From Clostridia bacterium (GTDB lineage Bacteria; Bacillota; Clostridia; Oscillospirales; Acutalibacteraceae), in contig JAFSCE010000005.1 of assembly GCA_017436915.1 (NCBI GenBank), forward strand, positions 1-64,000: a stretch of DNA of 64,000 nucleotides. Reading direction: 5' to 3'. Positions 1-64,000 of this stretch are shown one piece after another. The notes beneath the pieces were generated by a model, which was not told where the DNA came from, ran no database searches, and was given only the letters and a program-made list of their open reading frames with translations. Numbering within the stretch: the stretch's first letter is position 1; each line of letters starts with the position of its first letter. A program made the position numbers and the translations under genes.

Positions 1-1
1 A

Positions 2-304
2 TACGAGTACGAAGCGGCACACGGCACCGTCACCCGCCACTATTACAAGCACTTGAAGGGCGAAGAGACCTCCACGAACTCTGTCGCCACCATCTTCGCG
101 TGGTCTGGCGCGTTGCGCAAGCGCGGCGAGCTAGACAACCTGCCGGAGCTGTGTGCGTTTGCCGACCGCTTAGAAGCCTCCACCCTCGGCACCATCGAGG
201 ACGGCATCATGACGGGGGATCTGTACCTGTTATCCACGCTTGAAAACAAGAAAAAAGTCAATTCCTTGGAATTTTTGGATGCCATCGCCGCAAAACTGGC
301 TTGA
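2..304 (+). CDS. icd: NADP-dependent isocitrate dehydrogenase, C-terminal fragment
   Basis: The frame is open from base 2 and stops at TGA 302-304, so only about the last 100 residues are present. Near its start it reads EAAHGTVTRHY followed by GEETSTNSVATIFAW, the C-terminal signature of the homodimeric, eukaryote-like NADP isocitrate dehydrogenases. The enzyme oxidatively decarboxylates isocitrate to 2-oxoglutarate in the cytosol, supplying glutamate carbon and NADPH. The start lies outside the window. The stop codon falls inside the -35 hexamer of the next promoter, so icd and thiT are packed tightly but separately controlled. Family assignment is firm; operon context upstream is unseen. 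Confidence 0.86.
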   Translation, partial: YEYEAAHGTVTRHYYKHLKGEETSTNSVATIFAWSGALRKRGELDNLPELCAFADRLEASTLGTIEDGIMTGDLYLLSTLENKKKVNSLEFLDAIAAKLA

Positions 305-329
305 CATCTGCATAAATCCGTGCTACAAT
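301..329 (+). promoter_or_regulatory. Sigma-A promoter of the TPP riboswitch-thiT unit
   Basis: TTGACA at 301-306 and TACAAT at 324-329 are separated by 17 bases. The -35 box overlaps the icd stop codon. The expected start near 336 lies just before the riboswitch. Confidence 0.8.
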
Positions 330-340
330 ACGCATTGTTA

Positions 341-430
341 AACAAGGGGTGCTGAGAAATCGGCTGAGAGGAAGTTCGCTTCCAACCCTGTGACCTGATC
401 CGGACAATACCGGCGTAGGAATGTTTACGA
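341..430 (+). promoter_or_regulatory. TPP (THI-element) riboswitch
   Basis: The leader contains the THI-box landmarks in order: GGGGTGC at 346-352, CTGAGAG at 364-370, ACCCTGTGACCTGATCCGG at about 385-403, then a CCGGCGTAGGAA segment ending near 421. These form the pyrimidine-sensing and pyrophosphate-sensing arms of the thiamine pyrophosphate aptamer. It precedes an intrinsic terminator and thiT, so TPP binding is expected to stop transcription before the transporter gene. Confidence 0.95.
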
Positions 431-469
431 AAAGCAGCGGTTAAAGCGCGCATAACATCTGCCTTTTTT

Positions 470-506
470 AACATACTATCCGTTTGTTTCGGATAGGATG
501 TTTTTT
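470..506 (+). terminator. Riboswitch-controlled intrinsic terminator (attenuator)
   Basis: CTATCCG at 476-482 pairs with CGGATAG at 490-496, extended by AACAT (470-474) with ATGTT (498-502), followed by a T run. It lies between the TPP aptamer and the thiT ribosome site (AAGGAG near 516), as expected for transcriptional OFF control. Confidence 0.85.
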
Positions 507-529
507 ATGTTAAAAAAGGAGTTGTTAAA

Positions 530-1345
530 ATGTCTGACCGCAAATCATCCGTTTACCGTCTTACCGAAAGTGCGATCCTCATTGCCATTGCCGCTGTTTT
601 AAGCGTTGTAAAACTCGTGGATATGCCGTACGGCGGCAGTGTTACCGCCTGTAGCATGTTACCACTTCTCATCATCGCCTACCGCCACGGTACGCGCCAC
701 GGTCTGTTCACCGCGTTCACCTACAGCTTGATTCAACTGCTGTTAGGACTGGACAATTTCTCCTACGCCACCTCGTTCGGTGCCGTCATTGCCATTGCGG
801 TGTTCGATTACCTGCTCGCCTTCTTGGCACTCGGGCTTGGTGGTATGTTCCGGGGCAAACTGCCGCAGGGTGCGGCACTCGGCATAGCCGCCGTCCTCAC
901 GGGTGTTTTCCGCTATCTATGCCACGTTATTTCGGGTTGTACGGTATGGGCTGGGCTCTCCGTCCCCACCACCGAAGCGCTTATCTATTCCCTCTCGTAT
1001 AACGCGACCTACATGATCCCCGAGATCGTTATTTTAGCCCTCGGTGCGGTGTACGTGTCCCGCTTGTTATCCTTGGAAGGCGCGGGCGTTTCCCGTGCCG
1101 TCATCCGTCGCGAGCAGGGCGGTACGGCTGCCACCGTGCTTTCGGGAATTGCCTACACGGCGTTGTTTTTAACCGTTGTCGGCGACGTGATCTACATCGC
1201 CCCCACCCTGCAAAACGCGTCCAGCGGAGAACTCTTTTTTACAGGGCTCGCCGCTCTCAACTGGCTCGGCGTCTTACTCTTCACCGTTGTGGGTGTTCTG
1301 GTCTTTACCGCATTAAAGCTCATCGCCAACCGCACCAAGCACTAA
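530..1345 (+). CDS. thiT: Energy-coupled thiamine transporter substrate-binding subunit ThiT
   Basis: This is a 271-residue polytopic membrane protein of the ThiT (YuaJ) family, the thiamine-binding S component of an ECF transporter that borrows a shared EcfAAT energising module; none is encoded here. The N-terminal ~190 residues match the family in size and layout, with the RHGTRHGLFTAF and ISGCTVWAG stretches and the YSLSYNATYMIPE segment that lines the thiamine pocket in known ThiT proteins. A further ~80 residues add about two extra hydrophobic segments (roughly 200-222 and 240-265), making it longer than typical ThiT. It starts at ATG 530 behind AAGGAG. Direct control by the upstream TPP riboswitch independently supports the thiamine assignment. 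Only the role of the extension is uncertain. Confidence 0.92.
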   Translation: MSDRKSSVYRLTESAILIAIAAVLSVVKLVDMPYGGSVTACSMLPLLIIAYRHGTRHGLFTAFTYSLIQLLLGLDNFSYATSFGAVIAIAVFDYLLAFLALGLGGMFRGKLPQGAALGIAAVLTGVFRYLCHVISGCTVWAGLSVPTTEALIYSLSYNATYMIPEIVILALGAVYVSRLLSLEGAGVSRAVIRREQGGTAATVLSGIAYTALFLTVVGDVIYIAPTLQNASSGELFFTGLAALNWLGVLLFTVVGVLVFTALKLIANRTKH

Positions 1346-1358
1346 CCAATCCTACACA

Positions 1359-1398
1359 AAACGACCTCGACGAAAACTCGTCGAGGTCGTTTGTTTTC
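1359..1398. terminator. Bidirectional intrinsic terminator between thiT and the minus-strand operon
   Basis: AAACGACCTCGACGA (1359-1373) pairs perfectly with TCGTCGAGGTCGTTT (1378-1392) around a 4-base loop, with T-rich and A-rich flanks. It separates two convergent genes and probably serves both. Confidence 0.88.
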
Positions 1399-1400
1399 AC

Positions 1401-1805
1401 TTATTTTTCAATCGCTTTCATCGCCAACTCCACACCCAGTTCAATGCACCGTTGGCAGGAAACGCACCCCTCACGCTTAATTACCGAACATACGGCTGAA
1501 CCGCCGCACGCGGCGGTAAATTCCTCACATAACGCCTTGCAAAGCGCATAGGTTTCTTGTTTGGAAGCCGGTGACCACAGATTGCCGTCACTGTGTGTAA
1601 GCCCTGCAACAAAAATCGCACCCGATAACGCACCGCAGGTCTGCTCTCTGCCGCCCATGCCGGCGCCGAAACCTTCCATGGCACGCATGACGGTCTGCGG
1701 CTCCAGCCCCAGCTCCTCGGAAAACGGCAACACCACCGATTGCGCACAGTTATGTCCTCGGCCATGAAGATCTTGTGCCTGCTCGAATTTATTTCCAAAC
1801 ATCAT
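1401..1805 (-). CDS. C_GCAxxG_C_C family (putative redox-active) protein
   Basis: A 134-residue soluble protein that matches the C_GCAxxG_C_C family: HNCAQSVV near residue 18, then CGALSGAIFVAGL around 57, and further cysteines at C-terminal positions (ALCKALCEEF, ACGGSAVC, GCVSCQRC). The pattern suggests a metal- or disulfide-based redox protein, but no reaction is established for the family. It is the last gene of the long minus-strand run and follows the Cof-type phosphatase after a 14-base gap. A GGGGA ribosome site precedes ATG 1805. Function beyond the family name is not known. Confidence 0.8.
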   Translation of the reverse strand: MMFGNKFEQAQDLHGRGHNCAQSVVLPFSEELGLEPQTVMRAMEGFGAGMGGREQTCGALSGAIFVAGLTHSDGNLWSPASKQETYALCKALCEEFTAACGGSAVCSVIKREGCVSCQRCIELGVELAMKAIEK

Positions 1806-1819
1806 AACGACTTCCCCTT

Positions 1820-2518
1820 TTATATTCCAAAATGCTTGCGCAATACGCTTTCCACACTCTCTGCCGTCGGCAGATCACCAAACCCCATGCACAGCGAATC
1901 CTTCATGCGGTACGCATGCCCCACCGCGCAAAGCAACGGGATATCGTTCTCGCCGTCCCCGAACGCAATCGCTTGCTCGGGCGATACGCCGAATTTCTGC
2001 ATCACCACGCGCGCGGCCGCGCCCTTATCTGCACCTACGGCAACCAGTTCGGTCGTGCGGTCGTTTTGGTACGCTATCCGAAACGACTCGTGCAAATCCG
2101 TGACCGTACCCGTGGGCAATTCCACTTTTAAATAATCCTCGGGAATCTCAAACGGCGTATGCACGCGTTTGCCGTTCACCGGGGTGTTTCCCACGCAGTA
2201 GATCTGCTCGCGCCCGTATACAGCACCGCCGCCGTAGCGCTCAAACAGTTCTCGTGACTTGCATTTCATCAACCGTTTTTTATACAACACGCAGTTTTTG
2301 TGCATCACGAGCGCGCCGTCCATACACACAAATACTAACCGATAAAACAGCGGTCCGAACAAGGCCCGCATTTGACCATACGGTCGACCCGTCGCGATCA
2401 CCACCGTGACACCACGGTCAAGCAAACGACGCAATACCGTCATGGTATCCTGCGGGATTGCTTGTTCGGTTTTTTTAAGTAACGTCCCATCGATGTCACA
2501 AAACACCATACGTATCAT
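1820..2518 (-). CDS. Cof-type HAD-superfamily hydrolase (IIB)
   Basis: A 232-residue HAD hydrolase. Motif I is FCDIDGTLL, with the nucleophile and acid aspartates near residue 10; the Ser/Thr motif II is IATGRP; motif IV is FGDGENDIPLL near the C-terminus. A cap insertion between them is typical of the Cof/IIB class, which dephosphorylates sugar phosphates, flavin precursors and similar small metabolites. The substrate cannot be told from sequence. The start was placed at ATG 2518, which has GAGGTG nine bases upstream; a GTG at 2530 is in frame but overlaps that ribosome site. It begins just after the mutS2 stop, so it is probably co-transcribed with it. Confidence 0.85.
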   Translation of the reverse strand: MIRMVFCDIDGTLLKKTEQAIPQDTMTVLRRLLDRGVTVVIATGRPYGQMRALFGPLFYRLVFVCMDGALVMHKNCVLYKKRLMKCKSRELFERYGGGAVYGREQIYCVGNTPVNGKRVHTPFEIPEDYLKVELPTGTVTDLHESFRIAYQNDRTTELVAVGADKGAAARVVMQKFGVSPEQAIAFGDGENDIPLLCAVGHAYRMKDSLCMGFGDLPTAESVESVLRKHFGI

Positions 2519-2531
2519 GCCGTTTGTCACC

Positions 2532-4907
2532 TCACTTCATCTCAACGATCGTCACACCGGTCTCGCCCTCGCCGTATAATCCTAACCGGAACGATTTGAC
2601 CCCGGGGCACGATTTTAAATGCGCATGCACCGCTGCGCGCAACGCACCGGTGCCTTTTCCGTGAATAATGGTCAAGCGATCCAAGCCTCCAAGCCGCGCG
2701 TTGTCCAAAAACCTGTCTACCTCCAAAAGCGCTTCATCGGTGGTTTGCCCGCGCAGATCGAGTTCGGTCTGCGCACGGCGGTCGGAACGCGACACGTCGG
2801 TATACACCCCGCCCTTTGCCTTTGCGGCAGGGGCAGCCGTTTTCTCGATAAGCCGCAGATTATCCAAGTTCACGCGCGTGCGGATGATCCCCGCTTGCAC
2901 CTCCACCGTGCCGTTTGAATCGGGCAGTGCCGTTACCACGGCGGATTTATCAATATCCAAGATCAGCACCTCATCCCCTACTTTGAGCGGCCGCGGCAGT
3001 TGATACGCGCCGCGCGCCTTGTGAGTAACGGGATCAATGCTGTCTTCCAACCTATTCAACTGACTGCGCAGCTGCGAACGCGCCGTCGCGGCTTTTCTCG
3101 AAAAGTCGGCGGCATTTTTCTGCTTGCGCAACACGTCCAGTTCGGCGATCAACTGTTCCGCCTCGTGTCGGGCACGTTCCACCACACGGCGCGCCTCATC
3201 GCGGGCATCGTCCAACTCGCGTTCCTTTTGCGCTTCTAACGCGGCGAGTTTCTCGGTTGCCTGCTCGTTGGCATGCTGTGCCGCACGAGTCGCCTCCCTC
3301 GCTTCTTTAAGTTCTTTTTCCAAACTCAGCCGCTTTTCTTCCAGCGCGACCACCACTTCTTCCAAGCGGCGGTCTTCACCGGATACGAGTGACTGCGCCC
3401 GCTCTACCACAGCGGAATCCATGCCGAGCCGTTCGGTAATGGCAAACGCATTAGATCGCCCCGGCACCCCCACCATCAAACGGTAGGTCGGCCGCAACGA
3501 TTCCACGTCAAATTCGCAACTGCCGTTTTCCACGCCTTTGGTTTCGATGGCATACGCTTTCATTTCGGCATAATGCGTCGTCGCCGCCACGCGCGCGCCC
3601 TGCGCACGCAACCGCTCCACGATCGCGGTCGCCAGTGCCGCCCCCTCCACGGGATCGGTACCGGCACCGAGTTCATCGAGCAATACCAAACTATGTTCAT
3701 CCGCTTCACCCAAAATGCGGATCAGATTGGTCATGTGCGCCGAAAAGGTGGATAACGACTGTTCGATGGACTGCTCGTCCCCAATATCCGCCAGCACCGT
3801 GCGAAACACGGACAAGGTACTGCCGTCACGCACCGGCAGCAGCATGCCGCACATGGTCATTAAGGTTAACAATCCGATCGTTTTTAAGGTAACAGTCTTA
3901 CCGCCCGTATTGGGGCCGGTAATCACCAGCGTATCAAAACTGCCGCCGAGCTCCACATCGATCGGCACCACTTTTTTGGGGTCGATCAACGGGTGTCGCG
4001 CTTTGTTCAGCACGATATGTCCGTCATCCGTCACCCGCGGGACAGATGCCTTCATCTGATACCCGAGCCGCGCTTTGGCAAAGATCAGATCAATCCCGAC
4101 AAGCACGGTATAATCGTCAATGATCGCATCGGCAAACGAGCCAACCTCGGCAGATAATGCCGTGATAATGCGTTCGATCTCCGCCGCTTCCTGCGATTCG
4201 AGCACTTTCAGTTCGTTGTTCGCTTCCACCGCACCCATCGGCTCGATAAACACCGTCGCCCCCGACGAGGAGGTGTCGTGTACCAGCCCCGAAATGGTCG
4301 AACGGTGCTCCGCCTTGACCGGCACGACAAACCGCCCGCCGCGAATGGTGACGATTGGCTCCTGCAACGCCTTTTGCGCTGTCTGCGAGTGAATCAGTTT
4401 ATCCAACTGGTCCCGCACTTTGGCGGATGCCGCCCGCATCTTGCGGCGAATGGTATAGAGTTCGGGTGACGCGTTGTCACTGATCTCGTCCTCCGATAAC
4501 ACCGTGGTACGAATGCGTTCTTCCAAAAACTTATTGGGAGATAAAGACGCAAACCGATCATCGAGGCACGTACCCAACCCTTCACAGTGCGCGTGCCATT
4601 CCGCAACAGAACGAATCCCGCGTAGTGTACCCGCCACGCGTAGCAGTTCCTGTAGCGTGAGCATCGCGCCCGCCTGTGCACGGCGCAACGCATTGGAAAC
4701 ATTTTTAACATCACCAAACGGCGGCGCGCCGAATTTTGCCATCAGACAAAAGGCGGCGTCCGTCTCGTCTAACAGGCGCTGTACCTCAGAAAGGTACGGC
4801 GACGGCTGCAACGCGCGCGCCGCCTCTGCCGCATCCTCGCAGGTTGCCTGCGCCGCCAGCAGTTCCAACACCTTATCCAGTTCCAATGCACGATAATGCT
4901 TGTTCAT
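2532..4907 (-). CDS. mutS2: MutS2 family ATPase/nuclease
   Basis: A 791-residue protein with the MutS2 layout: an N-terminal core and lever region, the ABC-type ATPase with Walker A TGPNTGGKTVTLKT near 330 and Walker B/signature VLLDELGAGTDPVEGAALA near 405, a long charged coiled coil (about 510-620), and a C-terminal Smr domain with LDLRGQT and the IIHGKGTGALR motif. MutS2 lacks the mismatch-binding domain. In other Bacillota it suppresses homologous recombination and rescues or splits collided ribosomes. It sits 11 bases after recO and upstream of the Cof phosphatase, in an apparent DNA/ribosome maintenance run. Length and motifs match the family closely. Confidence 0.95.
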   Translation of the reverse strand: MNKHYRALELDKVLELLAAQATCEDAAEAARALQPSPYLSEVQRLLDETDAAFCLMAKFGAPPFGDVKNVSNALRRAQAGAMLTLQELLRVAGTLRGIRSVAEWHAHCEGLGTCLDDRFASLSPNKFLEERIRTTVLSEDEISDNASPELYTIRRKMRAASAKVRDQLDKLIHSQTAQKALQEPIVTIRGGRFVVPVKAEHRSTISGLVHDTSSSGATVFIEPMGAVEANNELKVLESQEAAEIERIITALSAEVGSFADAIIDDYTVLVGIDLIFAKARLGYQMKASVPRVTDDGHIVLNKARHPLIDPKKVVPIDVELGGSFDTLVITGPNTGGKTVTLKTIGLLTLMTMCGMLLPVRDGSTLSVFRTVLADIGDEQSIEQSLSTFSAHMTNLIRILGEADEHSLVLLDELGAGTDPVEGAALATAIVERLRAQGARVAATTHYAEMKAYAIETKGVENGSCEFDVESLRPTYRLMVGVPGRSNAFAITERLGMDSAVVERAQSLVSGEDRRLEEVVVALEEKRLSLEKELKEAREATRAAQHANEQATEKLAALEAQKERELDDARDEARRVVERARHEAEQLIAELDVLRKQKNAADFSRKAATARSQLRSQLNRLEDSIDPVTHKARGAYQLPRPLKVGDEVLILDIDKSAVVTALPDSNGTVEVQAGIIRTRVNLDNLRLIEKTAAPAAKAKGGVYTDVSRSDRRAQTELDLRGQTTDEALLEVDRFLDNARLGGLDRLTIIHGKGTGALRAAVHAHLKSCPGVKSFRLGLYGEGETGVTIVEMK

Positions 4908-4918
4908 CTTTTCGTTCC

Positions 4919-5647
4919 TTATAAACTATGATAAAAATCCAAGGTATGAAATCCGCGGTTTAACTGTGCGAGTAAAAAGCGCTCCGCCGCCTCGCCAAGT
5001 ATTGCCGTGTCCGTTTCCGGCAACGAAAACGCAAAGCATTTTTCGAACGGCGCGTACACGATATGCCGCAGTGCCGCGAGTACCCCCGCCGTCAGCAGCA
5101 GGGTGTCAGCGCTTCCGTGCTGTTCGCAGGTCACTTCGCCTCTGAGCGGCGAAAACCGCGTACACTCCTCGGCATCACACTGTGCGCACCGCGCCACCGC
5201 GGGCATGTATCCCGCCTTGCAAAGCAGGCGCAGCTCGGTCACCGCTTTGACAAGCGGCAACGACCGCGTCCCCACGGACAGGTAATGCAGCGCATTGAGT
5301 AAGAGTCGCAGCTCCTCCTCGGCTTCCTCTTCGGCGGGTGCCAGCACACCCGCGAGTTCACAAAAATACTGTGCAAGGGCAAGCTTTGTAAGATCTCCCC
5401 GCACCTCAAAAAACACCTGCAACGGTTCGGCATCATCTACTATGTATTTCTCCCGCCCCTTGTATAAGGATAAGCGGGAATAGCAAAGCAACTGCGTGGC
5501 ACTGCCGTTGCGGTTTTTGATCTGCCTCGCCCCGCGCACCGACGCGCGGATAACACCGAGATCACGGGTCAGCGCCGTCACGAAACGATCCGACTCGCCG
5601 ACCGTATTATTTTCGCGTATGATCAGTGCGTCGGTCGTCAGTTTCAC
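4919..5647 (-). CDS. recO: DNA repair protein RecO
   Basis: A 242-residue RecO. The N-terminal OB fold includes TDALIIRENNTVGESDRFVTAL, and the helical C-terminal part holds a zinc-site pattern, CAQCDAEECTRFSP followed by TCEQH, near residues 157-183. RecO helps load RecA on SSB-coated single-stranded DNA during recombinational repair. Its start overlaps the end of a small yqzL-like gene, giving the order era-yqzL-recO seen in other Bacillota. Coupling by this 41-base overlap suggests co-translation. Confidence 0.93.
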   Translation of the reverse strand: MKLTTDALIIRENNTVGESDRFVTALTRDLGVIRASVRGARQIKNRNGSATQLLCYSRLSLYKGREKYIVDDAEPLQVFFEVRGDLTKLALAQYFCELAGVLAPAEEEAEEELRLLLNALHYLSVGTRSLPLVKAVTELRLLCKAGYMPAVARCAQCDAEECTRFSPLRGEVTCEQHGSADTLLLTAGVLAALRHIVYAPFEKCFAFSLPETDTAILGEAAERFLLAQLNRGFHTLDFYHSL

Positions 5648-5774
5648 GCTTGTTTTCCTCCGCGTTTGCTACAGAATTTTCACCGTTCCCGTACACGTCT
5701 ATCCCGCAATAGCGCAGGTAATCGTGTACCCTTCCGGTTTTCTCAAAAGTTGCCCATAATTTATCCTGATCCAT
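5607..5774 (-). CDS. yqzL: YqzL-like small protein between era and recO
   Basis: A 55-codon frame starts at ATG 5774, preceded by AGGGAGG eight to nine bases upstream, and ends at TAA 5607-5609 inside recO. Its first 30 residues (MDQDKLWATFEKTGRVHDYL, then RYCGIDVYGN) fit the short YqzL family pattern of W, F, TG and YL residues, and it lies where yqzL lies in Bacillus, between era and recO. No function is established for YqzL. It is easy to miss because of its size and the recO overlap. The C-terminal 20 residues are charged and probably disordered. Confidence 0.72.
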   Translation of the reverse strand: MDQDKLWATFEKTGRVHDYLRYCGIDVYGNGENSVANAEENKRETDDRRTDHTRK

Positions 5775-5841
5775 TTCCCGTCGCCTCCCTTATTCACTAT
5801 TACTGTGAACAAAAGTAAGACGATCCATACATAGGAAAATT

Positions 5842-6741
5842 TTACAACCGATATCCGAATCCGTTAAGAAGACCCTGGCGGTTGCGCCAGTCCTCTTTTA
5901 CTTTCACCCAGCACTGTAAATTCACGTGCGCGCCGAGCGCTTGTTCCATCTCCGCACGTGCGGCAGTGGAAATGCGTTTGAGCATCGCGCCTTTTTTTCC
6001 GATCACCATGCCCTTGTGGGTATCGCGTTCGCAGAAGATCTCCGCGTCAATATCCAAAATGACACCGCGCTCGGTTTCGCGTTCTTCCATGCGCTCGATC
6101 ACCACGGCGATGCCGTGCGGGATCTCATCACGGAGCGAAAGGAGCATCTGCTCGCGGAGAAGTTCCGCCGCTAACACCTTTTCCGGCTGATCGCTGACAG
6201 CATCCGCAGGGAAAAAGTGCGGGCTTTCAAAGGTGTATTTGGTAAGCTCGGAAAGCAGCTCTTCCGCGCCCTCGCCCGTCAAAGCGGAAACCGGCAAGAT
6301 CGCCTCAAAGGCGAATTCCTGCCGCCAAGCGTCAATGCAAGTCAACAAGGTGGCTTTATCCTCCACCGTATCGATTTTATTGATAACGAGCAACACCGGC
6401 AACTTTTGCGCGCGGAATTTTTGCAGCAATTCGCGCTCGGCATCCCGCACGGTGGCGGTCGGCTCTACCACGAGCACCCCCACGTCCACACCGGTCATCG
6501 CTTCGCCGATGGACTTCACCATAAAATCCCCCAGCCGTGTGCGGGGACGATGCGTGCCGGGTGTGTCCAAAAAGACCAGCTGTACCGTATCACGTGTGAG
6601 AACACCCATAATGCGGTTGCGCGTGGTTTGCGGCTTGTCCGACACGATGGCGACCTTTTGCCCCACCAACGTGTTAAGCAACGACGATTTTCCCACGTTC
6701 GGTCGACCGACCAACGCAATAAACGCAGACGTTGTTTCCAT
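5842..6741 (-). CDS. era: GTPase Era
   Basis: A 299-residue Ras-like GTPase with a C-terminal KH domain. G1 is GRPNVGKSSLLN at about residue 11, G2 TTRNRI, G3 DTPGTHRP, and G4 NKIDTVED, followed by the KH region VIGKKGAMLKRIS at about 235. Era binds the 3' end of 16S rRNA and acts late in small-subunit assembly. The start was placed at ATG 6741, which overlaps the dgkA stop as TAATG and has GGAGAG seven bases upstream; an in-frame ATG at 6762 would extend into dgkA. The neighbours ybeY, dgkA and recO form the usual Bacillota cluster. Confidence 0.95.
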   Translation of the reverse strand: METTSAFIALVGRPNVGKSSLLNTLVGQKVAIVSDKPQTTRNRIMGVLTRDTVQLVFLDTPGTHRPRTRLGDFMVKSIGEAMTGVDVGVLVVEPTATVRDAERELLQKFRAQKLPVLLVINKIDTVEDKATLLTCIDAWRQEFAFEAILPVSALTGEGAEELLSELTKYTFESPHFFPADAVSDQPEKVLAAELLREQMLLSLRDEIPHGIAVVIERMEERETERGVILDIDAEIFCERDTHKGMVIGKKGAMLKRISTAARAEMEQALGAHVNLQCWVKVKEDWRNRQGLLNGFGYRL

Positions 6742-7196
6742 TACTTTGCTCTCCATTTCCAAACAAACAGCACCGCCGGCACAGCGGACAGCGCCAGCAG
6801 AATCGGCTTATGTATATGACCTGCCCAATCGGCAATAATGGCTGCCCAAACCGTCGGCTTCCAAAAAAGCAAGACCGCCACCGCTACCGCGGCGATCGCG
6901 GTGATCAGCACCGCACCCGCCGCCATATCCTTTGCCGCACCCGCTAAGGGGTGATGCTCAGTGGAAAAGCGGTCAATGGCACGCTCTACCGCGGAATTGA
7001 TCAGTTCTGCCGTCAGTACACCGCCGATGGTAAGTGCCAGCAGCGCACCTTCGGCACGGGACAGCGAAAAGTACGGCGCAAACAACAACACATAAAACGC
7101 TGCCACCAGATGAAAGCGAAAATGCCATTCTTCGCGCGCACAGCGCCAAATACCGCGCGCCGCGAAGCCGAAACCCTTAATCATCTTCGAGCACAT
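6741..7196 (-). CDS. dgkA: Diacylglycerol kinase-family protein (undecaprenol kinase type)
   Basis: A 151-residue membrane protein of the small prokaryotic DAGK family. The conserved ELINSAVERAIDRFS segment near residue 63 and KDMAAGAVLI near 88 hold the active-site glutamates and aspartate of the family, between hydrophobic helices. In gram-positive bacteria these enzymes usually phosphorylate undecaprenol rather than diacylglycerol, feeding the lipid carrier for cell-wall synthesis. It is about 20-30 residues longer than typical members, with an extra C-terminal hydrophobic helix. The start overlaps ybeY by 20 bases and its stop overlaps era. Confidence 0.9.
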   Translation of the reverse strand: MCSKMIKGFGFAARGIWRCAREEWHFRFHLVAAFYVLLFAPYFSLSRAEGALLALTIGGVLTAELINSAVERAIDRFSTEHHPLAGAAKDMAAGAVLITAIAAVAVAVLLFWKPTVWAAIIADWAGHIHKPILLALSAVPAVLFVWKWRAK

Positions 7197-7683
7197 AACT
7201 ACTCCCGCGGGGCAAGCCCACCTGTTTCATCACGGTTTCTTCTTTTTCGCGCATGCGCACGGCTTCCATGCCGCCCTGCACGTGATCGTACCCGAGCAGA
7301 TGCAGCATGGAATGTACGGTCAGATACCCCACCTCGCGGTTGAAGCTATGACCGTAATCCTCCGCCTGCTTCGCCGCCTGTTCTAACGAGATCATAATGT
7401 TCCCCAGCAATTTTTCACCGGTTTCGGGGTGCACGTCGTACACACCGTTTTCTCCGAGCGGGAACGAGAGGACGTCGGTCGGCGCGTCAATGTTACGCTG
7501 CTCCAAATTGACCTGATGAATACGGTCATTATCCACGAGCGTCACGTCCACCTGCACGCTGCCGTCCACCTGTTCGAGTTCCAACACCGCGTGACAGCAA
7601 CGGCGAATCAGCATGCGAAGTCCCGTCGGGATCTTATAGGCCTTTTGTTGATTTTCAATGTCTACCCGCAGTTTTTTGAGCAT
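7177..7683 (-). CDS. ybeY: rRNA maturation RNase YbeY
   Basis: A 168-residue metal-dependent endoribonuclease involved in 16S rRNA 3'-end maturation and ribosome quality control. The zinc site HSMLHLLGYDH is near the C-terminus, with Ser in the position where most members have Gly, and NVLSFP-type sequence (TDVLSFPLGE) lies before it. The start was set at ATG 7683 with GAGGAG five bases upstream; a longer upstream frame to 7806 is only the phoH gene read in another frame. It overlaps the phoH stop by 29 bases and dgkA by 20, so translation is likely coupled through the run. Confidence 0.93.
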   Translation of the reverse strand: MLKKLRVDIENQQKAYKIPTGLRMLIRRCCHAVLELEQVDGSVQVDVTLVDNDRIHQVNLEQRNIDAPTDVLSFPLGENGVYDVHPETGEKLLGNIMISLEQAAKQAEDYGHSFNREVGYLTVHSMLHLLGYDHVQGGMEAVRMREKEETVMKQVGLPRGSSYVLEDD

Positions 7684-8662
7684 TCCGACTCCTCTTTTCT
7701 TCCTTGTTTTTCTCGTAGCGTTCATACGCTTCAATAATGCGCTGCACCAACTGGTGCCGCACCACGTCTTTTTGCGTAAAGGTACAAATGGATACGTCCT
7801 CCACACCCTTGAGTACCCTCATGACCTCACGCAGACCGCTCTGTTTGCCGGACGGCAAGTCGATCTGCGTAATATCACCGGTCACCACCATCTTGGAATT
7901 AAAGCCAAGACGGGTCAAAAACATCTTCATCTGTTCAGGGGTGGTGTTTTGCGCTTCGTCCAGGATCACGAAACTGTCGTCAAGCGTCCGACCGCGCATA
8001 TACGCGAGCGGTGCGATCTCAATGTTACCGCGTTCCAAGTATTTCTGATACGTTTCGGTGCCCAGCATATCAAACAGCGCATCGTACAGCGGCCGCAGAT
8101 ACGGGTCGACCTTCGATTGCAAGTCCCCGGGCAAAAAGCCGAGTTTTTCGCCTGCTTCCACCGCGGGACGCGTTAAAATGATACGGTTGACCTGCTTCGC
8201 GCGGAACGCTTCCACCGCCATTGCCACCGCCAAATACGTCTTACCCGTACCGGCAGGACCGATACCAAGCACCACGGTGTTATCGCGAATCGCTTCCACG
8301 TATTGCTTTTGTCCCAACGTTTTGGGCTTGATAGGGCGCCCTTTGGCCGTAATGCAAATGCTATCGCCGGTAAGCGTGGGCAGCTGATCGTCCGTACCTT
8401 CACTGACAAGCATCAGCACGTACCGCACGTTCTGTTCGGTCAACTGTTCCCCGCGGTTGAGAAGCTGCAACAGCCCTTCAATCGCGCGCGTGGCTTTGGC
8501 AACCGCCTCCGGCTCACCGCTGACTTTCAAATCGCTGTCGCGACTCAGAATAGCAACCCCAAACTGCTGCTCGATCAGCCGAATATTCTCATCAAAATTT
8601 CCAAACAAAGCTACCGCTTGTTCCATACGGTCAACATTGATGATCTGTTCTATGACTTCCAC
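7655..8662 (-). CDS. phoH: PhoH family ATPase
   Basis: A 335-residue cytosolic P-loop protein. An N-terminal KH-like part (to ~105) is followed by the PhoH ATPase domain with Walker A GPAGTGKTYLA near 139 and Walker B FVILDEAQNTTPEQ near 230. PhoH-like proteins are linked to RNA metabolism and commonly lie next to ybeY. The start is ambiguous: GTG 8662 is the first codon, but the AGGGAG site abuts it. An ATA codon eight bases after that site would give a protein starting IEQIINVDRMEQAV, close to how relatives begin. A sigma-A promoter lies just upstream at 8688-8716. Confidence 0.92.
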   Translation of the reverse strand: MEVIEQIINVDRMEQAVALFGNFDENIRLIEQQFGVAILSRDSDLKVSGEPEAVAKATRAIEGLLQLLNRGEQLTEQNVRYVLMLVSEGTDDQLPTLTGDSICITAKGRPIKPKTLGQKQYVEAIRDNTVVLGIGPAGTGKTYLAVAMAVEAFRAKQVNRIILTRPAVEAGEKLGFLPGDLQSKVDPYLRPLYDALFDMLGTETYQKYLERGNIEIAPLAYMRGRTLDDSFVILDEAQNTTPEQMKMFLTRLGFNSKMVVTGDITQIDLPSGKQSGLREVMRVLKGVEDVSICTFTQKDVVRHQLVQRIIEAYERYEKNKEEKRSRNAQKTAGRH

Positions 8663-8687
8663 TCCCTGCGTTTTTTACTATCTTGGT

Positions 8688-8716
8688 ATTATACCATAAA
8701 AAAATGTACTTGTCAT
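8688..8716 (-). promoter_or_regulatory. Sigma-A promoter ahead of phoH
   Basis: On the minus strand ATGACA (8716-8711) and TATAAT (8693-8688) are 17 bases apart. It lies between yqfD and phoH, which would let the housekeeping genes be expressed without the sporulation genes upstream. Confidence 0.68.
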
Positions 8717-8736
8717 TAAAAAAACTATGAATTTTT

Positions 8737-9891
8737 TCATTTCTCTTGCAGAGTAAGCGCTCTGGTCTGTCCGATCTCTTCCAAGCAGGTATACGTCCCC
8801 GTTATCACCCATCCCTCGTCGGTTTTTTGCTCGTTCACGGTCTCTGTTTCGACCGTCACGTCTCCCCGCAACTCCTCGACAGCTTTCACAAGTCTTTCCC
8901 GCGCTTCGCTCAGTGCTTGCGTTTCGTTTCGTGTGCAAATGACCGTTTCCTCAAACATCAAGCGCGTCACTTCAACACCGACAGGTAACGCTTTTCCATG
9001 AGCGGTAAGGGGGAATTTCTCTGTTTTTTGCGTATACTCCCCCTCTACCTCCGCACTCGCATATAACGGAACCCGCACACCGAGGAAATAAAAACACGGG
9101 CGGGAGATCGTGCGCGGCGAGGGACTCGGTATTTGCTCCTCAAACGGCACGGTGACTGTCAGCGTGCGGGTGGTACGCGCCGTCACTATTCCCTGGGCGT
9201 GCTTGAGCAGTGGACCGACCTTGCTGTCCATCACCCCGCTGATAAGAAGCGTCCCCTCGGTCACGGCATCCCCCTCTTTGACCATCGCCTGCCCGCTCAC
9301 GGCATCGATGCGAACGACCACCCCGTCGCGCGTGGCAACGACGTTCGAGGGCTCATCGGGTGCGATCGGCTGTGCCTCTTTTCGTTCCCTAACCTCCACC
9401 GTCGCGGTACTCCCCTCAAAATTCACCGTCAACCACACGACGTCCGACAACTGCTCCAAAGCGGTCAGTTGCAACTGTGGCAAATCGATTTTTTGTGGAG
9501 ACGCCCCTTCGTAAACACCAAGCGGCTCTAACACCTCACGGATTTCCTCGTCCGTCACTCGTTCGTTTCCTTCAACGCGCACGATCCACACGCGGGAAGC
9601 TAACAGTTGCAGTATCAGCACAAACAACAGCATCCCCACGACCAACCCCCACCGCAACCGAAAGGGCTTAAGCAAAAACGGCAGTCCGTGCCTCTCTTTC
9701 ACCCGCATGCGCACCGATGCCGCCCGCGCCGCCGGGCGCAGGGCGCGGTAGTCTGCCGCCTTACAACGGCAAAACAGCGAAATTTCGTGGCGAGAGATAT
9801 CCCACAACGCAATATCACGCTTTGCCGCCTCGTTCAAAAACCGTTCCGGAAATCCGCCTTCGCATTCAATACGCACGGTCCCTGCGAGCAT
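8737..9891 (-). CDS. yqfD: Sporulation protein YqfD
   Basis: A 384-residue single-pass membrane protein of the YqfD family. A cytosolic N-terminal ~80 residues precede one hydrophobic helix (about 84-104, LVVGMLLFVLILQLLAS), then an extracytoplasmic POTRA-like part (RVEGNERVTDEEIREVLEPL) and a long beta-rich region. YqfD is conserved in endospore formers and is expressed in the mother cell; its biochemical role is unclear. It follows yqfC after 10 bases and has AGGAGGG before ATG 9891. Its presence is one of the main signs that this organism sporulates. Confidence 0.9.
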   Translation of the reverse strand: MLAGTVRIECEGGFPERFLNEAAKRDIALWDISRHEISLFCRCKAADYRALRPAARAASVRMRVKERHGLPFLLKPFRLRWGLVVGMLLFVLILQLLASRVWIVRVEGNERVTDEEIREVLEPLGVYEGASPQKIDLPQLQLTALEQLSDVVWLTVNFEGSTATVEVRERKEAQPIAPDEPSNVVATRDGVVVRIDAVSGQAMVKEGDAVTEGTLLISGVMDSKVGPLLKHAQGIVTARTTRTLTVTVPFEEQIPSPSPRTISRPCFYFLGVRVPLYASAEVEGEYTQKTEKFPLTAHGKALPVGVEVTRLMFEETVICTRNETQALSEARERLVKAVEELRGDVTVETETVNEQKTDEGWVITGTYTCLEEIGQTRALTLQEK

Positions 9892-9901
9892 GATATCCCT
9901 C

Positions 9902-10180
9902 CTATAAAAACTCCACCGATAACAACCTGCCGGTAATCACCGCACACGCGGGATTTAAGCTGGTCATACACATCTCTCGACCGGTAAAACGGACCGTGCC
10001 GTCGGCGGTGCGCACTTCAATTTGATCCTCATCGTATCGAACGATCCCCCGACACCCCTCAATGAGCACTTGACGGTTGCCGGACACTTCCATTCTGGCG
10101 GCCCTTGACAACACCCCCACCGGTATATCCAACGTGTTCTCCACTTTTTTGGCAATGTCGGCTCGCTTTTCCCGTTTCAT
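9902..10180 (-). CDS. yqfC: YqfC/YabP family sporulation protein
   Basis: A 92-residue protein of the YabP/YqfC family. The core reads ARMEVSGNRQVLIEGCRGIVRYDEDQI in segments typical of the family, followed by the ITGRLLSVEFL-type C-terminus. YqfC is a small sporulation protein paired with YqfD; its molecular function is not established. It is the first gene of the minus-strand run, with AAAGGAGGG seven bases before ATG 10180. The upstream spacer may hold sporulation promoters shared with spoVV on the other strand. Confidence 0.87.
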   Translation of the reverse strand: MKREKRADIAKKVENTLDIPVGVLSRAARMEVSGNRQVLIEGCRGIVRYDEDQIEVRTADGTVRFTGREMCMTSLNPACAVITGRLLSVEFL

Positions 10181-10200
10181 ACCAGCGCCCTCCTTTTATC

Positions 10201-10253
10201 CCATACCTATGACACCGCGGCGGGAATAATGCCGCCCGTCTGCTACATATATA
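10201..10253. promoter_or_regulatory. Candidate divergent sigma-E promoters for yqfCD and spoVV
   Basis: The spacer between two sporulation genes has sigma-E-like elements on both strands: GAATAAT (10224-10230) with CATATATA (10246-10253) on plus, and GCATTATT with CATAGGTAT on minus, each about 13-15 bases apart. Matches to consensus are partial, so this is tentative. Confidence 0.3.
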
Positions 10254-10272
10254 AAAGCGGAGAGTGGTTTGT

Positions 10273-11370
10273 ATGTCTGTTTATCTCACGTTACGCCCAA
10301 GAATACGCACCGCACTGGTCGGGCTCGCCATCGTGTGCGGCGGTGCCGCCGTATTACTTCGCCCCGACGCGGTGGCGGGCGGTATCAGCCGCGGGCTTTC
10401 CGTGTGCGGCTCGGTCATCATCCCCTCACTGTTTCCGTTTTTGGTACTGGGAACACTATTATCCAAATCAGGCGTAGCGGCGGCGGTCGGCCGCCGTTTG
10501 GAGCGTATCACCCGCCGACTGTTCGGCTTACCGGGTTGTTGTGCCACGGGCATCCTCATCGGTTTTGTGGGCGGTTACCCCGCAGGCGGCGCGGCAGTGG
10601 GTGAACTGGTAAGATCCCAGCAGATCACCCGCGATGAGGGACGGCGCATGCTCCGCTTTTGCGTGTGCGGCGGTCCCGGTTTTATCATCAGTACGGTCGG
10701 TGCGGGGCTGATGGGCAGCGTACCGTTCGGCTTACTGCTCTTTGCCGCACATATCACGGCGGCTCTGCTGCTCGGTATGATCGGCGCACCAAAAGCCACG
10801 CGTCAGTACACCTCCTTGCGAACTGCCCGCACCCCACGTTTGTCACTACCGCAAGCGTTTGTAGAATCGGTCACGAGCGCGTGTCAGACGCTTCTTTCTA
10901 TGTGCGGGTTTATTCTGTTATTTTCGGGTCTGCTTGCCCTCCTTGATACGGCGGTCGATAACCGCGTGGCGAACGCCTTGCTCTCCTGCCTCTTAGAAGT
11001 CAGCAGCGGCTGTGTTGCCGCCGCCGACCTCGGCGCGCTCTCCCCGTTTGTGCTCGGTGTCGCCGTCGGGTTTGGCGGGCTGTCGGTGCATTGTCAGTTG
11101 GCCTCCTCTTTGGTCGGCACGGGAACCCTCACCCCACACTTTTGGCTCTCGCGGCTGCTTCACGGCTCGCTCACCGCCTTGTTGACGTTGCTGTTTCTGC
11201 GCTTGATACCCATTACGTTACCGGTGTTTGGGACCACCGTACCGACGGTGCAGGCGGTCACCGACCATGTCGGAATTTCGGTTTTTCTGCTCCTACTGTG
11301 CGGAATTTGGTTGCTTTCTGTTGACAAAGGAAGACGAGTCACCTATAATAAAACCTATAAAAGGATGTGA
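10273..11370 (+). CDS. spoVV: Sporulation integral membrane protein SpoVV (YlbJ)
   Basis: A 365-residue polytopic protein of the YlbJ/SpoVV family, which has nucleoside-recognition (Gate) domains. Typical parts are SLFPFLVLGTLLSKSG near residue 50, PGCCATGILIGFVGGYPAGG near 85-105 and a C-terminal half that repeats the transporter fold. In Bacillus SpoVV works in the outer forespore membrane to move dipicolinic acid from the mother cell and is controlled by sigma-E. The start was set at ATG 10273, eight bases after GGAGAG; GTG 10264 is in frame but overlaps that site. It is divergent from yqfCD. The family call is strong; the transport role is by homology. Confidence 0.87.
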   Translation: MSVYLTLRPRIRTALVGLAIVCGGAAVLLRPDAVAGGISRGLSVCGSVIIPSLFPFLVLGTLLSKSGVAAAVGRRLERITRRLFGLPGCCATGILIGFVGGYPAGGAAVGELVRSQQITRDEGRRMLRFCVCGGPGFIISTVGAGLMGSVPFGLLLFAAHITAALLLGMIGAPKATRQYTSLRTARTPRLSLPQAFVESVTSACQTLLSMCGFILLFSGLLALLDTAVDNRVANALLSCLLEVSSGCVAAADLGALSPFVLGVAVGFGGLSVHCQLASSLVGTGTLTPHFWLSRLLHGSLTALLTLLFLRLIPITLPVFGTTVPTVQAVTDHVGISVFLLLLCGIWLLSVDKGRRVTYNKTYKRM

Positions 11371-11374
11371 CAGC

Positions 11375-11593
11375 ATGAAGCGGAAACTTTACGGCAACGC
11401 CATAACGCCGGTGTGCGAAATCTGTGCGAACGGTCGTCGCTCGTCCGACGGTCGGGTGATTCTCTGTCTGCGCAAGGGAATCATGCAACCCGATGCACGC
11501 TGCCGCAAATTTCGGTACGATCCGTTGCGCCGCATTCCTTACATCCAACCCGAACTGCAAAGTTACACGGAAGCCGATTTTCGCTTAGATTAA
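11375..11593 (+). CDS. Conserved four-cysteine small protein next to spoVV
   Basis: A 72-residue basic protein starting at ATG 11375, behind AAGGATG and four bases after spoVV, so probably co-transcribed. It has a CEIC pair at residues 15-18, CLRK at about 31 and CRKF near 43, followed by the RYDPLRRIPYIQPEL segment. Four cysteines in this spacing suggest a small zinc or iron site. I recognise the pattern (C-x2-C, LC.. G, CRKF.YDPL.R.P) as a conserved clostridial hypothetical protein without a known role. Its position suggests, but does not show, a link to sporulation. Confidence 0.75.
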   Translation: MKRKLYGNAITPVCEICANGRRSSDGRVILCLRKGIMQPDARCRKFRYDPLRRIPYIQPELQSYTEADFRLD

Positions 11594-11611
11594 AAAATTT
11601 GCTTTTGGCTA

Positions 11612-11640
11612 TTGACAACTGCCGTTGGCTTTGTTATAAT
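11612..11640 (+). promoter_or_regulatory. Consensus sigma-A promoter of the ylxM-ffh operon
   Basis: TTGACA at 11612-11617 and TATAAT at 11635-11640 match consensus exactly with a 17-base spacer. The expected start is near 11647. Confidence 0.92.
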
Positions 11641-11642
11641 GG

Positions 11643-11665
11643 CTGTAAAGCAAATTCCTTTACAG
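11643..11665 (+). promoter_or_regulatory. Palindrome over the ylxM operon transcription start
   Basis: CTGTAAAG (11643-11650) and CTTTACAG (11658-11665) form a perfect 8-base inverted repeat spaced by 7 bases. It covers the predicted +1, the position of a repressor operator, though it could also act in RNA. Confidence 0.5.
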
Positions 11666-11666
11666 G

Positions 11667-11695
11667 AAACGCTTGGAAACACCGAGCGTTTTTTT
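11667..11695 (+). terminator. Leader terminator ahead of ylxM
   Basis: AAACGCT (11667-11673) pairs with AGCGTTT (11685-11691), extended inward by GG/CC, and is followed by seven T. It would end a transcript of about 50 bases before ylxM, so it is either an attenuator or releases a very short RNA. Confidence 0.78.
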
Positions 11696-11731
11696 GTTTG
11701 CTTTTTACGATGCTTGTAAGGAGGGACAAGA

Positions 11732-12097
11732 ATGCCGAAAAATATGGAGATCGTCTGGTTGTTCGATTTCTACGGAGAGATGCTCACCGAAAAACAGCGC
11801 CACGTGGTAGAACTGTATTATGAAGAGGACTTGTCCCTGGCGGAGATTGCCGAAAACCAGAACATCACTCGTCAAGGCGTGCGCGATGCGATCAAACGCG
11901 CCGAGGCGCAAATGATCGAAATGGAAGATCGTCTGCATTTGGCGGCGCGCTTCCGCGGTATGCGTGACGGGCTGGAAGCGATCCGCGAGGCCGCGCAGGA
12001 TATTCAGATGCTCAACGACCGCACCCGCTATTCCCGCGAGATCGACGACCGTTCCAAACGGATCATTCGGTTAGCGGAAGAATTGAGAGAGAGGTAA
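11732..12097 (+). CDS. ylxM: YlxM (UPF0122) helix-turn-helix protein of the SRP operon
   Basis: A 121-residue protein with a sigma-70 region-4-like helix-turn-helix: LTEKQRHVVELYYEEDLSLA followed by EIAENQNITRQGVRDAIKRAE. YlxM is encoded just before ffh across Bacillota, and in streptococci it modulates SRP GTPase activity. It may also bind nucleic acid. It has AAGGAGGG before ATG 11732 and ends five bases before ffh, clearly in one operon. The leader has a consensus promoter, a palindrome and a terminator. Confidence 0.92.
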   Translation: MPKNMEIVWLFDFYGEMLTEKQRHVVELYYEEDLSLAEIAENQNITRQGVRDAIKRAEAQMIEMEDRLHLAARFRGMRDGLEAIREAAQDIQMLNDRTRYSREIDDRSKRIIRLAEELRER

Positions 12098-12102
12098 ACA
12101 TC

Positions 12103-13464
12103 GTGGCATTTGAAGGATTGTCCGACAAACTCTCTGCTGCGTTCAAGCGGCTGAAAAATAAAGGTAAGCTGACCGAAGCAGACGTCAAGGAAGCCATGCG
12201 CGAGGTGCGTTTAGCACTGCTCGAAGCAGACGTCAACTACAAAGTCGCCAAGGATTTCACGGCAGCGGTCGCTGCACGTGCCGTCGGCGAAAAGGTGATG
12301 GAAAGCTTAACCCCCGCGCAGATGGTTATCAAGCTGGTCAACGAGGAACTCACCGCGTTGATGGGCGGCGAAGCCGCTCGCCTTGCCAATGCAAACCATC
12401 CTCCGTGCGTTATCATGATGTGCGGTTTGCAGGGTTCGGGTAAAACCACCCATTCCGCCAAGCTTGCCAAAATGCTCAAGGGGCAAGGGCATCGTCCGTT
12501 GCTCGTTGCGTGTGACGTCTATCGTCCCGCCGCCATCACGCAGTTGCAGGTGGTAGGCGCGTCTGCCGGTGTGCCGGTGTTTGAGCGCGGCACCATGGAT
12601 CCCGTCAAGATCGCCAAGGAAGCGGTCGCGCACGCCAAGGATCACGGCAACGATTACGTTATTTTGGATACCGCCGGTCGTCTGCATGTGGACGAACAAC
12701 TCATGGCGGAACTTCAAAACATTCACAAAGCGGTCGCCCCGCAAGAGATCCTCTTGGTGGTCGACGCCATGACGGGTCAGGATGCGGTCAACGTTGCGCA
12801 GTCGTTCAACGAAACGCTGTCCATCGACGGCGTGATCTTAACCAAGCTCGACGGCGATACTCGCGGCGGTGCGGCACTGTCGGTGCGCGCGGTCACGGGC
12901 AAACCGGTCAAGTTTGCCGGTACCGGCGAAAAGCTGGACGATCTGGAAGTCTTCCACCCGGCGCGCATGGCATCGCGTATTCTCGGCATGGGCGACGTGA
13001 TGTCCCTCATCGAGAAAGCACAGCAACAAATCGACGAACGTGAAGCCGAAGAACTCGCCCGCAAAATGCAGCAAGACACCTTCGATTTTAACGATATGCT
13101 GGATCAATTCCGTCAGATCCAAAAAATGGGCGATATCAAAAGCTTGCTCGGCATGATTCCCGGCATGGGCAAGCAACTCAAGGATATTGATATCGACGAG
13201 CGGCAGTTTGCCCGCATCGAAGCGATCATCCTGTCCATGACGGAAAAAGAACGTCGCAAACCCGACATCATCAACCCCTCCCGTAAACGGCGCATTGCCG
13301 CGGGTTGCGGTATGCGGGTAGAAGACGTCAACCGTCTGCTCAAGCAGTACGACACCATGAAACAGCTCATGAAACGCATGAAAAACATGGGCAAAAAAGG
13401 CGGTCGGGGCATGCCGATGGGACTCGGCGGTTTCGGCGGCAAAGGCAATCCCTTTGGGTTCTAA
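12103..13464 (+). CDS. ffh: Signal recognition particle GTPase Ffh (SRP54)
   Basis: A 453-residue SRP54 protein. The N domain is followed by the GTPase G domain with G1 [16 protein letters not shown] near 107, the DTAGRL G3 motif near 190 and [10 protein letters not shown] near 246. The methionine-rich M domain (about 300-440) ends in a Gly/Met tail and binds 4.5S RNA and signal sequences. With FtsY, encoded near 57 kb, it targets nascent membrane proteins to SecYEG. It starts at GTG 12103 with GAGAGAGG upstream and is five bases after ylxM. Confidence 0.97.
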
Positions 13465-13529
13465 TTTCAATCGCATTCGCGGTTGGTGAAGAATACATTT
13501 TCAGTACATTATTTTTGGAGGTAACCAAC

Positions 13530-13769
13530 ATGGCAGTAAAAATCAGACTGCGCCGCATGGGCGCAAAGAAAGCTCCCTTCTATCGTGTCGTGGTAGCGGA
13601 TTCCCGTTATCCCCGTGATGGCCGTTTCATCGAAGAGATCGGCTATTACAACCCGCTGGAGGAGCCGGCTGTTGTTAAAATCGACGTCGAGAAAGCTCAG
13701 AAATGGATCGCCAACGGCGCTCAGCCCACCGATACCGTTAAGGATCTTCTGAAGAAAGCCGGCATCTAA
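13530..13769 (+). CDS. rpsP: Ribosomal protein bS16
   Basis: A 79-residue S16: it begins [20 protein letters not shown] and has the [13 protein letters not shown] core typical of the family. It belongs to the 30S subunit body and helps its assembly. ATG 13530 has GGAGG upstream. The order ffh-rpsP-khpA-rimM-trmD is the common Bacillota arrangement. Confidence 0.97.
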
Positions 13770-13780
13770 GGGTGACGCAG

Positions 13781-14017
13781 ATGAAAGACTTATTATTGAC
13801 TATCGCGCGCGGTCTCGTGGAAGATCCCGACGCGGTCACCGTCACCGAGGATGAGCCCGCAGAGGACGGCACGATTGTGTTCCATCTTCGCGTGGCGGCA
13901 GACGATATGGGTCGCGTCATCGGCAAGCAGGGACGTATTGCGAAAGCGATGCGTACCGTTATGCGTGCCGCGGCTACCCGTCAGGATGCCAAAGTATCGG
14001 TCGAGATCGACGACTAA
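13781..14017 (+). CDS. khpA: KH-domain RNA-binding protein KhpA (YlqC)
   Basis: A 78-residue single KH domain with the GxxG loop in DMGRVIGKQGRIAKAMR near residue 45. KhpA pairs with KhpB (Jag/EloR) in gram-positive bacteria and binds many RNAs, affecting cell elongation and division. The start is ATG 13781 behind AAGGGTG; GTG 13772 is in frame but overlaps that site. It is between rpsP and rimM, its usual place. A strong terminator follows. Confidence 0.94.
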   Translation: MKDLLLTIARGLVEDPDAVTVTEDEPAEDGTIVFHLRVAADDMGRVIGKQGRIAKAMRTVMRAAATRQDAKVSVEIDD

Positions 14018-14035
14018 TTCACCACAACGGTGGTT

Positions 14036-14069
14036 AAACCTCTCACGGCATCCCGTGGGAGGTTTTTTC
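14036..14069 (+). terminator. Intra-operon terminator between khpA and rimM
   Basis: A 13-base stem (14036-14048 with 14053-14065, one G-U pair) around the CATC loop runs into TTTT. It lies just before the rimM ribosome site and could lower rimM-trmD expression relative to rpsP. Confidence 0.82.
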
Positions 14070-14083
14070 CAAGGAGGAACAGT

Positions 14084-14602
14084 ATGGCAAAACAGAAGTT
14101 TCTGGAAGCGGGCGAGATCGTCGGCACACACGGTGTACGCGGCGAAGTGCGGGTGCGTCCCGAATGTGATTCACCCGAACTGTTCAGTACCCTGCGTACC
14201 GTGTATTTTGATGCCGCGGGTACGCGGTCGGTGCGCATGAAAGCGCGTCCCCATAAGAACGTGGCACTTGCCAAGCTCGACGGCGTGGATACGGTGGAAG
14301 CGGCTGCCGCCCTGCGCGGAACCATGCTGTACTTAAACCGTCGCGATGTAAAACTCGAAAAAGGGCGCTATTTTATCTGCGACCTCATCGGCGCGCAGGT
14401 TATCGACTGTGACACCGCCGCCGTTTACGGCGAGTGCACGGACGTGACGCACACCGGCTCCAACGACGTGTATCACATGAAAACGGCAGACGGCAAAGAA
14501 ATCTTAATCCCCGCGATCCCCGACGTCATCCGCGATGTGGACGTGGAGAATGGGATCATCCGTATTTTTCCGATGTTAGGATTGTTTGACGATGAGAATT
14601 GA
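14084..14602 (+). CDS. rimM: Ribosome maturation factor RimM
   Basis: A 172-residue protein with an N-terminal RimM domain ([19 protein letters not shown]) and a C-terminal PRC barrel (DLIGAQVID onward, [20 protein letters not shown] near the end). It aids 16S rRNA processing and assembly of the 30S head by binding S19. The start is ATG 14084 behind AAGGAGG. It overlaps trmD by 11 bases. Confidence 0.95.
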
Positions 14603-15329
14603 TTTTTTAACGTTGTTCCCCGACTCCTGCAACGCGGTGCTTGGCGAAAGCATTATCGGCCGTGCCCGTGAACGCGGGATTTTGGACTTTCATTTTCACC
14701 AAATTCGCGACTACACGGAAAACCGCCAAAAGCAGGTAGACGACTACCCCTACGGCGGCGGTATGGGTATGGTCATGAACGCACAACCGATTGCGGATTG
14801 CTACCGCGCAGTGTGTGACGAGCTTGGTCATCGTCCCCATCTGATCTATCTGTCCCCGCAGGGCAAAACGCTAACGCAACAACGCGCCCGCGAACTTGCC
14901 GCATTGCCCGAAATATGCCTCTTGTGCGGTCATTACGAGGGCGTGGACGAACGTGTGCTGGAAGCCTTTGTCGACGAACAGATCTCCATCGGCGACTACG
15001 TGTTGACCGGCGGTGAACTGCCTGCCATGGTGCTTGCCGATTGCGTGTCGCGCATGATCCCGGGTGTGTTATCCGACGAAGTGTGCTTTACCGAGGAAAG
15101 CCATTTTTCCTCGCTCCTTGAATACCCGCAATACACGCGTCCCGCCGTGTGGGAGGGGCGTGAGGTACCGCCGGTACTCTTGTCGGGCCATCACGAAAAC
15201 ATCACCAAGTGGCGTCGCGAACAATCGTTGCTCCGCACGCTTAAGCATCGCCCCGATCTGTTAGAGCACGCGGAGCTAACACCAAAAGAACAAGTCTTTT
15301 TGGAAGAACAGCGGCGCCATAATGACTAA
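14592..15329 (+). CDS. trmD: tRNA (guanine-37-N1)-methyltransferase TrmD
   Basis: A 245-residue SPOUT methyltransferase that makes m1G37 and prevents +1 frameshifting. The trefoil-knot segments [13 protein letters not shown] (near 112) and [13 protein letters not shown] (near 135) bind S-adenosylmethionine, and it starts [15 protein letters not shown] 14592 is preferred to an in-frame TTG at 14586. The gene normally found next, rplS (bL19), is not present; ptsH follows instead after a 190-base spacer. Confidence 0.96.
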
Positions 15330-15408
15330 AATCCTTTCACTAACCTCGTCATTTTTACCAATTCGGACGGTTTTGCTTTTTTCAAAATAGGGCAGGCATC
15401 CAAATTTT

Positions 15409-15440
15409 CAAAAATCGCCGTTTTTTGCGCGGTTTTTATT
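15409..15440 (+). terminator. Possible terminator after trmD
   Basis: AAAATCGC and GCGGTTTT can pair over about 8 bases (one G-U) around a T-rich loop, followed by T residues. It is weaker than other terminators here. Confidence 0.4.
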
Positions 15441-15467
15441 TGACCGTGTTCTTCTTTGTGGTATAAT
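15440..15467 (+). promoter_or_regulatory. Sigma-A promoter of ptsH
   Basis: TTGACC at 15440-15445 and TATAAT at 15462-15467 are 16 bases apart, about 55 bases before the ptsH start. Confidence 0.75.
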
Positions 15468-15520
15468 ATATATCGTAGAGAAACGACTCAAGATGTGATG
15501 AGGAAAAGGAGTAATTTGTT

Positions 15521-15784
15521 ATGTGCGTCAAAGATGTTTTGGTACAGAATCAAGTCGGCTTACATGCTCGTCCCGCAACGTTCTTTATTCAGAAAGCGAA
15601 CGAGTTTAAATCGTCCATCTGGGTAGAAAAAGAAGAGCGCCGCGTTAACGCCAAGAGTTTGCTCGGTGTGCTTTCGCTCGGCATCGTGGGCGGCACGACC
15701 ATTCGCATCATTGCGGACGGCAACGACGAAGAAACGGCTGTGGATGCACTCGTATCCTTGGTGCAGTCCGGTTTCAACGAGTAA
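15521..15784 (+). CDS. ptsH: Phosphocarrier protein HPr
   Basis: An 87-residue HPr. The phosphorylated histidine lies in VGLHARPATFF at about residue 15, and the regulatory serine lies in NAKSLLGVLSLGI at about 46, so it should accept phosphate from enzyme I and also be a target of HPr kinase in carbon catabolite control. Keeping His-15 distinguishes it from Crh. It is a single-gene unit with its own promoter and terminator; no enzyme I gene is beside it. Confidence 0.93.
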   Translation: MCVKDVLVQNQVGLHARPATFFIQKANEFKSSIWVEKEERRVNAKSLLGVLSLGIVGGTTIRIIADGNDEETAVDALVSLVQSGFNE

Positions 15785-15795
15785 AAACGTATACA

Positions 15796-15826
15796 AAAAG
15801 CGCAACCGCACGGTTGCGCTTTTTTA
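15796..15826 (+). terminator. Intrinsic terminator of ptsH
   Basis: AAAAGCGCAACCG pairs with CGGTTGCGCTTTT around a CA loop, followed by T residues. It lies directly after the ptsH stop. Confidence 0.92.
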
Positions 15827-15852
15827 GTCTGATAAACAAGGAGGTGTGAGCG

Positions 15853-17691
15853 ATGGATAAAAAAGCAGAACTGCGCAAAAAAGCAATGGCGCTACCGTTA
15901 GAACCGGGCGTGTATCTCATGAAAGACCAAAAAGGGTCTATTATTTACATTGGCAAGGCAAAAGCACTAAAAAACCGTGTCAGTCAATATTTCGGCGCCG
16001 ACACCGCCCACACCGAAAAAGTGCGGCAGATGGTCAGCCGCGTAGATCATTTCGACTATATCATCACCGGCAGCGAATTCGAGGCACTGGTGCTGGAATG
16101 TTCGCTCATCAAGCAATACACCCCCAAATACAACATCCTGCTCAAGGATGATAAGGGCTATCATTACATCCGCGTTTCTAAGCCCCCCTTTTCCCGCATC
16201 AGCGAAGCAAAACAAAAAGCAGAGGACGGTGCGCAGTATATCGGCCCGTATCTGTCCTCGTTTGCCATCAAACAAGCGGTGGACGAAGTGAACAAGCTGT
16301 TTGGGCTGTCCACCTGTCGCAAACCGCTGGGCTATCACAAGCCGTGCGAGCGCCCGTGCCTGAATCATTATATCGGGCAATGCTGTGCCCCGTGCACCGG
16401 TAAGGTGTCGCCCGAAGAGTATGCCGACCGCGTGGAACAGGCGATTACGTATCTCACACAAGGTCGCTCCAAACTTGTCACCCTACTGCGCAACCGCATG
16501 GAATCCGCCTCCGACGCGTTGGATTTTGAAACCGCCGCACGGTTGCGCGATCGTATCCGCGCACTGGAAAAACTGAACACCAGTCAAAAGGTCGTACAAT
16601 CACGCATCAAGCGGCAGGATATTATCGCTTTATCGCAAGCACAGGGGGTCGCGTGCTTTGAGGTGTTCCGCTTTACGGACGGTGCGCTTTCCGACCGTGA
16701 GCATTTCTTTGTAGACCCGTCGGAGGATCTCCCCGCCATCCGCGCGGAATTTTTGCGTCGCTATTATTCCATGCGGGATACCGTACCGCCCCGCATCGTG
16801 TTAGACGGCGAGCTTGAGGATGCCGACCTGCTTTCCCGGTGGCTCACCGAAAAAGCGGTAGCAAACGGCGAACGTTACAGCGTGCGCTTCGTGTTCCCCG
16901 AACGCGGTGAACAGGCACATCTGTTAGCTATGTGCCGTGATAACGCGTCCGAGCGTGTCGCACAGCAGTTAAATCTCCGTGGGCGCGACGTAGCTGCGCT
17001 GGAGGAGCTTCAAAAACTGTTAGGGCTCGAAAAACTGCCTGCTCGCATTGAAAGTTACGATATTTCCCACACCGCCGGCACCGACGTCGTGGGCGGCATG
17101 GTGGTGTTCCAAAACGGGAAACCGCTCAAATCCGCCTACCGCCGTTTTGAGATCAAAACCGTCATCGGTCAGGACGACTACGCGTGCATGCGTGAAGTGG
17201 TCGGACGTCGACTGCAAGATTATGTCGAAAAGCCCGATGACGACAGCTTCGGCACCTTGCCCGATCTCATTTTGTTGGACGGCGGCAAAGGTCATGTATC
17301 AGCGGTCAAACCGCTCGTTGACAGCTTTGGATACGGGATCCCCGTGTTCGGCTTGGTCAAGGATTCGCACCACCGCACCCGCGCCATTACCGAGGCAGGT
17401 GCAGAACTCTCCATTCAATCTTTGCGCAGTGCGTTTACGTTGGTATCCGCCATCGGCGAAGAGGTGCACCGTTTTGCGATCGGGTATCATCGTACCAAAC
17501 ACCGCAAACAAGGGGTCGCCACCACGCTTACCGAAATTCCCGGCATCGGTGAAAAACGCGCCGCTCTTTTGTTGCGACATTTTGGCTCGTTGCGGGCGGT
17601 CAAATCCGCCACGATAGACCAGTTGGCCGCGGTAAAAGGCATGACCCGCCCCGCCGCGGAAACTGTCGTACAATATTTTCAAGAAAATTGA
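15853..17691 (+). CDS. uvrC: Excinuclease ABC subunit UvrC
   Basis: A 612-residue UvrC with full domain order: GIY-YIG nuclease (PGVYLMKDQ, IIYIGKAKALKNRVSQYF) at the N-terminus, a four-cysteine region (CRKP..CERPC..CCAPC) near 155-185, UvrB-binding helix LDFETAARLRDRIRALE near 220, RNase H-like 5' nuclease (IESYDISHTAGTDVVGGMV) near 400, and helix-hairpin-helix repeats at the end. It makes both incisions in nucleotide excision repair. uvrA and uvrB are not in the window. It follows ptsH but after a terminator. Confidence 0.96.
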   Translation: MDKKAELRKKAMALPLEPGVYLMKDQKGSIIYIGKAKALKNRVSQYFGADTAHTEKVRQMVSRVDHFDYIITGSEFEALVLECSLIKQYTPKYNILLKDDKGYHYIRVSKPPFSRISEAKQKAEDGAQYIGPYLSSFAIKQAVDEVNKLFGLSTCRKPLGYHKPCERPCLNHYIGQCCAPCTGKVSPEEYADRVEQAITYLTQGRSKLVTLLRNRMESASDALDFETAARLRDRIRALEKLNTSQKVVQSRIKRQDIIALSQAQGVACFEVFRFTDGALSDREHFFVDPSEDLPAIRAEFLRRYYSMRDTVPPRIVLDGELEDADLLSRWLTEKAVANGERYSVRFVFPERGEQAHLLAMCRDNASERVAQQLNLRGRDVAALEELQKLLGLEKLPARIESYDISHTAGTDVVGGMVVFQNGKPLKSAYRRFEIKTVIGQDDYACMREVVGRRLQDYVEKPDDDSFGTLPDLILLDGGKGHVSAVKPLVDSFGYGIPVFGLVKDSHHRTRAITEAGAELSIQSLRSAFTLVSAIGEEVHRFAIGYHRTKHRKQGVATTLTEIPGIGEKRAALLLRHFGSLRAVKSATIDQLAAVKGMTRPAAETVVQYFQEN

Positions 17692-17701
17692 CTCTAATCC
17701 C

Positions 17702-17731
17702 TTGCATTCCTCCGCCCATCTATGATATACT
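17702..17731 (+). promoter_or_regulatory. Promoter upstream of the DUF6106 gene
   Basis: TTGCAT at 17702-17707 and TATACT at 17726-17731 with an 18-base spacer, followed by AAAGGAGA before ATG 17779. Confidence 0.6.
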
Positions 17732-17778
17732 GTTAAAGTAAAGTGATAAAGAGAACGATAGGAAAGGAGAACCGCCCC

Positions 17779-18297
17779 ATGGATGTGTTTGTTGAGCAGT
17801 TAGTCAAAAAGAAAAAGAGTGCCGGTCAAATACTGGCGATTGTCGGCGTTGTGCTCGCGGCGGTTCTTTTGTTAGCGCTGTCTATCCTTCTTATCGCTTG
17901 GGTACGTGGCTTTGCCGCGTTTATCATCGTGGGCATCTTTTACGGCGCGTGGTATCTGTTGACCGCGCAGAACATCGAGTATGAATACTGCGTCACCAAC
18001 GGCGACATTGATATTGATCGCATCGTCGCACAGCGCAAACGCCGCCGCATCGTGTCGGTCTCCGGCAAGAAGATCGAAAGCGCGGGCCGCTACGTGCCGG
18101 AAAAATGGGCAGGCCGCCCGATGGATCGCACCGTGATCGCCGCCCCGTCCGACCGTGAAGATAATTTATATTATTTCACGTATCACAGTAAAAAGCGCGG
18201 TCACACACTGGTTGTGTTCCAACCCGATGACCGCGTCAAGGATTCCTTCTATGAGGGATTACCCAAACTGGTGCAACTGGATTTTAACAAAGAATAA
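17779..18297 (+). CDS. DUF6106 family membrane protein
   Basis: A 172-residue protein with two hydrophobic helices near the N-terminus (about 17-40 and 43-63) and then a beta-rich cytosolic part containing YEYCVTNGDIDIDRI, RRRIVSVSGKKIE and YYFTYHSKKRG segments. I recognise it as the DUF6106 type found in Clostridia; no function is known. The start is ATG 17779 with AAAGGAGA upstream; an earlier in-frame ATG at 17743 precedes the ribosome site. A terminator follows, so it appears monocistronic. Confidence 0.75.
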   Translation: MDVFVEQLVKKKKSAGQILAIVGVVLAAVLLLALSILLIAWVRGFAAFIIVGIFYGAWYLLTAQNIEYEYCVTNGDIDIDRIVAQRKRRRIVSVSGKKIESAGRYVPEKWAGRPMDRTVIAAPSDREDNLYYFTYHSKKRGHTLVVFQPDDRVKDSFYEGLPKLVQLDFNKE

Positions 18298-18305
18298 TGT
18301 GCAAC

Positions 18306-18333
18306 AAAAAGGCAGCCGATGGCTGCCTTTTTT
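18306..18333 (+). terminator. Terminator after the DUF6106 gene
   Basis: AAAAAGGCAGCC and GGCTGCCTTTTTT form a stable stem around a short loop with a T tail, just before the nnrD ribosome site. Confidence 0.88.
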
Positions 18334-18349
18334 CAAAGGAGAATCGTGT

Positions 18350-19204
18350 ATGAACGTTCCCGAAACCATCAAAAACTGCTTTGCACCACGCGCCGCCGAA
18401 AGCCATAAAGGGACCTACGGTACCCTGCTTTCGGTGTGCGGCAGTTACGGCATGGCGGGTGCCGCAATACTCGCCGCCCGCGCCGCCTCGCGGTGCGGAA
18501 CAGGGCTCGTGATCGCCGCCTTACCCGCATCCATTTACCCCATCGCGGCGGTGGCACTGCCCGAGGTAGTGTTTTCCCCGCTTGAGGATGGCTCCTGCAC
18601 CGATCACATCAAAAAGCTATCATCGCACTTGCAAAAAAGCACCGCGTTGCTGATCGGTTGCGGGCTCGGCAACACGCTTTCTTCCGCACAGCTCACCGAA
18701 GCACTGTTTCACACGGCAACCTGCCCGATCGTTTTGGATGCGGATGGTATAAATGTCGCGGCGCGGCATATATCTATACTGGAAACAGCGCATCCACCGC
18801 TTATTCTAACACCGCACCCCAAGGAACTCGCCCGCCTGTTACACACCACCGTCGATCAAATTGGGGCCGATCGGCAAACGGCGGCAAAAGCCGCCGCCTC
18901 GCGCTTTGATGCGGTCGTGGTGCTCAAAGGGCATCATACCGTGATCGCAGCGCCAAACGGCACGGTATCCGTCAACCAAACCGGCAACCCCGGTATGGCG
19001 GTCGCCGGCAGCGGAGACGTGCTGGCGGGTATGATCGCGGGGCTTCTCGCGCAAGGGCTATCCCCTTTCGATGCCGCGCGGTGCGGTGTATATCTGCATG
19101 GTGCGGCGGGTGATCTCGCTGCTGCGCGCTTATCACAGCACGCCATGCTGCCTACCGATATATTGGATGAACTGGGGACGCTGTTTCTGCAACTTGAATC
19201 GTAA
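18350..19204 (+). CDS. nnrD: ADP-dependent NAD(P)H-hydrate dehydratase
   Basis: A 284-residue ribokinase-fold enzyme that repairs hydrated NAD(P)H. It has GTYGTLLSVCGSYGMAGA near residue 22, LTPHPKELARLL near 145 and the nucleotide-binding GNPGMAVAGSGDVLAGMIAG motif near 213. Many bacteria fuse it to the NnrE epimerase; here the epimerase half is absent. The start is ATG 18350 behind AAAGGAG; the longer upstream frame belongs to the preceding gene. A lipoprotein gene follows after 15 bases and may be co-transcribed. Confidence 0.92.
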   Translation: MNVPETIKNCFAPRAAESHKGTYGTLLSVCGSYGMAGAAILAARAASRCGTGLVIAALPASIYPIAAVALPEVVFSPLEDGSCTDHIKKLSSHLQKSTALLIGCGLGNTLSSAQLTEALFHTATCPIVLDADGINVAARHISILETAHPPLILTPHPKELARLLHTTVDQIGADRQTAAKAAASRFDAVVVLKGHHTVIAAPNGTVSVNQTGNPGMAVAGSGDVLAGMIAGLLAQGLSPFDAARCGVYLHGAAGDLAAARLSQHAMLPTDILDELGTLFLQLES

Positions 19205-19219
19205 GGAGTAGAACGTCCA

Positions 19220-19723
19220 ATGTCCCATCGTCTTGCAGCACTCGGTCTCGCCTTGTTAATACTCTGTACCGGTTGCCGACCCAAGCAATCGGCAGAACCT
19301 GTTGCGGTCGATTTTATGTGTGAGTTTCGTGCACAATATAACGACCTGACCGCTACCGGCACGCTCACGCGCCGCACAGCGGGCACTCTGCTTCTCGAGT
19401 TCTCCGAACCGGAAACCCTAAACGGTCTTTCCGCTGAATGGGACGGCGAAAAGGTCACTCTCAAATACTTAGGACTGTCATACGACGTCGATCCTCACAA
19501 ACTTCCCGAAAACGCTCTCGGCGAAGGGTTGCTTTCCGCTTTCGACACCGCTCTACGCGGCGAAGGCGAACGACAGGAAGAGGACGGCAAGGTCACCGTG
19601 AACGGCTTTTCGGGGAACGCCGCCTACACCTACGTATACGATGCAACAAGCGGCGCCCCGCTCTCGCTATCGATACCCTCCATCCCCCTTACCGTTACGT
19701 TTTCCAATCTGCAGACGCAATAA
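19220..19723 (+). CDS. Small secreted lipoprotein
   Basis: A 167-residue protein with a lipoprotein signal peptide: a hydrophobic helix (ALGLALLILCTGC) with the lipobox cysteine near residue 19. The mature part has the pattern DLTATGTLTRRTAGTLLLEF and later GFSGNAAYTYVYD, resembling LolA-like beta sheets that wrap lipid. No specific family is certain. It is likely tethered to the outer face of the membrane. It follows nnrD closely and has a strong terminator after its stop. Confidence 0.75.
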   Translation: MSHRLAALGLALLILCTGCRPKQSAEPVAVDFMCEFRAQYNDLTATGTLTRRTAGTLLLEFSEPETLNGLSAEWDGEKVTLKYLGLSYDVDPHKLPENALGEGLLSAFDTALRGEGERQEEDGKVTVNGFSGNAAYTYVYDATSGAPLSLSIPSIPLTVTFSNLQTQ

Positions 19724-19757
19724 AGGACTGCCTCACTTTGGTGAGGCAGTCCTTCTT
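19724..19757. terminator. Intrinsic terminator after the lipoprotein gene
   Basis: AAGGACTGCCTCAC pairs with GTGAGGCAGTCCTT around a TTTG loop and is followed by CTTTTT. It lies between convergent genes. Confidence 0.92.
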
Positions 19758-19758
19758 T

Positions 19759-20547
19759 TTATGTGCCTAGTAAAGCCATATGACAGATGCCCGCAAAATC
19801 GCGGATCCAGTAACTGGGGAGTAAATGCCAAGGAGTATATGCTGTCACCGCGCCGGAAACAGTAAGCCCCGCCTGCTTTACGAATTGCTGCGCGCGAAAC
19901 TGGTGAAATTCCTGCGTGACCACTGCCACCTCGGTGCTCAGTCCGTGCTGTTCGATCAACTCGCGGGAATGTCGAATATTCTCAAACGTACTGGTTGACG
20001 TGTCTTCCATAAAAATGCGCGCCGGGTCAATGCCTTTTTCCACCAAATACGCATACATAACACTCGCCTCGGTGCAGATCTCATCTTCCCCCTGCCCGCC
20101 GGATACGATGCATGAAGCATCCGGATGCTCGGTTAAGTAGCCGTACGCGGCTTCCAATCGCCCGCGCAACAATTCGCTCGGCTGATCCTCACGCAAGGCG
20201 GCCCCTAATACAATGAGGGTCGCCCCCTCACTCGGTTTACTGTTGCACGCGCGGATCATGCAGACCGACAAGCCGATAAACAACAACACCAGGGCGCCGG
20301 CAACCCCTGCAACGGCACACAGCACCACCCGTCCAGCACCGCTTTGCCAGGAACGAGAACAAAAATCGGCAAGCTGCGGGAACGCGATGCACGAAATAAA
20401 CCCAAGCGCGCCCACAAGGATCATCGTCAAACACCCGGAATGAAACCGACCGGTCAAGGTCGGCAACACACCCCACACGCCGATAAGCAAAAAGATCACC
20501 GCAAGCAGCGCTCGCAACACGATCCCCCATGTGCCCGTTCCGTGCAT
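19759..20547 (-). CDS. DUF218 (YdcF/ElyC-like) membrane protein
   Basis: A 262-residue protein with four or so N-terminal hydrophobic segments (to about 110) followed by a DUF218 domain: ATLIVLGAALREDQPSELLRGRLEAA, IVSGGQGEDE and EDTSTSTFENIRHS motifs match the family. Relatives (YdcF, SanA, ElyC) affect envelope integrity or bind adenosylmethionine; the reaction is unknown. The start was placed at ATG 20547, eight bases after AAAGGAGG; the longer frame to 20580 runs into the serA terminator. Its own unit, downstream of the serine genes. Confidence 0.82.
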   Translation of the reverse strand: MHGTGTWGIVLRALLAVIFLLIGVWGVLPTLTGRFHSGCLTMILVGALGFISCIAFPQLADFCSRSWQSGAGRVVLCAVAGVAGALVLLFIGLSVCMIRACNSKPSEGATLIVLGAALREDQPSELLRGRLEAAYGYLTEHPDASCIVSGGQGEDEICTEASVMYAYLVEKGIDPARIFMEDTSTSTFENIRHSRELIEQHGLSTEVAVVTQEFHQFRAQQFVKQAGLTVSGAVTAYTPWHLLPSYWIRDFAGICHMALLGT

Positions 20548-20568
20548 GGCTATGTCCTCCTTTTTACA

Positions 20569-20602
20569 AAAAAGCGGCACCGAACATTTCGGTGCCGCTT
20601 TG
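20569..20602 (-). terminator. Terminator after serA
   Basis: On the minus strand AAAGCGGCACCGAA and TTCGGTGCCGCTTT form a long stem, followed by TTT. It separates serA from the DUF218 gene. Confidence 0.9.
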
Positions 20603-20613
20603 AAGAATTACAA

Positions 20614-21771
20614 TTAGATCTTGCGCACGCGGATAACACCGTCGATTGCTCCAATACCGTCGATAACGCTTTGCGGCACCTCGCCGATAATATCCAGCAC
20701 CGTATACGCGTTGTCCTTCTTGGAACGGTTGGTCAGCGTTTCAATGTTGACGCCCGCCTCGGACACCACCGCGCTGATCTGCGCGAGCATGTTCGGAACG
20801 TTGCGGTGCAACACACAAATGCGCACGTCACCGTTTTTGGCAACGTCCATAGCGGGGAAGTTGACCGAATTACGGATGATACCCTGTTCCAAATACGCCT
20901 TGAGCTCGTCTGCCGCCATCATGGCACAGTTGTCCTCGCTCTCGGGCGTGGAAGCGCCGAGGTGCGGGATCGCGATCACATTGTCCACGCACAGCATATC
21001 GTCGGACGGGAAATCCACCACGTAGGCGGCAACCTTGCCGTCTTTAAGTGCTGCGCGCATGGCCTCGCCGTCAACCAGCTCGCCACGAGCAAAGTTGAGA
21101 ATGCGCACACCGTCTTTCATCGCAGCAATGCTGTCCTTGCCGATCATACCGCGGGTCGCATCGTTGAGCGGCACGTGAACGGTAATGTAATCACATTCCG
21201 CGTAGATCTCCTCTAAAGTCGCGGCATGATGAGTGGAACGGGACAAGCTCCACGCGGCATCCACCGACAGATACGGGTCGTATCCGTACACTTCCATACC
21301 GAGCGATTTGGCGGCGTTCGCCACCAGAATACCGATGGCACCGAGACCCACAACACCGAGCTTTTTGCCCAGAATTTCGGGACCCGTGAACTGGCTTTTT
21401 CCTTTTTCAACCAGTTTGCCGACCTCGGCGCCCTGCCCTTTAAGCGTCTTCGCCCACTCGATGGCGGGAACGACCTTACGGGACGACAACAGCAAACCGG
21501 CAATGACGAGTTCTTTTACCGCATTCGCGTTGGCACCGGGGGTGTTAAACACCACGATACCCGCATCGCTGCAGCGATCCAGCGGAATGTTGTTGACACC
21601 CGCACCGGCTCTGGCAACCGCCAGCAACGAGGACGGGAATTCCATATCGTGCATAGCGGCAGAACGAACCAGTACGCCGACCGGATCTGCTACCGCATCG
21701 CCCACCGTGTAGCCGGCACCCAGACGGTCCGTACCACATGCGGCGATCTTATTTAAAGCTAAAATATTCAT
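20614..21771 (-). CDS. serA: D-3-phosphoglycerate dehydrogenase with ACT domain
   Basis: A 385-residue enzyme of the first step of serine synthesis, 3-phosphoglycerate to phosphohydroxypyruvate. The Rossmann motif is GLGAIGILVANAAKSLGMEV near 148, followed by the acid/base region HLGASTPESEDNCA near 275, and a C-terminal ACT domain (VLHRNVPNMLAQISAVVSEA) that may give serine feedback. The start is ATG 21771 behind AAGGAG; a longer upstream frame overlaps serC. It is 13 bases after serC, giving a serC-serA operon. No serB-type phosphatase was recognised next to it. Confidence 0.93.
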   Translation of the reverse strand: MNILALNKIAACGTDRLGAGYTVGDAVADPVGVLVRSAAMHDMEFPSSLLAVARAGAGVNNIPLDRCSDAGIVVFNTPGANANAVKELVIAGLLLSSRKVVPAIEWAKTLKGQGAEVGKLVEKGKSQFTGPEILGKKLGVVGLGAIGILVANAAKSLGMEVYGYDPYLSVDAAWSLSRSTHHAATLEEIYAECDYITVHVPLNDATRGMIGKDSIAAMKDGVRILNFARGELVDGEAMRAALKDGKVAAYVVDFPSDDMLCVDNVIAIPHLGASTPESEDNCAMMAADELKAYLEQGIIRNSVNFPAMDVAKNGDVRICVLHRNVPNMLAQISAVVSEAGVNIETLTNRSKKDNAYTVLDIIGEVPQSVIDGIGAIDGVIRVRKI

Positions 21772-21784
21772 GATCGTTTTCTCC

Positions 21785-22870
21785 TTATGCGTTGGCTTCT
21801 TCAAACGCCTTCATAAACGCAACCAATTTCTCAACACCCTCAACCGGCATCGCGTTGTAGATGGAGGCACGCATACCGCCAACCGAACGGTGACCTTTCA
21901 GGTTAACAAAGCCCGCAGCGGTGGCTTCTTTGACGAATTTCGCATCCAACTCTTCGTTGCCGGTGACGAAAGGCACATTCATGAGCGAACGGTCTTTCTT
22001 TTCCACCGTACCCTTGAACAGCTTGGAGGAATCGAGGAAATCGTACAGAATAGCCGCCTTCTTCTCGTTGATGGCTTTCATGTTCTCCAAACCGCCGATC
22101 TCGTTTTTGAGCCACTCCAGCACCAGTTTGCACACGTAGATGGTGTAGCAAGGCGGGGTATTGAACATGGAATCGTTGTCCGCATGAATCTGATAGTTGA
22201 ACATGGTGGGGGTGATCTCCTGCGCGTTACCGATCAGATCCTCACGCACGATGACCACGGTAAGACCCGCAGGCGCCATGTTCTTCTGTGCACCCGCATA
22301 CAAAAGACCAAAGCGCGACACGTCGATCGGCTCGGACAAGACGCAGGACGAAATGTCTGCCACCAGCGGCACGTCACCGGTCTCGGGAAGTTTCGTAAAC
22401 TTCGTACCGTAGATCGTGTTGTTCATGCAGATGTGGAAATAATCCGCATCCGGCGTAAAGTCCGCCTCATCCCATTCAGGAATGTAGGAGAACGTCTTGT
22501 CCTTGGAACTGGCGATCACTTTCGCCTCACCGTAACGGGCGGCTTCTTTGTACGCCTTGGTTGCCCACTGACCGGTCAGGATAAAGTCTGCCTTGCCGCT
22601 CTTGTTCATCAGGTTCAGGGGAATCATCGCAAACTGCGAGGACGCGCCGCCCTGCAAAAACAGCACCTTATAGTTATCCGGAATGTTCATGACCTCACGC
22701 AACAGCGCTTCACATTCCTTAATAATGGCATCGTATGTTTTCGAACGATGCGACATCTCCATAACGGATTGACCGGATCCCTGATAATCCATCATCTCCT
22801 CTGCCGCACGTTTCAAAACGCTTTCCGGCAGCACGGAAGGGCCGGCCGAAAAATTATATACTCTTGCCAT
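21785..22870 (-). CDS. serC: Phosphoserine aminotransferase
   Basis: A 361-residue class V aminotransferase that converts phosphohydroxypyruvate and glutamate to phosphoserine and 2-oxoglutarate. It begins MARVYNFSAGPSVLPESVL as the family does, has FLQGGASSQFAMIPLN near 70-85, and the PLP lysine in YAGAQKNMAPAGL near 197. It is the promoter-proximal gene of a two-gene serine operon with serA. AGGAATGA lies before ATG 22870. A long antisense frame over it is a shadow. Confidence 0.96.
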   Translation of the reverse strand: MARVYNFSAGPSVLPESVLKRAAEEMMDYQGSGQSVMEMSHRSKTYDAIIKECEALLREVMNIPDNYKVLFLQGGASSQFAMIPLNLMNKSGKADFILTGQWATKAYKEAARYGEAKVIASSKDKTFSYIPEWDEADFTPDADYFHICMNNTIYGTKFTKLPETGDVPLVADISSCVLSEPIDVSRFGLLYAGAQKNMAPAGLTVVIVREDLIGNAQEITPTMFNYQIHADNDSMFNTPPCYTIYVCKLVLEWLKNEIGGLENMKAINEKKAAILYDFLDSSKLFKGTVEKKDRSLMNVPFVTGNEELDAKFVKEATAAGFVNLKGHRSVGGMRASIYNAMPVEGVEKLVAFMKAFEEANA

Positions 22871-22906
22871 ACGTCATTCCTCCAAAGAAAAAGTAGAATT
22901 ATTACT

Positions 22907-22935
22907 ATTTTACTCCTAATATTCAAGATAGTCAA
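22907..22935 (-). promoter_or_regulatory. Sigma-A promoter of serC-serA
   Basis: On the minus strand TTGACT (22935-22930) and TAAAAT (22912-22907) are 17 bases apart. It is back to back with a promoter for the opposite operon. Confidence 0.78.
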
Positions 22936-22977
22936 CCATAAATTGCGCTTCTGTTAAAGTTTTAACAACTGTTTTTC

Positions 22978-23006
22978 TTGCATAATGGTCGACTTTACAG
23001 TATACT
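22978..23006 (+). promoter_or_regulatory. Sigma-A promoter of the DRTGG/HydS-like operon
   Basis: TTGCAT at 22978-22983 and TATACT at 23001-23006 are 17 bases apart, followed about 40 bases later by an AAAGGTGGGG ribosome site. Confidence 0.72.
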
Positions 23007-23047
23007 GGACTTATAAACACGATTCTACACAAAGGTGGGGATTACGA

Positions 23048-23395
23048 ATGACCATTGCAGATGTTCAAAAAATCCTGAAAGCGGAACTGGTATGCGGGGA
23101 GGACCTCTCTGCCGAAGTTCACAACGCGTGCGGCAGCGATATGATGAGTGACGTGCTTGCTTTCGTGAAAGACCAATCCGTTTTGTTATCGGGTCTGGTT
23201 AACACGCAAGTGATACGCACCGCCGAAATGATGGATATGCTGTGTGTCATTTTCGTGCGCGGCAAAGAGCCGACCGCCGAAATGATCGAACTTGCCAAGG
23301 AGTTCGACATTGTGTTAATGAAGACTCCGCTTCGTATGTTTAACGCCTGCGGCCTGCTGTATGAAAACGGTCTGCGCGGCGGCGACGGAATATGA
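23048..23395 (+). CDS. DRTGG domain protein (first of two)
   Basis: A 115-residue stand-alone DRTGG domain, related to the nucleotide- or phosphate-sensing DRTGG module of some pyrophosphatases and phosphotransacetylase-like proteins. The fold pattern includes VCGEDLSAEVHNACGSDMMS near 16-36, a VLLSGLVNTQVIRTAEMMD hydrophobic strand-helix region and IVLMKTPLRMFNACGLLYENG at the end. It starts at ATG 23048. It opens a tight operon with an RsbW-like ATPase and a HydS-like iron protein, so it may sense a ligand for that module. No enzymatic motif is visible. Confidence 0.82.
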   Translation: MTIADVQKILKAELVCGEDLSAEVHNACGSDMMSDVLAFVKDQSVLLSGLVNTQVIRTAEMMDMLCVIFVRGKEPTAEMIELAKEFDIVLMKTPLRMFNACGLLYENGLRGGDGI

Positions 23396-23404
23396 GGTGA
23401 TGAC

Positions 23405-23821
23405 TTGAAACTGCATTATGAAGTGGCAGGCGATGATTTCACCCGCGCCGGTGAAGCATCGGGTGCTGTCAAAGCCACGTTAAAGCGTTTGGGCTTTCCC
23501 GCTGACGTGATCCGCCGCGTCGCGATCGCGATGTATGAAGGCGAGATCAACATGGTCATTCACGCTGACGGCGGTGTTGCAGATGTGGAGATCGAGCCCG
23601 ACCGTATTCTCGTCACGCTTACCGACCGCGGCCCCGGTATTCCCGACGTGGAAAAAGCCATGCAGGAGGGCTTCTCCACCGCGCCCGAAAACGTGCGCAA
23701 TTTGGGCTTTGGCGCCGGTATGGGCTTACCCAACATCAAACGCTATACCGACGACCTTAAAATCGATACCGAGATCGGAAAAGGCACTTGTATTCGCATG
23801 ACGATCAACGTGCCTTCTTAA
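23405..23821 (+). CDS. RsbW-like HATPase (anti-sigma factor type) protein
   Basis: A 138-residue single GHKL ATPase domain of the RsbW/SpoIIAB type. The N box is in AMYEGEINMVIHA near 44-56, G1 is TDRGPGIPD near 79 and G2 is LGFGAGMGLPNIKRYTD near 103. Such proteins bind sigma factors or phosphorylate antagonist proteins, but no STAS partner or sigma gene is adjacent. It uses TTG 23405 as start, behind GAGGTGATG, nine bases after the DRTGG gene. It may be the output of the redox-sensing cluster; that is inference. Confidence 0.85.
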   Translation: MKLHYEVAGDDFTRAGEASGAVKATLKRLGFPADVIRRVAIAMYEGEINMVIHADGGVADVEIEPDRILVTLTDRGPGIPDVEKAMQEGFSTAPENVRNLGFGAGMGLPNIKRYTDDLKIDTEIGKGTCIRMTINVPS

Positions 23822-23838
23822 CATAAGGAGCGTTGCTT

Positions 23839-25077
23839 ATGATATCACATTCCGTAACGCTGGATACCGAAAAATGCGTGGGTTGTACGCATTGTGTTAA
23901 ACGCTGTCCCACGCAAGCGATCCGTGTGCGCGACGGCAAAGCCGTTATCACGGATGCACGCTGCATTGATTGCGGCGAATGTATCCGCGTTTGCCCCCAT
24001 CATGCCAAAAAAGCGCGGCACGATTCGTTGTCGGCGCTGTCTGACTACAAATATACCATTGCCCTGCCCGCTCCCGCACTGTATGGGCAATTCCATAATC
24101 TGGACGATATCGACGTGATCTTGTCCGGGCTTTTAAAGCTCGGCTTTGACCAGGTGTTTGAGGTGTCCCGCGGTGCGGAGATCGTGTCGGATGCCACCCG
24201 CAAGGTCATGGCAGACGGTTTGGTCAAGAAGCCCGTTATCAGCTCAGCGTGCCCCGTGGTCGTGCGGCTGATCCAAATTCGTTTTCCGGAACTGTGCGAA
24301 CACGTTTTGCCGATGAAAGCACCCATGGAGGTGGCGGCGGCAATGGCGCGTCAACGCGCGATGGCACAAACGGGGCTTTCCCCCTCCGACATCGGTGTTT
24401 TCTTCATTTCCCCCTGCCCCGCCAAGGTCACGGACGTGCGCTTCCCCACCGGCAATTCGCACTCACAGGTAGACGGCGTACTGTCGATTGCCAATATTTA
24501 TCCCAAGCTGGTACACGAAATGGATCACCTGGATCAGGTGCAACCGTTATCCCATTCGGGGCTCATCGGCACCAGCTGGTCGTTTATCGGCGGTGAGGCA
24601 GCCGGCCTGCTCAATGAAAACCATTTGGCGGCGGACGGTATCCAGAACGTCATTCACGTATTGGAAGAATTGGAAGACGAAAAACTCACCGACCTGGATT
24701 TCATTGAACTCAGCGCTTGCGCCGGCGGTTGTGTCGGCGGCGTCTTCACGGCGGAAAACGGGTACGTCGCCCGCGCCCGCATCAAGCGTCTGCGCAAATA
24801 CCTGCCGATCTCCTGCAACCGCGCCGAGGATATCGGTGACCTGCGTTCGCTGAATTGGACGGAGTCATTGTCGGAAAACCCGGCACTGCGCCTCGCTGAA
24901 AACGTCAGTGACGCGATGCGCCTGATGCAGGAAGCAAACGCAATCTACGAACAGCTCCCGAAGCTCGATTGCGGCGCATGCGGCGCGCCTACCTGCCGTG
25001 CCTTGGCAGAGGATATCGTGCGCGGGCTTGCCGATAAGAGCGACTGTTTCCGTATGGCAAAGGAGGAATCTATATGA
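23839..25077 (+). CDS. HydS-like [FeFe] hydrogenase homologue, probably non-catalytic
   Basis: A 412-residue soluble protein: two ferredoxin-type [4Fe-4S] motifs at the N-terminus (CVGCTHCVKRCP at 13-24 and CIDCGECIRVCP at 42-53), an iron-hydrogenase large-subunit domain, and a C-terminal CGACGAPTCR site near 380-390. The four H-cluster cysteines appear retained: C138 in SSACP, C193 in SPCPAK, C294 and C298 in ELSACAGGC. The proton-relay cysteine that precedes C138 in catalytic enzymes is Ala137, and the L2 methionine is Ser. This pattern is described for sensory group C (HydS-type) hydrogenases rather than enzymes that turn over hydrogen. No PAS domain is fused here. ATG 23839 follows AAGGAG. 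It overlaps the next DRTGG gene as ATGA. Confidence 0.83.
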   Translation: MISHSVTLDTEKCVGCTHCVKRCPTQAIRVRDGKAVITDARCIDCGECIRVCPHHAKKARHDSLSALSDYKYTIALPAPALYGQFHNLDDIDVILSGLLKLGFDQVFEVSRGAEIVSDATRKVMADGLVKKPVISSACPVVVRLIQIRFPELCEHVLPMKAPMEVAAAMARQRAMAQTGLSPSDIGVFFISPCPAKVTDVRFPTGNSHSQVDGVLSIANIYPKLVHEMDHLDQVQPLSHSGLIGTSWSFIGGEAAGLLNENHLAADGIQNVIHVLEELEDEKLTDLDFIELSACAGGCVGGVFTAENGYVARARIKRLRKYLPISCNRAEDIGDLRSLNWTESLSENPALRLAENVSDAMRLMQEANAIYEQLPKLDCGACGAPTCRALAEDIVRGLADKSDCFRMAKEESI

Positions 25078-25412
25078 CCGTCCGTGAACTGATAAGCGCA
25101 TTATCGTTAGAAACGCTCGTCGAGGGTGATTTGGACCGTTCCGTCACCGGCGGCTACTCGGGCGACTTGCTCAGTTGGGTCATGGGCCGCGCCAAAGCCG
25201 GGGATGCCTGGTTTAGCGTGATGGGCAACGTCAATGCCGTTGCCGTTTGCGTACTGGCGGATGTCGCGTGTCTGGTTTTGTGTGAAAACGCCGCACTGGA
25301 CGATGCCGCTCGCACCCGTGCAGAGCTGGAATCCGTCACGATCCTGCGCAGCACCTCTACCGCATATACACTTGCCGGTGCCTTGAGCGCCCGCTTAGAA
25401 AGGACTGTATAA
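25074..25412 (+). CDS. DRTGG domain protein (second of two)
   Basis: A 112-residue DRTGG domain that overlaps the HydS-like gene by four bases, so it is translationally coupled. It has VEGDLDRSVTGGYSGDLLSW near 16-36, AWFSVMGNVNAVAVCVLADVA near 44 and a VTILRSTSTAYTLAGALSA end. The GGYSGDLLSWVM segment is more typical of the family than the first copy. The two copies flank the ATPase and the iron protein and may form a heteromeric sensor with them. No function has been shown for such stand-alone domains. Confidence 0.84.
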   Translation: MTVRELISALSLETLVEGDLDRSVTGGYSGDLLSWVMGRAKAGDAWFSVMGNVNAVAVCVLADVACLVLCENAALDDAARTRAELESVTILRSTSTAYTLAGALSARLERTV

Positions 25413-25413
25413 C

Positions 25414-25887
25414 ATGTCTATTGAACTCGTCCGCCCGTTCCTTGCTAAGTTCGGCAGAGAGCAGGACATTCAGGAATTCACCGTTTCCAGCGCCACCGTG
25501 GAACTCGCGGCAGCGGCACTGAACGTCATCCCCGCCCGCATTGCCAAAACCATGTCGTTTGCCGACGGTGAAGGATGCTTGGTGGTTGTCACCGCGGGCG
25601 ATACCAAAATCGATAACCCGAAATATAAGCAAACGTTCGGCTTTAAAGCCAAAATGCTCTCACCCGATCAAGCGTTGGCGTTAACGGGCCACGCCATCGG
25701 CGGTGTCTGCCCGTTTGCCTTACCCGAAGGTGTGCGCGTTTTCTTGGATGAATCCCTGCGCCGCTTTGATACAGTGTATCCCGCGGCAGGCAGCTCCAAT
25801 TCGGCAATTGAAGTCACCCCTGCCCAGCTGGAAGAATACACCGGCGGTATTTGGGTAGACGTGTGCAAATTACGAGAAGAAACGTGA
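25414..25887 (+). CDS. YbaK/EbsC-family aminoacyl-tRNA deacylase
   Basis: A 157-residue YbaK domain. It has ELAAAALNVIPARIAKTMSF near 25-45, a VVTAGDTKID strand, the KYKQTFGFKAKMLSPD segment, and the signature TGHAIGGVCPFALPEGVRVF near 95. These proteins hydrolyse misacylated tRNA, such as Cys- or Pro-type mischarges, in trans. It starts two bases after the second DRTGG gene, embedded in the redox-sensing operon where it has no obvious link. Substrate specificity cannot be assigned. Confidence 0.88.
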   Translation: MSIELVRPFLAKFGREQDIQEFTVSSATVELAAAALNVIPARIAKTMSFADGEGCLVVVTAGDTKIDNPKYKQTFGFKAKMLSPDQALALTGHAIGGVCPFALPEGVRVFLDESLRRFDTVYPAAGSSNSAIEVTPAQLEEYTGGIWVDVCKLREET

Positions 25888-25888
25888 T

Positions 25889-26629
25889 GTGTTGTCATTG
25901 AAAATTTACTACGATTTTCATATTCACTCTTGTCTCTCCCCCTGCGGTGACGACGAGATGACACCCAACAACCTCGTCAACATGGCGCAACTTGCGGGGC
26001 TTAACGCAATCGCGCTGACCGACCATAATACCTGCGGCAACTGCGCGGCGGCGGCAACGGTCGCCGAAGAACTCGGTATGATCTTTTTGCCCGGTATGGA
26101 ACTGTGTACCGCCGAGGAAGCGCACGTTGTGTGCTTATTCCCCAACATAGAAGCCGCAGAACGATTTGAAGCGCAGATTGCTCCCACGTTGCCGCCGATC
26201 CAAAATCGACCGGAGATCTTCGGCGAACAGATTTTATGTGATACGGAAGATCGTCAAGTCGGCACGAAAGACATCCTGCTTACCACCGCGTCCGCCATCA
26301 GCGTGGACAGTGTGGCGAAGCTTGCCCGTTCATGCGGCGGCACGGCGTTCCCCGCACACATTGATCGTCCGTCATACAGCGTCACCGCCGCGCTTGGTGA
26401 CCTGCCGCCGCTCGGTTTTGCGGCGGTTGAGATCACCAAAAATGGCAATGTGGAAGAACTGTCTTCCCGTTATGCCGAGATCGTCGGAAAGCCACTGTTG
26501 CAAAATTCCGACGCTCATCATCTGGAGGATATTCAGGACGCGGGCCCCTATCTTGACCTGCCGGATAATTCTCCCGAAACCATCATCGCCGCTTTAAACG
26601 GCGAGATTCCTTTTACCTGGCAACGCTGA
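25889..26629 (+). CDS. PHP-domain phosphoesterase
   Basis: A 246-residue PHP hydrolase with metal ligands in DFHIHSCLSPCGD near 8-20, ALTDHNTCGNC near 42 and LPGMELCTAEE near 68, and further ligands FPAHIDRPS near 150 and LLQNSDAHHLEDI near 206. PHP proteins cleave phosphoesters of nucleotides or small metabolites; the substrate is unknown. The start is uncertain: GTG 25889, TTG 25892 and TTG 25898 are all in frame, the last giving a protein that begins with KIYYDFHIH. It closes the DRTGG/HydS-like operon, an association I also recall from other Clostridia. Confidence 0.85.
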   Translation: MLSLKIYYDFHIHSCLSPCGDDEMTPNNLVNMAQLAGLNAIALTDHNTCGNCAAAATVAEELGMIFLPGMELCTAEEAHVVCLFPNIEAAERFEAQIAPTLPPIQNRPEIFGEQILCDTEDRQVGTKDILLTTASAISVDSVAKLARSCGGTAFPAHIDRPSYSVTAALGDLPPLGFAAVEITKNGNVEELSSRYAEIVGKPLLQNSDAHHLEDIQDAGPYLDLPDNSPETIIAALNGEIPFTWQR

Positions 26630-26637
26630 TAAAACGA

Positions 26638-26675
26638 AAAGCACCTGTGGATTACCACAGGTGCTTTCTTTATAC
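26638..26675. terminator. Terminator between the PHP gene and malic enzyme gene
   Basis: AAAGCACCTGTGG pairs with CCACAGGTGCTTT around an ATTA loop, with T-rich 3' and A-rich 5' flanks. It probably serves both convergent operons. Confidence 0.9.
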
Positions 26676-26680
26676 AAAAA

Positions 26681-27853
26681 TCAGATTCTCGCCACACCGG
26701 TCTCGCGAGCCGCCCTTGCCACACGCTCAGCAACCGTCTTGCCGATACGCTCGTCAAAGGCAAACGGCATGATATATTCTTCGTTAAGCTCCTCGTCGGA
26801 TACGAGCGAGGCGATCGCAAGCGAAGCCGCCATCTGCATCTCTTCGTTAATATCGGAAGCACGCACGTCCAGCGCACCGCGGAAAATACCGGGGAACGCC
26901 ATCACGTTGTTGATCTGGTTCGGGAAATCCGAACGACCGGTACCCACCACACGAGCACCCGCGGCCTTTGCCTTGTCGGGCATGATCTCCGGCACGGGAT
27001 TTGCCATGGGGAATACAATCGCATCCGTGTTCATAGATTTGATCATCTCTTCCGACACGCAATTCGGCGCCGAAACACCGATAAACACATCGGCACCCTT
27101 CATGGCATCCGCAAGCGAACCGGTCTGCTTCTCACGGTTGGTGACCGTGCTCATCTCGGCCTGCGCGGGGTTAAGTTGCTCGTCGCCCTCACACAAAATG
27201 CCAAAGCGATCGCACATCGTCAAGTTCTTCACGCCGAGTTTGAGCAGATGCTTGCCGATCGCAATACCGGCGGAACCGGCACCGTTGATAACACAACGGA
27301 TCTCGCCGATCTCTTTTTTTGTCAAGCGCAACGCGTTCAGCAACGCCGCACCCACCACGACCGCCGTACCGTGCTGATCGTCGTGAAACACCGGAATATC
27401 GCAAATTTCTTTCAGACGGCGCTCGATCTCAAAGCAACGCGGCGCCGCAATATCCTCCAAGTTGATACCGCCAAAGCTGCCGGACATCAAATAGATGGTG
27501 CGCACCAGTTCATCTACGTCCTTTGTGCGCAGGCAAAGCGGGAACGCATCCACGTCGGCAAATTCCTTAAACAGCACGCATTTGCCTTCCATAACCGGCA
27601 TACCCGCCTCAGGTCCGATGTCACCGAGACCCAACACAGCCGTACCGTCGGTAATGACCGCTACCATGTTCCAACGACGGGTCAGTTCAAACGATTTGTC
27701 GTAATCTTTATTGATCTCAAGGCAGGGCTCCGCAACACCCGGGGTGTACGCGATCGAAAGCTGTTCGCGGTTTGTCACGGGTGTACGCGAAACGACCTCG
27801 ATCTTGCCTTTCCATTCATAGTGTTGCTGTAATGCTTTTTCCTTAATATCCAC
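26681..27853 (-). CDS. NAD(P)-dependent malic enzyme
   Basis: A 390-residue short malic enzyme converting malate to pyruvate and CO2 with reduction of NAD(P). It has the IAYTPGVAEPCLEI motif near residue 33, AVLGLGDIGPEAGMPVMEGK near 74-93, FHDDQHGTAVV near 155 and the Rossmann motif INGAGSAGIAIGKHLLKLG near 188. The size fits the bacterial form without a C-terminal phosphotransacetylase-like domain. It starts at GTG 27853 behind AGAGGG and follows an Ldh2-type dehydrogenase by 18 bases, so malate/pyruvate interconversion may be the operon theme. Confidence 0.92.
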   Translation of the reverse strand: MDIKEKALQQHYEWKGKIEVVSRTPVTNREQLSIAYTPGVAEPCLEINKDYDKSFELTRRWNMVAVITDGTAVLGLGDIGPEAGMPVMEGKCVLFKEFADVDAFPLCLRTKDVDELVRTIYLMSGSFGGINLEDIAAPRCFEIERRLKEICDIPVFHDDQHGTAVVVGAALLNALRLTKKEIGEIRCVINGAGSAGIAIGKHLLKLGVKNLTMCDRFGILCEGDEQLNPAQAEMSTVTNREKQTGSLADAMKGADVFIGVSAPNCVSEEMIKSMNTDAIVFPMANPVPEIMPDKAKAAGARVVGTGRSDFPNQINNVMAFPGIFRGALDVRASDINEEMQMAASLAIASLVSDEELNEEYIMPFAFDERIGKTVAERVARAARETGVARI

Positions 27854-27871
27854 AATGAACCCTCTTCCCTT

Positions 27872-28999
27872 TTATTTGTACGAACTGCTCGCGGCATTCT
27901 CAAATTTGACGTCGCCCAAATATTTCACCGGATCCAAGCCAACGTATTGGCACATGTCGAACATTTCCGCCACGGTGTTAATATTAACCGCAATACCGTT
28001 TTCAAGACGATCCGCTTTAGCAATGATCTCTTTTTCACCGTGCGTGTAGATGCGCGTAGCACCCTCGGATTTCGGAGATTCCCGCAGTTCCTGCAGGAAG
28101 GTGGATAAATGCTCTTTGATATCGCCCACGTCACCGAAGATCTTGGGATCGATCACAATAAAGCCGTGGCAGGTACCGCCCTTTCCGCCGATGTGGGTGT
28201 GATTAGAGGTAAGACCCATCGACAAAATCGAACAGAAAATCTCGCAGAACATACCGTATCCGTAACCCTTATGGCTGCCGGACTGTTCGGTTTCGCCGCC
28301 GAGCGGCATAATGCCGCCGCCTTTTTTCGCCACGATATTGGCGAGAACGTCTTTTGCATCGGTCGAACCTTTGCCGTTTGCGTTCAGCGCCCAGCCCTCC
28401 GGCAACGGTTTGCCGAGCTTGTTGTAAATTTCCAACTTGCCGCGCGTAACGACCGTGGTCGAAGCATCAAAGAAGAAATCATACGGCTCTGCCGGCATGG
28501 CAATGGCGATCGGGTTACTGCCGAGCATGGCAAGCCGACCGAACGTCGGCACCATGATCGCTTCACTGTTGGTCATGGCCATACCGATAAACCCGGCATC
28601 ACACGCCATCTTGGCATAATATCCCGCAATACCGAAATGGTTGGAATTACGCACCGTCACGATCGCGATACCACTGGTCTTTGCCTTTTCAATAGCAGTG
28701 GTCATCGCCTTGTGAGCAATCAGCTGACCCATACCGTCGTGCCCCTCAATAACCGCCGAAACGGGGGTCTCGAACACGATTTCCGGCTCAGCCGCCACTT
28801 TGATAAGGCCTTTTTCAATGCCTTTGTGATACCGCGCTAAGCGCTGCATGCCGTGTGATTCTATTCCATACAAATCGGAAAGTAACAGGACGTCCGTAAT
28901 GATCGTGCTTTGCTCCTTGGTAAAACCAAAGCTGCCGAAGCAATCCTCGCAAAACGTTTTCAGTTGATCGTAGGAATAGGTTAAGTAGGTAGATGCCAT
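27872..28999 (-). CDS. Ldh2 (malate/L-lactate/ureidoglycolate dehydrogenase) family oxidoreductase
   Basis: A 375-residue NAD(P)-dependent dehydrogenase of the Ldh2/MDG family, which has a fold unlike the classic malate dehydrogenases. It contains ESHGMQRLARYHKGIEKG near 44, VRNSNHFGIAGYYAKMA near 115 with the catalytic histidine, and KGYGYGMFCEIFCSILS near 245. Substrates in the family include malate, lactate and ureidoglycolate. Pairing with malic enzyme favours malate but does not prove it. The start is ATG 28999 behind GGGAGAGGG; an upstream in-frame ATG at 29065 overlaps the promoter. Confidence 0.88.
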   Translation of the reverse strand: MASTYLTYSYDQLKTFCEDCFGSFGFTKEQSTIITDVLLLSDLYGIESHGMQRLARYHKGIEKGLIKVAAEPEIVFETPVSAVIEGHDGMGQLIAHKAMTTAIEKAKTSGIAIVTVRNSNHFGIAGYYAKMACDAGFIGMAMTNSEAIMVPTFGRLAMLGSNPIAIAMPAEPYDFFFDASTTVVTRGKLEIYNKLGKPLPEGWALNANGKGSTDAKDVLANIVAKKGGGIMPLGGETEQSGSHKGYGYGMFCEIFCSILSMGLTSNHTHIGGKGGTCHGFIVIDPKIFGDVGDIKEHLSTFLQELRESPKSEGATRIYTHGEKEIIAKADRLENGIAVNINTVAEMFDMCQYVGLDPVKYLGDVKFENAASSSYK

Positions 29000-29036
29000 G
29001 TTATACCCTCTCCCTTGTGTCAAATTCTTTGTCTTC

Positions 29037-29065
29037 ATTGTATCACACAGTATATGCAAGGACAA
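29037..29065 (-). promoter_or_regulatory. Sigma-A promoter of the Ldh2-malic enzyme operon
   Basis: On the minus strand TTGTCC (29065-29060) and TACAAT (29042-29037) are 17 bases apart, about 38 bases before ATG 28999. Confidence 0.7.
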
Positions 29066-29126
29066 GACACGATCTGTCCTTTTTTTGCATTATTTGCCCA
29101 TACTTGCCACGCGATTTTTCACACAA

Positions 29127-29160
29127 AAAAACGAGCAAGTTTAAATAAACCTGCTCGTTA
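29127..29160. repeat. Palindrome copy 1 flanking the XRE module (terminator-like)
   Basis: ACGAGCAAGTTTA and TAAACCTGCTCGT (29131-29158) form an inverted repeat with one mismatch around AA. It overlaps the stop codon of the XRE gene and is flanked by A and T residues. The same sequence, with one base changed, recurs at 29727-29758. Confidence 0.85.
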
Positions 29161-29370
29161 CGGCTGTTCGGTTCTGCCGACAAGATAATCTAGCGATACC
29201 TCAAACAGATCGGCAATACGAATCAAAATTTCTATTTTGGGCTCTCGTGTCATCAGTTCATAGTTCTGATACGCCTTTTCGGTAATGTCACAGTAAATCG
29301 CAACTTGTCCCTGCGTAAACCCTTTTTTGTCGCGACACAGCTTGAGCCGCTGCGCTAATACTCTTCTCAC
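29158..29370 (-). CDS. Small XRE-family helix-turn-helix regulator
   Basis: A 70-residue protein made of one helix-turn-helix: LAQRLKLCRDKKGFTQGQVA followed by ITEKAYQNYELMTREPKIE, then LIRIADLFEVSLDYLVGRTE, the typical XRE ending. It probably binds DNA as a dimer. It starts at GTG 29370 behind AGGTGG and is divergent from a small zinc-ribbon-like gene. An inverted repeat ACCAAC-N4-GTTGGT (29431-29446) after the opposite promoter is a candidate binding site. Its stop lies inside a palindrome repeated on the far side of the neighbour. Confidence 0.88.
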   Translation of the reverse strand: MRRVLAQRLKLCRDKKGFTQGQVAIYCDITEKAYQNYELMTREPKIEILIRIADLFEVSLDYLVGRTEQP

Positions 29371-29392
29371 GTCGCACCACCTACAATTGTTC

Positions 29393-29421
29393 TTGACAAA
29401 ACAAGTATAGGGGAATACTAT
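29393..29421 (+). promoter_or_regulatory. Sigma-A promoter of the small zinc-ribbon-like gene
   Basis: TTGACA at 29393-29398 and TACTAT at 29416-29421 are 17 bases apart, in the divergent spacer next to the XRE gene. Confidence 0.75.
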
Positions 29422-29430
29422 TATAAATAT

Positions 29431-29446
29431 ACCAACAATCGTTGGT
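29431..29446 (+). promoter_or_regulatory. Candidate operator of the XRE regulator
   Basis: ACCAAC and GTTGGT flank a 4-base centre, just after the predicted transcription start of the plus-strand gene. Placement suits repression by the adjacent XRE protein; this is inferred. Confidence 0.4.
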
Positions 29447-29473
29447 GTTTATCTTTAACGGAGGTTTGTTTCG

Positions 29474-29746
29474 ATGGCTGAATTTTGCGTAGACTGTTGG
29501 AATAAGTTCACAGGCAACAACCTATCGGCTAACAAGTATGTTCTCTCGGAGGAAATGGAGTTGTGTGAGGAATGTGGTGAATATCAGCACGTTGTGATTG
29601 TTGAAAAGAAATATCTTTTCAGACGAAAGCACAAAAAACTATGGAGATTTTTGGATACACTATGGCGTGTTATGTTGATCCCATATGTTCTCTATAAATA
29701 TGGGATCACAAAGAACAAAGACAACAAAACGAGCAGGTTTAAATAA
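29474..29746 (+). CDS. Small cysteine-pair (zinc-ribbon-like) protein
   Basis: A 90-residue protein beginning MAEFCVDCWNKFTGNNLSAN and containing a second pair in ELCEECGEYQHVVIVEKKY, so two CxxC knuckles near residues 5-8 and 34-37 could hold zinc. The rest is basic with a hydrophobic stretch (about 60-78, DTLWRVMLIPYVLYKYG) that could touch a membrane. I recall similar short clostridial proteins of unknown role. It has GGAGG before ATG 29474 and ends inside the second palindrome. Its base composition looks more AT-rich than its neighbours, judged by eye. Confidence 0.75.
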   Translation: MAEFCVDCWNKFTGNNLSANKYVLSEEMELCEECGEYQHVVIVEKKYLFRRKHKKLWRFLDTLWRVMLIPYVLYKYGITKNKDNKTSRFK

Positions 29747-29758
29747 ACCTGCTCGTTT
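29727..29758. repeat. Palindrome copy 2 flanking the XRE module (terminator-like)
   Basis: AAACGAGCAGGTTTA pairs perfectly with TAAACCTGCTCGTTT around AA. The stop codon of the small gene lies within it, and the S41 gene ends just beyond, so it may terminate both strands. It is nearly identical to the copy at 29127-29160. Confidence 0.88.
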
Positions 29759-29769
29759 ACTGTTGTTAC

Positions 29770-31014
29770 TTATTTTGTCGTCGTGGTCGCGGCCTCGGTT
29801 GTCTTATTTGCCTGTGCGTTCACTACCGGCAGATAGGTGTTGCTTTCCAATAATTTGATTGCTGCTTGCAACTGCGTATCTTCCTCGTCTGTCATCAAGT
29901 TGAAATACACCTGTTGATCATACGCAAGATCCGCCGTTTGATCGGGCATCAACCCGACGTCCTTCCAGGTCTCCCCGCTTTGAATGCGGTAGAGTACACC
30001 GGTGGAAAGCCGTACAGCGCCTTTGTCCGATTGGATGGTGGCAAATTCTTGCATAACCGCTTTTCCCTGGGTCGAGGTGCCGACCAAACGCGTTTTGGAC
30101 AGATCCTGTAACACGCCGGCAAACAACTCCGCCTCGCCCACCGTGCTACCGTTCACCAATGTCACGGACGGTGCCGTCATTTCATAGGTGTCAGTCGCAC
30201 TAAAGGTCACGGTTTCGTCCTTCTTTTCGCATTCTGCATACGGACCGCGCGGCAACAGGTAATCCAATATCTCCTGTGCAGCGGACATCTGCCCGCCTGC
30301 GTTGTTGCGCACGTCAAACAGGAAATACGTAGCACCCTTTTGTGTCAAGTCGTTATATACGTTCTTAAACTGCAACGGTGTGAGGTTGTTGAATTCCGCA
30401 ATGCGGATATAGCCAATCGTATCGTTGATCAATCGACCGGAAACGCTTACCGACGTATAGGTATTGGCAGAAAGCTCCACAGCAGTGGAGGTGCCGTTCT
30501 GTTGGAAGGTGAGAATCAACTTTTCGGACCAGTCGATCTTTGATTGCGCCAGCTCGTAAGACGCACCGGTAACGGCTTCGCCGTCGATGGCGGTCACAAC
30601 CGTCCCCTTTTCGATACCGGACAAGGCAGCGGGAGAGTTTTCATCTACCGACGAAACGATCAATTCCGTACCTTTCGCGATCACCGTCAACCCAAAACCG
30701 GTGCGGTTACCTGCCAAGCGGCTTTGTACCTGTTGGTATTCCGCTGCCGACAAATAGCCGGCATACGGGTCTTCTAAACCGTTAATATATCCGTTTGCCA
30801 GTGCGGCGCGCAGCTTTTCCTCGTCAATGGTATAGTCTTTGCGCGCAGCAGAATCGATCTCGTCAATATAATCGTACATTGCCTGACGTTGGCCAACGTC
30901 GCTGACAAGAGAGCTGAAATGTCGCATCGCGAGCACCATCGTACCGGAAATCGTCAGCGTAACCGCAAGCAACACCAGCGCGATCGTAACACCAAGCGAA
31001 ATCTTTTTATTCAT
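29770..31014 (-). CDS. S41-family (CtpA-like) protein with PDZ domain, catalytic serine apparently lost
   Basis: A 414-residue membrane-anchored protein: one N-terminal helix (about 8-30), a PDZ domain (TGFGLTVIAKGTELIVSSVD, then AALSGIEKGTVVTAIDGEAV), and an S41 peptidase domain (YIRIAEFNNLTPLQF, FLFDVRNNAGGQ, LVNGSTVGEAELFAGVLQD, TSTQGKAVMQ). The usual LVNxGSASASE motif aligns ungapped with LVNGSTVGEAE, so the nucleophilic serine becomes Gly (codon 30136-30138), while the lysine of GKAVMQ remains. It is therefore probably an inactive relative. It is the last gene of the ftsE-ftsX-M23 run, so it may bind or regulate the murein hydrolase through its PDZ domain. Confidence 0.85.
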   Translation of the reverse strand: MNKKISLGVTIALVLLAVTLTISGTMVLAMRHFSSLVSDVGQRQAMYDYIDEIDSAARKDYTIDEEKLRAALANGYINGLEDPYAGYLSAAEYQQVQSRLAGNRTGFGLTVIAKGTELIVSSVDENSPAALSGIEKGTVVTAIDGEAVTGASYELAQSKIDWSEKLILTFQQNGTSTAVELSANTYTSVSVSGRLINDTIGYIRIAEFNNLTPLQFKNVYNDLTQKGATYFLFDVRNNAGGQMSAAQEILDYLLPRGPYAECEKKDETVTFSATDTYEMTAPSVTLVNGSTVGEAELFAGVLQDLSKTRLVGTSTQGKAVMQEFATIQSDKGAVRLSTGVLYRIQSGETWKDVGLMPDQTADLAYDQQVYFNLMTDEEDTQLQAAIKLLESNTYLPVVNAQANKTTEAATTTTK

Positions 31015-31036
31015 ACTCTCTCACCTCTTTCTCAAA

Positions 31037-32257
31037 TTATGACGGAACGACCACGTACCCTTTCCCGATCGGATCCACACGGACGTTATTCTCACGCACT
31101 TCAAAGTGCAGGTGTGCACCGTACGATTGACCGGTATTGCCGATCACACCGATCTGCGTGAGTCCTCCGGTCACATACTGCCCGACCGTGACGCTCGGTG
31201 TATAACGCATGTGCGCATACAAGGTCACGATACGAACACCTTTGGCATCCAGGCCGTGATCGATCATGCAGAAATTGCCGTAGCTGTAGTGCATCGACTG
31301 CACCTTGATGACCGTACCGCTGGCAGCCGCCACGATCGGCTCGCCCAATGCGCGGCCGTTGGCAATATCGATCGCACGATGGAAACCACTGCTGCGTTGT
31401 CCGTAACCGGACGAAATGCGCTTTACGGTCGGCGCCGGCCAATACATCTTGCCGCCGTATGTACTCGCAGGAGGCGTTCCGTTGAGCAAGGCCGCGATCT
31501 CACGATCCAACTCATCCTCGGATGCCTGGATCTGCTGCAACTTTTTCTCATACGAATTTTGTTGTTTGAGCAACTTATCTTCTTTGTTTTTTGCCGTGGT
31601 ATAGAGTTTATCCAGTGTATCAAACTGTTTGTCAAGATCGCCCTTGAGCGTTTCGAGTTCCGCTTTAGCGGCTTCCGACTCGGCTTTTTCCTGCTCCACC
31701 GCGTCCTTTTTGATCTGGATCTGCTGCTTTTCGGCTTCCGCCTCGTCACGCAGTGCCTTATCGTGCTCCGAAACCGAGTTAAGGATCTCGGCTTTCAGCA
31801 AATAATCCGCATAATCCTCGGTGCTCATGAGCAACTGGAACGACGAATACTGATTGGTCTGCGTGATCGCCTTGACACGCTTTTTCAGTTTCGTCATGAT
31901 CTCGTCCATTCTCGCCTCTTTTTCGGCGATCTCGGTGTTCAACTGATTGATGTTTTCGGTCTGTTCCGCGATCTGCGTGTCGATCGCGGCGATCTGCGAT
32001 TTATAGGCGTCGATCTGCTTTTCTAAGTTGCTGACTTTTTTATACAACTGATTGACTTCAACCTGCTGGTCTTCAATGCTGTCACCCAAGCTGTCCAGCT
32101 GAGATTGGATCTCTTTCGCTTCCTCTTTGAGCTGCGCCAGTTCGTTGCGCAGTTGATCAACAGATTCTGCAGAAACATGCTCGGTGTGAATAGGCAACGC
32201 GATCAGCAACACGGTCAGCGAAACCATGGATACGATCCGCAAGATTGTTTTTCGCAT
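31037..32257 (-). CDS. Murein hydrolase with coiled coil and M23 domain (EnvC/PcsB-like)
   Basis: A 406-residue secreted protein. A signal peptide (about 1-30, ending near VSAES) is followed by two long coiled-coil stretches (about 32-125 and 150-260), then a LytM/M23 metallopeptidase domain (about 285-400). The zinc ligands look intact: HRAID near 293 and HLHFEV near 383, with YAH near 346. The layout matches FtsEX-controlled hydrolases or activators such as EnvC, PcsB and CwlO, in which the coiled coil docks to FtsX and inhibits the catalytic domain. It lies 15 bases after ftsX, which supports that. Confidence 0.9.
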   Translation of the reverse strand: MRKTILRIVSMVSLTVLLIALPIHTEHVSAESVDQLRNELAQLKEEAKEIQSQLDSLGDSIEDQQVEVNQLYKKVSNLEKQIDAYKSQIAAIDTQIAEQTENINQLNTEIAEKEARMDEIMTKLKKRVKAITQTNQYSSFQLLMSTEDYADYLLKAEILNSVSEHDKALRDEAEAEKQQIQIKKDAVEQEKAESEAAKAELETLKGDLDKQFDTLDKLYTTAKNKEDKLLKQQNSYEKKLQQIQASEDELDREIAALLNGTPPASTYGGKMYWPAPTVKRISSGYGQRSSGFHRAIDIANGRALGEPIVAAASGTVIKVQSMHYSYGNFCMIDHGLDAKGVRIVTLYAHMRYTPSVTVGQYVTGGLTQIGVIGNTGQSYGAHLHFEVRENNVRVDPIGKGYVVVPS

Positions 32258-32272
32258 CGTTATTCCTCCTAG

Positions 32273-33157
32273 TTAGTCGGTATTCTCCTTGAGATACCGC
32301 CCGATGGAAACCGTACTTCCCAGAACGCCGGTGATCATACCGCCGACCAAGAAGCCGAGCAACAGTTGCCACCAAACCGCCACAAACGGAATGAGCTCTA
32401 AACTGCTGCTGAATGTAAAATTCTGTCGAATGACTTCGTAAATACCAAACAATAAGCCGTAGGAAACAACACCAGCCGCGCTGCCGAGTATAATACCCTC
32501 CACCATAAAGGGGAAACGCACGAACCACGGTGTGGCGCCTACCGAACGCATGATGGAGATTTCACGGCGGCGACTGTATACCGTCAGTTTGATGGTGTTC
32601 GCGATAATGAACAGCGACACGATGAGTAACAGCGCGATCACCCATACGCCAACCGTGAGCACGACTCGGCGCACCTTTACAAGCGTTTGTGACAACGCCT
32701 GATCGTAATCGACCTTGTCAATGCCTTCCACCGTTTTCACCGACGACACCGTCTTATCGAAAAGGCCCAGATCTTCAAAACTGATCACGAAGGCATCCTG
32801 AAGCGGATTATCCGCCTCTAAATCTTCAAGGAGCTCACCGAACTCGTCTTTGTAGCGTTCTAACAGTGCTTCCTTGGAAATGTACTCGACCTGTGCCACG
32901 TTGTCCAGCGCTTCTAACTCGGTTTTCATAGCGGTCGCACGCTCATCGGTCACATCCGCTTTGGCATACGCCACCACGACGTTCTGCTGATACGCCCAGT
33001 CAAAGGCATGTTCCACGTTTTCATATACCAGATACGCGCAACCGGTAATCAGCAAGCACGACACCAATACGAGGATCGAGGCCGCCGACATAAAGAGGTT
33101 TTGGCGAAGACTGCGAACGCCCTCTTTCACCAAAAATCGAAACGTGTTAAATCTCAT
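32273..33157 (-). CDS. ftsX: Cell division ABC transporter permease FtsX
   Basis: A 294-residue protein with four membrane helices: one near residues 22-44, a large extracytoplasmic loop (about 45-165), then three C-terminal helices. The cytosolic segment KLTVYSRRREISIMRSVGAT near 195-215 is typical of FtsX. With FtsE it transmits ATP hydrolysis across the membrane to activate peptidoglycan hydrolases. The start is ATG 33157 behind AAGGAGG; the frame to 33187 lies inside ftsE. It overlaps ftsE by 11 bases and precedes the M23 hydrolase. Confidence 0.94.
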   Translation of the reverse strand: MRFNTFRFLVKEGVRSLRQNLFMSAASILVLVSCLLITGCAYLVYENVEHAFDWAYQQNVVVAYAKADVTDERATAMKTELEALDNVAQVEYISKEALLERYKDEFGELLEDLEADNPLQDAFVISFEDLGLFDKTVSSVKTVEGIDKVDYDQALSQTLVKVRRVVLTVGVWVIALLLIVSLFIIANTIKLTVYSRRREISIMRSVGATPWFVRFPFMVEGIILGSAAGVVSYGLLFGIYEVIRQNFTFSSSLELIPFVAVWWQLLLGFLVGGMITGVLGSTVSIGRYLKENTD

Positions 33158-33827
33158 GGGGCACCTCCTTGCTGTCTGAAACCACAAGACCCTGATGGAT
33201 CTGGATCACACGACGACCGAAGGATTTGACCAATTCATGATCATGAGTAACCACCAACACCGTCGTACCGCGGCGGTTGATCTCGGTAAGCAGTTCCATG
33301 ATCTCATAGGATAATTCCGGATCGATATTACCGGTCGGCTCATCCGCAATGATCAGCGAGGGATTGTTGACCAGCGCACGCGCCAAGCCGACGCGCTGCT
33401 GCTCACCGCCCGACAGCTCGGGGGGGAAGTTTTTCGACTTGTCCTGCAAGCCGACCAACCCTAACACGTACGGAACACGACGGCGGATCTCGCGTTGAGA
33501 AGCACCGACCACCCGCATAGCAAAGGCGACGTTGTCAAACACCGTCATGGTGTCGATCAAACGGAAATCCTGAAACACAATGCCCATCGCGCGGCGCAGA
33601 TACGGAATCTGACGCTTTTTGAGCTTGGACAGTTTAAAATTGCTGACCACTACCTCACCGGAGGTGGCAACCTCCTCACGCATAATGAGCTTCAAAAACG
33701 TGCTTTTACCGGCGCCGGATGCACCGACGATAAACACAAACTCACCATCTTCAATGGCGATATCAATTCCTTTTAAGGCCTCGTTGCCGGTTTCGTAGGT
33801 CTTATGTACGTCACGAAATTCGATCAA
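33147..33827 (-). CDS. ftsE: Cell division ATP-binding protein FtsE
   Basis: A 226-residue ABC ATPase. Walker A is [18 protein letters not shown] near 35, the signature is [20 protein letters not shown] near 135 and Walker B is [14 protein letters not shown] near 158. It begins [20 protein letters not shown]. It drives FtsX to activate cell-wall hydrolases in division or sporulation. It overlaps ftsX. The gene upstream is a PucR-type regulator after an 84-base gap. Confidence 0.95.
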
Positions 33828-33911
33828 CTACGCTCGCCTCCTTTTACCTTTCACATCATACCGCACGGCTTGCGCCTCGGCAACCCTCAGTTTTTGGTAA
33901 TTGCCGTACGA

Positions 33912-34997
33912 TCAATACTTTGTGGGATCCGCCATCAAATATTTCTTGACCATCAACGCCACCTTGAACACGATGGCATCGTCAAACTCGCGCAGATCCA
34001 GTCCGGTCAACCGTTTGATCTTTTCCAGGCGATACACCAGCGTGTTACGGTGTACGAACAGTTTACGTGAAGTTTCGGAAACGTTCAGGTTATTCTCAAA
34101 GAACCGCTGAATGGTAAACAGCGTTTCCTGATCCAGCGAATCAATGGAGCCCTGTTTAAACACCTCGCGCAAGAACATCTCACACAGCGTAGTGGGCAAC
34201 TGATAAATTAAGCGGGCAATGCCCAAATTGTCGTAGCTGACGATCGCCTTTTCGGTATCAAACACCTTACCGACCTCAAGTGCTACTTGCGCTTCCTTAA
34301 AGGAACGCGCCAAATCCTTAATGCCCTCTACCGGTGTGCCGATACCGACACTGATCGGCGTATAGAACTCACTGCTCAAGGTGTCGGCAATGGATTGTGC
34401 CAATTTTTCCAGGTCTTTCGAATCCACCTGCGTATGCATCTCTTTCACGACGGCAATATCCGCTTCGCCGATGTTGATAACAAAATCCTTGTTCTTTTCG
34501 GGGAACAGATTTTGGATTACGTCAAACGCCGAAATATCCGACAGCGTCTTGATGTGAACTAACAAGACTACGCGGCTGACATCGTTATTAAAATGCATCT
34601 CACGCGCTTTCAGGTAAATGTCTCCCGGCAGGATGTTATCCATAATGACGTTTTTAATAAAGTTACTGCGGTCATATTTTTCATCGTAGTATTGCTTCAC
34701 GTTACCAAGAGAGATTGCGAGCAATTCCACATATTTTGCCGCCAACTCGTCGGACCCTTCCACGAACGCCAAGAACTCACCTTGCGGACGGGCACCAAAT
34801 AACCGATAGGTATAGCCGCCCTTCACAAAGGTTTCCTGCGTACCGAACGCGTCACCGAGCGCCGTTTCCTGGCTCTCGCCCATACGCGCCAGATCACTGC
34901 AAGCAACCACGGAAAAAGATTCATCCACCACACCGATGGTACGGTCGATGACATCCTTCATCTGATTGATCATTCCCAAAAATAAACGACTCGCCAT
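33912..34997 (-). CDS. PucR/CdaR-family transcriptional regulator
   Basis: A 361-residue regulator. The N-terminal ~130 residues look like a ligand-sensing region, followed by a GGDEF-like fold (about 150-270, RVVLLVHIKTLSDISAFD and ISVGIGTPVEGIKDLARSFKE) and a C-terminal helix-turn-helix of the PucR type (LNVSETSRKLFVHRNTLVYR, then LEKIKRLTGLDL). Relatives control purine, sugar-acid or amino-acid use. The target is unknown; it has its own promoter, and ftsE follows. The start is ATG 34997 with AAGGAG upstream. Confidence 0.88.
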   Translation of the reverse strand: MASRLFLGMINQMKDVIDRTIGVVDESFSVVACSDLARMGESQETALGDAFGTQETFVKGGYTYRLFGARPQGEFLAFVEGSDELAAKYVELLAISLGNVKQYYDEKYDRSNFIKNVIMDNILPGDIYLKAREMHFNNDVSRVVLLVHIKTLSDISAFDVIQNLFPEKNKDFVINIGEADIAVVKEMHTQVDSKDLEKLAQSIADTLSSEFYTPISVGIGTPVEGIKDLARSFKEAQVALEVGKVFDTEKAIVSYDNLGIARLIYQLPTTLCEMFLREVFKQGSIDSLDQETLFTIQRFFENNLNVSETSRKLFVHRNTLVYRLEKIKRLTGLDLREFDDAIVFKVALMVKKYLMADPTKY

Positions 34998-35064
34998 TGT
35001 TCATTTCTCCTTGCTTTCTGCATTAAGCCCACTTTCGGCAACATATACAAGTATAGATAGTATC

Positions 35065-35093
35065 ATAATACACGATTTTGACACATTTTTCAA
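35065..35093 (-). promoter_or_regulatory. Sigma-A promoter of the PucR-type gene
   Basis: On the minus strand TTGAAA (35093-35088) and TATTAT (35070-35065) are 17 bases apart, about 68 bases before ATG 34997. Confidence 0.7.
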
Positions 35094-35194
35094 GTATTTA
35101 TTTCGATTTGTGTCTACGACGTCTTTATAACAAGGGGTGGCAATACGCCACCCCGTATCTTCCACTCACTGCCACGCCCGAAAACAGAATAACA

Positions 35195-35223
35195 TTGACT
35201 TTTGAGGGGCTTTTATGTATAAT
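35195..35223 (+). promoter_or_regulatory. Sigma-A promoter of the surface-polymer operon
   Basis: TTGACT at 35195-35200 and TATAAT at 35218-35223 are 17 bases apart, about 70 bases before the first licD gene. It should drive the five-gene operon ending with a terminator at 39.5 kb. Confidence 0.85.
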
Positions 35224-35291
35224 TACGGTGTATAGGTGCGTGTGGCATATTTTTCAAGAGGGTAAACGCACAAGACAAGAGGACAAGGTGT

Positions 35292-36203
35292 ATGCTGGAA
35301 ACAAATGCGTTGGTAAGACGGTTGTCTATCAATAACAGCAAATTATTAACCCTGAGCGACGAAAACATCAAAGACATCCAAGCGGTTCTGCTGGACATGA
35401 TGGCTGATTTTGATGCATTTTGTCGCAAAAACGGGCTTTCTTACTTTTTGTGCGGCGGTTCTGCTCTGGGCGCACAGCGGCACGGCGGATTTATCCCGTG
35501 GGACGACGACATGGACGTGGCGATGCCCAGAGCCGACTACGTCCGTATGCGTGAACTCTTTTTGGCAGAGTACGGCGACCGGTATTGGGTGCAAAGCATT
35601 ACCGACGGCAGTGGCTACAATCTGCCGTTTATGAAACTGCGCAAAAAAGGCACCCGCTATGTGGAGATCTTCGAAACCGATCCTGACCAAGCGGGAATAT
35701 TCATCGATATCTACCCGCTCGAAAACCTGCCGGACGTTGCGCCGGCACGCCTGCTGCACGGCGTCGTCTGCGATTTTTTGCATTTTTGCTGTTCGTGTGT
35801 CAGGGTCAACTGTAACAAGCGAATTTATCTTAACTATTTCGGCAACCTGCGCGCAGTCAAAGTCAAAGCTCTTCTCGGCAAATGCCTCGGCATTATCCCG
35901 CTCAAAACGTGGTGCCGCTTGGCGGACCGCGTTGCATCGAGCTGTAAAAATGAACAATCGAAATTTGTGTCCTTCCCCAGCGGCCGCAAGCACTATTTCG
36001 GCGAAATGCTCCATCGCGCCTCGGTGCTTCCGCCGAAGGAATGCACTTTTAACGGGCACCTTTTTTTCGAAATGTCCAACCCTGCCGAACACTTGGAAAC
36101 GCTCTATGGCGATTTCACGGCCATACCTAAACAGCACAACCGCGAGCAGCATTCGATCCTGACATTAGATTTAGGAGTTAACAATGAACAGATTCTTCTC
36201 TGA
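35292..36203 (+). CDS. LicD-family nucleotidyltransferase-fold transferase
   Basis: A 303-residue LicD protein. The core is FLCGGSALGAQRHGGFIPWD followed by DDMDVAMPRADYVRMREL at about residues 53-90, with the DDD/DMD metal ligands. LicD enzymes transfer phosphocholine, or other CDP-carried groups such as ribitol or glycerol phosphate, to surface glycans. It starts at ATG 35292 and heads an operon with an exporter and a TarI-like cytidylyltransferase, so the transferred group is probably CDP-activated. Which group it carries cannot be told. It overlaps the permease gene by 20 bases. Confidence 0.88.
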   Translation: MLETNALVRRLSINNSKLLTLSDENIKDIQAVLLDMMADFDAFCRKNGLSYFLCGGSALGAQRHGGFIPWDDDMDVAMPRADYVRMRELFLAEYGDRYWVQSITDGSGYNLPFMKLRKKGTRYVEIFETDPDQAGIFIDIYPLENLPDVAPARLLHGVVCDFLHFCCSCVRVNCNKRIYLNYFGNLRAVKVKALLGKCLGIIPLKTWCRLADRVASSCKNEQSKFVSFPSGRKHYFGEMLHRASVLPPKECTFNGHLFFEMSNPAEHLETLYGDFTAIPKQHNREQHSILTLDLGVNNEQILL

Positions 36204-36966
36204 CATTAAAAAATACGCTTCCTATATTCGCTACGCCACCAAATCAGATCTGCAGGCAGAGGTTGCTAACTCCTACCTCAACTGGCTTTGGTGGATCTTG
36301 GAACCGCTGTGCTTTATGGGGATATACGCGTTCATCTTTTCGATGTTTTCCAGCAGCAAGGTGGCGTATCTGACCGCTTTCATTTTTCTGGGCATCACCA
36401 TCTGGGAATTCTTCAACAAGCTGTTGACCGTCAGCGTCAACCTTGTCCGCAGCAATAAACCGATCGTTTCCAAGATATATCTCCCCAAATACGTCTTGCT
36501 CCTCGAAAAAATGTTACTGAACGGATTTAAAACCGCTATCAATTTTGCGATCGTCATCTTACTGATGGTTATCTATCGGGTACCGCTCACGCTTCAAATG
36601 CTGTGGGCACTTCCGGTGCTGCTTTCCTTTATCATTTTCACCTTTGGCATTTGCACCATCTTCCTGCATTTCGGTGTCTATGTTGAAGATCTCAACAACG
36701 CCACCAAAATCGGTTTGCGGCTTGTGTTTTACACCGCGGGCGTCTTCTATAACCTCTCGGATAAAGTGGCATCCTCGGTAGGATATTGGTTGCTCCGCCT
36801 GAATCCGATCGCCATGTACATCAATGATATGCGCAACACCCTGCTGTACGGGGAAGCACCCAATTTCCTCTGGCTCGGCTTATGGACAGCTGTCGGCATC
36901 GTATTATCAATCGGCGGCATTTTGATGGTTCAAAAGAACGAAAACAATTATGTAAAGGTGCTTTGA
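36184..36966 (+). CDS. Polysaccharide/teichoic acid ABC exporter permease (TagG-like)
   Basis: A 260-residue ABC-2 permease with about six membrane helices. The N-terminus has the typical SDLQAEVANSYLNWLWWILE amphipathic entry segment, and FLGITIWEFFNKLLTVSVNL and VFYTAGVFYNLSDKV follow. It fits the TagG/KpsM/Wzm group that flips lipid-linked polymers across the membrane. The ATPase subunit follows after two bases. It overlaps licD, so expression is probably coupled. Confidence 0.9.
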   Translation: MNRFFSDIKKYASYIRYATKSDLQAEVANSYLNWLWWILEPLCFMGIYAFIFSMFSSSKVAYLTAFIFLGITIWEFFNKLLTVSVNLVRSNKPIVSKIYLPKYVLLLEKMLLNGFKTAINFAIVILLMVIYRVPLTLQMLWALPVLLSFIIFTFGICTIFLHFGVYVEDLNNATKIGLRLVFYTAGVFYNLSDKVASSVGYWLLRLNPIAMYINDMRNTLLYGEAPNFLWLGLWTAVGIVLSIGGILMVQKNENNYVKVL

Positions 36967-36968
36967 TC

Positions 36969-37694
36969 ATGTTGGAAACGGCAATACATATTGAAAATTT
37001 ACACGTAAGCTACAAGGAGATCGGTTCCTACTCCATCAAACGTATGCTCCTGCATGGCAAAAAGAAGCAGGAAAAGGCGTTTCACGCGCTTAAAGGAATT
37101 TCGTTTGACGTGCCGCAGGGCGAGATCTTGGGAATCATCGGCAAAAACGGAAGCGGCAAATCCACGCTGCTCAATACCGTGGGCGGGGTTTTTTCCGCCG
37201 ACAGCGGTGTTATCGACCTCGGCGGCCGCCGTGTGTCGCTCTTGTCGATCGGCGTTGGTTTTCAAAAGAATATCAGCGGTCGGGAAAACATTATGTTAAA
37301 CGGCCTGCTGCTCGGCTTCACCGAACAACAGATCCGCGAGAAACTCCCCGAAATCATCGAGTTCTCCGAACTGGGCGAATTCATCGACAAGCCAGTTAAG
37401 ACCTACTCAAAGGGCATGTATTCCAAATTGGCATTTTCCATAACGGCTTTTCTGGAAACCGACATCATCCTGATTGACGAAATTTTGAGCGTCGGCGACG
37501 AACATTTCAAAAAAAAGAGTGCCAAAAAGATGAAAGAACTCATCTCGGATGAAAACCGCACCGTGCTGATTGTATCGCACAGTATCAGTACGTTGCAACA
37601 GCTTTGCACCCGCGTGTTGTGGTTGCATGACGGCACCATCAAAATGCTCGGCGATACCAAAGAGGTGCTCGCCGCGTATCAACAGTTTATGTAA
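36969..37694 (+). CDS. Polysaccharide/teichoic acid ABC exporter ATPase (TagH-like)
   Basis: A 241-residue ABC ATPase of the Wzt/TagH type. Walker A is IIGKNGSGKSTLLNTVGGVF near 53, the signature region is VKTYSKGMYSKLAFSI near 145 and Walker B is IILIDEILSVGDEHF near 163, with DE-I-LSVGD typical of polymer exporters. The N-terminus has SIKRMLLHGKKKQEKAFHAL, also family-like. No C-terminal carbohydrate-binding domain is present. It pairs with the permease gene just before it. The start is ATG 36969 with AAAGGTG upstream. Confidence 0.92.
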   Translation: MLETAIHIENLHVSYKEIGSYSIKRMLLHGKKKQEKAFHALKGISFDVPQGEILGIIGKNGSGKSTLLNTVGGVFSADSGVIDLGGRRVSLLSIGVGFQKNISGRENIMLNGLLLGFTEQQIREKLPEIIEFSELGEFIDKPVKTYSKGMYSKLAFSITAFLETDIILIDEILSVGDEHFKKKSAKKMKELISDENRTVLIVSHSISTLQQLCTRVLWLHDGTIKMLGDTKEVLAAYQQFM

Positions 37695-37724
37695 GGACTA
37701 ACGAGTGTTTTAAGGAGTTTCATT

Positions 37725-38441
37725 ATGGTTATTGGCGGTATTTTAGCAGGCGGCCTCGGCACCCGCATGGCAAACGACGGATTGCCGAAACAGTTTTTAA
37801 AGGTCGCCGGAAAACCCGTGATTGTCCACACCTTGGAACGCTTTTTGGGCAACGAGTATATCGACTTTGTCGTTATCGCCATGAACGAAAGCTGGATCGG
37901 GTTTTGTCAGGACATGCTCCGTGAGTATGGACTGGATCGTGATACGGTTCGCATCGTTTCGGGCGGCGATTCCCGCTTTGAATCGCTGCTGTGCCTTGCA
38001 CGCGAGTGCCTGAATATTGCAGCAGAAAAGGGTTACGACGGCGAGATTGCCATGATCAATCACGATTGTGCGCGCCCGTTTGTATCCGATCGCATTTTAA
38101 ACGATAATATCACCATGGTGAATGAATACGACATGGTCACAACGTCCATCCCCACCATCGACACGGTTCTCTTGTCCAAAGACGGAAAGGTTAGCGATTG
38201 CGTTCCCGAACGGTCCACCGTTTTCTTAGACCAAGGTCCTCAAACCGTAAAGGTTCGCCATTTTATGCGGTTGGTGGAATCCCTTTCCGAGACAGAAAAA
38301 GCAAAATACATGGAAGCCGGCCGTCTGTATATTGACAAGGGCTTCCGCGTCGGGATCGTCGAGGGCGAACGTGAGAACTTTAAACTTACAACAAAATTCG
38401 ATTTAACGTTAGCCGAAATGATGTTTAATAGCAACGATTAG
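37725..38441 (+). CDS. TarI/IspD-family cytidylyltransferase
   Basis: A 238-residue nucleotidyltransferase. The N-terminus GGILAGGLGTRMANDGLPKQ holds the CTP-binding loop, with the lysine of LPKQF, and later NHDCARPFVSD and DQGPQTVKVRHF motifs follow. The sequence resembles TarI (ribitol-5-phosphate cytidylyltransferase) more than the isoprenoid enzyme IspD, judged by LPKQF and the overall motif spacing. It should make a CDP-activated alcohol or acid phosphate for LicD-type transferases. There is no TarJ-type reductase next to it; a 2-hydroxyacid dehydrogenase is found instead, so the activated compound may not be ribitol. Confidence 0.85.
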   Translation: MVIGGILAGGLGTRMANDGLPKQFLKVAGKPVIVHTLERFLGNEYIDFVVIAMNESWIGFCQDMLREYGLDRDTVRIVSGGDSRFESLLCLARECLNIAAEKGYDGEIAMINHDCARPFVSDRILNDNITMVNEYDMVTTSIPTIDTVLLSKDGKVSDCVPERSTVFLDQGPQTVKVRHFMRLVESLSETEKAKYMEAGRLYIDKGFRVGIVEGERENFKLTTKFDLTLAEMMFNSND

Positions 38442-38454
38442 AGGTAAGAAAACT

Positions 38455-39492
38455 ATGAAAGTTGTAGCTGTAGGGGACGTTTTCATCACTCCCGAAATGA
38501 TGCGAAAATCCTTTGAAAAATACGAAGAATTTGACGAGTGTCAATACTTCTTTTTCGGGCAAAACACCCGCCGCAAAATGCGTGGCACCGTCAAAACGAT
38601 CGAGCTGGGCGGCCGCGACAAGTGCAAGCTCCCCGACGGCTATTTGGAAGCCATCGAGGATGCCGAGGTGTTGATGGTGCATTTGTGTCCCGTCACGGAA
38701 AAAGTTCTAAAGCGTGCCAAAAAACTCAAATACATTCTCTGCAACCGCGGCGGCATTGAAAATATTGATGCCGATGCCGCAAAAGATCGCCACATCAAAG
38801 TCCTGTTTAACCCGGCACACAACGCCAACGCCGTTGCCGAGTTCACCATCGGCACCATGTTCTGCGAACTTCGAAACATCGCTCGCTCGCACATGGCGGT
38901 TAAAAGCGGTGACTGGCGTGAAAAATATCCCAACTCCGGCAGAATTATCGAACTTCGAAACTTGACTGTTGGCATTGTCGGCTTTGGCAACGTCGGCGAA
39001 TTGGTTTGCGAAAAACTCAGCGGCTTCGGTTGCAACATACTGGTGAGCAATCTGTTCCAACCCGAGCGCACCAATCCGCGTATCAACTGGGATAAAGTGC
39101 AGTTTGTGGAACTAGACGAACTGATTACCCGTTCCGACATCATTTCACTTCACGCGCGCAGCAAAAGCAAAGAGCCCCTGTTCGGGAAACGTGAATTTGA
39201 ACTCATGAAAAAAACCGCAATTTTCATTAACACGGCCCGTTCGTATATGGTGGATTGCGACGCCTTGTATAATGCGCTGAACAAGCAGCTGATCGAGGGA
39301 GCTGCCATTGACGTGTTCGAAGTCGAACCTCTTGGACCGGACCATCCGTTCCTTTCTCTCGACAACATCACACTTACCAACCACCGAGGCGGGGATACCG
39401 TCAACGCCTATTCGGACAGCCCGGACATGATGCTCCGTGAACTCATCGGCTTCTTGCACGAGGGAAAAGAGCCAAAATACTTGATTCGATAA
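38455..39492 (+). CDS. D-2-hydroxyacid dehydrogenase-family oxidoreductase
   Basis: A 345-residue member of the D-isomer 2-hydroxyacid dehydrogenase family. The NAD-binding motif is VGIVGFGNVGELVCEKLSGF near 174, followed by the arginine segment FINTARSYMVDCDAL near 258, the AIDVFEVEPLGPDHPF glutamate region near 280, and the catalytic histidine in TLTNHRGGDT near 304. All catalytic positions look intact. Gene order after a TarI-like enzyme, with ABC exporter and LicD in the same operon, suggests it makes or oxidises the acid or polyol that is then activated with CTP. The substrate is unknown. A terminator follows. Confidence 0.87.
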   Translation: MKVVAVGDVFITPEMMRKSFEKYEEFDECQYFFFGQNTRRKMRGTVKTIELGGRDKCKLPDGYLEAIEDAEVLMVHLCPVTEKVLKRAKKLKYILCNRGGIENIDADAAKDRHIKVLFNPAHNANAVAEFTIGTMFCELRNIARSHMAVKSGDWREKYPNSGRIIELRNLTVGIVGFGNVGELVCEKLSGFGCNILVSNLFQPERTNPRINWDKVQFVELDELITRSDIISLHARSKSKEPLFGKREFELMKKTAIFINTARSYMVDCDALYNALNKQLIEGAAIDVFEVEPLGPDHPFLSLDNITLTNHRGGDTVNAYSDSPDMMLRELIGFLHEGKEPKYLIR

Positions 39493-39503
39493 ACGATCCT
39501 ATA

Positions 39504-39550
39504 AAAAAGTGGCTTGCACAAGATATCTTGTGCAAGCCACTTTTATTTTT
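39504..39550. terminator. Terminator at the end of the surface-polymer operon
   Basis: A near-perfect palindrome (AAGTGGCTTGCACAAGAT with its complement) centred near 39524 has T-rich and A-rich flanks. It lies between two convergent genes and probably stops both. Confidence 0.92.
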
Positions 39551-41478
39551 TAATGTTCCTCTTCGCTTTCAAATAATTCGCCTTTCACGTTCACGTCTCG
39601 GAACGGCATGTCTCCCTCGTCACCAAACACATATTTGCCAAGATCGATTCGGGCAAAATTATGCGGGCAACGGCGTTTGCTGAACGGAGGCAACTGCATA
39701 TATGACTCACCGTAAGCGTAGGTGAGATACGGGGCGGGATCCACCGGGATCGGCGCTGTGATTCCTTCAAAATCGACGTACACTACCTCGTCCAATCCTT
39801 GGTTGGGAAGCGGATCGCCGTAGACCTTTTTGCCTACCGAGTCAATTAACCACTCAGCGTTCTTTTTATGGCGATAGAACTTGGCAAAGAAGTCAAACAC
39901 GCCGTTGAAAAAGCCCCAAGGTATCACGCGCAGCAAGGGCAGGAAAACTTTTGTAAAGATGTAATGGTACTTTTTGCGCGGCTGATTATACCATTTGATT
40001 TCCATCAACACGGTAAGGGTTGTCAACACCAAGCTGTGAAGCTTTTGAAAAAGCTTGCAGTTGCTTGTTTTGTCATATACCAAAATATCAATAAAAATAC
40101 CGTCTTTAAACTCATTTTTATTCGAATAATTGGTAGAAAAATAGGTGCCGTCCAAGCGAACTTTATCAATGGTATAATGACTGCCGCTGCTGTTAAAGGT
40201 AGACGAATAGGAATACTCGGGAGCGAGTTCCTTCGGGCAAACCTTTCGGAACTTCTCAAAATCCTCTCGGAGCATACCGATATCCAAATCGTCATCCCAC
40301 GGGATGGCCTTTCCGGCGCGCACGGCACCGAGTAAGGTGCCACCCGCCAAAAAATATTGAATACCGTTTTCGCGGCAAATGCGGTCAATTTCCTGTAACA
40401 CCTTCACTTCAAGCGCTTGGATCCGCTTGATCTTTCCGCCGTAAAAAGCAACGTTATCCGAAGTGTCGTATGATTCACCGGTAAGATAAGCGACCACGTG
40501 CTTAATGCCGATCTCGATGTAGTTCGCCGTCTTGGCGCCCAGCTTTTTGTATTTCAAGTTACTAAGTCCGCCGTATACCGGCAAAAGGTTAGCGGAAAGC
40601 TCTACCTTTAACGAATATACCTCAGGGTTCGCCAGATAAATAAGACGCTTGATCTCTTCACGAGAAATTAATTCGCCGGTAACGTTATAAATATGCCCTT
40701 TGCGTGCTTTTGTTGCCAGCATCGCCACGGCATGGCATGCAGAACGGATATACGTAACCGTGTGATGCTGTGTGGCATCCTCGTCGGTGATGCACACGGT
40801 TTTCGTGTTGTAACACTCAAGAACAATCTCATTTAGATCAATGGATGGCGTGTGTGCCACATCCGAAGCAAACACGTTATCGAACCGTGCGAGCGTGATG
40901 TCCACGTCATCGTAGGCGACCGCCACGCGGCACGCCTTCTCGACCTCAAGATAATAATCGATTTCCGGTGTCCGTTCACACAGTTTTTCAATATAATAGT
41001 TATATTCACGCTCTGAAAGCGTTTCGATTTCGGATGAAAAATTCGGTATAGGCGGAAGCAACACCGAAACCACGCACTTGGTATGTTTGGCGGTTTTCAA
41101 TAAATCGGTGATAGCCCGAAGAGCGGCCAGTGTGATATCCTTACTGCCAAGTCCGTTCACGCAGTCCACAAAGAAGAAAACCACATCGTTGTTATCCAGC
41201 TTTTGTAACGTGTCCAACGGGGCGACGTCCTCGATTTCACGGAGCGTCGATTGGCGATAATCGGCTTCGCCGCCGGTGCGTAAATAAGTAACCGATTGGA
41301 ATACGGAGAGCGCTGTGTTTAGTCGCCCAAACGATGTAAGCAAATAGTCGCAGATGAACGTGTTGTCGCCGGCAAAAAAAAGGCGTTTCGCCCCATTTTT
41401 AATCTTAATGGAAGAAAAAGGTACTTTCAGTACGTCAACAAGCATTGCCTGCTCGTTTTGCATAATCAAGTCTTTCAA
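39550..41478 (-). CDS. Dehydratase-like/LicD fusion protein
   Basis: A 642-residue protein joining two parts. The first ~330 residues resemble extended SDR (NAD-dependent epimerase/dehydratase) proteins, with the late motif KGHIYNVTGELISREEIKRL; the glycine-rich Rossmann loop is degenerate (LFFAGDNTFICDY). The second part (about 345-620) is a LicD domain with FLAGGTLLGAVRAGKAIPWD then DDLDIGM. The first part may no longer bind NAD. The start was placed at TTG 41478, nine bases after GGAG; the frame to 41541 lies within a promoter. It converges with the licD/tagGH operon and may act on the same polymer. Confidence 0.82.
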   Translation of the reverse strand: MKDLIMQNEQAMLVDVLKVPFSSIKIKNGAKRLFFAGDNTFICDYLLTSFGRLNTALSVFQSVTYLRTGGEADYRQSTLREIEDVAPLDTLQKLDNNDVVFFFVDCVNGLGSKDITLAALRAITDLLKTAKHTKCVVSVLLPPIPNFSSEIETLSEREYNYYIEKLCERTPEIDYYLEVEKACRVAVAYDDVDITLARFDNVFASDVAHTPSIDLNEIVLECYNTKTVCITDEDATQHHTVTYIRSACHAVAMLATKARKGHIYNVTGELISREEIKRLIYLANPEVYSLKVELSANLLPVYGGLSNLKYKKLGAKTANYIEIGIKHVVAYLTGESYDTSDNVAFYGGKIKRIQALEVKVLQEIDRICRENGIQYFLAGGTLLGAVRAGKAIPWDDDLDIGMLREDFEKFRKVCPKELAPEYSYSSTFNSSGSHYTIDKVRLDGTYFSTNYSNKNEFKDGIFIDILVYDKTSNCKLFQKLHSLVLTTLTVLMEIKWYNQPRKKYHYIFTKVFLPLLRVIPWGFFNGVFDFFAKFYRHKKNAEWLIDSVGKKVYGDPLPNQGLDEVVYVDFEGITAPIPVDPAPYLTYAYGESYMQLPPFSKRRCPHNFARIDLGKYVFGDEGDMPFRDVNVKGELFESEEEH

Positions 41479-41512
41479 TACACTTCGCTCCTTTTGAACG
41501 TATCGCCAACCC

Positions 41513-41541
41513 AATATACCATTTTCCCAACTTTTTGTCAA
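41513..41541 (-). promoter_or_regulatory. Sigma-A promoter of the dehydratase-like/LicD gene
   Basis: On the minus strand TTGACA (41541-41536) and TATATT (41518-41513) are 17 bases apart. The predicted start is about 30 bases before the TTG codon and argues against the longer frame. Confidence 0.82.
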
Positions 41542-41625
41542 TCTTCGTAAGTTTTAAGCAACCCTCACTCGTCTAAACTCTCTGAATCATAATCACCCGC
41601 ACAAACCCAGACCAACACTGTAGGA

Positions 41626-41670
41626 GCGACAAATGGTCGCCCGCCTTTAATCCGCCGCGCCCTGCGCGGC
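41626..41670. repeat. Two small GC-rich hairpins in a gene-free spacer
   Basis: GCGAC-N5-GTCGC (41626-41640) and GCCGCGC-CCT-GCGCGGC (41654-41670) are adjacent palindromes. The spacer 41542-41810 has no gene I can support; the rest is AT-rich. The GTAGGAGCGACAAATGGTCGCCCG text resembles dispersed repeats I recall in related genomes, but copy number cannot be seen here. Confidence 0.4.
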
Positions 41671-41715
41671 ACCTTCACTACTCATTATTCAATATTTATT
41701 TTTCATCATTCAACG

Positions 41716-41750
41716 AAAAAGACCTCGGCCTTTCGGACGAGGTCTTTTTG
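41716..41750. terminator. Terminator after the repeat-bearing surface protein gene
   Basis: AAAAAGACCTCG (41716-41727) pairs with CGAGGTCTTTTT (41738-41749). It lies 60 bases beyond the stop of the large minus-strand gene. Confidence 0.85.
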
Positions 41751-41810
41751 ATTGTTGTGACTTATTTCACGAGCTCGATGAAGCCATCTCCGCAGCGTCA
41801 CCGCGGCGTT

Positions 41811-44789
41811 TTATGAATATGCAACCCAAACGCCTCCGGCGTTGATCCAGTAGCCGCCGATCCAACAGTTAGTTGCCATGGCGCCGCTAGCATAGAAATA
41901 ATACCACACACCGCCGAGGCGCTGCCAACCGATCTGCATGGCGCCGCCTGCGTTCATGTAGTACCACGTTCCACCAAGGTTGAGCCAGCCGGTCTGCATG
42001 GCGCCACCTGCGTTCATGTAGTACCACGTACCGCCAAGTTTGAGCCAGCCGGTCTGCATGGCACCGCTCGCGTTCATATAGTAATAGGTGCCGCCGATAT
42101 ACTGCCAACCGGTCGTCATCGCGCCACCCGCGTTCATGTAGTACCACGTACCGCCAAGGTTGATCCAACCGGTCTGCATAGCACCGCTCGCGTTCATATA
42201 GTAATAGGTGCCGCCGATATACTGCCAACCGGTGGTCATCGCGCCGCCCGCGTTCATATAGTAATAGGTACCGCCAATATACTGCCAACCGGTGGTCATC
42301 GCGCCGCCCACATTCAGATAATACCACGTGTTGTTAACGTGCAACCAACCGGTCTGCATGGCACCACCTGCGTTGAGGTAATACCACGTGTTGCTGACGT
42401 ACAGCCAGCCGGTCTGCATGACACCTGAACTGTTAAGGTAATACCAGGTGTCATTTACAAATAGCCATCCTTTTTGCGCCGTGTTATCCTTATAGTATTT
42501 CCAGCCGTCACCTTCCAGCACCCAGCCGTCACGCACGGCAACTTCACGCACAGAACCGCAGACGTTGCAATCCGCATCGTACGCGTCGTCGTAGGTGTGA
42601 TCAGCGCTCGGGATGCGCACCCATTCACACAGTTTGCAATTGGCATCACAATCGACGGCATACACGTGCTCGTTCATACAGGTATTGTAATGCCATGTGG
42701 CAGATAATAGTTTTTCGTTGTCCTCACCAATGTAAATTACCGCTCTATCGCTTTCCGTACCCCCGTACCACACATCTGTCAAACTATCGCAAGTGTAAAA
42801 CGCAGAAGACCAGATTCTCATTACCCTGTCCGGAATTGTCACCGAAGTCAAGTTATTACAACCGCCAAATGCACCATCCCCAATTACCGTCACCGGGTAC
42901 CCACCAAGGGTGGACGGAATAACGACATTGTCGCTTTCGCCGACGTATCCCGTGATAGTTACCTCACCGCCGGAGATCTCATACAACAAGTCCGTTATAG
43001 GATCCGTCGGAACATCCGATACGTAATTGTAGACGATGGTTAACTCTCCGTAACCGCCATAATAGTGGGAAATATCCCGCCAGTCGTTTTCGCTTCCCTC
43101 ATAATAGATGGTGGTAAGCTTGTCGAACGCGGTAAAATCACACCAAGAGAGCCACTCCACACTTTTCGGTATCACAATTTCGGTAATGTACTCTTCGGCA
43201 ATATCCAGCGATTGTATCTCGGTAACGGTATACTCGCCGATCGTCGACGGAATGGTGAGGCGTTCATCGGTTTTGCTGCATTCCCGAACGGAAACGGTAC
43301 CATCATAGTTGCGGATATAGCCAAACCCTTCCGCTTCGGGGATCGGTTGAATGTAAACCGGTATCACCAGTTCGGTGCCCATCACATTCACGGTGATGTG
43401 ATACACCTCGCCCGGTTCCCACACGTTATCGTGGTTTTGCATGCCGCCCACAATGCTCGCGCCGTACGAGCGGTTATCGTACCGAAATCCGCTGTACGTT
43501 GCTTCGGCGGTGGTGCCGTCGGCAAACGAAACAATATAGTCAAAGAATTTCTGCACATCATACTGAAAATAGGTATAAATCTTATTTGTTAACGCATCGT
43601 ATTCCTCAACCGTTTCACCGTATAATCCTTGCGGTATCACAATGTTCGGAAATTCAATATTGGTCACAGGGTTCGGCGCAACCGAAACACTCGCCGTATA
43701 GGTCTCACCCAACACCGCAATATCCACCGCGTAGGTCTGTCCCGTCTCCCACGGCATATACAGTGATTGCGTGTCGGCGGTTTCAAACCCATAATACTCG
43801 CCATCGTAGTATAAATAGTCGCCTGTCCCCTCGATCACCGTTCCGTCAAACAGCGTGGCGGTATACGACAAAAACGGCCGCCAGTTATACCGAAAATATT
43901 CACGGTCTCGGTCTAACTCGTAGTCGTATTGTGTGTTCATCATTCCATCGGCGTTAGCGTACACGTAGATCGGGTCAAACACAATGTCTTGAATAAAGGA
44001 ATCCGTGATACGCACATCCACATCGCACTTGGCGCCCAAAAATTCCGCGTAACCGGTGTACGTGTTGCCGGCTGTCCAATTTTGCAGGGTAGCTTGTGCA
44101 TCCGTAAATTCAAAGGCGTAATTATGACCGTCAATCTCGACGATTCGATCGTAAGTCGTTTCTTCTCTGCCATCTGTATAGGTGACGATCCAATTCGCCG
44201 CTTCATACCAACGGTATCGATACAGATCGGAAGTGCCGTCGGGCAATAAATCACAATAGGTTCCCTCGCGAATGACGATCTCTTCCGTGTCACAACGGAT
44301 CGACGAAACAGGAGATTCTACGATGGTGACGGGGAACTCATATTCCTCACCCAAAATCGTGTGTTCGATCGTATACGTATTTCCCGTAAGCCATCGATTC
44401 TCATACGACTGGTGTGAATGAAAATATACCAACGGATACTGCACCCCATTATAGGAGAAGTATCCGTCAGGGGCTTCGATCACGTCACCGTTTTTGAGTG
44501 TTATGGTATAACTGATAAACGCCGACCAGTCGTAACAATAATACTCGATCTCCTCGCCGGTATCCTCGTCAACATACAACTGCCAATCGCCGTACGTATT
44601 TTCAATGATCTCGATCGGCTCGACTTCCACGTGGGCAACGTCATTACTTGTTATGCCACCAACAATACCCGTGCCTGTGTTGGAAGAAGACGCAGAGACG
44701 CTAACGGGCAGTACCGATACCACAAGCAAAGATAAAACCGTCATCACCGTCACAGCCATCTTGTTGATTCTTTGAACCACAGATTTCAT
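41811..44789 (-). CDS. Large secreted protein with Ig-like modules, BspA-type LRR and choline-binding-type repeats
   Basis: A 992-residue protein. It has a signal peptide (about 1-34, ending near SVSASSS), then four or so ~95-residue modules each ending with a W.aG.tY....LG....V.V pattern, two BspA-like leucine-rich segments (TIPSTIGEYTVTEI; VIPSTLGGYPVTVIGDGAF), a cysteine-rich piece with CKLC and CNVC pairs, and about eleven 20-residue CW-binding repeats of the GW..(G)TWYYLN..GAMQT type (about 765-975). Those repeats bind choline on teichoic acid in other gram-positive bacteria or glucans in some. The start was set at ATG 44789 behind AGGGGGAA. It lies beside LicD genes and may be retained on the polymer they decorate. 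Confidence 0.85.
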   Translation of the reverse strand: MKSVVQRINKMAVTVMTVLSLLVVSVLPVSVSASSSNTGTGIVGGITSNDVAHVEVEPIEIIENTYGDWQLYVDEDTGEEIEYYCYDWSAFISYTITLKNGDVIEAPDGYFSYNGVQYPLVYFHSHQSYENRWLTGNTYTIEHTILGEEYEFPVTIVESPVSSIRCDTEEIVIREGTYCDLLPDGTSDLYRYRWYEAANWIVTYTDGREETTYDRIVEIDGHNYAFEFTDAQATLQNWTAGNTYTGYAEFLGAKCDVDVRITDSFIQDIVFDPIYVYANADGMMNTQYDYELDRDREYFRYNWRPFLSYTATLFDGTVIEGTGDYLYYDGEYYGFETADTQSLYMPWETGQTYAVDIAVLGETYTASVSVAPNPVTNIEFPNIVIPQGLYGETVEEYDALTNKIYTYFQYDVQKFFDYIVSFADGTTAEATYSGFRYDNRSYGASIVGGMQNHDNVWEPGEVYHITVNVMGTELVIPVYIQPIPEAEGFGYIRNYDGTVSVRECSKTDERLTIPSTIGEYTVTEIQSLDIAEEYITEIVIPKSVEWLSWCDFTAFDKLTTIYYEGSENDWRDISHYYGGYGELTIVYNYVSDVPTDPITDLLYEISGGEVTITGYVGESDNVVIPSTLGGYPVTVIGDGAFGGCNNLTSVTIPDRVMRIWSSAFYTCDSLTDVWYGGTESDRAVIYIGEDNEKLLSATWHYNTCMNEHVYAVDCDANCKLCEWVRIPSADHTYDDAYDADCNVCGSVREVAVRDGWVLEGDGWKYYKDNTAQKGWLFVNDTWYYLNSSGVMQTGWLYVSNTWYYLNAGGAMQTGWLHVNNTWYYLNVGGAMTTGWQYIGGTYYYMNAGGAMTTGWQYIGGTYYYMNASGAMQTGWINLGGTWYYMNAGGAMTTGWQYIGGTYYYMNASGAMQTGWLKLGGTWYYMNAGGAMQTGWLNLGGTWYYMNAGGAMQIGWQRLGGVWYYFYASGAMATNCWIGGYWINAGGVWVAYS
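41886..42477 (-). repeat. 60-bp tandem repeats encoding the CW-binding repeats
   Basis: About ten 60-base units repeat in register across this stretch, most clearly from 41941 to 42480. Two subtypes alternate (one encoding QYIGGTYYYMN, one LGGTWYYMN), giving partial 120-base higher-order copies. This suggests recent unequal recombination or slippage. Confidence 0.92.
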
Positions 44790-44829
44790 ATCTGTTCCCC
44801 CTTTTCGGTCATTCAAAACACATGCCTAT

Positions 44830-44858
44830 AGTATACCATAAGAGCATCAAAGCGGCAA
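44830..44858 (-). promoter_or_regulatory. Sigma-A promoter of the large surface protein gene
   Basis: On the minus strand TTGCCG (44858-44853) and TATACT (44835-44830) are 17 bases apart, about 40 bases before ATG 44789. Confidence 0.7.
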
Positions 44859-44874
44859 GCCGCCTCAAAGTAAA

Positions 44875-44903
44875 AGCCCTCGACGGAGTGATCGTCGAGG
44901 GCC
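44875..44903 (-). terminator. Terminator after the MsmK-type ATPase gene
   Basis: On the minus strand GCCCTCGACGAT and the CGTCGAGGGC arm form a stem of about 10 bases, followed by TTTTA. It sits 20 bases beyond the msmK-like stop. Confidence 0.82.
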
Positions 44904-44920
44904 GCCTTATGCATGCTTTA

Positions 44921-46063
44921 TCAGTTGGTGATAGTCTTCTCGGTCTCTTTATCGAACAGATGGATCTTGGTGTTGTCGATAACCATATCGATCTCGTCAC
45001 CCGGGCGAGCGGTCGAGGTGGGCTCAACGCGCGCGGTCATGCTGCTGCCTTCTGCGTTGACGTACAGGAAGATCTCAGCACCCATCAGCTCAGTAACTTC
45101 CACCTTAGCTTTGATACGGCACTCGCCGAACGCTTTCAGGTGGCGCTCCTCGTCGTGAACGTCTTCCGGACGGATACCCATGATGACTTCTTTGTCAACG
45201 TAGTTCTCCAAAACACCGCCCTCGTTCTTGGACTCCGGCAACGGGATATCGTACTTGATACCTCTCTTGGTCTTGGTGTCCTCGGAACCGAACTGAGCAT
45301 AGAATTTATCGTCCTTCTTGATGATCTTCGCATCGATGAAGTTCATCTGGGGGCTACCGATAAAGCCGGCAACGAACATGTTGCCCGGACGGCGATACAG
45401 GTTGTTCGGGGAATCGACCTGCTGAATAAGACCGTCTTTCATAACGACGATACGGTCACCCATGGTCATAGCTTCGGTCTGGTCGTGGGTAACGTAGATA
45501 AAGGTGGTACCCAATTTCTGGTGCAGTTTGGAGATCTCCGTTCTCATCTGTGCACGGAGTTTCGCATCCAAGTTGGACAGCGGCTCGTCGAGCAAGAAGA
45601 CCTTCGGCTCACGCACGATGGCACGACCGAGCGCAACACGCTGACGCTGACCACCGGACAAGGCCTTCGGCTTTCTGTCGAGCAGGTGAGCAATATCCAA
45701 AATGCGAGCGGCCTCTTCCACGCGGCGCTTGATCTCCTCTTTCGGAGTCTTGCGCAGCTTCAGACCGAACGCCATGTTCTCAAACACGGTCATGTGCGGA
45801 TACAGAGCGTAGTTCTGGAACACCATCGCGATATCGCGATCCTTCGGTGCTACGTCGTTGACCAGACGATCGCCGATGTAAAGCTCACCGCTGGAAATCT
45901 CTTCCAAGCCGGCAACCATACGCAGAGTGGTGGACTTACCGCAACCGGAAGGACCAACCAAGATGATGAACTCTTTATCCTTGATCTCCAGATTAAAATC
46001 GGAGACAGCGGTCACGCCGCCGGGATAGCGTTTGTAAATGTTTTTCAAAGACAAACCTGCCAT
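44921..46063 (-). CDS. Multi-sugar ABC transporter ATPase (MsmK/UgpC type)
   Basis: A 380-residue carbohydrate-importer ATPase. Walker A is [20 protein letters not shown] near 36, the signature is [20 protein letters not shown] near 133, and Walker B is [19 protein letters not shown] near 156, followed by a regulatory TOBE/OB region from about 235. It lies alone with no permease or binding protein nearby, as for MsmK-like ATPases that energise several sugar importers in one cell. The start was placed at ATG 46063, nine bases after GGAGG; the longer frame to 46081 overlaps that site. A TATAAT sits at 46174-46169 without a clear -35. Confidence 0.93.
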
Positions 46064-46221
46064 TTTTAATGACCTCCACATTCTTTCGTCCTAAGACGAT
46101 TGTAGGTGCAAACGCACCCTTGAATACATTCCTTATTGTAACAGAAACTTCGTTATTTTGCCATTCTTATTATATACAAACTTTTTTCACTTTTTTATCA
46201 GTGTTGAACAAAATTAATCCG

Positions 46222-46935
46222 TCATTCAAAAAAACCGCATTCTTCATCGGTCAGAAAGCGACTTTCGCCCTCTGAAAGGGACGGATCCAATTCAAGTTTT
46301 CCAATAGAAATTCGCTTAAGCCACACCACTCCGCGGTCCAAAACACCGAACATGCGCTTGATCTGGTGATAGCGTCCTTCCATGATTCGCACCTCGGCAA
46401 GCGGCTGCTCGCCGTTCTCCAAAATAAGCAGTTCTGCCGGAAGACATCGCGTACCGTCCGCCAAGGTAATCCCTTTTGCAAACGCACGGCAATGCTCGTC
46501 GCTCAGCGGTGCATCCAAGCGCACCTGATACCGTTTTACGATTTCCCGTTTGGGTGCCAATATCCGATGAGCAAGATCACCGTCATCGGTGAGCAGCACC
46601 AATCCCACCGTATCCTTATCCAGTCGCCCGGCGGGGAACAGGTTTTTACGTTTCATCTCCTGCGGCAGCAGATCCACTACCGTCGGCGCTTTCGGGTCTC
46701 GCGATACGCAAAGGATCCCCGCCGGCTTATTCATCATGATATACACGTATTGCCGATAAGAAAGCTGCTGCCCCGCTATCGTCACCACACAGGTGTCGGC
46801 ATCGTATTTCGCCGACGGATCGCGACAAACCGCTCCGTTGACCGTCACCTGACCCGATCGAATCAGCCGCACCGTTTCGCTGCGGCTTCGCGTTCCCTGC
46901 GAAGCGATCAGCTTATCCAAACGCTGCACCGACAC
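46222..46935 (-). CDS. RsuA/RluB-family 16S or 23S rRNA pseudouridine synthase
   Basis: A 237-residue enzyme with an N-terminal S4 RNA-binding domain (RLDKLIASQGTRSRSETVRLI) and a catalytic domain containing PAGRLDKDTVGLVLLTDDGD near 95, which holds the catalytic aspartate, plus YHQIKRMFGVLDRGVVWLKR near 190. It isomerises uridine in rRNA. Whether it acts on 16S (RsuA) or 23S (RluB) is not decided by sequence; many Bacillota proteins of this length are called RsuA. It follows a DUF4830 gene by nine bases. Confidence 0.92.
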   Translation of the reverse strand: MSVQRLDKLIASQGTRSRSETVRLIRSGQVTVNGAVCRDPSAKYDADTCVVTIAGQQLSYRQYVYIMMNKPAGILCVSRDPKAPTVVDLLPQEMKRKNLFPAGRLDKDTVGLVLLTDDGDLAHRILAPKREIVKRYQVRLDAPLSDEHCRAFAKGITLADGTRCLPAELLILENGEQPLAEVRIMEGRYHQIKRMFGVLDRGVVWLKRISIGKLELDPSLSEGESRFLTDEECGFFE

Positions 46936-46944
46936 ACTTCCTTT

Positions 46945-47370
46945 CTAACCAAGGGGCTGCATATCCCCCTCAAGTTCCACGTCACCGGCAACAATGCGAT
47001 CGCGGTAAACGTACAAATGCGCCCGACCGCCGTCCGCCGTTTGATAACTGTACAAGCGCACACGCTTGCCGCTATACGGTGTGAGCGACCGTCCCGCCGA
47101 CTCTTGCAGCGAATTATACTGTAAGAGTGCCTCGTCCGGCTCGTCTGGGATACGCACCTCGCGCACCTCTTCGCTGTTCTCGGTGATCTGAACCCCAAGC
47201 GAGCGCAAATACGATGCCCGCTCCTCGCTGCTCGTCACGCGTGTTGCGGAAACCGCAACCGACTCTTTCGGCAATACCGCCGCCGATACCGCAGCCACCG
47301 CCACGACCGCAACACATCCCAAAACGGACAAAACCTGCCGATAACTGGTTTTCACAGAAAAGACAAACAT
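46945..47370 (-). CDS. DUF4830 domain protein with membrane anchor
   Basis: A 141-residue protein with one N-terminal membrane helix (about 12-34) and an extracytoplasmic DUF4830 domain: RASYLRSLGVQI, VREVRIPDEPDEALLQYNSL then ESAGRSLTPYSGKRVRLYSY. No function is known for the family. The start was placed at ATG 47370 behind GAGGATG; an upstream in-frame ATG at 47391 is less likely. It lies between pepP and the pseudouridine synthase. Confidence 0.8.
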   Translation of the reverse strand: MFVFSVKTSYRQVLSVLGCVAVVAVAAVSAAVLPKESVAVSATRVTSSEERASYLRSLGVQITENSEEVREVRIPDEPDEALLQYNSLQESAGRSLTPYSGKRVRLYSYQTADGGRAHLYVYRDRIVAGDVELEGDMQPLG

Positions 47371-47422
47371 ACACCCACATCCTCTATACAATAATGGTAG
47401 TATATGTCTATTCCATTTTTCT

Positions 47423-48499
47423 TTATTTTATGAGCAGGAGTTCTTTGGGGCTTTTTGTTAAATTGCGACAACCGTTCTGCTGGATCAGCACCATATCCTC
47501 AATACGGACACCAAAGCGCCCTTCCAGGTAAATGCCGGGCTCCACGGTCACAACGTTGCCGACTTGTAACCGCTGCTCCCCAGCCGCCGCCGACAAACGC
47601 GGTTCCTCGTGGATCTGCACGCCCACACCGTGACCGGTTGCGTGCCCAAAGCAGTCGCCGTAACCGGCAGCTTCGATCACGCGGCGCGCCGCCGCATCGC
47701 CCTCGGCACAGAGAAGTCCTGCTTTCAACACGCTGAGCGCTTCCGTCTGCGCTTTCAGCACCGTATCATACACGTGCCGTTGCTCCTCGCTGACAGCGCC
47801 TACCGCAACCGTCCGCGTCATATCGGAATGGTAACCGTCCACCACCGCACCGAAATCCATCGTGATAAAATCACCGCGTTCGATCGGCTTGTTTGTCGGG
47901 ATGCCGTGCGGCAACGAAGAATTGGCACCCGACACCACAATAAAATCAAACGCCACACGCTCGGCACCGCGTTTGCGAATATAAAATTCCAGCTCCAACG
48001 CGATCTCTCGCTCGGTCATACCCTCACGGATATATTGCACGATATGGTCAAACCCCTCCTCGGCCAGCGCTTGCGCCTGCAAGATTTTGCCAACCTCGTA
48101 CTCGTTTTTGACCGCACGCATGTCGCAAAGCCACGCATCCAAATCCGAAGACGCGTCAACCGCCATACCATTTAACGACCCACGCAAGCGTTCCAAAAAA
48201 GCAACCGTCGTTTCCGCGGCTTCCAAGAGGATCTGCCGCAGTCCGTGGTGCGCCGCAATCTCGCCGATGGCCTCCGAAAGCCGTGTGATCATACGGCACT
48301 CGGCACCGTTCACCGTTTGCCGTGCCATTTCAATATACCGAAAATCCGTTAGAAAATAGCATTTCTCCCGCGTGATCAGCAGGTAACTGTCCCCCGACGG
48401 AAAACCGGTCAAATACTGGATGTGATGTTTTGCCGTAATCAGTGCCGCCGTATCATCGGCAGGCAGTAAACGGCTCAGTCGCTCAAGTCGTGTGTTCAT
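47423..48499 (-). CDS. M24 family Xaa-Pro aminopeptidase
   Basis: A 358-residue metallopeptidase. The creatinase-like N-terminal domain is followed by the pita-bread catalytic domain with metal ligands in TMDFGAVVDGYHSDMTRTVA near 212-231, GHATGHGVGVQIHEEP near 284 and VEPGIYLEGRFGVRIED near 318. It removes N-terminal residues before proline, in the cytosol. The start is ATG 48499 with GAGGGGG upstream. It overlaps the downstream end of the endonuclease-IV-like gene by one or two bases, so it is probably co-transcribed. Confidence 0.92.
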   Translation of the reverse strand: MNTRLERLSRLLPADDTAALITAKHHIQYLTGFPSGDSYLLITREKCYFLTDFRYIEMARQTVNGAECRMITRLSEAIGEIAAHHGLRQILLEAAETTVAFLERLRGSLNGMAVDASSDLDAWLCDMRAVKNEYEVGKILQAQALAEEGFDHIVQYIREGMTEREIALELEFYIRKRGAERVAFDFIVVSGANSSLPHGIPTNKPIERGDFITMDFGAVVDGYHSDMTRTVAVGAVSEEQRHVYDTVLKAQTEALSVLKAGLLCAEGDAAARRVIEAAGYGDCFGHATGHGVGVQIHEEPRLSAAAGEQRLQVGNVVTVEPGIYLEGRFGVRIEDMVLIQQNGCRNLTKSPKELLLIK

Positions 48500-48500
48500 A

Positions 48501-49349
48501 TCAGGCCCCCTCAAACAACCGCATCAGCGTGCGGGCATCCTCCGCCTGCGTACCGTCCGATTCACAAATAAAGGTGGGTGTCAATCCTCTTTCGCGGATG
48601 AGTTGCATCAGCGGTGCGGGATCCGGTCCAAACACCGTGTCCTCAAACGTCAAGTGACGCTTTTCGCCGCCTTTTGTGTATTCGATCTTGGAAAAATGCG
48701 CGTGGAACATTGCCGCACGCTCGGCACCCAAGTCGTTATGCAAACGATCAAGCACCGCCGCAAACGCCTCGCGAGAATTGAGTTCTCCCTGTGTGCGGGA
48801 ATTAAGATGCCCAAAATCAATACAGGGCAAAAACCGCTCGTCCACTTTGCAAAATTCCAAGACCTCATCCAGGTCGCCGAGCTGGTTGATCTTGCCCATG
48901 GTCTCGGGACAAATGCGCACCGCGCACAACCCCTCTTCATCCAATGCCTGCTGGGCACGGCGCAAGGTCTGCGATGCAAGCACCGTCGCGTCCGCACGGG
49001 ATAATCCGCCCAGTCCGCCGGGATGCACCACAATACGTTCCCCGCCCATCGCGGTCACTGCTCTGGCACTTTCCAAAATATAGCGTATGGAATTGTCGCG
49101 CTTCTCCGCTTCTGCGGAAGCAAGCGAAATAAAATACGGCGCGTGCAGGGATAACTGAACGTCGTACCGTTCTGCCGCCTCGCCCATGGCTTTGGCAGTA
49201 TCCTCCGAAACGCGCACCCCACGTCCGCATTGATACTCGTACGCGGTCAGCCCCAAAGACTGTAACCAGAGGGGCGCTTCTAACGTTGCTTTATGACCGG
49301 CGGCGTAAAACGAATCACTGTTTCCCGCAGGTCCAAACCGAGCGATCAT
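48501..49349 (-). CDS. TIM-barrel AP-endonuclease family 2 (endonuclease IV-like) protein
   Basis: A 282-residue xylose-isomerase-like TIM barrel. The zinc-ligand segments of endonuclease IV are visible in order: SLHAPYF near 67, VVHPGG near 107, ICPETMGKINQLGDL near 144, CIDFGHLN near 176 and MFHAHFSKIEY near 213, with ICESDG near 263. That suggests a DNA repair nuclease acting at abasic sites, though sugar isomerase-like roles are possible. It overlaps the yqeG stop by four bases. Most relatives in Bacillota are just called TIM barrel proteins. Confidence 0.83.
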   Translation of the reverse strand: MIARFGPAGNSDSFYAAGHKATLEAPLWLQSLGLTAYEYQCGRGVRVSEDTAKAMGEAAERYDVQLSLHAPYFISLASAEAEKRDNSIRYILESARAVTAMGGERIVVHPGGLGGLSRADATVLASQTLRRAQQALDEEGLCAVRICPETMGKINQLGDLDEVLEFCKVDERFLPCIDFGHLNSRTQGELNSREAFAAVLDRLHNDLGAERAAMFHAHFSKIEYTKGGEKRHLTFEDTVFGPDPAPLMQLIRERGLTPTFICESDGTQAEDARTLMRLFEGA

Positions 49350-49846
49350 TCGCCTCGCCCCTTTCGATTCTCATAGATCTTGCGCTCCCACCGCCGACGA
49401 ACTCGTAAGAACGGTTTATCCGTAGCGGGATCCATCGGCATCACCTGAAAGCAAGTAATGCCGTATATATTCGCACCGAGAATATCGGTAAACACCTGGT
49501 CACCGATGGCGGCACACTGCGCTTTCGGAAGTCCTAACCGCCGCACACCGCGCCAAAACCCAAACGGTGACGGTTTACAGGATAGTGATATATGCCGCAA
49601 CCCGATTTTCTCGGCAAACGGCGCCACACGCCATTCCCAAGCGTTTGAAACAACCGTCAAGCGAATGCCGGCATCCTGCATCTGTGTAAGCCAGTCCCGC
49701 ACCTCGTTAGACAGCACTTGGCTGCCGTGGGTAGTCAAGGTGTTATCCACGTCCAACAACAAGCCGCGGATACCGCGCTTGTTTAAATCGTCGAGCGTGA
49801 TGTCGGTAATGCGATTTTTATATGCTGTGGGGTAGAACAATGCCAT
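49346..49846 (-). CDS. yqeG: YqeG family HAD (IIIA-type) phosphatase
   Basis: A 166-residue HAD phosphatase of the YqeG type. Motif I is LLLDVDNTLTTHGS near 29-42, followed by VVSNAWEWRVAPFAEKIGL near 73 and AIGDQVFTDILGANIYGI near 115. Relatives dephosphorylate phosphatidylglycerol phosphate in some organisms; here the substrate is uncertain. It begins FYPTAYKNRITDITLDDLNK, typical of the family. It comes right after rpsU, past a terminator. Confidence 0.92.
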   Translation of the reverse strand: MALFYPTAYKNRITDITLDDLNKRGIRGLLLDVDNTLTTHGSQVLSNEVRDWLTQMQDAGIRLTVVSNAWEWRVAPFAEKIGLRHISLSCKPSPFGFWRGVRRLGLPKAQCAAIGDQVFTDILGANIYGITCFQVMPMDPATDKPFLRVRRRWERKIYENRKGRGE

Positions 49847-49874
49847 AACACTGTCCGTCCTTTCTCAAGGTAAA

Positions 49875-49906
49875 GAAAAAACGGGCAATTCTATTGCCCG
49901 TTTTTT
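49875..49906 (-). terminator. Terminator after rpsU
   Basis: On the minus strand AAAACGGGCAA and TTGCCCGTTTT pair around a TAGAA loop, followed by TT and a downstream T-rich run. It lies between rpsU and yqeG. Confidence 0.9.
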
Positions 49907-49909
49907 GAA

Positions 49910-50086
49910 TCATTTGAACTTTCTTTTACGAGCGGCCTCGGACTTCTTCTTACGACGAACGGAAGGCTTTTCATAATGCTCTCTTTTGCGGACCTCAGCA
50001 AGCACACCGGAACGTGCGCAAGACTTCTTCCATCTACGCAGAGCGCTGTCCAGAGATTCATTCTCTTTCACTTTGACTTCTGACAT
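49910..50086 (-). CDS. rpsU: Ribosomal protein bS21
   Basis: A 58-residue basic protein: it begins [20 protein letters not shown] and continues [20 protein letters not shown], the S21 signature. It is in the 30S platform and helps initiation. The start is ATG 50086 behind GGAGGG; an upstream GTG-type extension is unlikely. It has its own promoter (50155-50183) and terminator, so it is a single-gene unit inside a larger run. Confidence 0.96.
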
Positions 50087-50154
50087 TCTTATTCCCTCCC
50101 TCCGCTTCACCAGCAGGGGTAATTCTCATAGTGACCCATAGTGACACTGTTAGT

Positions 50155-50183
50155 AGTATACAACAGAAAGTCACCACCGTCAA
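50155..50183 (-). promoter_or_regulatory. Sigma-A promoter of rpsU
   Basis: On the minus strand TTGACG (50183-50178) and TATACT (50160-50155) are 17 bases apart, just after the leuS stop. The leader carries GTCACTATG twice (near 50128-50146). Confidence 0.82.
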
Positions 50184-50198
50184 GTGCTTTTTTTAATT

Positions 50199-52613
50199 TT
50201 ACTTCACAACGATATTCACGAGCTTTTGCGGCACGTACAGTTCTTTAACGATCTGTTTGCCCTCGATCTCGGAAGCGATCCGCTCGTCGGTTTTGGCTTG
50301 CGCAAGAACCGTGGGTGCATCGTCCTGCATCCCCACCGTGATGCGGGTGCGGATCTTGCCGTTTACCTGTACCGCGATCTCCACCGTGTCGGCGGTGCAC
50401 TTATTCGGATCGTAGGTCGGCCACGGGGTATACGCGAGCTCCTCGGTATGCCCCATCTGCTCCCACAGTTCCTCGGTCATATGCGGTGCAAACGGATTCA
50501 GCAACTGCACTAAAACCGCATATTCCGCACGGTTCGGACCGCCGATATCCGTCATCTCGTTGAGCAACGCCATCATCGCGGCAATCGCCGTGTTAAACTT
50601 CAAATTCTCAATATCCTCGCCAACCTTGCGGATGGTACGGTTAATAGCAATCTCCAGTTCCGGACGGATTTTGTCACCGTCAACGAGCGACTCCGACAAG
50701 GCCCACACTCTTTCCAAGAAACGGTGTGCGCCGCGGATGCTCGCGCTGGACCACGGAGCGGCTTTTTCAAAGTCGCCGATAAACATCTCGTAAACACGCA
50801 AGGTATCGGCGCCGAATTCCGCCACAATATCATCGGGGTTGACCACGTTCCCGCGCGATTTCGACATTTTCTCGCCGTTTTCGCCCAGGATCATGCCGTG
50901 GCTGGTACGCTTCGCGTACGGCTCAGCCGTGGGCACCACACCGATATCGTACAAGAACTTATGCCAGAAACGGCTGTATAGCAGGTGCAACGTCGTATGC
51001 TCCATACCGCCGTTATACCAGTTGACAGGTGTCCAGTATTCCAGCGCTTCCTTGGAAGCGAGTGCCTCGTCGTTGTGCGGATCGCAATACCGCAGGAAAT
51101 ACCACGAGGAGCCCGCCCATTGCGGCATGGTATCGGTCTCGCGCTTGGCGGGAGCGCCGCACTTCGGGCAAGTGGTGTTCACCCACGAATCGATCGCGGC
51201 AAGCGGGGATTCGCCGTTGTCGGTGGGCTCGTAGCTGTCCACCATCGGCAGACGGATCGGCAGCTGCTCCTCGGGAACGGCAACCTGACCGCAATGCGGA
51301 CAATGCACGATCGGGATCGGCTCACCCCAATAACGCTGACGGGAGAACACCCAGTCACGCAGCTTGTAATTAACCTTTTGCTCACCGATTCCCTCTTTGG
51401 TGAGATACTCGATGATGGCCTTTTTGGCTTCCTCAACCGATAACCCGTCCAAGAAACCGGAGTTTACCATGATGCCGGTTGCGCAATCGGTAAACGCCTC
51501 TTTCGCGACGTCGCCGCCTTTGACGACCTCGATGATGGGCAGATCAAATTTCTTCGCAAACTCCCAGTCACGCGTATCGTGTGCGGGAACTGCCATAATG
51601 GCACCGGTGCCGTAGGACACCAACACATAGTCGGAAATGAAGATCGGGATCTCACGGCCGTTGACAGGGTTAATAGCAACCACGCCGTCCAGCCGCACGC
51701 CACTCTTATCTTTTGCAACCTCGGTGCGTTCAAAATCGGACTTGCGTGCCGCCGCTTCCTGATACGCGCGGATCGAGTCCACGTTCTTCAGCTTACCCGC
51801 TTCGATCCAAGTCTCCAAGAGCGGATGCTCGGGCGATACTACCATGTATGTAGCGCCGAACAACGTGTCGGGACGGGTGGTATATACCACGACCGGCTCG
51901 CCCGCCGTCGTCTTAAAGGTGACCTGCGCACCGGTGGAACGGCCGATCCAGTTGATCTGCTGTGCACGCACGCGATCGGGATAATTTACGAGCTCCAGAT
52001 CGTCGATCAAGCGCTGTGCATACGCGGTGATCTTAAGCATCCACTGGCTCTTGACCTTGCGCACGACCTCGCCGCCGCAACGCTCGCACACGCCGCCGAC
52101 GACTTCTTCGTTGGCAAGCACGCACTTGCAGGAGGTACACCAGTTAACGGCCATTTCCTTTTTGTAGGCCAATCCTTGCTTGAACAGCTGTAAGAAGATC
52201 CACTGCGTCCATTTGTAATACGCGGGATCGGTGGTATTGATCTCTCTGGTCCAGTCAAAGGACAAACCGAGCCCTTGCAGTTGCGATTTAAAACGTGCCA
52301 CGTTCTTCTCGGTCACGATCTCGGGATGAATGTGGTTTTTGATGGCATAGTTCTCGGTCGGCAGACCGAACGCATCCCACCCCATGGGATACAGGACGTT
52401 ATAGCCCTGCATGCGGCGTTTGCGCGCCACCACGTCCAGCGCGGTGTAGGAACGAGGATGACCAACGTGTAACCCCTGCCCCGACGGATACGGGAATTCC
52501 ACCAGCGCAAAATACGCGGGCTTATCCGTCTTGTTCGATGCGGCAAAGGTGTTTTCCGTTTGCCATTTGTTCTGCCATTTCTTTTCAATGGCGGCAAAAT
52601 CAAATTTTCTCAT
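50199..52613 (-). CDS. leuS: Leucyl-tRNA synthetase
   Basis: An 804-residue class I synthetase. The HIGH motif appears as [17 protein letters not shown] near 40-56, a CP1 editing domain is in the middle (about 220-400), two zinc-finger-like CxxC pairs occur ([21 protein letters not shown]), and KMSKS is [13 protein letters not shown] near 570. It charges tRNA-Leu and edits mischarged products. It overlaps the rsfS stop by four bases. It starts at ATG 52613. Confidence 0.97.
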
Positions 52614-52975
52614 GACTCCTCATCCTCCAAAAACATCGCGGGATCCAGCGGGCGGGCATCCTGCCACAAGCGCTCCAGATCATAAAATTCACGGGTATTA
52701 TCCAAAAAGATATGCACAACGACGGTGCCGTAATCCAACAGTGTCCACAACAGCGTTTGATATCCCTCCACGCGGGGTGACGGTACGTTCAGCTTGCCAA
52801 GATCCGTATCCACGTAATCCGTCAGCGCGCGCACACCGGTGGTGCTGGTAGCAGAGGCAACGATAAAATAATCCGCAAGCGAGGTAACCTCACCGACCTC
52901 AAGCACACGGATATCCTGTGCTTTGTGCGTATCCAGCGATCGCACGATCGCCTTCACGAGTTCCATTGATTCCAT
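52610..52975 (-). CDS. rsfS: Ribosomal silencing factor RsfS
   Basis: A 121-residue RsfS/YbeB protein. It contains [20 protein letters not shown] near 20-40 and [20 protein letters not shown] near 65-84, both typical. It binds uL14 and prevents joining of ribosome subunits in starvation. The gene is in the usual place between the nadD/yqeK region and leuS, though an LCP gene lies between nadD and rsfS. ATG 52975 is probable; ATG 52966 is in frame. Confidence 0.94.
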
Positions 52976-52992
52976 ATATCGTATCGACTCCG

Positions 52993-54165
52993 TTATTCTT
53001 CGTCATCAAGCTTTATGCCGCTTTGTTCTACGGCAATCTGGTCCATTGTTTGCAATTTTGTATCCGAGGCACCGCCTGCAGTAAGTTCCTTGACCTGCAC
53101 GTATGCCTCGGTGATCTCCTCGCCATACGGGTTAAAGTAGGTGTTCAGCACCTCAATGAGCGGCTGGCGCTGCACACTGTAGTACGAAACACCATCCAGT
53201 TTTGCCACGGCACCGGGAATGATCATGGCGGTGACGTTTTCGGGAGAAATCTTCTTCCACGCCTTAACAATCTCAAGCATTTCGTCGTTTCCGGTACGGG
53301 TACGGAAAGGCGTAGAGCCCTTCATGACCGGCAACAGAGAATCCTCCGTCAGCTGTTCTTCCGACTGTAAACACAAGCGTTGGAACAACGCAAAGAACAC
53401 GCGGCGTTGACGCTCAATGCGCCCAAGATCCGCCTCAACGGTGTCGCCGCCCATCGTGATATACGCGAGCGCGCCCGCGCCGTCTAATGTCTTCACACCG
53501 GCGCTGAACTTGATCTCACCGAGCGTTACCGCCTCGGGCAGATTCACGTCTAAACCACCAAGCAGGTCTACCAACTTCACAAACGCTTCCTGCGGGATCA
53601 TAAAATAGCCGTCCACCGGCAACGCATACTGTTCGTTAAAGATAGAAATCAAATTATACGAAGCCGAACCAATTTTCTGTGATACGGTGTGCCCCTGCTC
53701 TTCACATTCCTCGATCTGTGCTTTGTAAATGCGTTTTCCTTCAAACTCGCACCAATCCAGCGGCGCGGGGTTTCCCCACACGTTTCCGGCTTTTTTCTCG
53801 ATCCACAGTTCACTGTCACCGAGATAGGTCGCCTGCGGAATTTCCAGCACGTTTAAAGTCTTTTGTTTTTTGTCGTGGCACAGCAAAAACAGCGACGAGG
53901 TCGGCGAAGTCTCCTCCTCGCCAAGCAAACCTACTACGTAGTATGCCACTTTCTTTTGAAGCGATACCGGCGTGGTATCGTAGGCGTTGACGTCCGATTC
54001 CGAGCCGTCCTTGTGGCCCGCGTTTTTAATTGCATTGACCAACACAATGCCGAAAATCACCAAAAGCACACAGCAAACCGCCACGCAAACTGCCAAAAGG
54101 CGCTTGCCGCGCAGTGTAAACTTCCGTTTTTTACCGGTCGTTTTTTTGCGTCTGTCTTTAGCCAT
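52993..54165 (-). CDS. LCP (LytR-CpsA-Psr) family protein with altered catalytic residues
   Basis: A 390-residue membrane-anchored protein: a basic cytosolic N-terminus, one helix (about 22-44) and an LCP domain. The domain pattern is recognisable (GLLGEEETSPTSSLFLLCHD, VDGYFMIPQEAFVKLVDLLGGLDV, GRIERQRRVFFALFQRL). The usual IPRDT motif is IPQATYL (Gln codon 53833-53835) and the YvRfR motif is YITMGGD, so two arginines that hold the polyprenyl pyrophosphate in active LCP ligases are missing; GRIERQ is kept. It may not transfer teichoic acid itself. The start was placed at ATG 54165. It overlaps the nadD-yqeK gene. Confidence 0.86.
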   Translation of the reverse strand: MAKDRRKKTTGKKRKFTLRGKRLLAVCVAVCCVLLVIFGIVLVNAIKNAGHKDGSESDVNAYDTTPVSLQKKVAYYVVGLLGEEETSPTSSLFLLCHDKKQKTLNVLEIPQATYLGDSELWIEKKAGNVWGNPAPLDWCEFEGKRIYKAQIEECEEQGHTVSQKIGSASYNLISIFNEQYALPVDGYFMIPQEAFVKLVDLLGGLDVNLPEAVTLGEIKFSAGVKTLDGAGALAYITMGGDTVEADLGRIERQRRVFFALFQRLCLQSEEQLTEDSLLPVMKGSTPFRTRTGNDEMLEIVKAWKKISPENVTAMIIPGAVAKLDGVSYYSVQRQPLIEVLNTYFNPYGEEITEAYVQVKELTAGGASDTKLQTMDQIAVEQSGIKLDDEE

Positions 54166-55354
54166 TCGTATCGTCAATCCTTTCCATAATCTCTTTATAG
54201 CAGGCAAGTGTGTCCGGGTGCACCGGCCGCTCTTGCTCCTTCAAATCGTCGATGGTATATGCCACCGCATACTGCATGGCGGCATCAAGGTCACGCTCCG
54301 TCAATTCGCGCATCACGTCCACATCGGGATAATCCCGATCAGCGGAGGTGAAATCTGCCAAATACAGCACCGTTTCCAGGAGCGACATCCCCGCTCTGGC
54401 GGTGGTATGATACCGCACGGCGTCCAGGATCTCCTTGTCCTCAATGCCCAACACGCGCTGTAAAAAGACCGCTCCCGCGCGGGCATGCCACAACTTCGGC
54501 GCCTTTTCTTCCACAGCGTCTAACAGTATACCAAACTCTTTAAAAATTTGCAACTGTGAATCGCCGTCAGTATCTTTCAAAATATCGTGCAACAGCCCAG
54601 CCGTGCGCGCCTTATCGGGATCGGCACCGTATTTTTTCGCCAAATGCACGGCCTGCTCGGCAACTGCCAGCGAATGTTCAAAGCGGCGCGGCGTCAACCT
54701 GCCGCGAATGATGTCAACGTATTGTTCTTCTTTGCTTATATACCGGCGATTCTCCGTATACAGCTGATGCGCCGCAATATAGTCGGCAACCTTCGAAGAG
54801 ATCATATCACGCGGGATCTCCCCGTTTTTCAGCCGTTCACGTACAACCGTCGAGGACCATGCAGGCACGGTAAACTCCGCCACCACACACTGCGCACCCA
54901 GCGCCTCTAATTTTTGGGCATGTTCGCGTAAGCAAACAGCATCCGCCTCGTCACGCGGGGCAGCACAGATCGTTGCCAGCCGCGCAATATCCGCAAAGCG
55001 GTACCAGGTACCCACCGTCAAAAACATATCCGCACCCGTCAACAAAAACAGTTCACTGTCCGGATATTGACGGTGCAACTGCTCCAGTGTTAACACGGTA
55101 TAACTTGCCCCGCGACGGTTGATCTCCAAATCGGAGACCGTTAATTCTTTGTACGGCTCGCACGCCAAACGACACATGGCAAGCCGATCAACAGCAGGTG
55201 CCATGTCGTTTTTGAGCTTATGCGGCGGTATAAAGGTTGGCATTACCACGACCTTATCCAACGACAACAAGGCGGCAAATTCACGTGCCAGCTCAACGTG
55301 TCCGTTGTGGATCGGGTCAAAGGTGCCACCAAACAGAGCAATTCGTTTGGGCAT
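54158..55354 (-). CDS. nadD: Fused nicotinate-nucleotide adenylyltransferase NadD and HD hydrolase YqeK
   Basis: A 398-residue two-domain protein. Residues ~1-200 are NadD, with the nucleotidyltransferase motif ALFGGTFDPIHNGHVELARE near 6-25 and PAWSSTVVRERLKNGE near 163, making deamido-NAD from nicotinate mononucleotide. Residues ~210-395 are an HD phosphohydrolase of the YqeK type (RFEHSLAVAEQAVHLAKKYG, GLLHDILKD, YHTTARAGMSLLETVLYLAD), a family that cleaves Ap4A. In most Bacillota the two are adjacent separate genes; here they are one frame without an intervening stop. ATG 55354 is two bases after yhbY stop. Confidence 0.94.
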   Translation of the reverse strand: MPKRIALFGGTFDPIHNGHVELAREFAALLSLDKVVVMPTFIPPHKLKNDMAPAVDRLAMCRLACEPYKELTVSDLEINRRGASYTVLTLEQLHRQYPDSELFLLTGADMFLTVGTWYRFADIARLATICAAPRDEADAVCLREHAQKLEALGAQCVVAEFTVPAWSSTVVRERLKNGEIPRDMISSKVADYIAAHQLYTENRRYISKEEQYVDIIRGRLTPRRFEHSLAVAEQAVHLAKKYGADPDKARTAGLLHDILKDTDGDSQLQIFKEFGILLDAVEEKAPKLWHARAGAVFLQRVLGIEDKEILDAVRYHTTARAGMSLLETVLYLADFTSADRDYPDVDVMRELTERDLDAAMQYAVAYTIDDLKEQERPVHPDTLACYKEIMERIDDTNG

Positions 55355-55356
55355 GA

Positions 55357-55656
55357 TTAGTTCCTTCCTTTGGGCAGTACGATCTTCGGCTCTTCGTTGT
55401 TGCGACGATACAGCACGAATACACGGCCGATCACCTGCACCACCTCGGCACCAACCGCAGCGGCAATCGTCTCTGCCGCTTCGCGTGCGGTTTCGGGTGC
55501 GGTTTCCAGTGCTTTACCCTTAATAAGTTCACGAGCCGTCAGCGCATCGTCCGCTTGCTTGAACAGGGTGTCCGAAACCCCGCCCTTGCCGACGTGCACG
55601 ATCGCTTCCAACGGATTCGCAAGTGAGCGCAAATACGCGCGTTGTTTACTGGTCAT
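55357..55656 (-). CDS. yhbY: YhbY/CRM-domain RNA-binding protein
   Basis: A 99-residue single CRM domain. It starts MTSKQRAYLRSLANPLEAIV and continues HVGKGGVSDTLFKQADDALT, with the GxxG loop GKGG near residue 23, and ends with a GRVFVLYRRN strand. It associates with pre-50S particles and is often next to nadD. It overlaps rdgB by 11 bases. Confidence 0.93.
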   Translation of the reverse strand: MTSKQRAYLRSLANPLEAIVHVGKGGVSDTLFKQADDALTARELIKGKALETAPETAREAAETIAAAVGAEVVQVIGRVFVLYRRNNEEPKIVLPKGRN

Positions 55657-56248
55657 TTTTCAATTCTCCTTTAAGAATATCACGAAACACCCGCAGTGCG
55701 TTGCCGCGGTGGCTGATAGCGTCTTTTTCTTCGGCGGTCATCTCGGCAACCGTCTTTTCTCCCACCACAAACAAGGGATCATAGCCAAATCCGCCCTCGC
55801 CGCGTTCGTCGGTGGCGATCACGCCGTGCATCTCACCCTCTGCCGTGATGGGCGCACGCCTGTCGGGAAATACACAACAGATCGCGCACGCATAATGCGC
55901 GGTGCGCTTGTCGGCAGGGACTCCGTCCAACTCCGAAAGCAACAAGCGGTTGCGTCCCTTATCGTCGAGACCCTCGCCGCCGTAACGGGCAGAATATACG
56001 CCCGGGGCGCCGTTTAAGGCGTCCACCACAATACCGGAATCGTCCGCTATTGCGGGCAATCCGGTCGCCTCACAAGCAGAAGCAGCTTTTAAGTACGCAT
56101 TTTCCGCAAAGGTGGTACCGGTCTCGTCCACCTCGGGCAATTCGAGCCCCAAATCGCGATCGGTCACCGCTTCAATGCCGAGCGGCTCTAAAATACGGGA
56201 CATTTCAATAATCTTATCTTTATTATGTGTCGCCATAATATAGCGCAT
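55646..56248 (-). CDS. rdgB: XTP/dITP pyrophosphatase
   Basis: A 200-residue Ham1/RdgB enzyme that removes non-canonical purine nucleotides. It has YIMATHNKDKIIEMSRIL at the N-terminus, EVDETGTTFAENAYLKAASA near 50, ADDSGIVVDALNGAPGVYSA near 68-90 and GEGGFGYDPLFV near 150, all typical. It lies between yhbY and ftsY in a run of housekeeping genes. Confidence 0.95.
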   Translation of the reverse strand: MRYIMATHNKDKIIEMSRILEPLGIEAVTDRDLGLELPEVDETGTTFAENAYLKAASACEATGLPAIADDSGIVVDALNGAPGVYSARYGGEGLDDKGRNRLLLSELDGVPADKRTAHYACAICCVFPDRRAPITAEGEMHGVIATDERGEGGFGYDPLFVVGEKTVAEMTAEEKDAISHRGNALRVFRDILKGELKNDQ

Positions 56249-56254
56249 ATACGT

Positions 56255-57163
56255 TTATCCTCCAAACAAACCGTCTGTAAACGCTTTCGCATCAAACGGC
56301 TGCAAATCGTCGATTCCCTCGCCCACACCGATGAATTTCACCGGTATGCCCAGTTCTTCACAAATGGTCAGTACCACCCCACCGCGCGCCGTACCGTCCA
56401 GCTTTGTCAGCACGATACCGGTAATACCGGCGGCTTCGCGAAACTCTCTCGCCTGATTCACCGCGTTTTGACCCGTGGTGGCATCCAGCACCAGCAGCAC
56501 CTCACAGCTCGCCTCCGGCAACTCGCGGTCGATCACACGGCGAATCTTGCCGAGCTCATCCATCAAATGCTTTTTGTTATGCAACCGACCGGCGGTATCG
56601 CAAATCACAACGTCCGCACCGCGCGCTTTGGCAGCGGAAACGGTGTCGAACACCACCGCGGCCGGATCGGCATTCTGCGCGTGCTTAACAATTGCCACGC
56701 CCGCGCGTTCTGCCCAGATCTCCAGCTGTTCGATCGCCGCGGCACGAAACGTGTCGGCGGCACCGAGTATCACCTGCTTACCCTGTGCCTTGAACTGCGC
56801 GGCAAGCTTGCCGATCGAGGTGGTTTTACCCACCCCGTTGACACCGATCACCAAAATAACCGACGGCTTTGTATCCAGTTTCAGTTCCGCATCGCCCGCC
56901 AGCATCTCCTGCACGATCTCTTTCAGCAGATCGCGAATCACAGCGGGATCGGTCACGCCCTGCTCTTTCACGCACTCGCGCAACCGCTCGCACATCGCAC
57001 CGGCGGTCGCAACACCAACGTCCCCCGCAATAAGAATCTCCTCGAGTTCTTCAAACAACTCCTCGTCGATACGGGTAAACGCGTGCAGCATGTTGCTGAC
57101 AGTCCCCATCAGGGATTCACGCGTTTTGCGGAGCCCTTCGCCGATCTTGTTAAATAAACCCAT
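56255..57163 (-). CDS. ftsY: Signal recognition particle receptor FtsY
   Basis: A 302-residue SRP GTPase of the NG type with a short N-terminal part (no acidic A domain). G1 is GVNGVGKTTSIGKLAAQFKA near 108, followed by DTAGRLHNKKHLMDEL near 193 and LTKLDGTARGG near 252. It docks Ffh-ribosome complexes at the membrane, pairing with ffh near 12 kb. It follows smc after 15 bases, the classic Bacillota order smc-ftsY. Confidence 0.96.
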   Translation of the reverse strand: MGLFNKIGEGLRKTRESLMGTVSNMLHAFTRIDEELFEELEEILIAGDVGVATAGAMCERLRECVKEQGVTDPAVIRDLLKEIVQEMLAGDAELKLDTKPSVILVIGVNGVGKTTSIGKLAAQFKAQGKQVILGAADTFRAAAIEQLEIWAERAGVAIVKHAQNADPAAVVFDTVSAAKARGADVVICDTAGRLHNKKHLMDELGKIRRVIDRELPEASCEVLLVLDATTGQNAVNQAREFREAAGITGIVLTKLDGTARGGVVLTICEELGIPVKFIGVGEGIDDLQPFDAKAFTDGLFGG

Positions 57164-57178
57164 AAACCGTACCCTTTC

Positions 57179-60100
57179 TTACTGAGCGTTACCCGTGATG
57201 CCGAGCTTCGCCTCAACCTCGCTGGCACGCAGTTCCAGCAACTTGGAAATACCCTGCTCCTGCATGGTCACACCGTACAACACGTCGGCTTCTTCCATCG
57301 TGCCGCGACGGTGCGTGATAACGATAAATTGTGTCTTGTCACACATACGGCGCAAATACTGCGCATAGCGGTCAACGTTGACGTCGTCCAAGGCGGCTTC
57401 CACCTCGTCCAACACGCAGAACGGCGACGGTGTGACTTTCAAAATTGCAAACAGCAACGCGGTTGCCACCAGCGATTTTTCGCCGCCGGACAGCGCGTCC
57501 ATGTTCAAAATGACCTTTCCGGGCGGTTGCGCGTGCATCTCAATGCCGGAATGTAAAATATCCTGCGGATCGGTCAGCACCAGTTCCGCTTTACCGCCGC
57601 CAAACAGATCGTTAAACACCGTTCCAAAATGTATGTTGATCTGATTAAAGCGTTCAATAAACATCTCACGCATACGCACGGTCAGATCGCCGATAAGTTT
57701 TAAGAGCTCCTCGCGCGATACCTCGACGTCGTTCACCTGTGCACTGAGGAACTCGTAGCGTTCGCTGACTTCCTTGTATTCCTCCACCGCGTCGACGTTG
57801 ACACTCCCCAGTGCGCGGATCTTGTTTTTCAGTTCAGTCAAGCGGCGAGAGGCCTCCGCCATATCCTCAATGGGCTTCGCACTCGCTTCCGCCTCGCTGA
57901 GCGTCAATTCATATTCTTCGTACAGACGGCTGACAATATCCTCGGTTTCCTTTTGCGCCGCCGCACATTTTTCCTCCAAACGGGTCATATCGCGTCCCAC
58001 ACGCTCGCGCTCATCCGCCTTGTCACGGCTAAGCTGACGCAAGGTGGTCTGCTGTGCCTCGCCCTGCATACGCTGCTCGGACAAGGTACCCACGCTCGCC
58101 AATGCCTCTTTTGCCTGCGCGCGCAGTTCCTCGGCGCGTTGTGTCAAGAGCAACGCTTGTGCCTCGCGTTCCTCGTTCTGGCGAGAAAGCTCCGCGATCT
58201 GTTCCTCCATCGCGAGCCGGGCACCGCTTTGATCCGCCTGCCGCGTCTGCAGCTCGGCGATGGCTTCTTCGATACCCTCGATTTCCTTGGCGTAAGCCAC
58301 CACGGCAAGCTTTTGATCGCCAATGCGGTTCGCAAGTTCCTCGCGTTCCTCCGACAACTTCTGGCGGCCGCCATCCAACGAAGCAAGTTCTTGTTCCACC
58401 GCATCCTTCTGCGCTAAAACCGAAACGCTTTCCTCGGCAGCCCCGCTCATCGCGGTACGGCACGCTTCCGCTCGGCTGTTCAAATCCTCGATCTCACGGG
58501 TGCATTCCTGCACCGCCGTCGAACAAGTAGTTTCCCACTCGGACAAGCGGTTAAGCTCGCCCTCCAAGCGGATCTTATCCTCTTGTGCCGTGGAGAGCTC
58601 ACCTTGTGTGCCAAGCACCTCCGCTTGCGACGCGGCGGCATCCTGCTGCAAGGTTTTCATCGTTGCCTGCGCCTGCTCGACTTTATCTTGTAATTTCTTA
58701 AGATCACCCTTCAACCGCTCGATCTCACTGCGGCGAGAAAGCAATCCCGCACCCTTTACGTGCGAACCACCGGTGAGCGAGCCGCCTGCATTGACGACCT
58801 GCCCGTCCAGTGTCACCACACGGAAACGATATTTATATTTGCGTGCGATCGAAACGGCGTAATCCAGATCCTCAACGACCGCCACGTGTCCAAGCAAATT
58901 TCGCGCGATCTGCTCGTATTCGCTCTCTACCTCGACCAACGAAGAAGCAAGACCCACAAAGCCCGCTTCGTCCTCTAACGACGGCTCGTTCAGTAGTGTC
59001 CCTTTAATAGATTGTATCGGTAAGAAAGTCGCACGACCGCCCTTGGTATCTTTCAAATACGCAATGCCTCGTTTGGCATCCTCCTCGCGGTCACACACGA
59101 TATTCTGTGCCGCGGCACCCAGCGCCGTCTCCACCGCGAGCGCGTATTTCGCCTGCGCGTGAATCAATCGGGATACCGGCCCGCGAATACCGCGCAACTC
59201 ACCGCGCTCCGCTTGCTTGATCACACTCTTAACACTGTGCGAGAAGCCCTCTAAGCTGCGCTCCATTTCTTCCAGCATGCGAATGCGGCGCTGCTTTTCT
59301 TCCACGTCCAAGTGCAGACGGTCCGCATCCTGCTTCGCGGTTTCCACCTTGGCAAGTCGCGCGTTATACCGCATCTCATACCCACGCAGCGCATTTTGCA
59401 GTTCCTCGATCTTATCACACAGCGCGCGGTAATCCGCCTCGCACGCTTCGTGCTCTTTGTGTGCCTCGTCGCGCTGCTCAGTGCGTTGGGTAAGCGCCAC
59501 CGTCACCTGTGACACACGCAGTGTGATCTCGGTCAGCGACGATTCGTTTGTCACGGTCTTCACGCGAATATCCGACAACTGCGCCGCAAACTCGGCCGCT
59601 TTGCGGTTAAGCTCCTCGATCTGATCGGAAACCTCCTCGTTACTGCGAAGAAGTGCTTCCCACTGCTCGGTGAGTTCCATCTGCTTGCGCTCCGCCTCGG
59701 CGATCTCGCGTTCCTTGGCGGCGATCTCCTCGCGACGTGTGGCAATGGTTTCGTCTATTTTCTTATTGCCCTGCTCCGTCTGTTCGATCTCACCACGGAT
59801 ACGGGCGATGTTTTCTTCGTTATGAGCAATATCGTTGCGCACCAAATTGGCATTACCCTCGCAACGAACGGCTTCCTCCTCCAATTGACCGGATTCGGTG
59901 CGCAAGCGTTCCATTTCCGCGGACAGCGAACGTCCTGCCTCAGCGAGTGCCTCCAACTGATTTTCGGCATCCTCGATCGCCGTTCCCGTCGCCTCGTACT
60001 GCGTGCGGGCAAGCTCCAATTTGGCATCCATATCGCGCAAGATCTCGCGGGAATGTGCCATCGTGTTCAGCCATACGCCGATCTCAAGTTCTTTCTTCTC

Positions 60101-60760
60101 CGACGCATAGGTTAAGTATTTTTTGGCCTTTTCCGATTGAATTTTCAGCGGCCCTACGCGCTCCTCCAACTCTTTAAGGATATCGCGGAGTCGCAGTAAA
60201 TTCTCCTCTGCGGACTTTAAGCGGCGCTCTGCCTCGTTCTTGCGGTAGCGGTATTTGGCAATGCCTGCCGCTTCCTCAAAGATCTCGCGGCGCTCCTCGG
60301 ATTTGGAGGACACGATCGCATCGATCTTACCTTGTCCAACCATGGAATACCCGTCACGACCAAGACCCGTATCCATAAATAACAGTTGAATATCGCGAAG
60401 TCGGACGGAGGCATTGTTCAACAAATATTCGCTTTCACCCGAACGATAGTACCGACGGGTAACCTTCACATCATCCGCATCAAAATCCAAGATGCGCTGT
60501 GTGTTGTCGATAATGAGCGACACCTCCGCAAAGCCGGTTGCCTTGCGTTTGGAGGTACCGTTAAAGATAACGTCCTCCATTTTGGAGCCGCGCAACGTCT
60601 TGCTGGATTGCTCACCCAGCACCCAACGCACCGCGTCACTGATATTGGACTTACCACTTCCGTTGGGTCCGACGACCGCCGTAATACCGGTACCAAACGA
60701 AAGCACCGTCTTATCCGGAAACGACTTAAATCCTTGTATTTCTAACGCTTTCAGGATCAT
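57179..60760 (-). CDS. smc: Chromosome segregation protein SMC
   Basis: A 1193-residue SMC ATPase. Walker A is VVGPNGSGKSNISDAVRWVL near 30, the N-terminal coil runs from about 165 to 500, the hinge lies near 510-660 (RGPVSRLIHAQAKYALAVET; GGRATFLPIQSIKG), the return coil follows, and the C-terminal head has the signature DALSGGEKSLVATALLFAI near 1090 and Walker B FCVLDEVEAALDDVN near 1117. It compacts and helps segregate chromosomes with ScpAB. The start is ATG 60760 behind GGAGGG; a longer frame to 60778 lies inside the upstream gene. It overlaps the Elp3-like gene by four bases. Confidence 0.97.
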   Translation of the reverse strand: MILKALEIQGFKSFPDKTVLSFGTGITAVVGPNGSGKSNISDAVRWVLGEQSSKTLRGSKMEDVIFNGTSKRKATGFAEVSLIIDNTQRILDFDADDVKVTRRYYRSGESEYLLNNASVRLRDIQLLFMDTGLGRDGYSMVGQGKIDAIVSSKSEERREIFEEAAGIAKYRYRKNEAERRLKSAEENLLRLRDILKELEERVGPLKIQSEKAKKYLTYASEKKELEIGVWLNTMAHSREILRDMDAKLELARTQYEATGTAIEDAENQLEALAEAGRSLSAEMERLRTESGQLEEEAVRCEGNANLVRNDIAHNEENIARIRGEIEQTEQGNKKIDETIATRREEIAAKEREIAEAERKQMELTEQWEALLRSNEEVSDQIEELNRKAAEFAAQLSDIRVKTVTNESSLTEITLRVSQVTVALTQRTEQRDEAHKEHEACEADYRALCDKIEELQNALRGYEMRYNARLAKVETAKQDADRLHLDVEEKQRRIRMLEEMERSLEGFSHSVKSVIKQAERGELRGIRGPVSRLIHAQAKYALAVETALGAAAQNIVCDREEDAKRGIAYLKDTKGGRATFLPIQSIKGTLLNEPSLEDEAGFVGLASSLVEVESEYEQIARNLLGHVAVVEDLDYAVSIARKYKYRFRVVTLDGQVVNAGGSLTGGSHVKGAGLLSRRSEIERLKGDLKKLQDKVEQAQATMKTLQQDAAASQAEVLGTQGELSTAQEDKIRLEGELNRLSEWETTCSTAVQECTREIEDLNSRAEACRTAMSGAAEESVSVLAQKDAVEQELASLDGGRQKLSEEREELANRIGDQKLAVVAYAKEIEGIEEAIAELQTRQADQSGARLAMEEQIAELSRQNEEREAQALLLTQRAEELRAQAKEALASVGTLSEQRMQGEAQQTTLRQLSRDKADERERVGRDMTRLEEKCAAAQKETEDIVSRLYEEYELTLSEAEASAKPIEDMAEASRRLTELKNKIRALGSVNVDAVEEYKEVSERYEFLSAQVNDVEVSREELLKLIGDLTVRMREMFIERFNQINIHFGTVFNDLFGGGKAELVLTDPQDILHSGIEMHAQPPGKVILNMDALSGGEKSLVATALLFAILKVTPSPFCVLDEVEAALDDVNVDRYAQYLRRMCDKTQFIVITHRRGTMEEADVLYGVTMQEQGISKLLELRASEVEAKLGITGNAQ

Positions 60761-61776
60761 GTTGTGACTTCCCTCCATCTGATCTCGCCATACGCAACTT
60801 CGCTGTCGGCGACAACCTTTACCTTGTAACCTTTCGCTTCAAACGCGGTCATATTTTCCCGCCGATGCCCCACCATACGGGACACGCACGCGGGATTGAC
60901 CGCCAGCACACATTCTCTGCCTTTTGCTTGCTTTAACATAAGTTCCGCTTTGTTTCGATACAATCGACTTTCGCACAATTCACGGAACGCGGGATGCCAC
61001 GGCCCTGCAAGGCAGTGCCGCATCATATCCTCCTCTGCGTGCAACCCCAAGCGAATAACCGGGATTCCCTGCTCCTCCTCAAAAAAGGTAAGCAACCTCG
61101 CACACAGCGCCACCGCCTCGTCGAGCGTTTGCGGGATGTATGTACCGGCTCGGTATTCGTCAGCCAGCGGTGATCCCTCGATCACCAAAGTGGGATACAC
61201 CCGCACCTCATCGGGCTTCAGCGTCGCAAGTGCCTGCGCCGTACGCAAAGCCCCCTCGTCGGTATCACCCGGCAAGCCGGTCATCATCTGCAGACCGAGC
61301 GATAATCCCGCCTCGCGGATAAGCCCTGCCGCTTCTACCACCTGCTTGGCGGTATGCCCGCGCCGACAGCGGCTCAGCACCGCGTCATCCATGCTTTGTG
61401 CACCGAGCTCCACCGTCGTCACGCCGTGTGTTTTAAGAATTTCCAAAACCTTAAGGTCGATCGCATCGGGTCTGGTGGACACGCGGATACCGGAAAACGC
61501 ACCGCTTTTCACGTACGGTGCCGCCGCTTTCAGTAAACGCACCATATCCTCGCGCTCGATGGCGGTAAAACTGCCGCCGAAAAACGCGATCTGCGCTTTT
61601 GCCCCGTCCGGTAATGTGCGCTTCGCCGTTTCGCACGCGTTTTGCACGTCCTCTGCAGTCGGGAAACGACTCTGCCCCGCAATATGCCGCTGATTGCAAA
61701 AACTGCACTGCCGCGGGCACCCCGCGTGCGGCACAAAGATCGCGACGTTCGCATGGCGGTTTGATTTAATCATCAT
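60757..61776 (-). CDS. Elp3-like radical SAM protein of the rnc-smc locus
   Basis: A 339-residue radical SAM enzyme. The 4Fe-4S motif is PHAGCPRQCSFCNQRHIAG near 16, followed by FFGGSFTAIEREDMVRLL near 65, VSTRPDAIDL near 100 and a GAQSMDDAVL segment near 125. It resembles the catalytic part of Elp3 but lacks the C-terminal acetyltransferase domain. In Clostridia a gene of this type is regularly located between rnc and smc; its product is unknown. The start has three close ATG codons (61776, 61773 and later); it overlaps rnc by 11 bases. Confidence 0.9.
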   Translation of the reverse strand: MMIKSNRHANVAIFVPHAGCPRQCSFCNQRHIAGQSRFPTAEDVQNACETAKRTLPDGAKAQIAFFGGSFTAIEREDMVRLLKAAAPYVKSGAFSGIRVSTRPDAIDLKVLEILKTHGVTTVELGAQSMDDAVLSRCRRGHTAKQVVEAAGLIREAGLSLGLQMMTGLPGDTDEGALRTAQALATLKPDEVRVYPTLVIEGSPLADEYRAGTYIPQTLDEAVALCARLLTFFEEEQGIPVIRLGLHAEEDMMRHCLAGPWHPAFRELCESRLYRNKAELMLKQAKGRECVLAVNPACVSRMVGHRRENMTAFEAKGYKVKVVADSEVAYGEIRWREVTT

Positions 61777-62458
61777 AACCCATCAATTTCAGCGCTTCGC
61801 GCGCCGCCTGCTGTTCGGCTTCTTTTTTACTGCGACCTTGACCCGTACCGATCACGTTGGAGTTAAGGTGTACCTCCACCACAAACCGCTTGTTGTGATC
61901 GGGGCCCGACTCGCCCTTGAGCTCATATTCCAGACGTTCTTCAGGATTTTGTTGAATGATCTCCTGCAACGCCGTCTTATAATCACGGAACTGCGGACGT
62001 CGCTGCTGCGAAGCAAGCTCATCCTTGATAAACGGCAATATAAACGCCTCTGCCGCTTTCAATCCCCCGTCAAGATACAACGCCGCAATCACGGCTTCAA
62101 ACGCATCCGCCAAAATCGACGGCCGCTCGGCACCGCCGCCGCGCTCTTCGCCTTTGCCGAGGAGTAAACACTCCCCCAATCCCAGCTTACGGGCGTAGGC
62201 GCTAAGCGCTTTTTCACACACCAGCGAGGCGCGCAGGCGCGTAAGCGCTCCCTCTTCGCCTCCCTCATGTGAAAACAAATACCCCGCTGTAATAAAGCCG
62301 AGCACCGAATCGCCCAAAAACTCGAGCCGCTCGTTGCTTTTTAAGCCGCGATTGCCCTCGTTGGCATAGGAAGAATGGGTCAACGCGGTTTCCAACAGTT
62401 CGGAATTCCGAAAGGTATACCCGAGTTTGTCCATCATGCACTTGGTGGTTTCTTTCAT
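61766..62458 (-). CDS. rnc: Ribonuclease III
   Basis: A 230-residue double-strand RNA endonuclease. The signature NERLEFLGDSVLGFITAGYL is near 42, the second acidic motif is ILADAFEAVIAALYLDGG near 115 and a dsRNA-binding domain follows with GTGQGRSKKEAEQQAAREAL near 205. It processes rRNA precursors and other duplex RNAs. It lies between the ACP-like gene and the Elp3-like gene, the usual order. Confidence 0.96.
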   Translation of the reverse strand: MKETTKCMMDKLGYTFRNSELLETALTHSSYANEGNRGLKSNERLEFLGDSVLGFITAGYLFSHEGGEEGALTRLRASLVCEKALSAYARKLGLGECLLLGKGEERGGGAERPSILADAFEAVIAALYLDGGLKAAEAFILPFIKDELASQQRRPQFRDYKTALQEIIQQNPEERLEYELKGESGPDHNKRFVVEVHLNSNVIGTGQGRSKKEAEQQAAREALKLMGYDD

Positions 62459-62464
62459 GTAAAC

Positions 62465-62692
62465 TCACTCCATGTGATCTTCAATGTATCCTACGATATC
62501 CTCAACCGTTTCCCAGGCATTGATCTGCTCTTGCGTGATCTCCACGCCGTACAGATCGCCGAACCAAACCGCAATCTCATCGCGATCCTCCGCGTAAAGA
62601 TTGAGGTCATCCAGTGTTGCCGCTAACGAGACCTCGTCACCGTCACAACCGAAACGATCAATCAGCAGTTGTGTCAGTTTTGGCAGAACCAT
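62465..62692 (-). CDS. Acyl-carrier-like protein lacking the phosphopantetheine serine
   Basis: A 75-residue acidic helical protein in the acpP position between plsX and rnc. It aligns without gaps to acyl carrier protein: DDLNLYAEDRDEIAVWFGDL is the helix II region and GVEITQEQINAWETVEDIVG the C-terminal half. The DSL motif that carries the 4'-phosphopantetheine serine is replaced: Asp-35 aligns to Tyr-33, Ser-36 to Ala-34 and Leu-37 to Glu-35. So it should not be modified and cannot carry acyl groups. It overlaps plsX by 35 bases. A genuine acpP must exist elsewhere if this reading is right. Confidence 0.8.
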   Translation of the reverse strand: MVLPKLTQLLIDRFGCDGDEVSLAATLDDLNLYAEDRDEIAVWFGDLYGVEITQEQINAWETVEDIVGYIEDHME

Positions 62693-63689
62693 CTGCTTTG
62701 TCCCCTTTCACGGAGTCGGTGATCTTTTCGATCACACCGGCACGGGAGAACTCCGCCGCCACGCGGATCGCGTTTTTAATCGCGCGCGCCTTGGCGTTGC
62801 CGTGGGCCTTAATGACCGGTTTTGCAATACCGAGCAACGGCGCACCGCCGTGTTCCTCGGTAGATAATTTCTTTTTCAGCCCGCTTAAATGCGGTTTAAT
62901 CGCCAACGCGGCGATCTTGGTCAGTAGATTGGTATAGAAGATCTGCTTGATGTAACCAAGCAGCATGCCAACCGTACCCTCCAAGGTCTTGAGCAACACG
63001 TTGCCGGAAAAACCATCCGCCACAATTACGTCAGCGGCACCTGCCGGCACGTCGCGCGCTTCCACGTTGCCCACAAAGCTCATATCGCTGTCTTTGAGCA
63101 GCGCGTAAGTTTCGTGTTGCAGATCACTACCCTTGTGCTCTTCGGTGCCAACGTTAAGGAGCCCCACCGTAGCGGGCTCGCCGTTTTTCATCACCAAACT
63201 CATATACAAGCTACCCATGCGCGCAAACTGATACAGCATCTCAGGACGGCAATCCAAGTTAGCACCCGAATCCAGCAACATAAACGGCCCCTTGTCCGAC
63301 GGAATGATCGCCGCGAGCGCGGGGCGAGAGATCCCCTTGATGCGCTTAACAAGGAACGTCGCCCCCATCAGCAACGCACCCGTACTGCCGGCAGATACAA
63401 ACGCATCCCCTTGCCCCTCCGCAAGCAAACGCAGACCTACCGCCATGGAGCACTCCTTGTGCTCGCGCAGGATGGTTTTCGGAATATCGTTCATGGAAAT
63501 GACGTCGGTGGTATGCACGATCTCAATGCCGTCAAGCGACAAATTCTGCTCATCGGCAAGGCGACGAATTTCCTGCTCGTCACCGGTCAACACAATATCA
63601 AAGCCGTACTCGGCGCGCGCATCCACCGCGCCCTTGATAACCTCAAGCGGCGCATTATCGCCGCCGTAAGCGTCAACGATCACTTTCAT
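62658..63689 (-). CDS. plsX: Phosphate acyltransferase PlsX
   Basis: A 343-residue PlsX: it begins MKVIVDAYGGDNAPLEVIKG and contains SMAVGLRLLAEGQGDAFVSA near 83, LLDSGANLDCRPEML near 142 and the ADGFSGNVLLKTLEGTVGML segment near 235. It makes acyl phosphate from acyl-ACP for phospholipid synthesis. Its C-terminal ~20 residues are lysine/aspartate-rich. It overlaps trmFO as ATGA and the ACP-like gene by 35 bases. Confidence 0.95.
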   Translation of the reverse strand: MKVIVDAYGGDNAPLEVIKGAVDARAEYGFDIVLTGDEQEIRRLADEQNLSLDGIEIVHTTDVISMNDIPKTILREHKECSMAVGLRLLAEGQGDAFVSAGSTGALLMGATFLVKRIKGISRPALAAIIPSDKGPFMLLDSGANLDCRPEMLYQFARMGSLYMSLVMKNGEPATVGLLNVGTEEHKGSDLQHETYALLKDSDMSFVGNVEARDVPAGAADVIVADGFSGNVLLKTLEGTVGMLLGYIKQIFYTNLLTKIAALAIKPHLSGLKKKLSTEEHGGAPLLGIAKPVIKAHGNAKARAIKNAIRVAAEFSRAGVIEKITDSVKGDKADGSAKTDTTAD

Positions 63690-64000
63690 ACGATATATCC
63701 CTCCAGTATCTCTAATGCTCGGTTTGCGAGTGCCGCATAGCGCTCGCGCTTATCACGAATATGATTTTCCAGCGGTGGCAATACGCCAAAATTCGCACCC
63801 ATCGGCTGAAAGTCGGTCACCGACGGATCACTGATATGGTGCGAGAGCGCACCGGACATGGTTTCCCGCGGGAGCACGAACGACGGCTCACCGCGCAAGG
63901 TGCGCACCGCATTGAGCCCTGCCAAAATGCCCGAGCACGCCGATTCCATGTAGCCCTCCACCCCGGTCATCTGACCGGCGAAGAACAGGCGCGGCTCCTC
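63686..64000 (-). CDS. trmFO: tRNA methyltransferase TrmFO, C-terminal fragment
   Basis: The frame is open through base 64000; about 104 C-terminal residues are seen. They read LFFAGQMTGVEGYMESACSG then ILAGLNAVRTLRG, followed by SDPSVTDFQPMGANFGVLPP, the TrmFO signature. The enzyme uses folate and FAD to make m5U54 in tRNA. Its start lies beyond the window. The stop overlaps plsX start, so the two are probably one operon. Confidence 0.94.
   Translation of the reverse strand, partial: EEPRLFFAGQMTGVEGYMESACSGILAGLNAVRTLRGEPSFVLPRETMSGALSHHISDPSVTDFQPMGANFGVLPPLENHIRDKRERYAALANRALEILEGYIV

Follow-up and report, generated by a model that had tools for sequence, protein, structure and literature searches.

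TamHydS from Thermoanaerobacter mathranii, a characterised member of group D (M2e) of the [FeFe]-hydrogenases, is a slow, reversible hydrogenase (PMC8163306). H2 triggers a change in its secondary structure without reducing the C-terminal cluster (PMC13104023). The same 2026 study calls the interaction partners of group D proteins unknown and their identification critical (PMC13104023). Group D genes have already been reported near HATPase and HydABC genes (PMC3561251, PMC3608648, PMC8163306), the M2e genes having a histidine/serine kinase-like gene close by and HydABC downstream (PMC3561251, PMC3608648). The PAS-less 'sensory hydrogenase' is therefore an already known type; the open-access papers on group D describe neither a maturase-free family nor a constant partnership with a PHP protein and a pair of DRTGG proteins. 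TmHydS and other sensory hydrogenases of group C (M2f) have a sensor core and C-terminal cluster in common with the homologue described here (HydS). They differ in carrying fused PAS and output domains, whereas HydS has no PAS domain and its possible outputs are separate proteins. Group C outputs seen in our loci were PAS-HisKA-HATPase (L113) and PAS-sigma54 activator-HTH (L102).

The locus lies in the genome of a gut Clostridia bacterium, within a window (the whole stretch of DNA analysed) of 64,000 nucleotides. Six head-to-tail open reading frames occupy 23048-26629, all on the plus strand and either overlapping or at most 17 bases apart (Table 1), in agreement with the tightly packed six-gene cluster of the original prediction. 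A divergent serC gene borders the cluster upstream and a terminator-like hairpin downstream.

Table 1. Features of the HydS locus (positions are those of the window)
Feature	Position	Strand	Evidence
Rex-operator-like palindrome CTGTTAAAGTTTTAACAA, 1 mismatch to TTGTTAANNNNTTAACAA	22951..22968		motif match
D1, stand-alone DRTGG protein, 115 aa, predicted RW partner	23048..23395	+	Pfam DRTGG, fold, fusions
RW, SpoIIAB/RsbW-like GHKL ATPase, 138 aa, TTG start	23405..23821	+	HATPase_c_2, ATPase boxes
HydS, group D (M2e) [FeFe]-hydrogenase homologue, 412 aa	23839..25077	+	Pfam domains, residue alignment
D2, stand-alone DRTGG protein, 112 aa, predicted HydS partner; overlaps HydS stop	25074..25412	+	Pfam, fusions
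YbaK-type editing protein; inside operon, outside conserved module	25414..25887	+	Pfam, locus comparison
PHP-family metallophosphoesterase, 246 aa, GTG start	25889..26629	+	Pfam, AlphaFold2
Terminator-like hairpin, 14-bp stem, between PHP and convergent malic enzyme gene	26637..26668		hairpin

Pfam places Fe_hyd_lg_C, a 2[4Fe-4S] domain and a C-terminal FeS domain in HydS and finds no PAS domain, as had been predicted. The protein runs from two N-terminal [4Fe-4S] motifs through the H domain (H-cluster motifs SACP, SPCPAK and SACAGGC) to a C-terminal Cx2Cx4Cx16C (C378-C403), which is present in 146 of 147 proteins. All four H-cluster cysteines are kept in 145/145 aligned HydS proteins. In CpI numbering, the window copy has Ala for Cys299 and Ser for Met353, and Ser or Thr occupies position 353 in 142 of the 145. 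Domain order, missing PAS, Cx2Cx4Cx16C, loss of Cys299 and the change of Met353 to Ser/Thr are all as in TamHydS (PMC8163306, PMC3561251). Because the absence of PAS, the C-terminal motif, the 299/353 changes and the four cysteines match the published features, HydS is assigned from its sequence, like TamHydS, to group D (M2e). In a quick tree built without TamHydS, a fully supported split separates it from the PAS-bearing proteins of group C. Position 358 is Lys in 139 of the aligned proteins, Gln in five (exactly the members of family f38, below) and Glu in one (L141). Lys358 forms a hydrogen bond with a cyanide at the [2Fe] site. Hydrogen-bonding residues of that kind are conserved in sensory hydrogenase types (PMC10055695). 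The protein itself does not imply the 'probably non-catalytic' label that it had been given: the four H-cluster cysteines, the Glu and Lys358 are intact, and TamHydS does act as a hydrogenase, though slowly (PMC8163306).

RW matches HATPase_c_2 (49.2 bits, Pfam) and its nearest solved relatives are SpoIIAB. Its boxes (EGEINMVIHA, DRGPGI and GFGAGMGL) keep the N-box Glu and Asn as well as G1 and G2, as expected of a working GHKL kinase, and RW is thus a predicted kinase. It shares family, N/G1/G2 boxes and size with the anti-sigma kinases SpoIIAB and RsbW; it differs in having no STAS antagonist or sigma factor and in its linkage with an Fe-S sensor and with DRTGG proteins. D1 scores 23.5 bits against Pfam DRTGG, slightly under the cut-off of 25.2. 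Its AlphaFold2 model (pLDDT 91) has as top fold match 2ioj, 'Pfam DRTGG' (TM 0.83), so the model confirms the DRTGG fold. D2 also falls under the cut-off (21.1 bits) and is called DRTGG by sequence only. The fold of D1 recurs in the DRTGG domain of CBS-pyrophosphatases (3l2b, 3l31), in AF1212 (2ioj) and in the N-terminal domain of HPr kinase. Unlike these known regulatory domains, D1 and D2 are stand-alone proteins, and in some genomes D1 is fused to a kinase-like ATPase and D2 to a hydrogenase-like sensor.

The PHP protein (Pfam PHP, 32 bits; AlphaFold2 pLDDT 95.6) keeps the His/Asp/Glu residues that are expected to be metal ligands in this family. The folds nearest to its model are EndoQ, RNase AM and a nucleotidase; since the model resembles nucleotidases and nucleases, the substrate may be a nucleotide. 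With such neighbours, a protein phosphatase opposing RW is not favoured. We note that this is a poor fit to a simple kinase/phosphatase pair, and it was counted against the redox-unit model given below. The YbaK gene (Pfam YbaK/tRNA_edit, 88.7 bits) had been listed as a cluster member. It is not conserved across loci, its occurrence being limited to the nearest relatives and to L075, where it lies 5′ of D1; it was rejected as part of the module and is an insertion among the nearest relatives.

Conservation was examined in 80 related loci and in 59 loci, spanning 43 families, from a sample of 398 genomes of the phylum. The first set is skewed toward close relatives, and most genomes are metagenome-assembled. 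The order D1-RW-HydS-D2-PHP is near universal in both samples. Among assessable loci of the phylum sample, HydS has RW as its immediate upstream neighbour in 55/58, a DRTGG gene upstream in 46/57 and downstream in 45/59, and PHP downstream in 48/58; a HydE-type ATPase accompanies the set in 47/57. The neighbourhood survey that had been proposed thus finds the genes together above chance, and the suggested recurrence in other Clostridia is borne out across the 59 loci. HydA or HydB lies within 12 kb of the set in 44 of 52 assessable loci of this sample. The usual continuation 3′ of the set is NuoE(HydC)-HATPase(HydE)-HydD-NuoF(HydB)-HydA, a bifurcating hydrogenase, and by gene order the set normally forms the upstream half of a HydABC operon. 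The HATPase neighbour and, in most genomes, nearby HydABC are as described for the TamHydS group (PMC8163306, PMC3561251). In L134, rnf genes follow the set in place of hydABC, RnfC and RnfB being confirmed by Pfam; L135 and L140 appear to place the set before rnf likewise, by weaker matches. No recurring DNA-binding or upstream regulator gene was found beside the set across the compared loci. The original prediction held for a PAS-less HydS, separate outputs and recurrence, was unsupported on catalysis and sigma-factor control (below), wrongly included YbaK, and missed the link to HydABC operons.

Several of these neighbours are fused in single open frames. D1-RW fusions occur in two families (L102, L109), HydS-D2 fusions in two genomes of one family, f43 (L113, L144), and an RW-HydS fusion (L143) and a fusion of PHP with the HydE-type ATPase (L132) in one genome each. 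Because natural fusions join these pairs, they predict a contact chain D1-RW-HydS-D2. We found no earlier report in the open-access literature of the fusions or of the maturase-free family described below.

The genome that holds the window departs from the TamHydS group in two respects: its set stands apart from HydABC, and HydF and HydG were not found. HydC-HydE-HydD-HydB-HydA are encoded on a separate contig, unlinked to the set. The search for HydF and HydG covered this genome and three relatives of its lineage; HydA nonetheless has intact motifs. A Ser in the HydA L1 motif (TSCSP) was considered as a sign of decay and rejected, as all of these HydA proteins have it. Either the maturases were recently lost in the lineage or they were missed in all four assemblies. 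True loss would make an H-cluster impossible there in both HydABC and HydS; because they were not found, the window HydS may be unmatured for a reason other than its residues. In four further genomes (G337, G408, G412, G421) the absence of HydG was rejected as loss, since HydF is present.

The palindrome before D1 is one of only two sites in the genome with at most one mismatch, and a Rex-family DNA-binding domain is encoded there. Across all loci, the enrichment of Rex-like sites before D1 is modest (four observed and 0.04 expected with at most one mismatch; 27 observed and about 11 expected with at most three). The intergenic region is common to D1 and divergent serC, and Rex targets serC-serA operons in other organisms (PMC8579813, PMC6391272). 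The predicted site may serve D1, serC or both.

The five genomes of family f38 (G223 and G173, both 99% complete, with G028, G295 and G379) encode D1-RW-HydS-D2-PHP and the HydE-type ATPase with no hydABC alongside; in four of the five, unrelated convergent genes come after the set. HydE is a second GHKL ATPase encoded with HydABC in hydCEDBA operons of the Acetobacterium woodii type, the name being assigned by gene order; unlike there, the f38 ATPase goes with the sensory set. A profile search identified HydS as the only PF02906 protein of these genomes, and none of the five has HydG or HydF at curated cut-offs. The change of Lys358 to Gln is found in f38 HydS only (5 of 145 aligned proteins), which keeps the four H-cluster cysteines and both the N- and C-terminal cluster motifs. 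The RW ATPase boxes are intact. In the quick tree, f38 HydS forms one derived clade nested inside group D. Loss of HydF/HydG thus coincides with loss of Lys358, and the signalling proteins are retained. The simplest reading is that f38 HydS would be a [4Fe-4S]-only redox sensor. Since f38 keeps the set with neither HydF/HydG nor another [FeFe]-hydrogenase, the module, as far as sequence can tell, can do without the [2Fe] subsite; its probable signal is the redox state of the cell, H2 being an optional input. As f38 is one family, the module may have been re-used locally in this H2-free form.

We propose a cytoplasmic redox-signalling unit of anaerobes, with HydS as sensor, RW with D1 as switch and an output that tunes the ferredoxin/NADH/H2 node; we hold the chances of this model to be evenly balanced. 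From the architecture, electrons would enter the [4Fe-4S] chain of HydS from reduced ferredoxin, with H2 as an additional source if the H-cluster has been matured. The resulting shift in the redox state or conformation of HydS would then be passed to bound D2, predicted to sit on HydS, and to RW. RW, carrying D1 as regulatory partner, would act as an ATP-dependent kinase or binding switch. Its output would reach the node whose genes adjoin the set (HydABC, in some cases Rnf). The same pathway would include PHP and the HydE-type ATPase, perhaps acting on a nucleotide or phosphoester product. Composition, order, fusions, ATPase motifs and, in one family, maturase loss with K358Q are read directly from the sequences; the electron source, the direction of signalling, the kinase activity and the target are what the model would add. 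A more far-reaching form, to which we assign a real but minority chance, would make this a new class of ferredoxin-redox module, in which HydS, with no need of the [2Fe] subsite, drives a SpoIIAB-like kinase, DRTGG replaces STAS and H2 is optional.

The set could instead be a dedicated regulator or assembly factor of HydABC, acting directly by phosphorylation or by cofactor or subunit assembly, with HydS reporting local H2. The proximity of HydA or HydB in 44/52 loci, usually in one operon, and the L132 frame that fuses PHP with the hyd-operon ATPase of HydE type argue for this, and with so strong an association a HydABC-specific role is possible in most species. As a general account we consider it unlikely, since f38 keeps the set without HydABC, the L134 set precedes rnf and the set is unlinked to HydABC in the genome of the window. 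Somewhat more doubtful still is an anti-sigma partner switch, in which RW binds and inhibits a sigma factor that HydS frees upon a change in H2 or redox state. Sigma-factor control of this kind had been suggested from the window; it would accord with the SpoIIAB relatives of RW, with its intact boxes and with the seven sigma70 region-2 matches in the genome. The nearest NCBIfam model is indeed spIIAB (TIGR01925), yet RW reaches 56.3 bits against a curated cut-off of 135. Neither a STAS nor a sigma gene occurs within the module in any lineage examined, and the D1 fold is DRTGG, not STAS. The genome has three HATPase_c_2 matches (one below cut-off) and a single STAS protein, and by gene order the latter is SpoIIAA, whose gene adjoins those of SpoIIAB and SigF in the spoIIA operon, leaving the suggestion unsupported. 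RW might still bind a sigma factor directly.

A strict H2 sensor, with H2 at the H-cluster as sole physiological signal and f38 as a decaying relic, would explain why the four cysteines are all kept and Lys358 is found in 139/145 proteins, and TamHydS does react with H2 and change structure (PMC8163306, PMC13104023). We regard it as improbable: four genera-level f38 samples keep the whole set with cysteines and ATPase motifs intact, f38 branch lengths are within the usual range, unlike decay, and the search of the window's own lineage found neither HydF nor HydG. That HydS is a minor metabolic hydrogenase, its companions being chance or transcriptional neighbours, is hardly credible. Group D enzymes do turn over H2, slowly (PMC8163306), but the order is kept over 43 families, fusions occur and the set persists in genomes unable to make an H-cluster.

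The fusions and the conserved order offer RW, D1 and D2 as candidate partners of group D proteins. The set is widespread in anaerobic gut and rumen Clostridia, where hydrogen flow bears on fermentation and methane. Family f38 makes it directly testable whether the signal read by 'sensory hydrogenases' is hydrogen or the redox state of ferredoxin. If the reading as a new ferredoxin-redox class is true, hydrogen sensing would be one option, taken in lineages that mature the H-cluster.

Neither of the maturases HydG and HydF was found in the genome that holds the window, and the same was true of G404, G405 and G406 (which carry loci L003, L004 and L005), making four such genomes in the window's lineage, and also of G417 (L017). 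The operon for the bifurcating hydrogenase HydABC is nevertheless intact in the window's genome. The nearest genome in which both maturases are present is G407 (L006).

The candidate Rex operator is near-perfect and is one of two sites of such quality in the genome. Two Rex-like matches are also observed there; one is a DNA-binding N-terminal domain within a 59-aa open frame, the other is 211 aa long and lies on contig C30.

Loci and elements discussed, with their coordinates
Feature	Location	Remark
TPP riboswitch	window 335-438	Rfam RF00059, 74 bits
Candidate Rex operator	window 22951-22968	serC/D1 intergenic region
PHP protein	window 25889-26629	
HydABC operon	L153:9837-14901	window's genome
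Second Rex-like domain	G000:C11:32570-32713	window's genome
Long-branch HydS	L141:6931-8244	genome G368
Group C HydS	L102:15519-18185	PAS, sigma54 activator and HTH fused
Group C HydS	L113:14372-16681	PAS and histidine kinase fused

A second cluster type, seen in family f29 (L126 in G289, L146 in G018), places HydS-DRTGG immediately 5′ of NuoE-NuoF-HydA and is without RW, PHP and HydE. The L141 HydS sits on a long branch; it carries Glu in place of Lys358, and its L3 motif is changed (RACTCGC). RW is its sole module partner alongside, and its genome encodes several further [FeFe]-hydrogenases. At L102 and L113 a group C HydS lies near the group D operon, making neighbours of two kinds of sensory hydrogenase.

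The first metal motif of the PHP protein (HSCLSPC; HTCLSPC in one aligned relative) contains two additional cysteines, invariant in 17/17 aligned relatives. These cysteines could make the PHP protein redox-sensitive.
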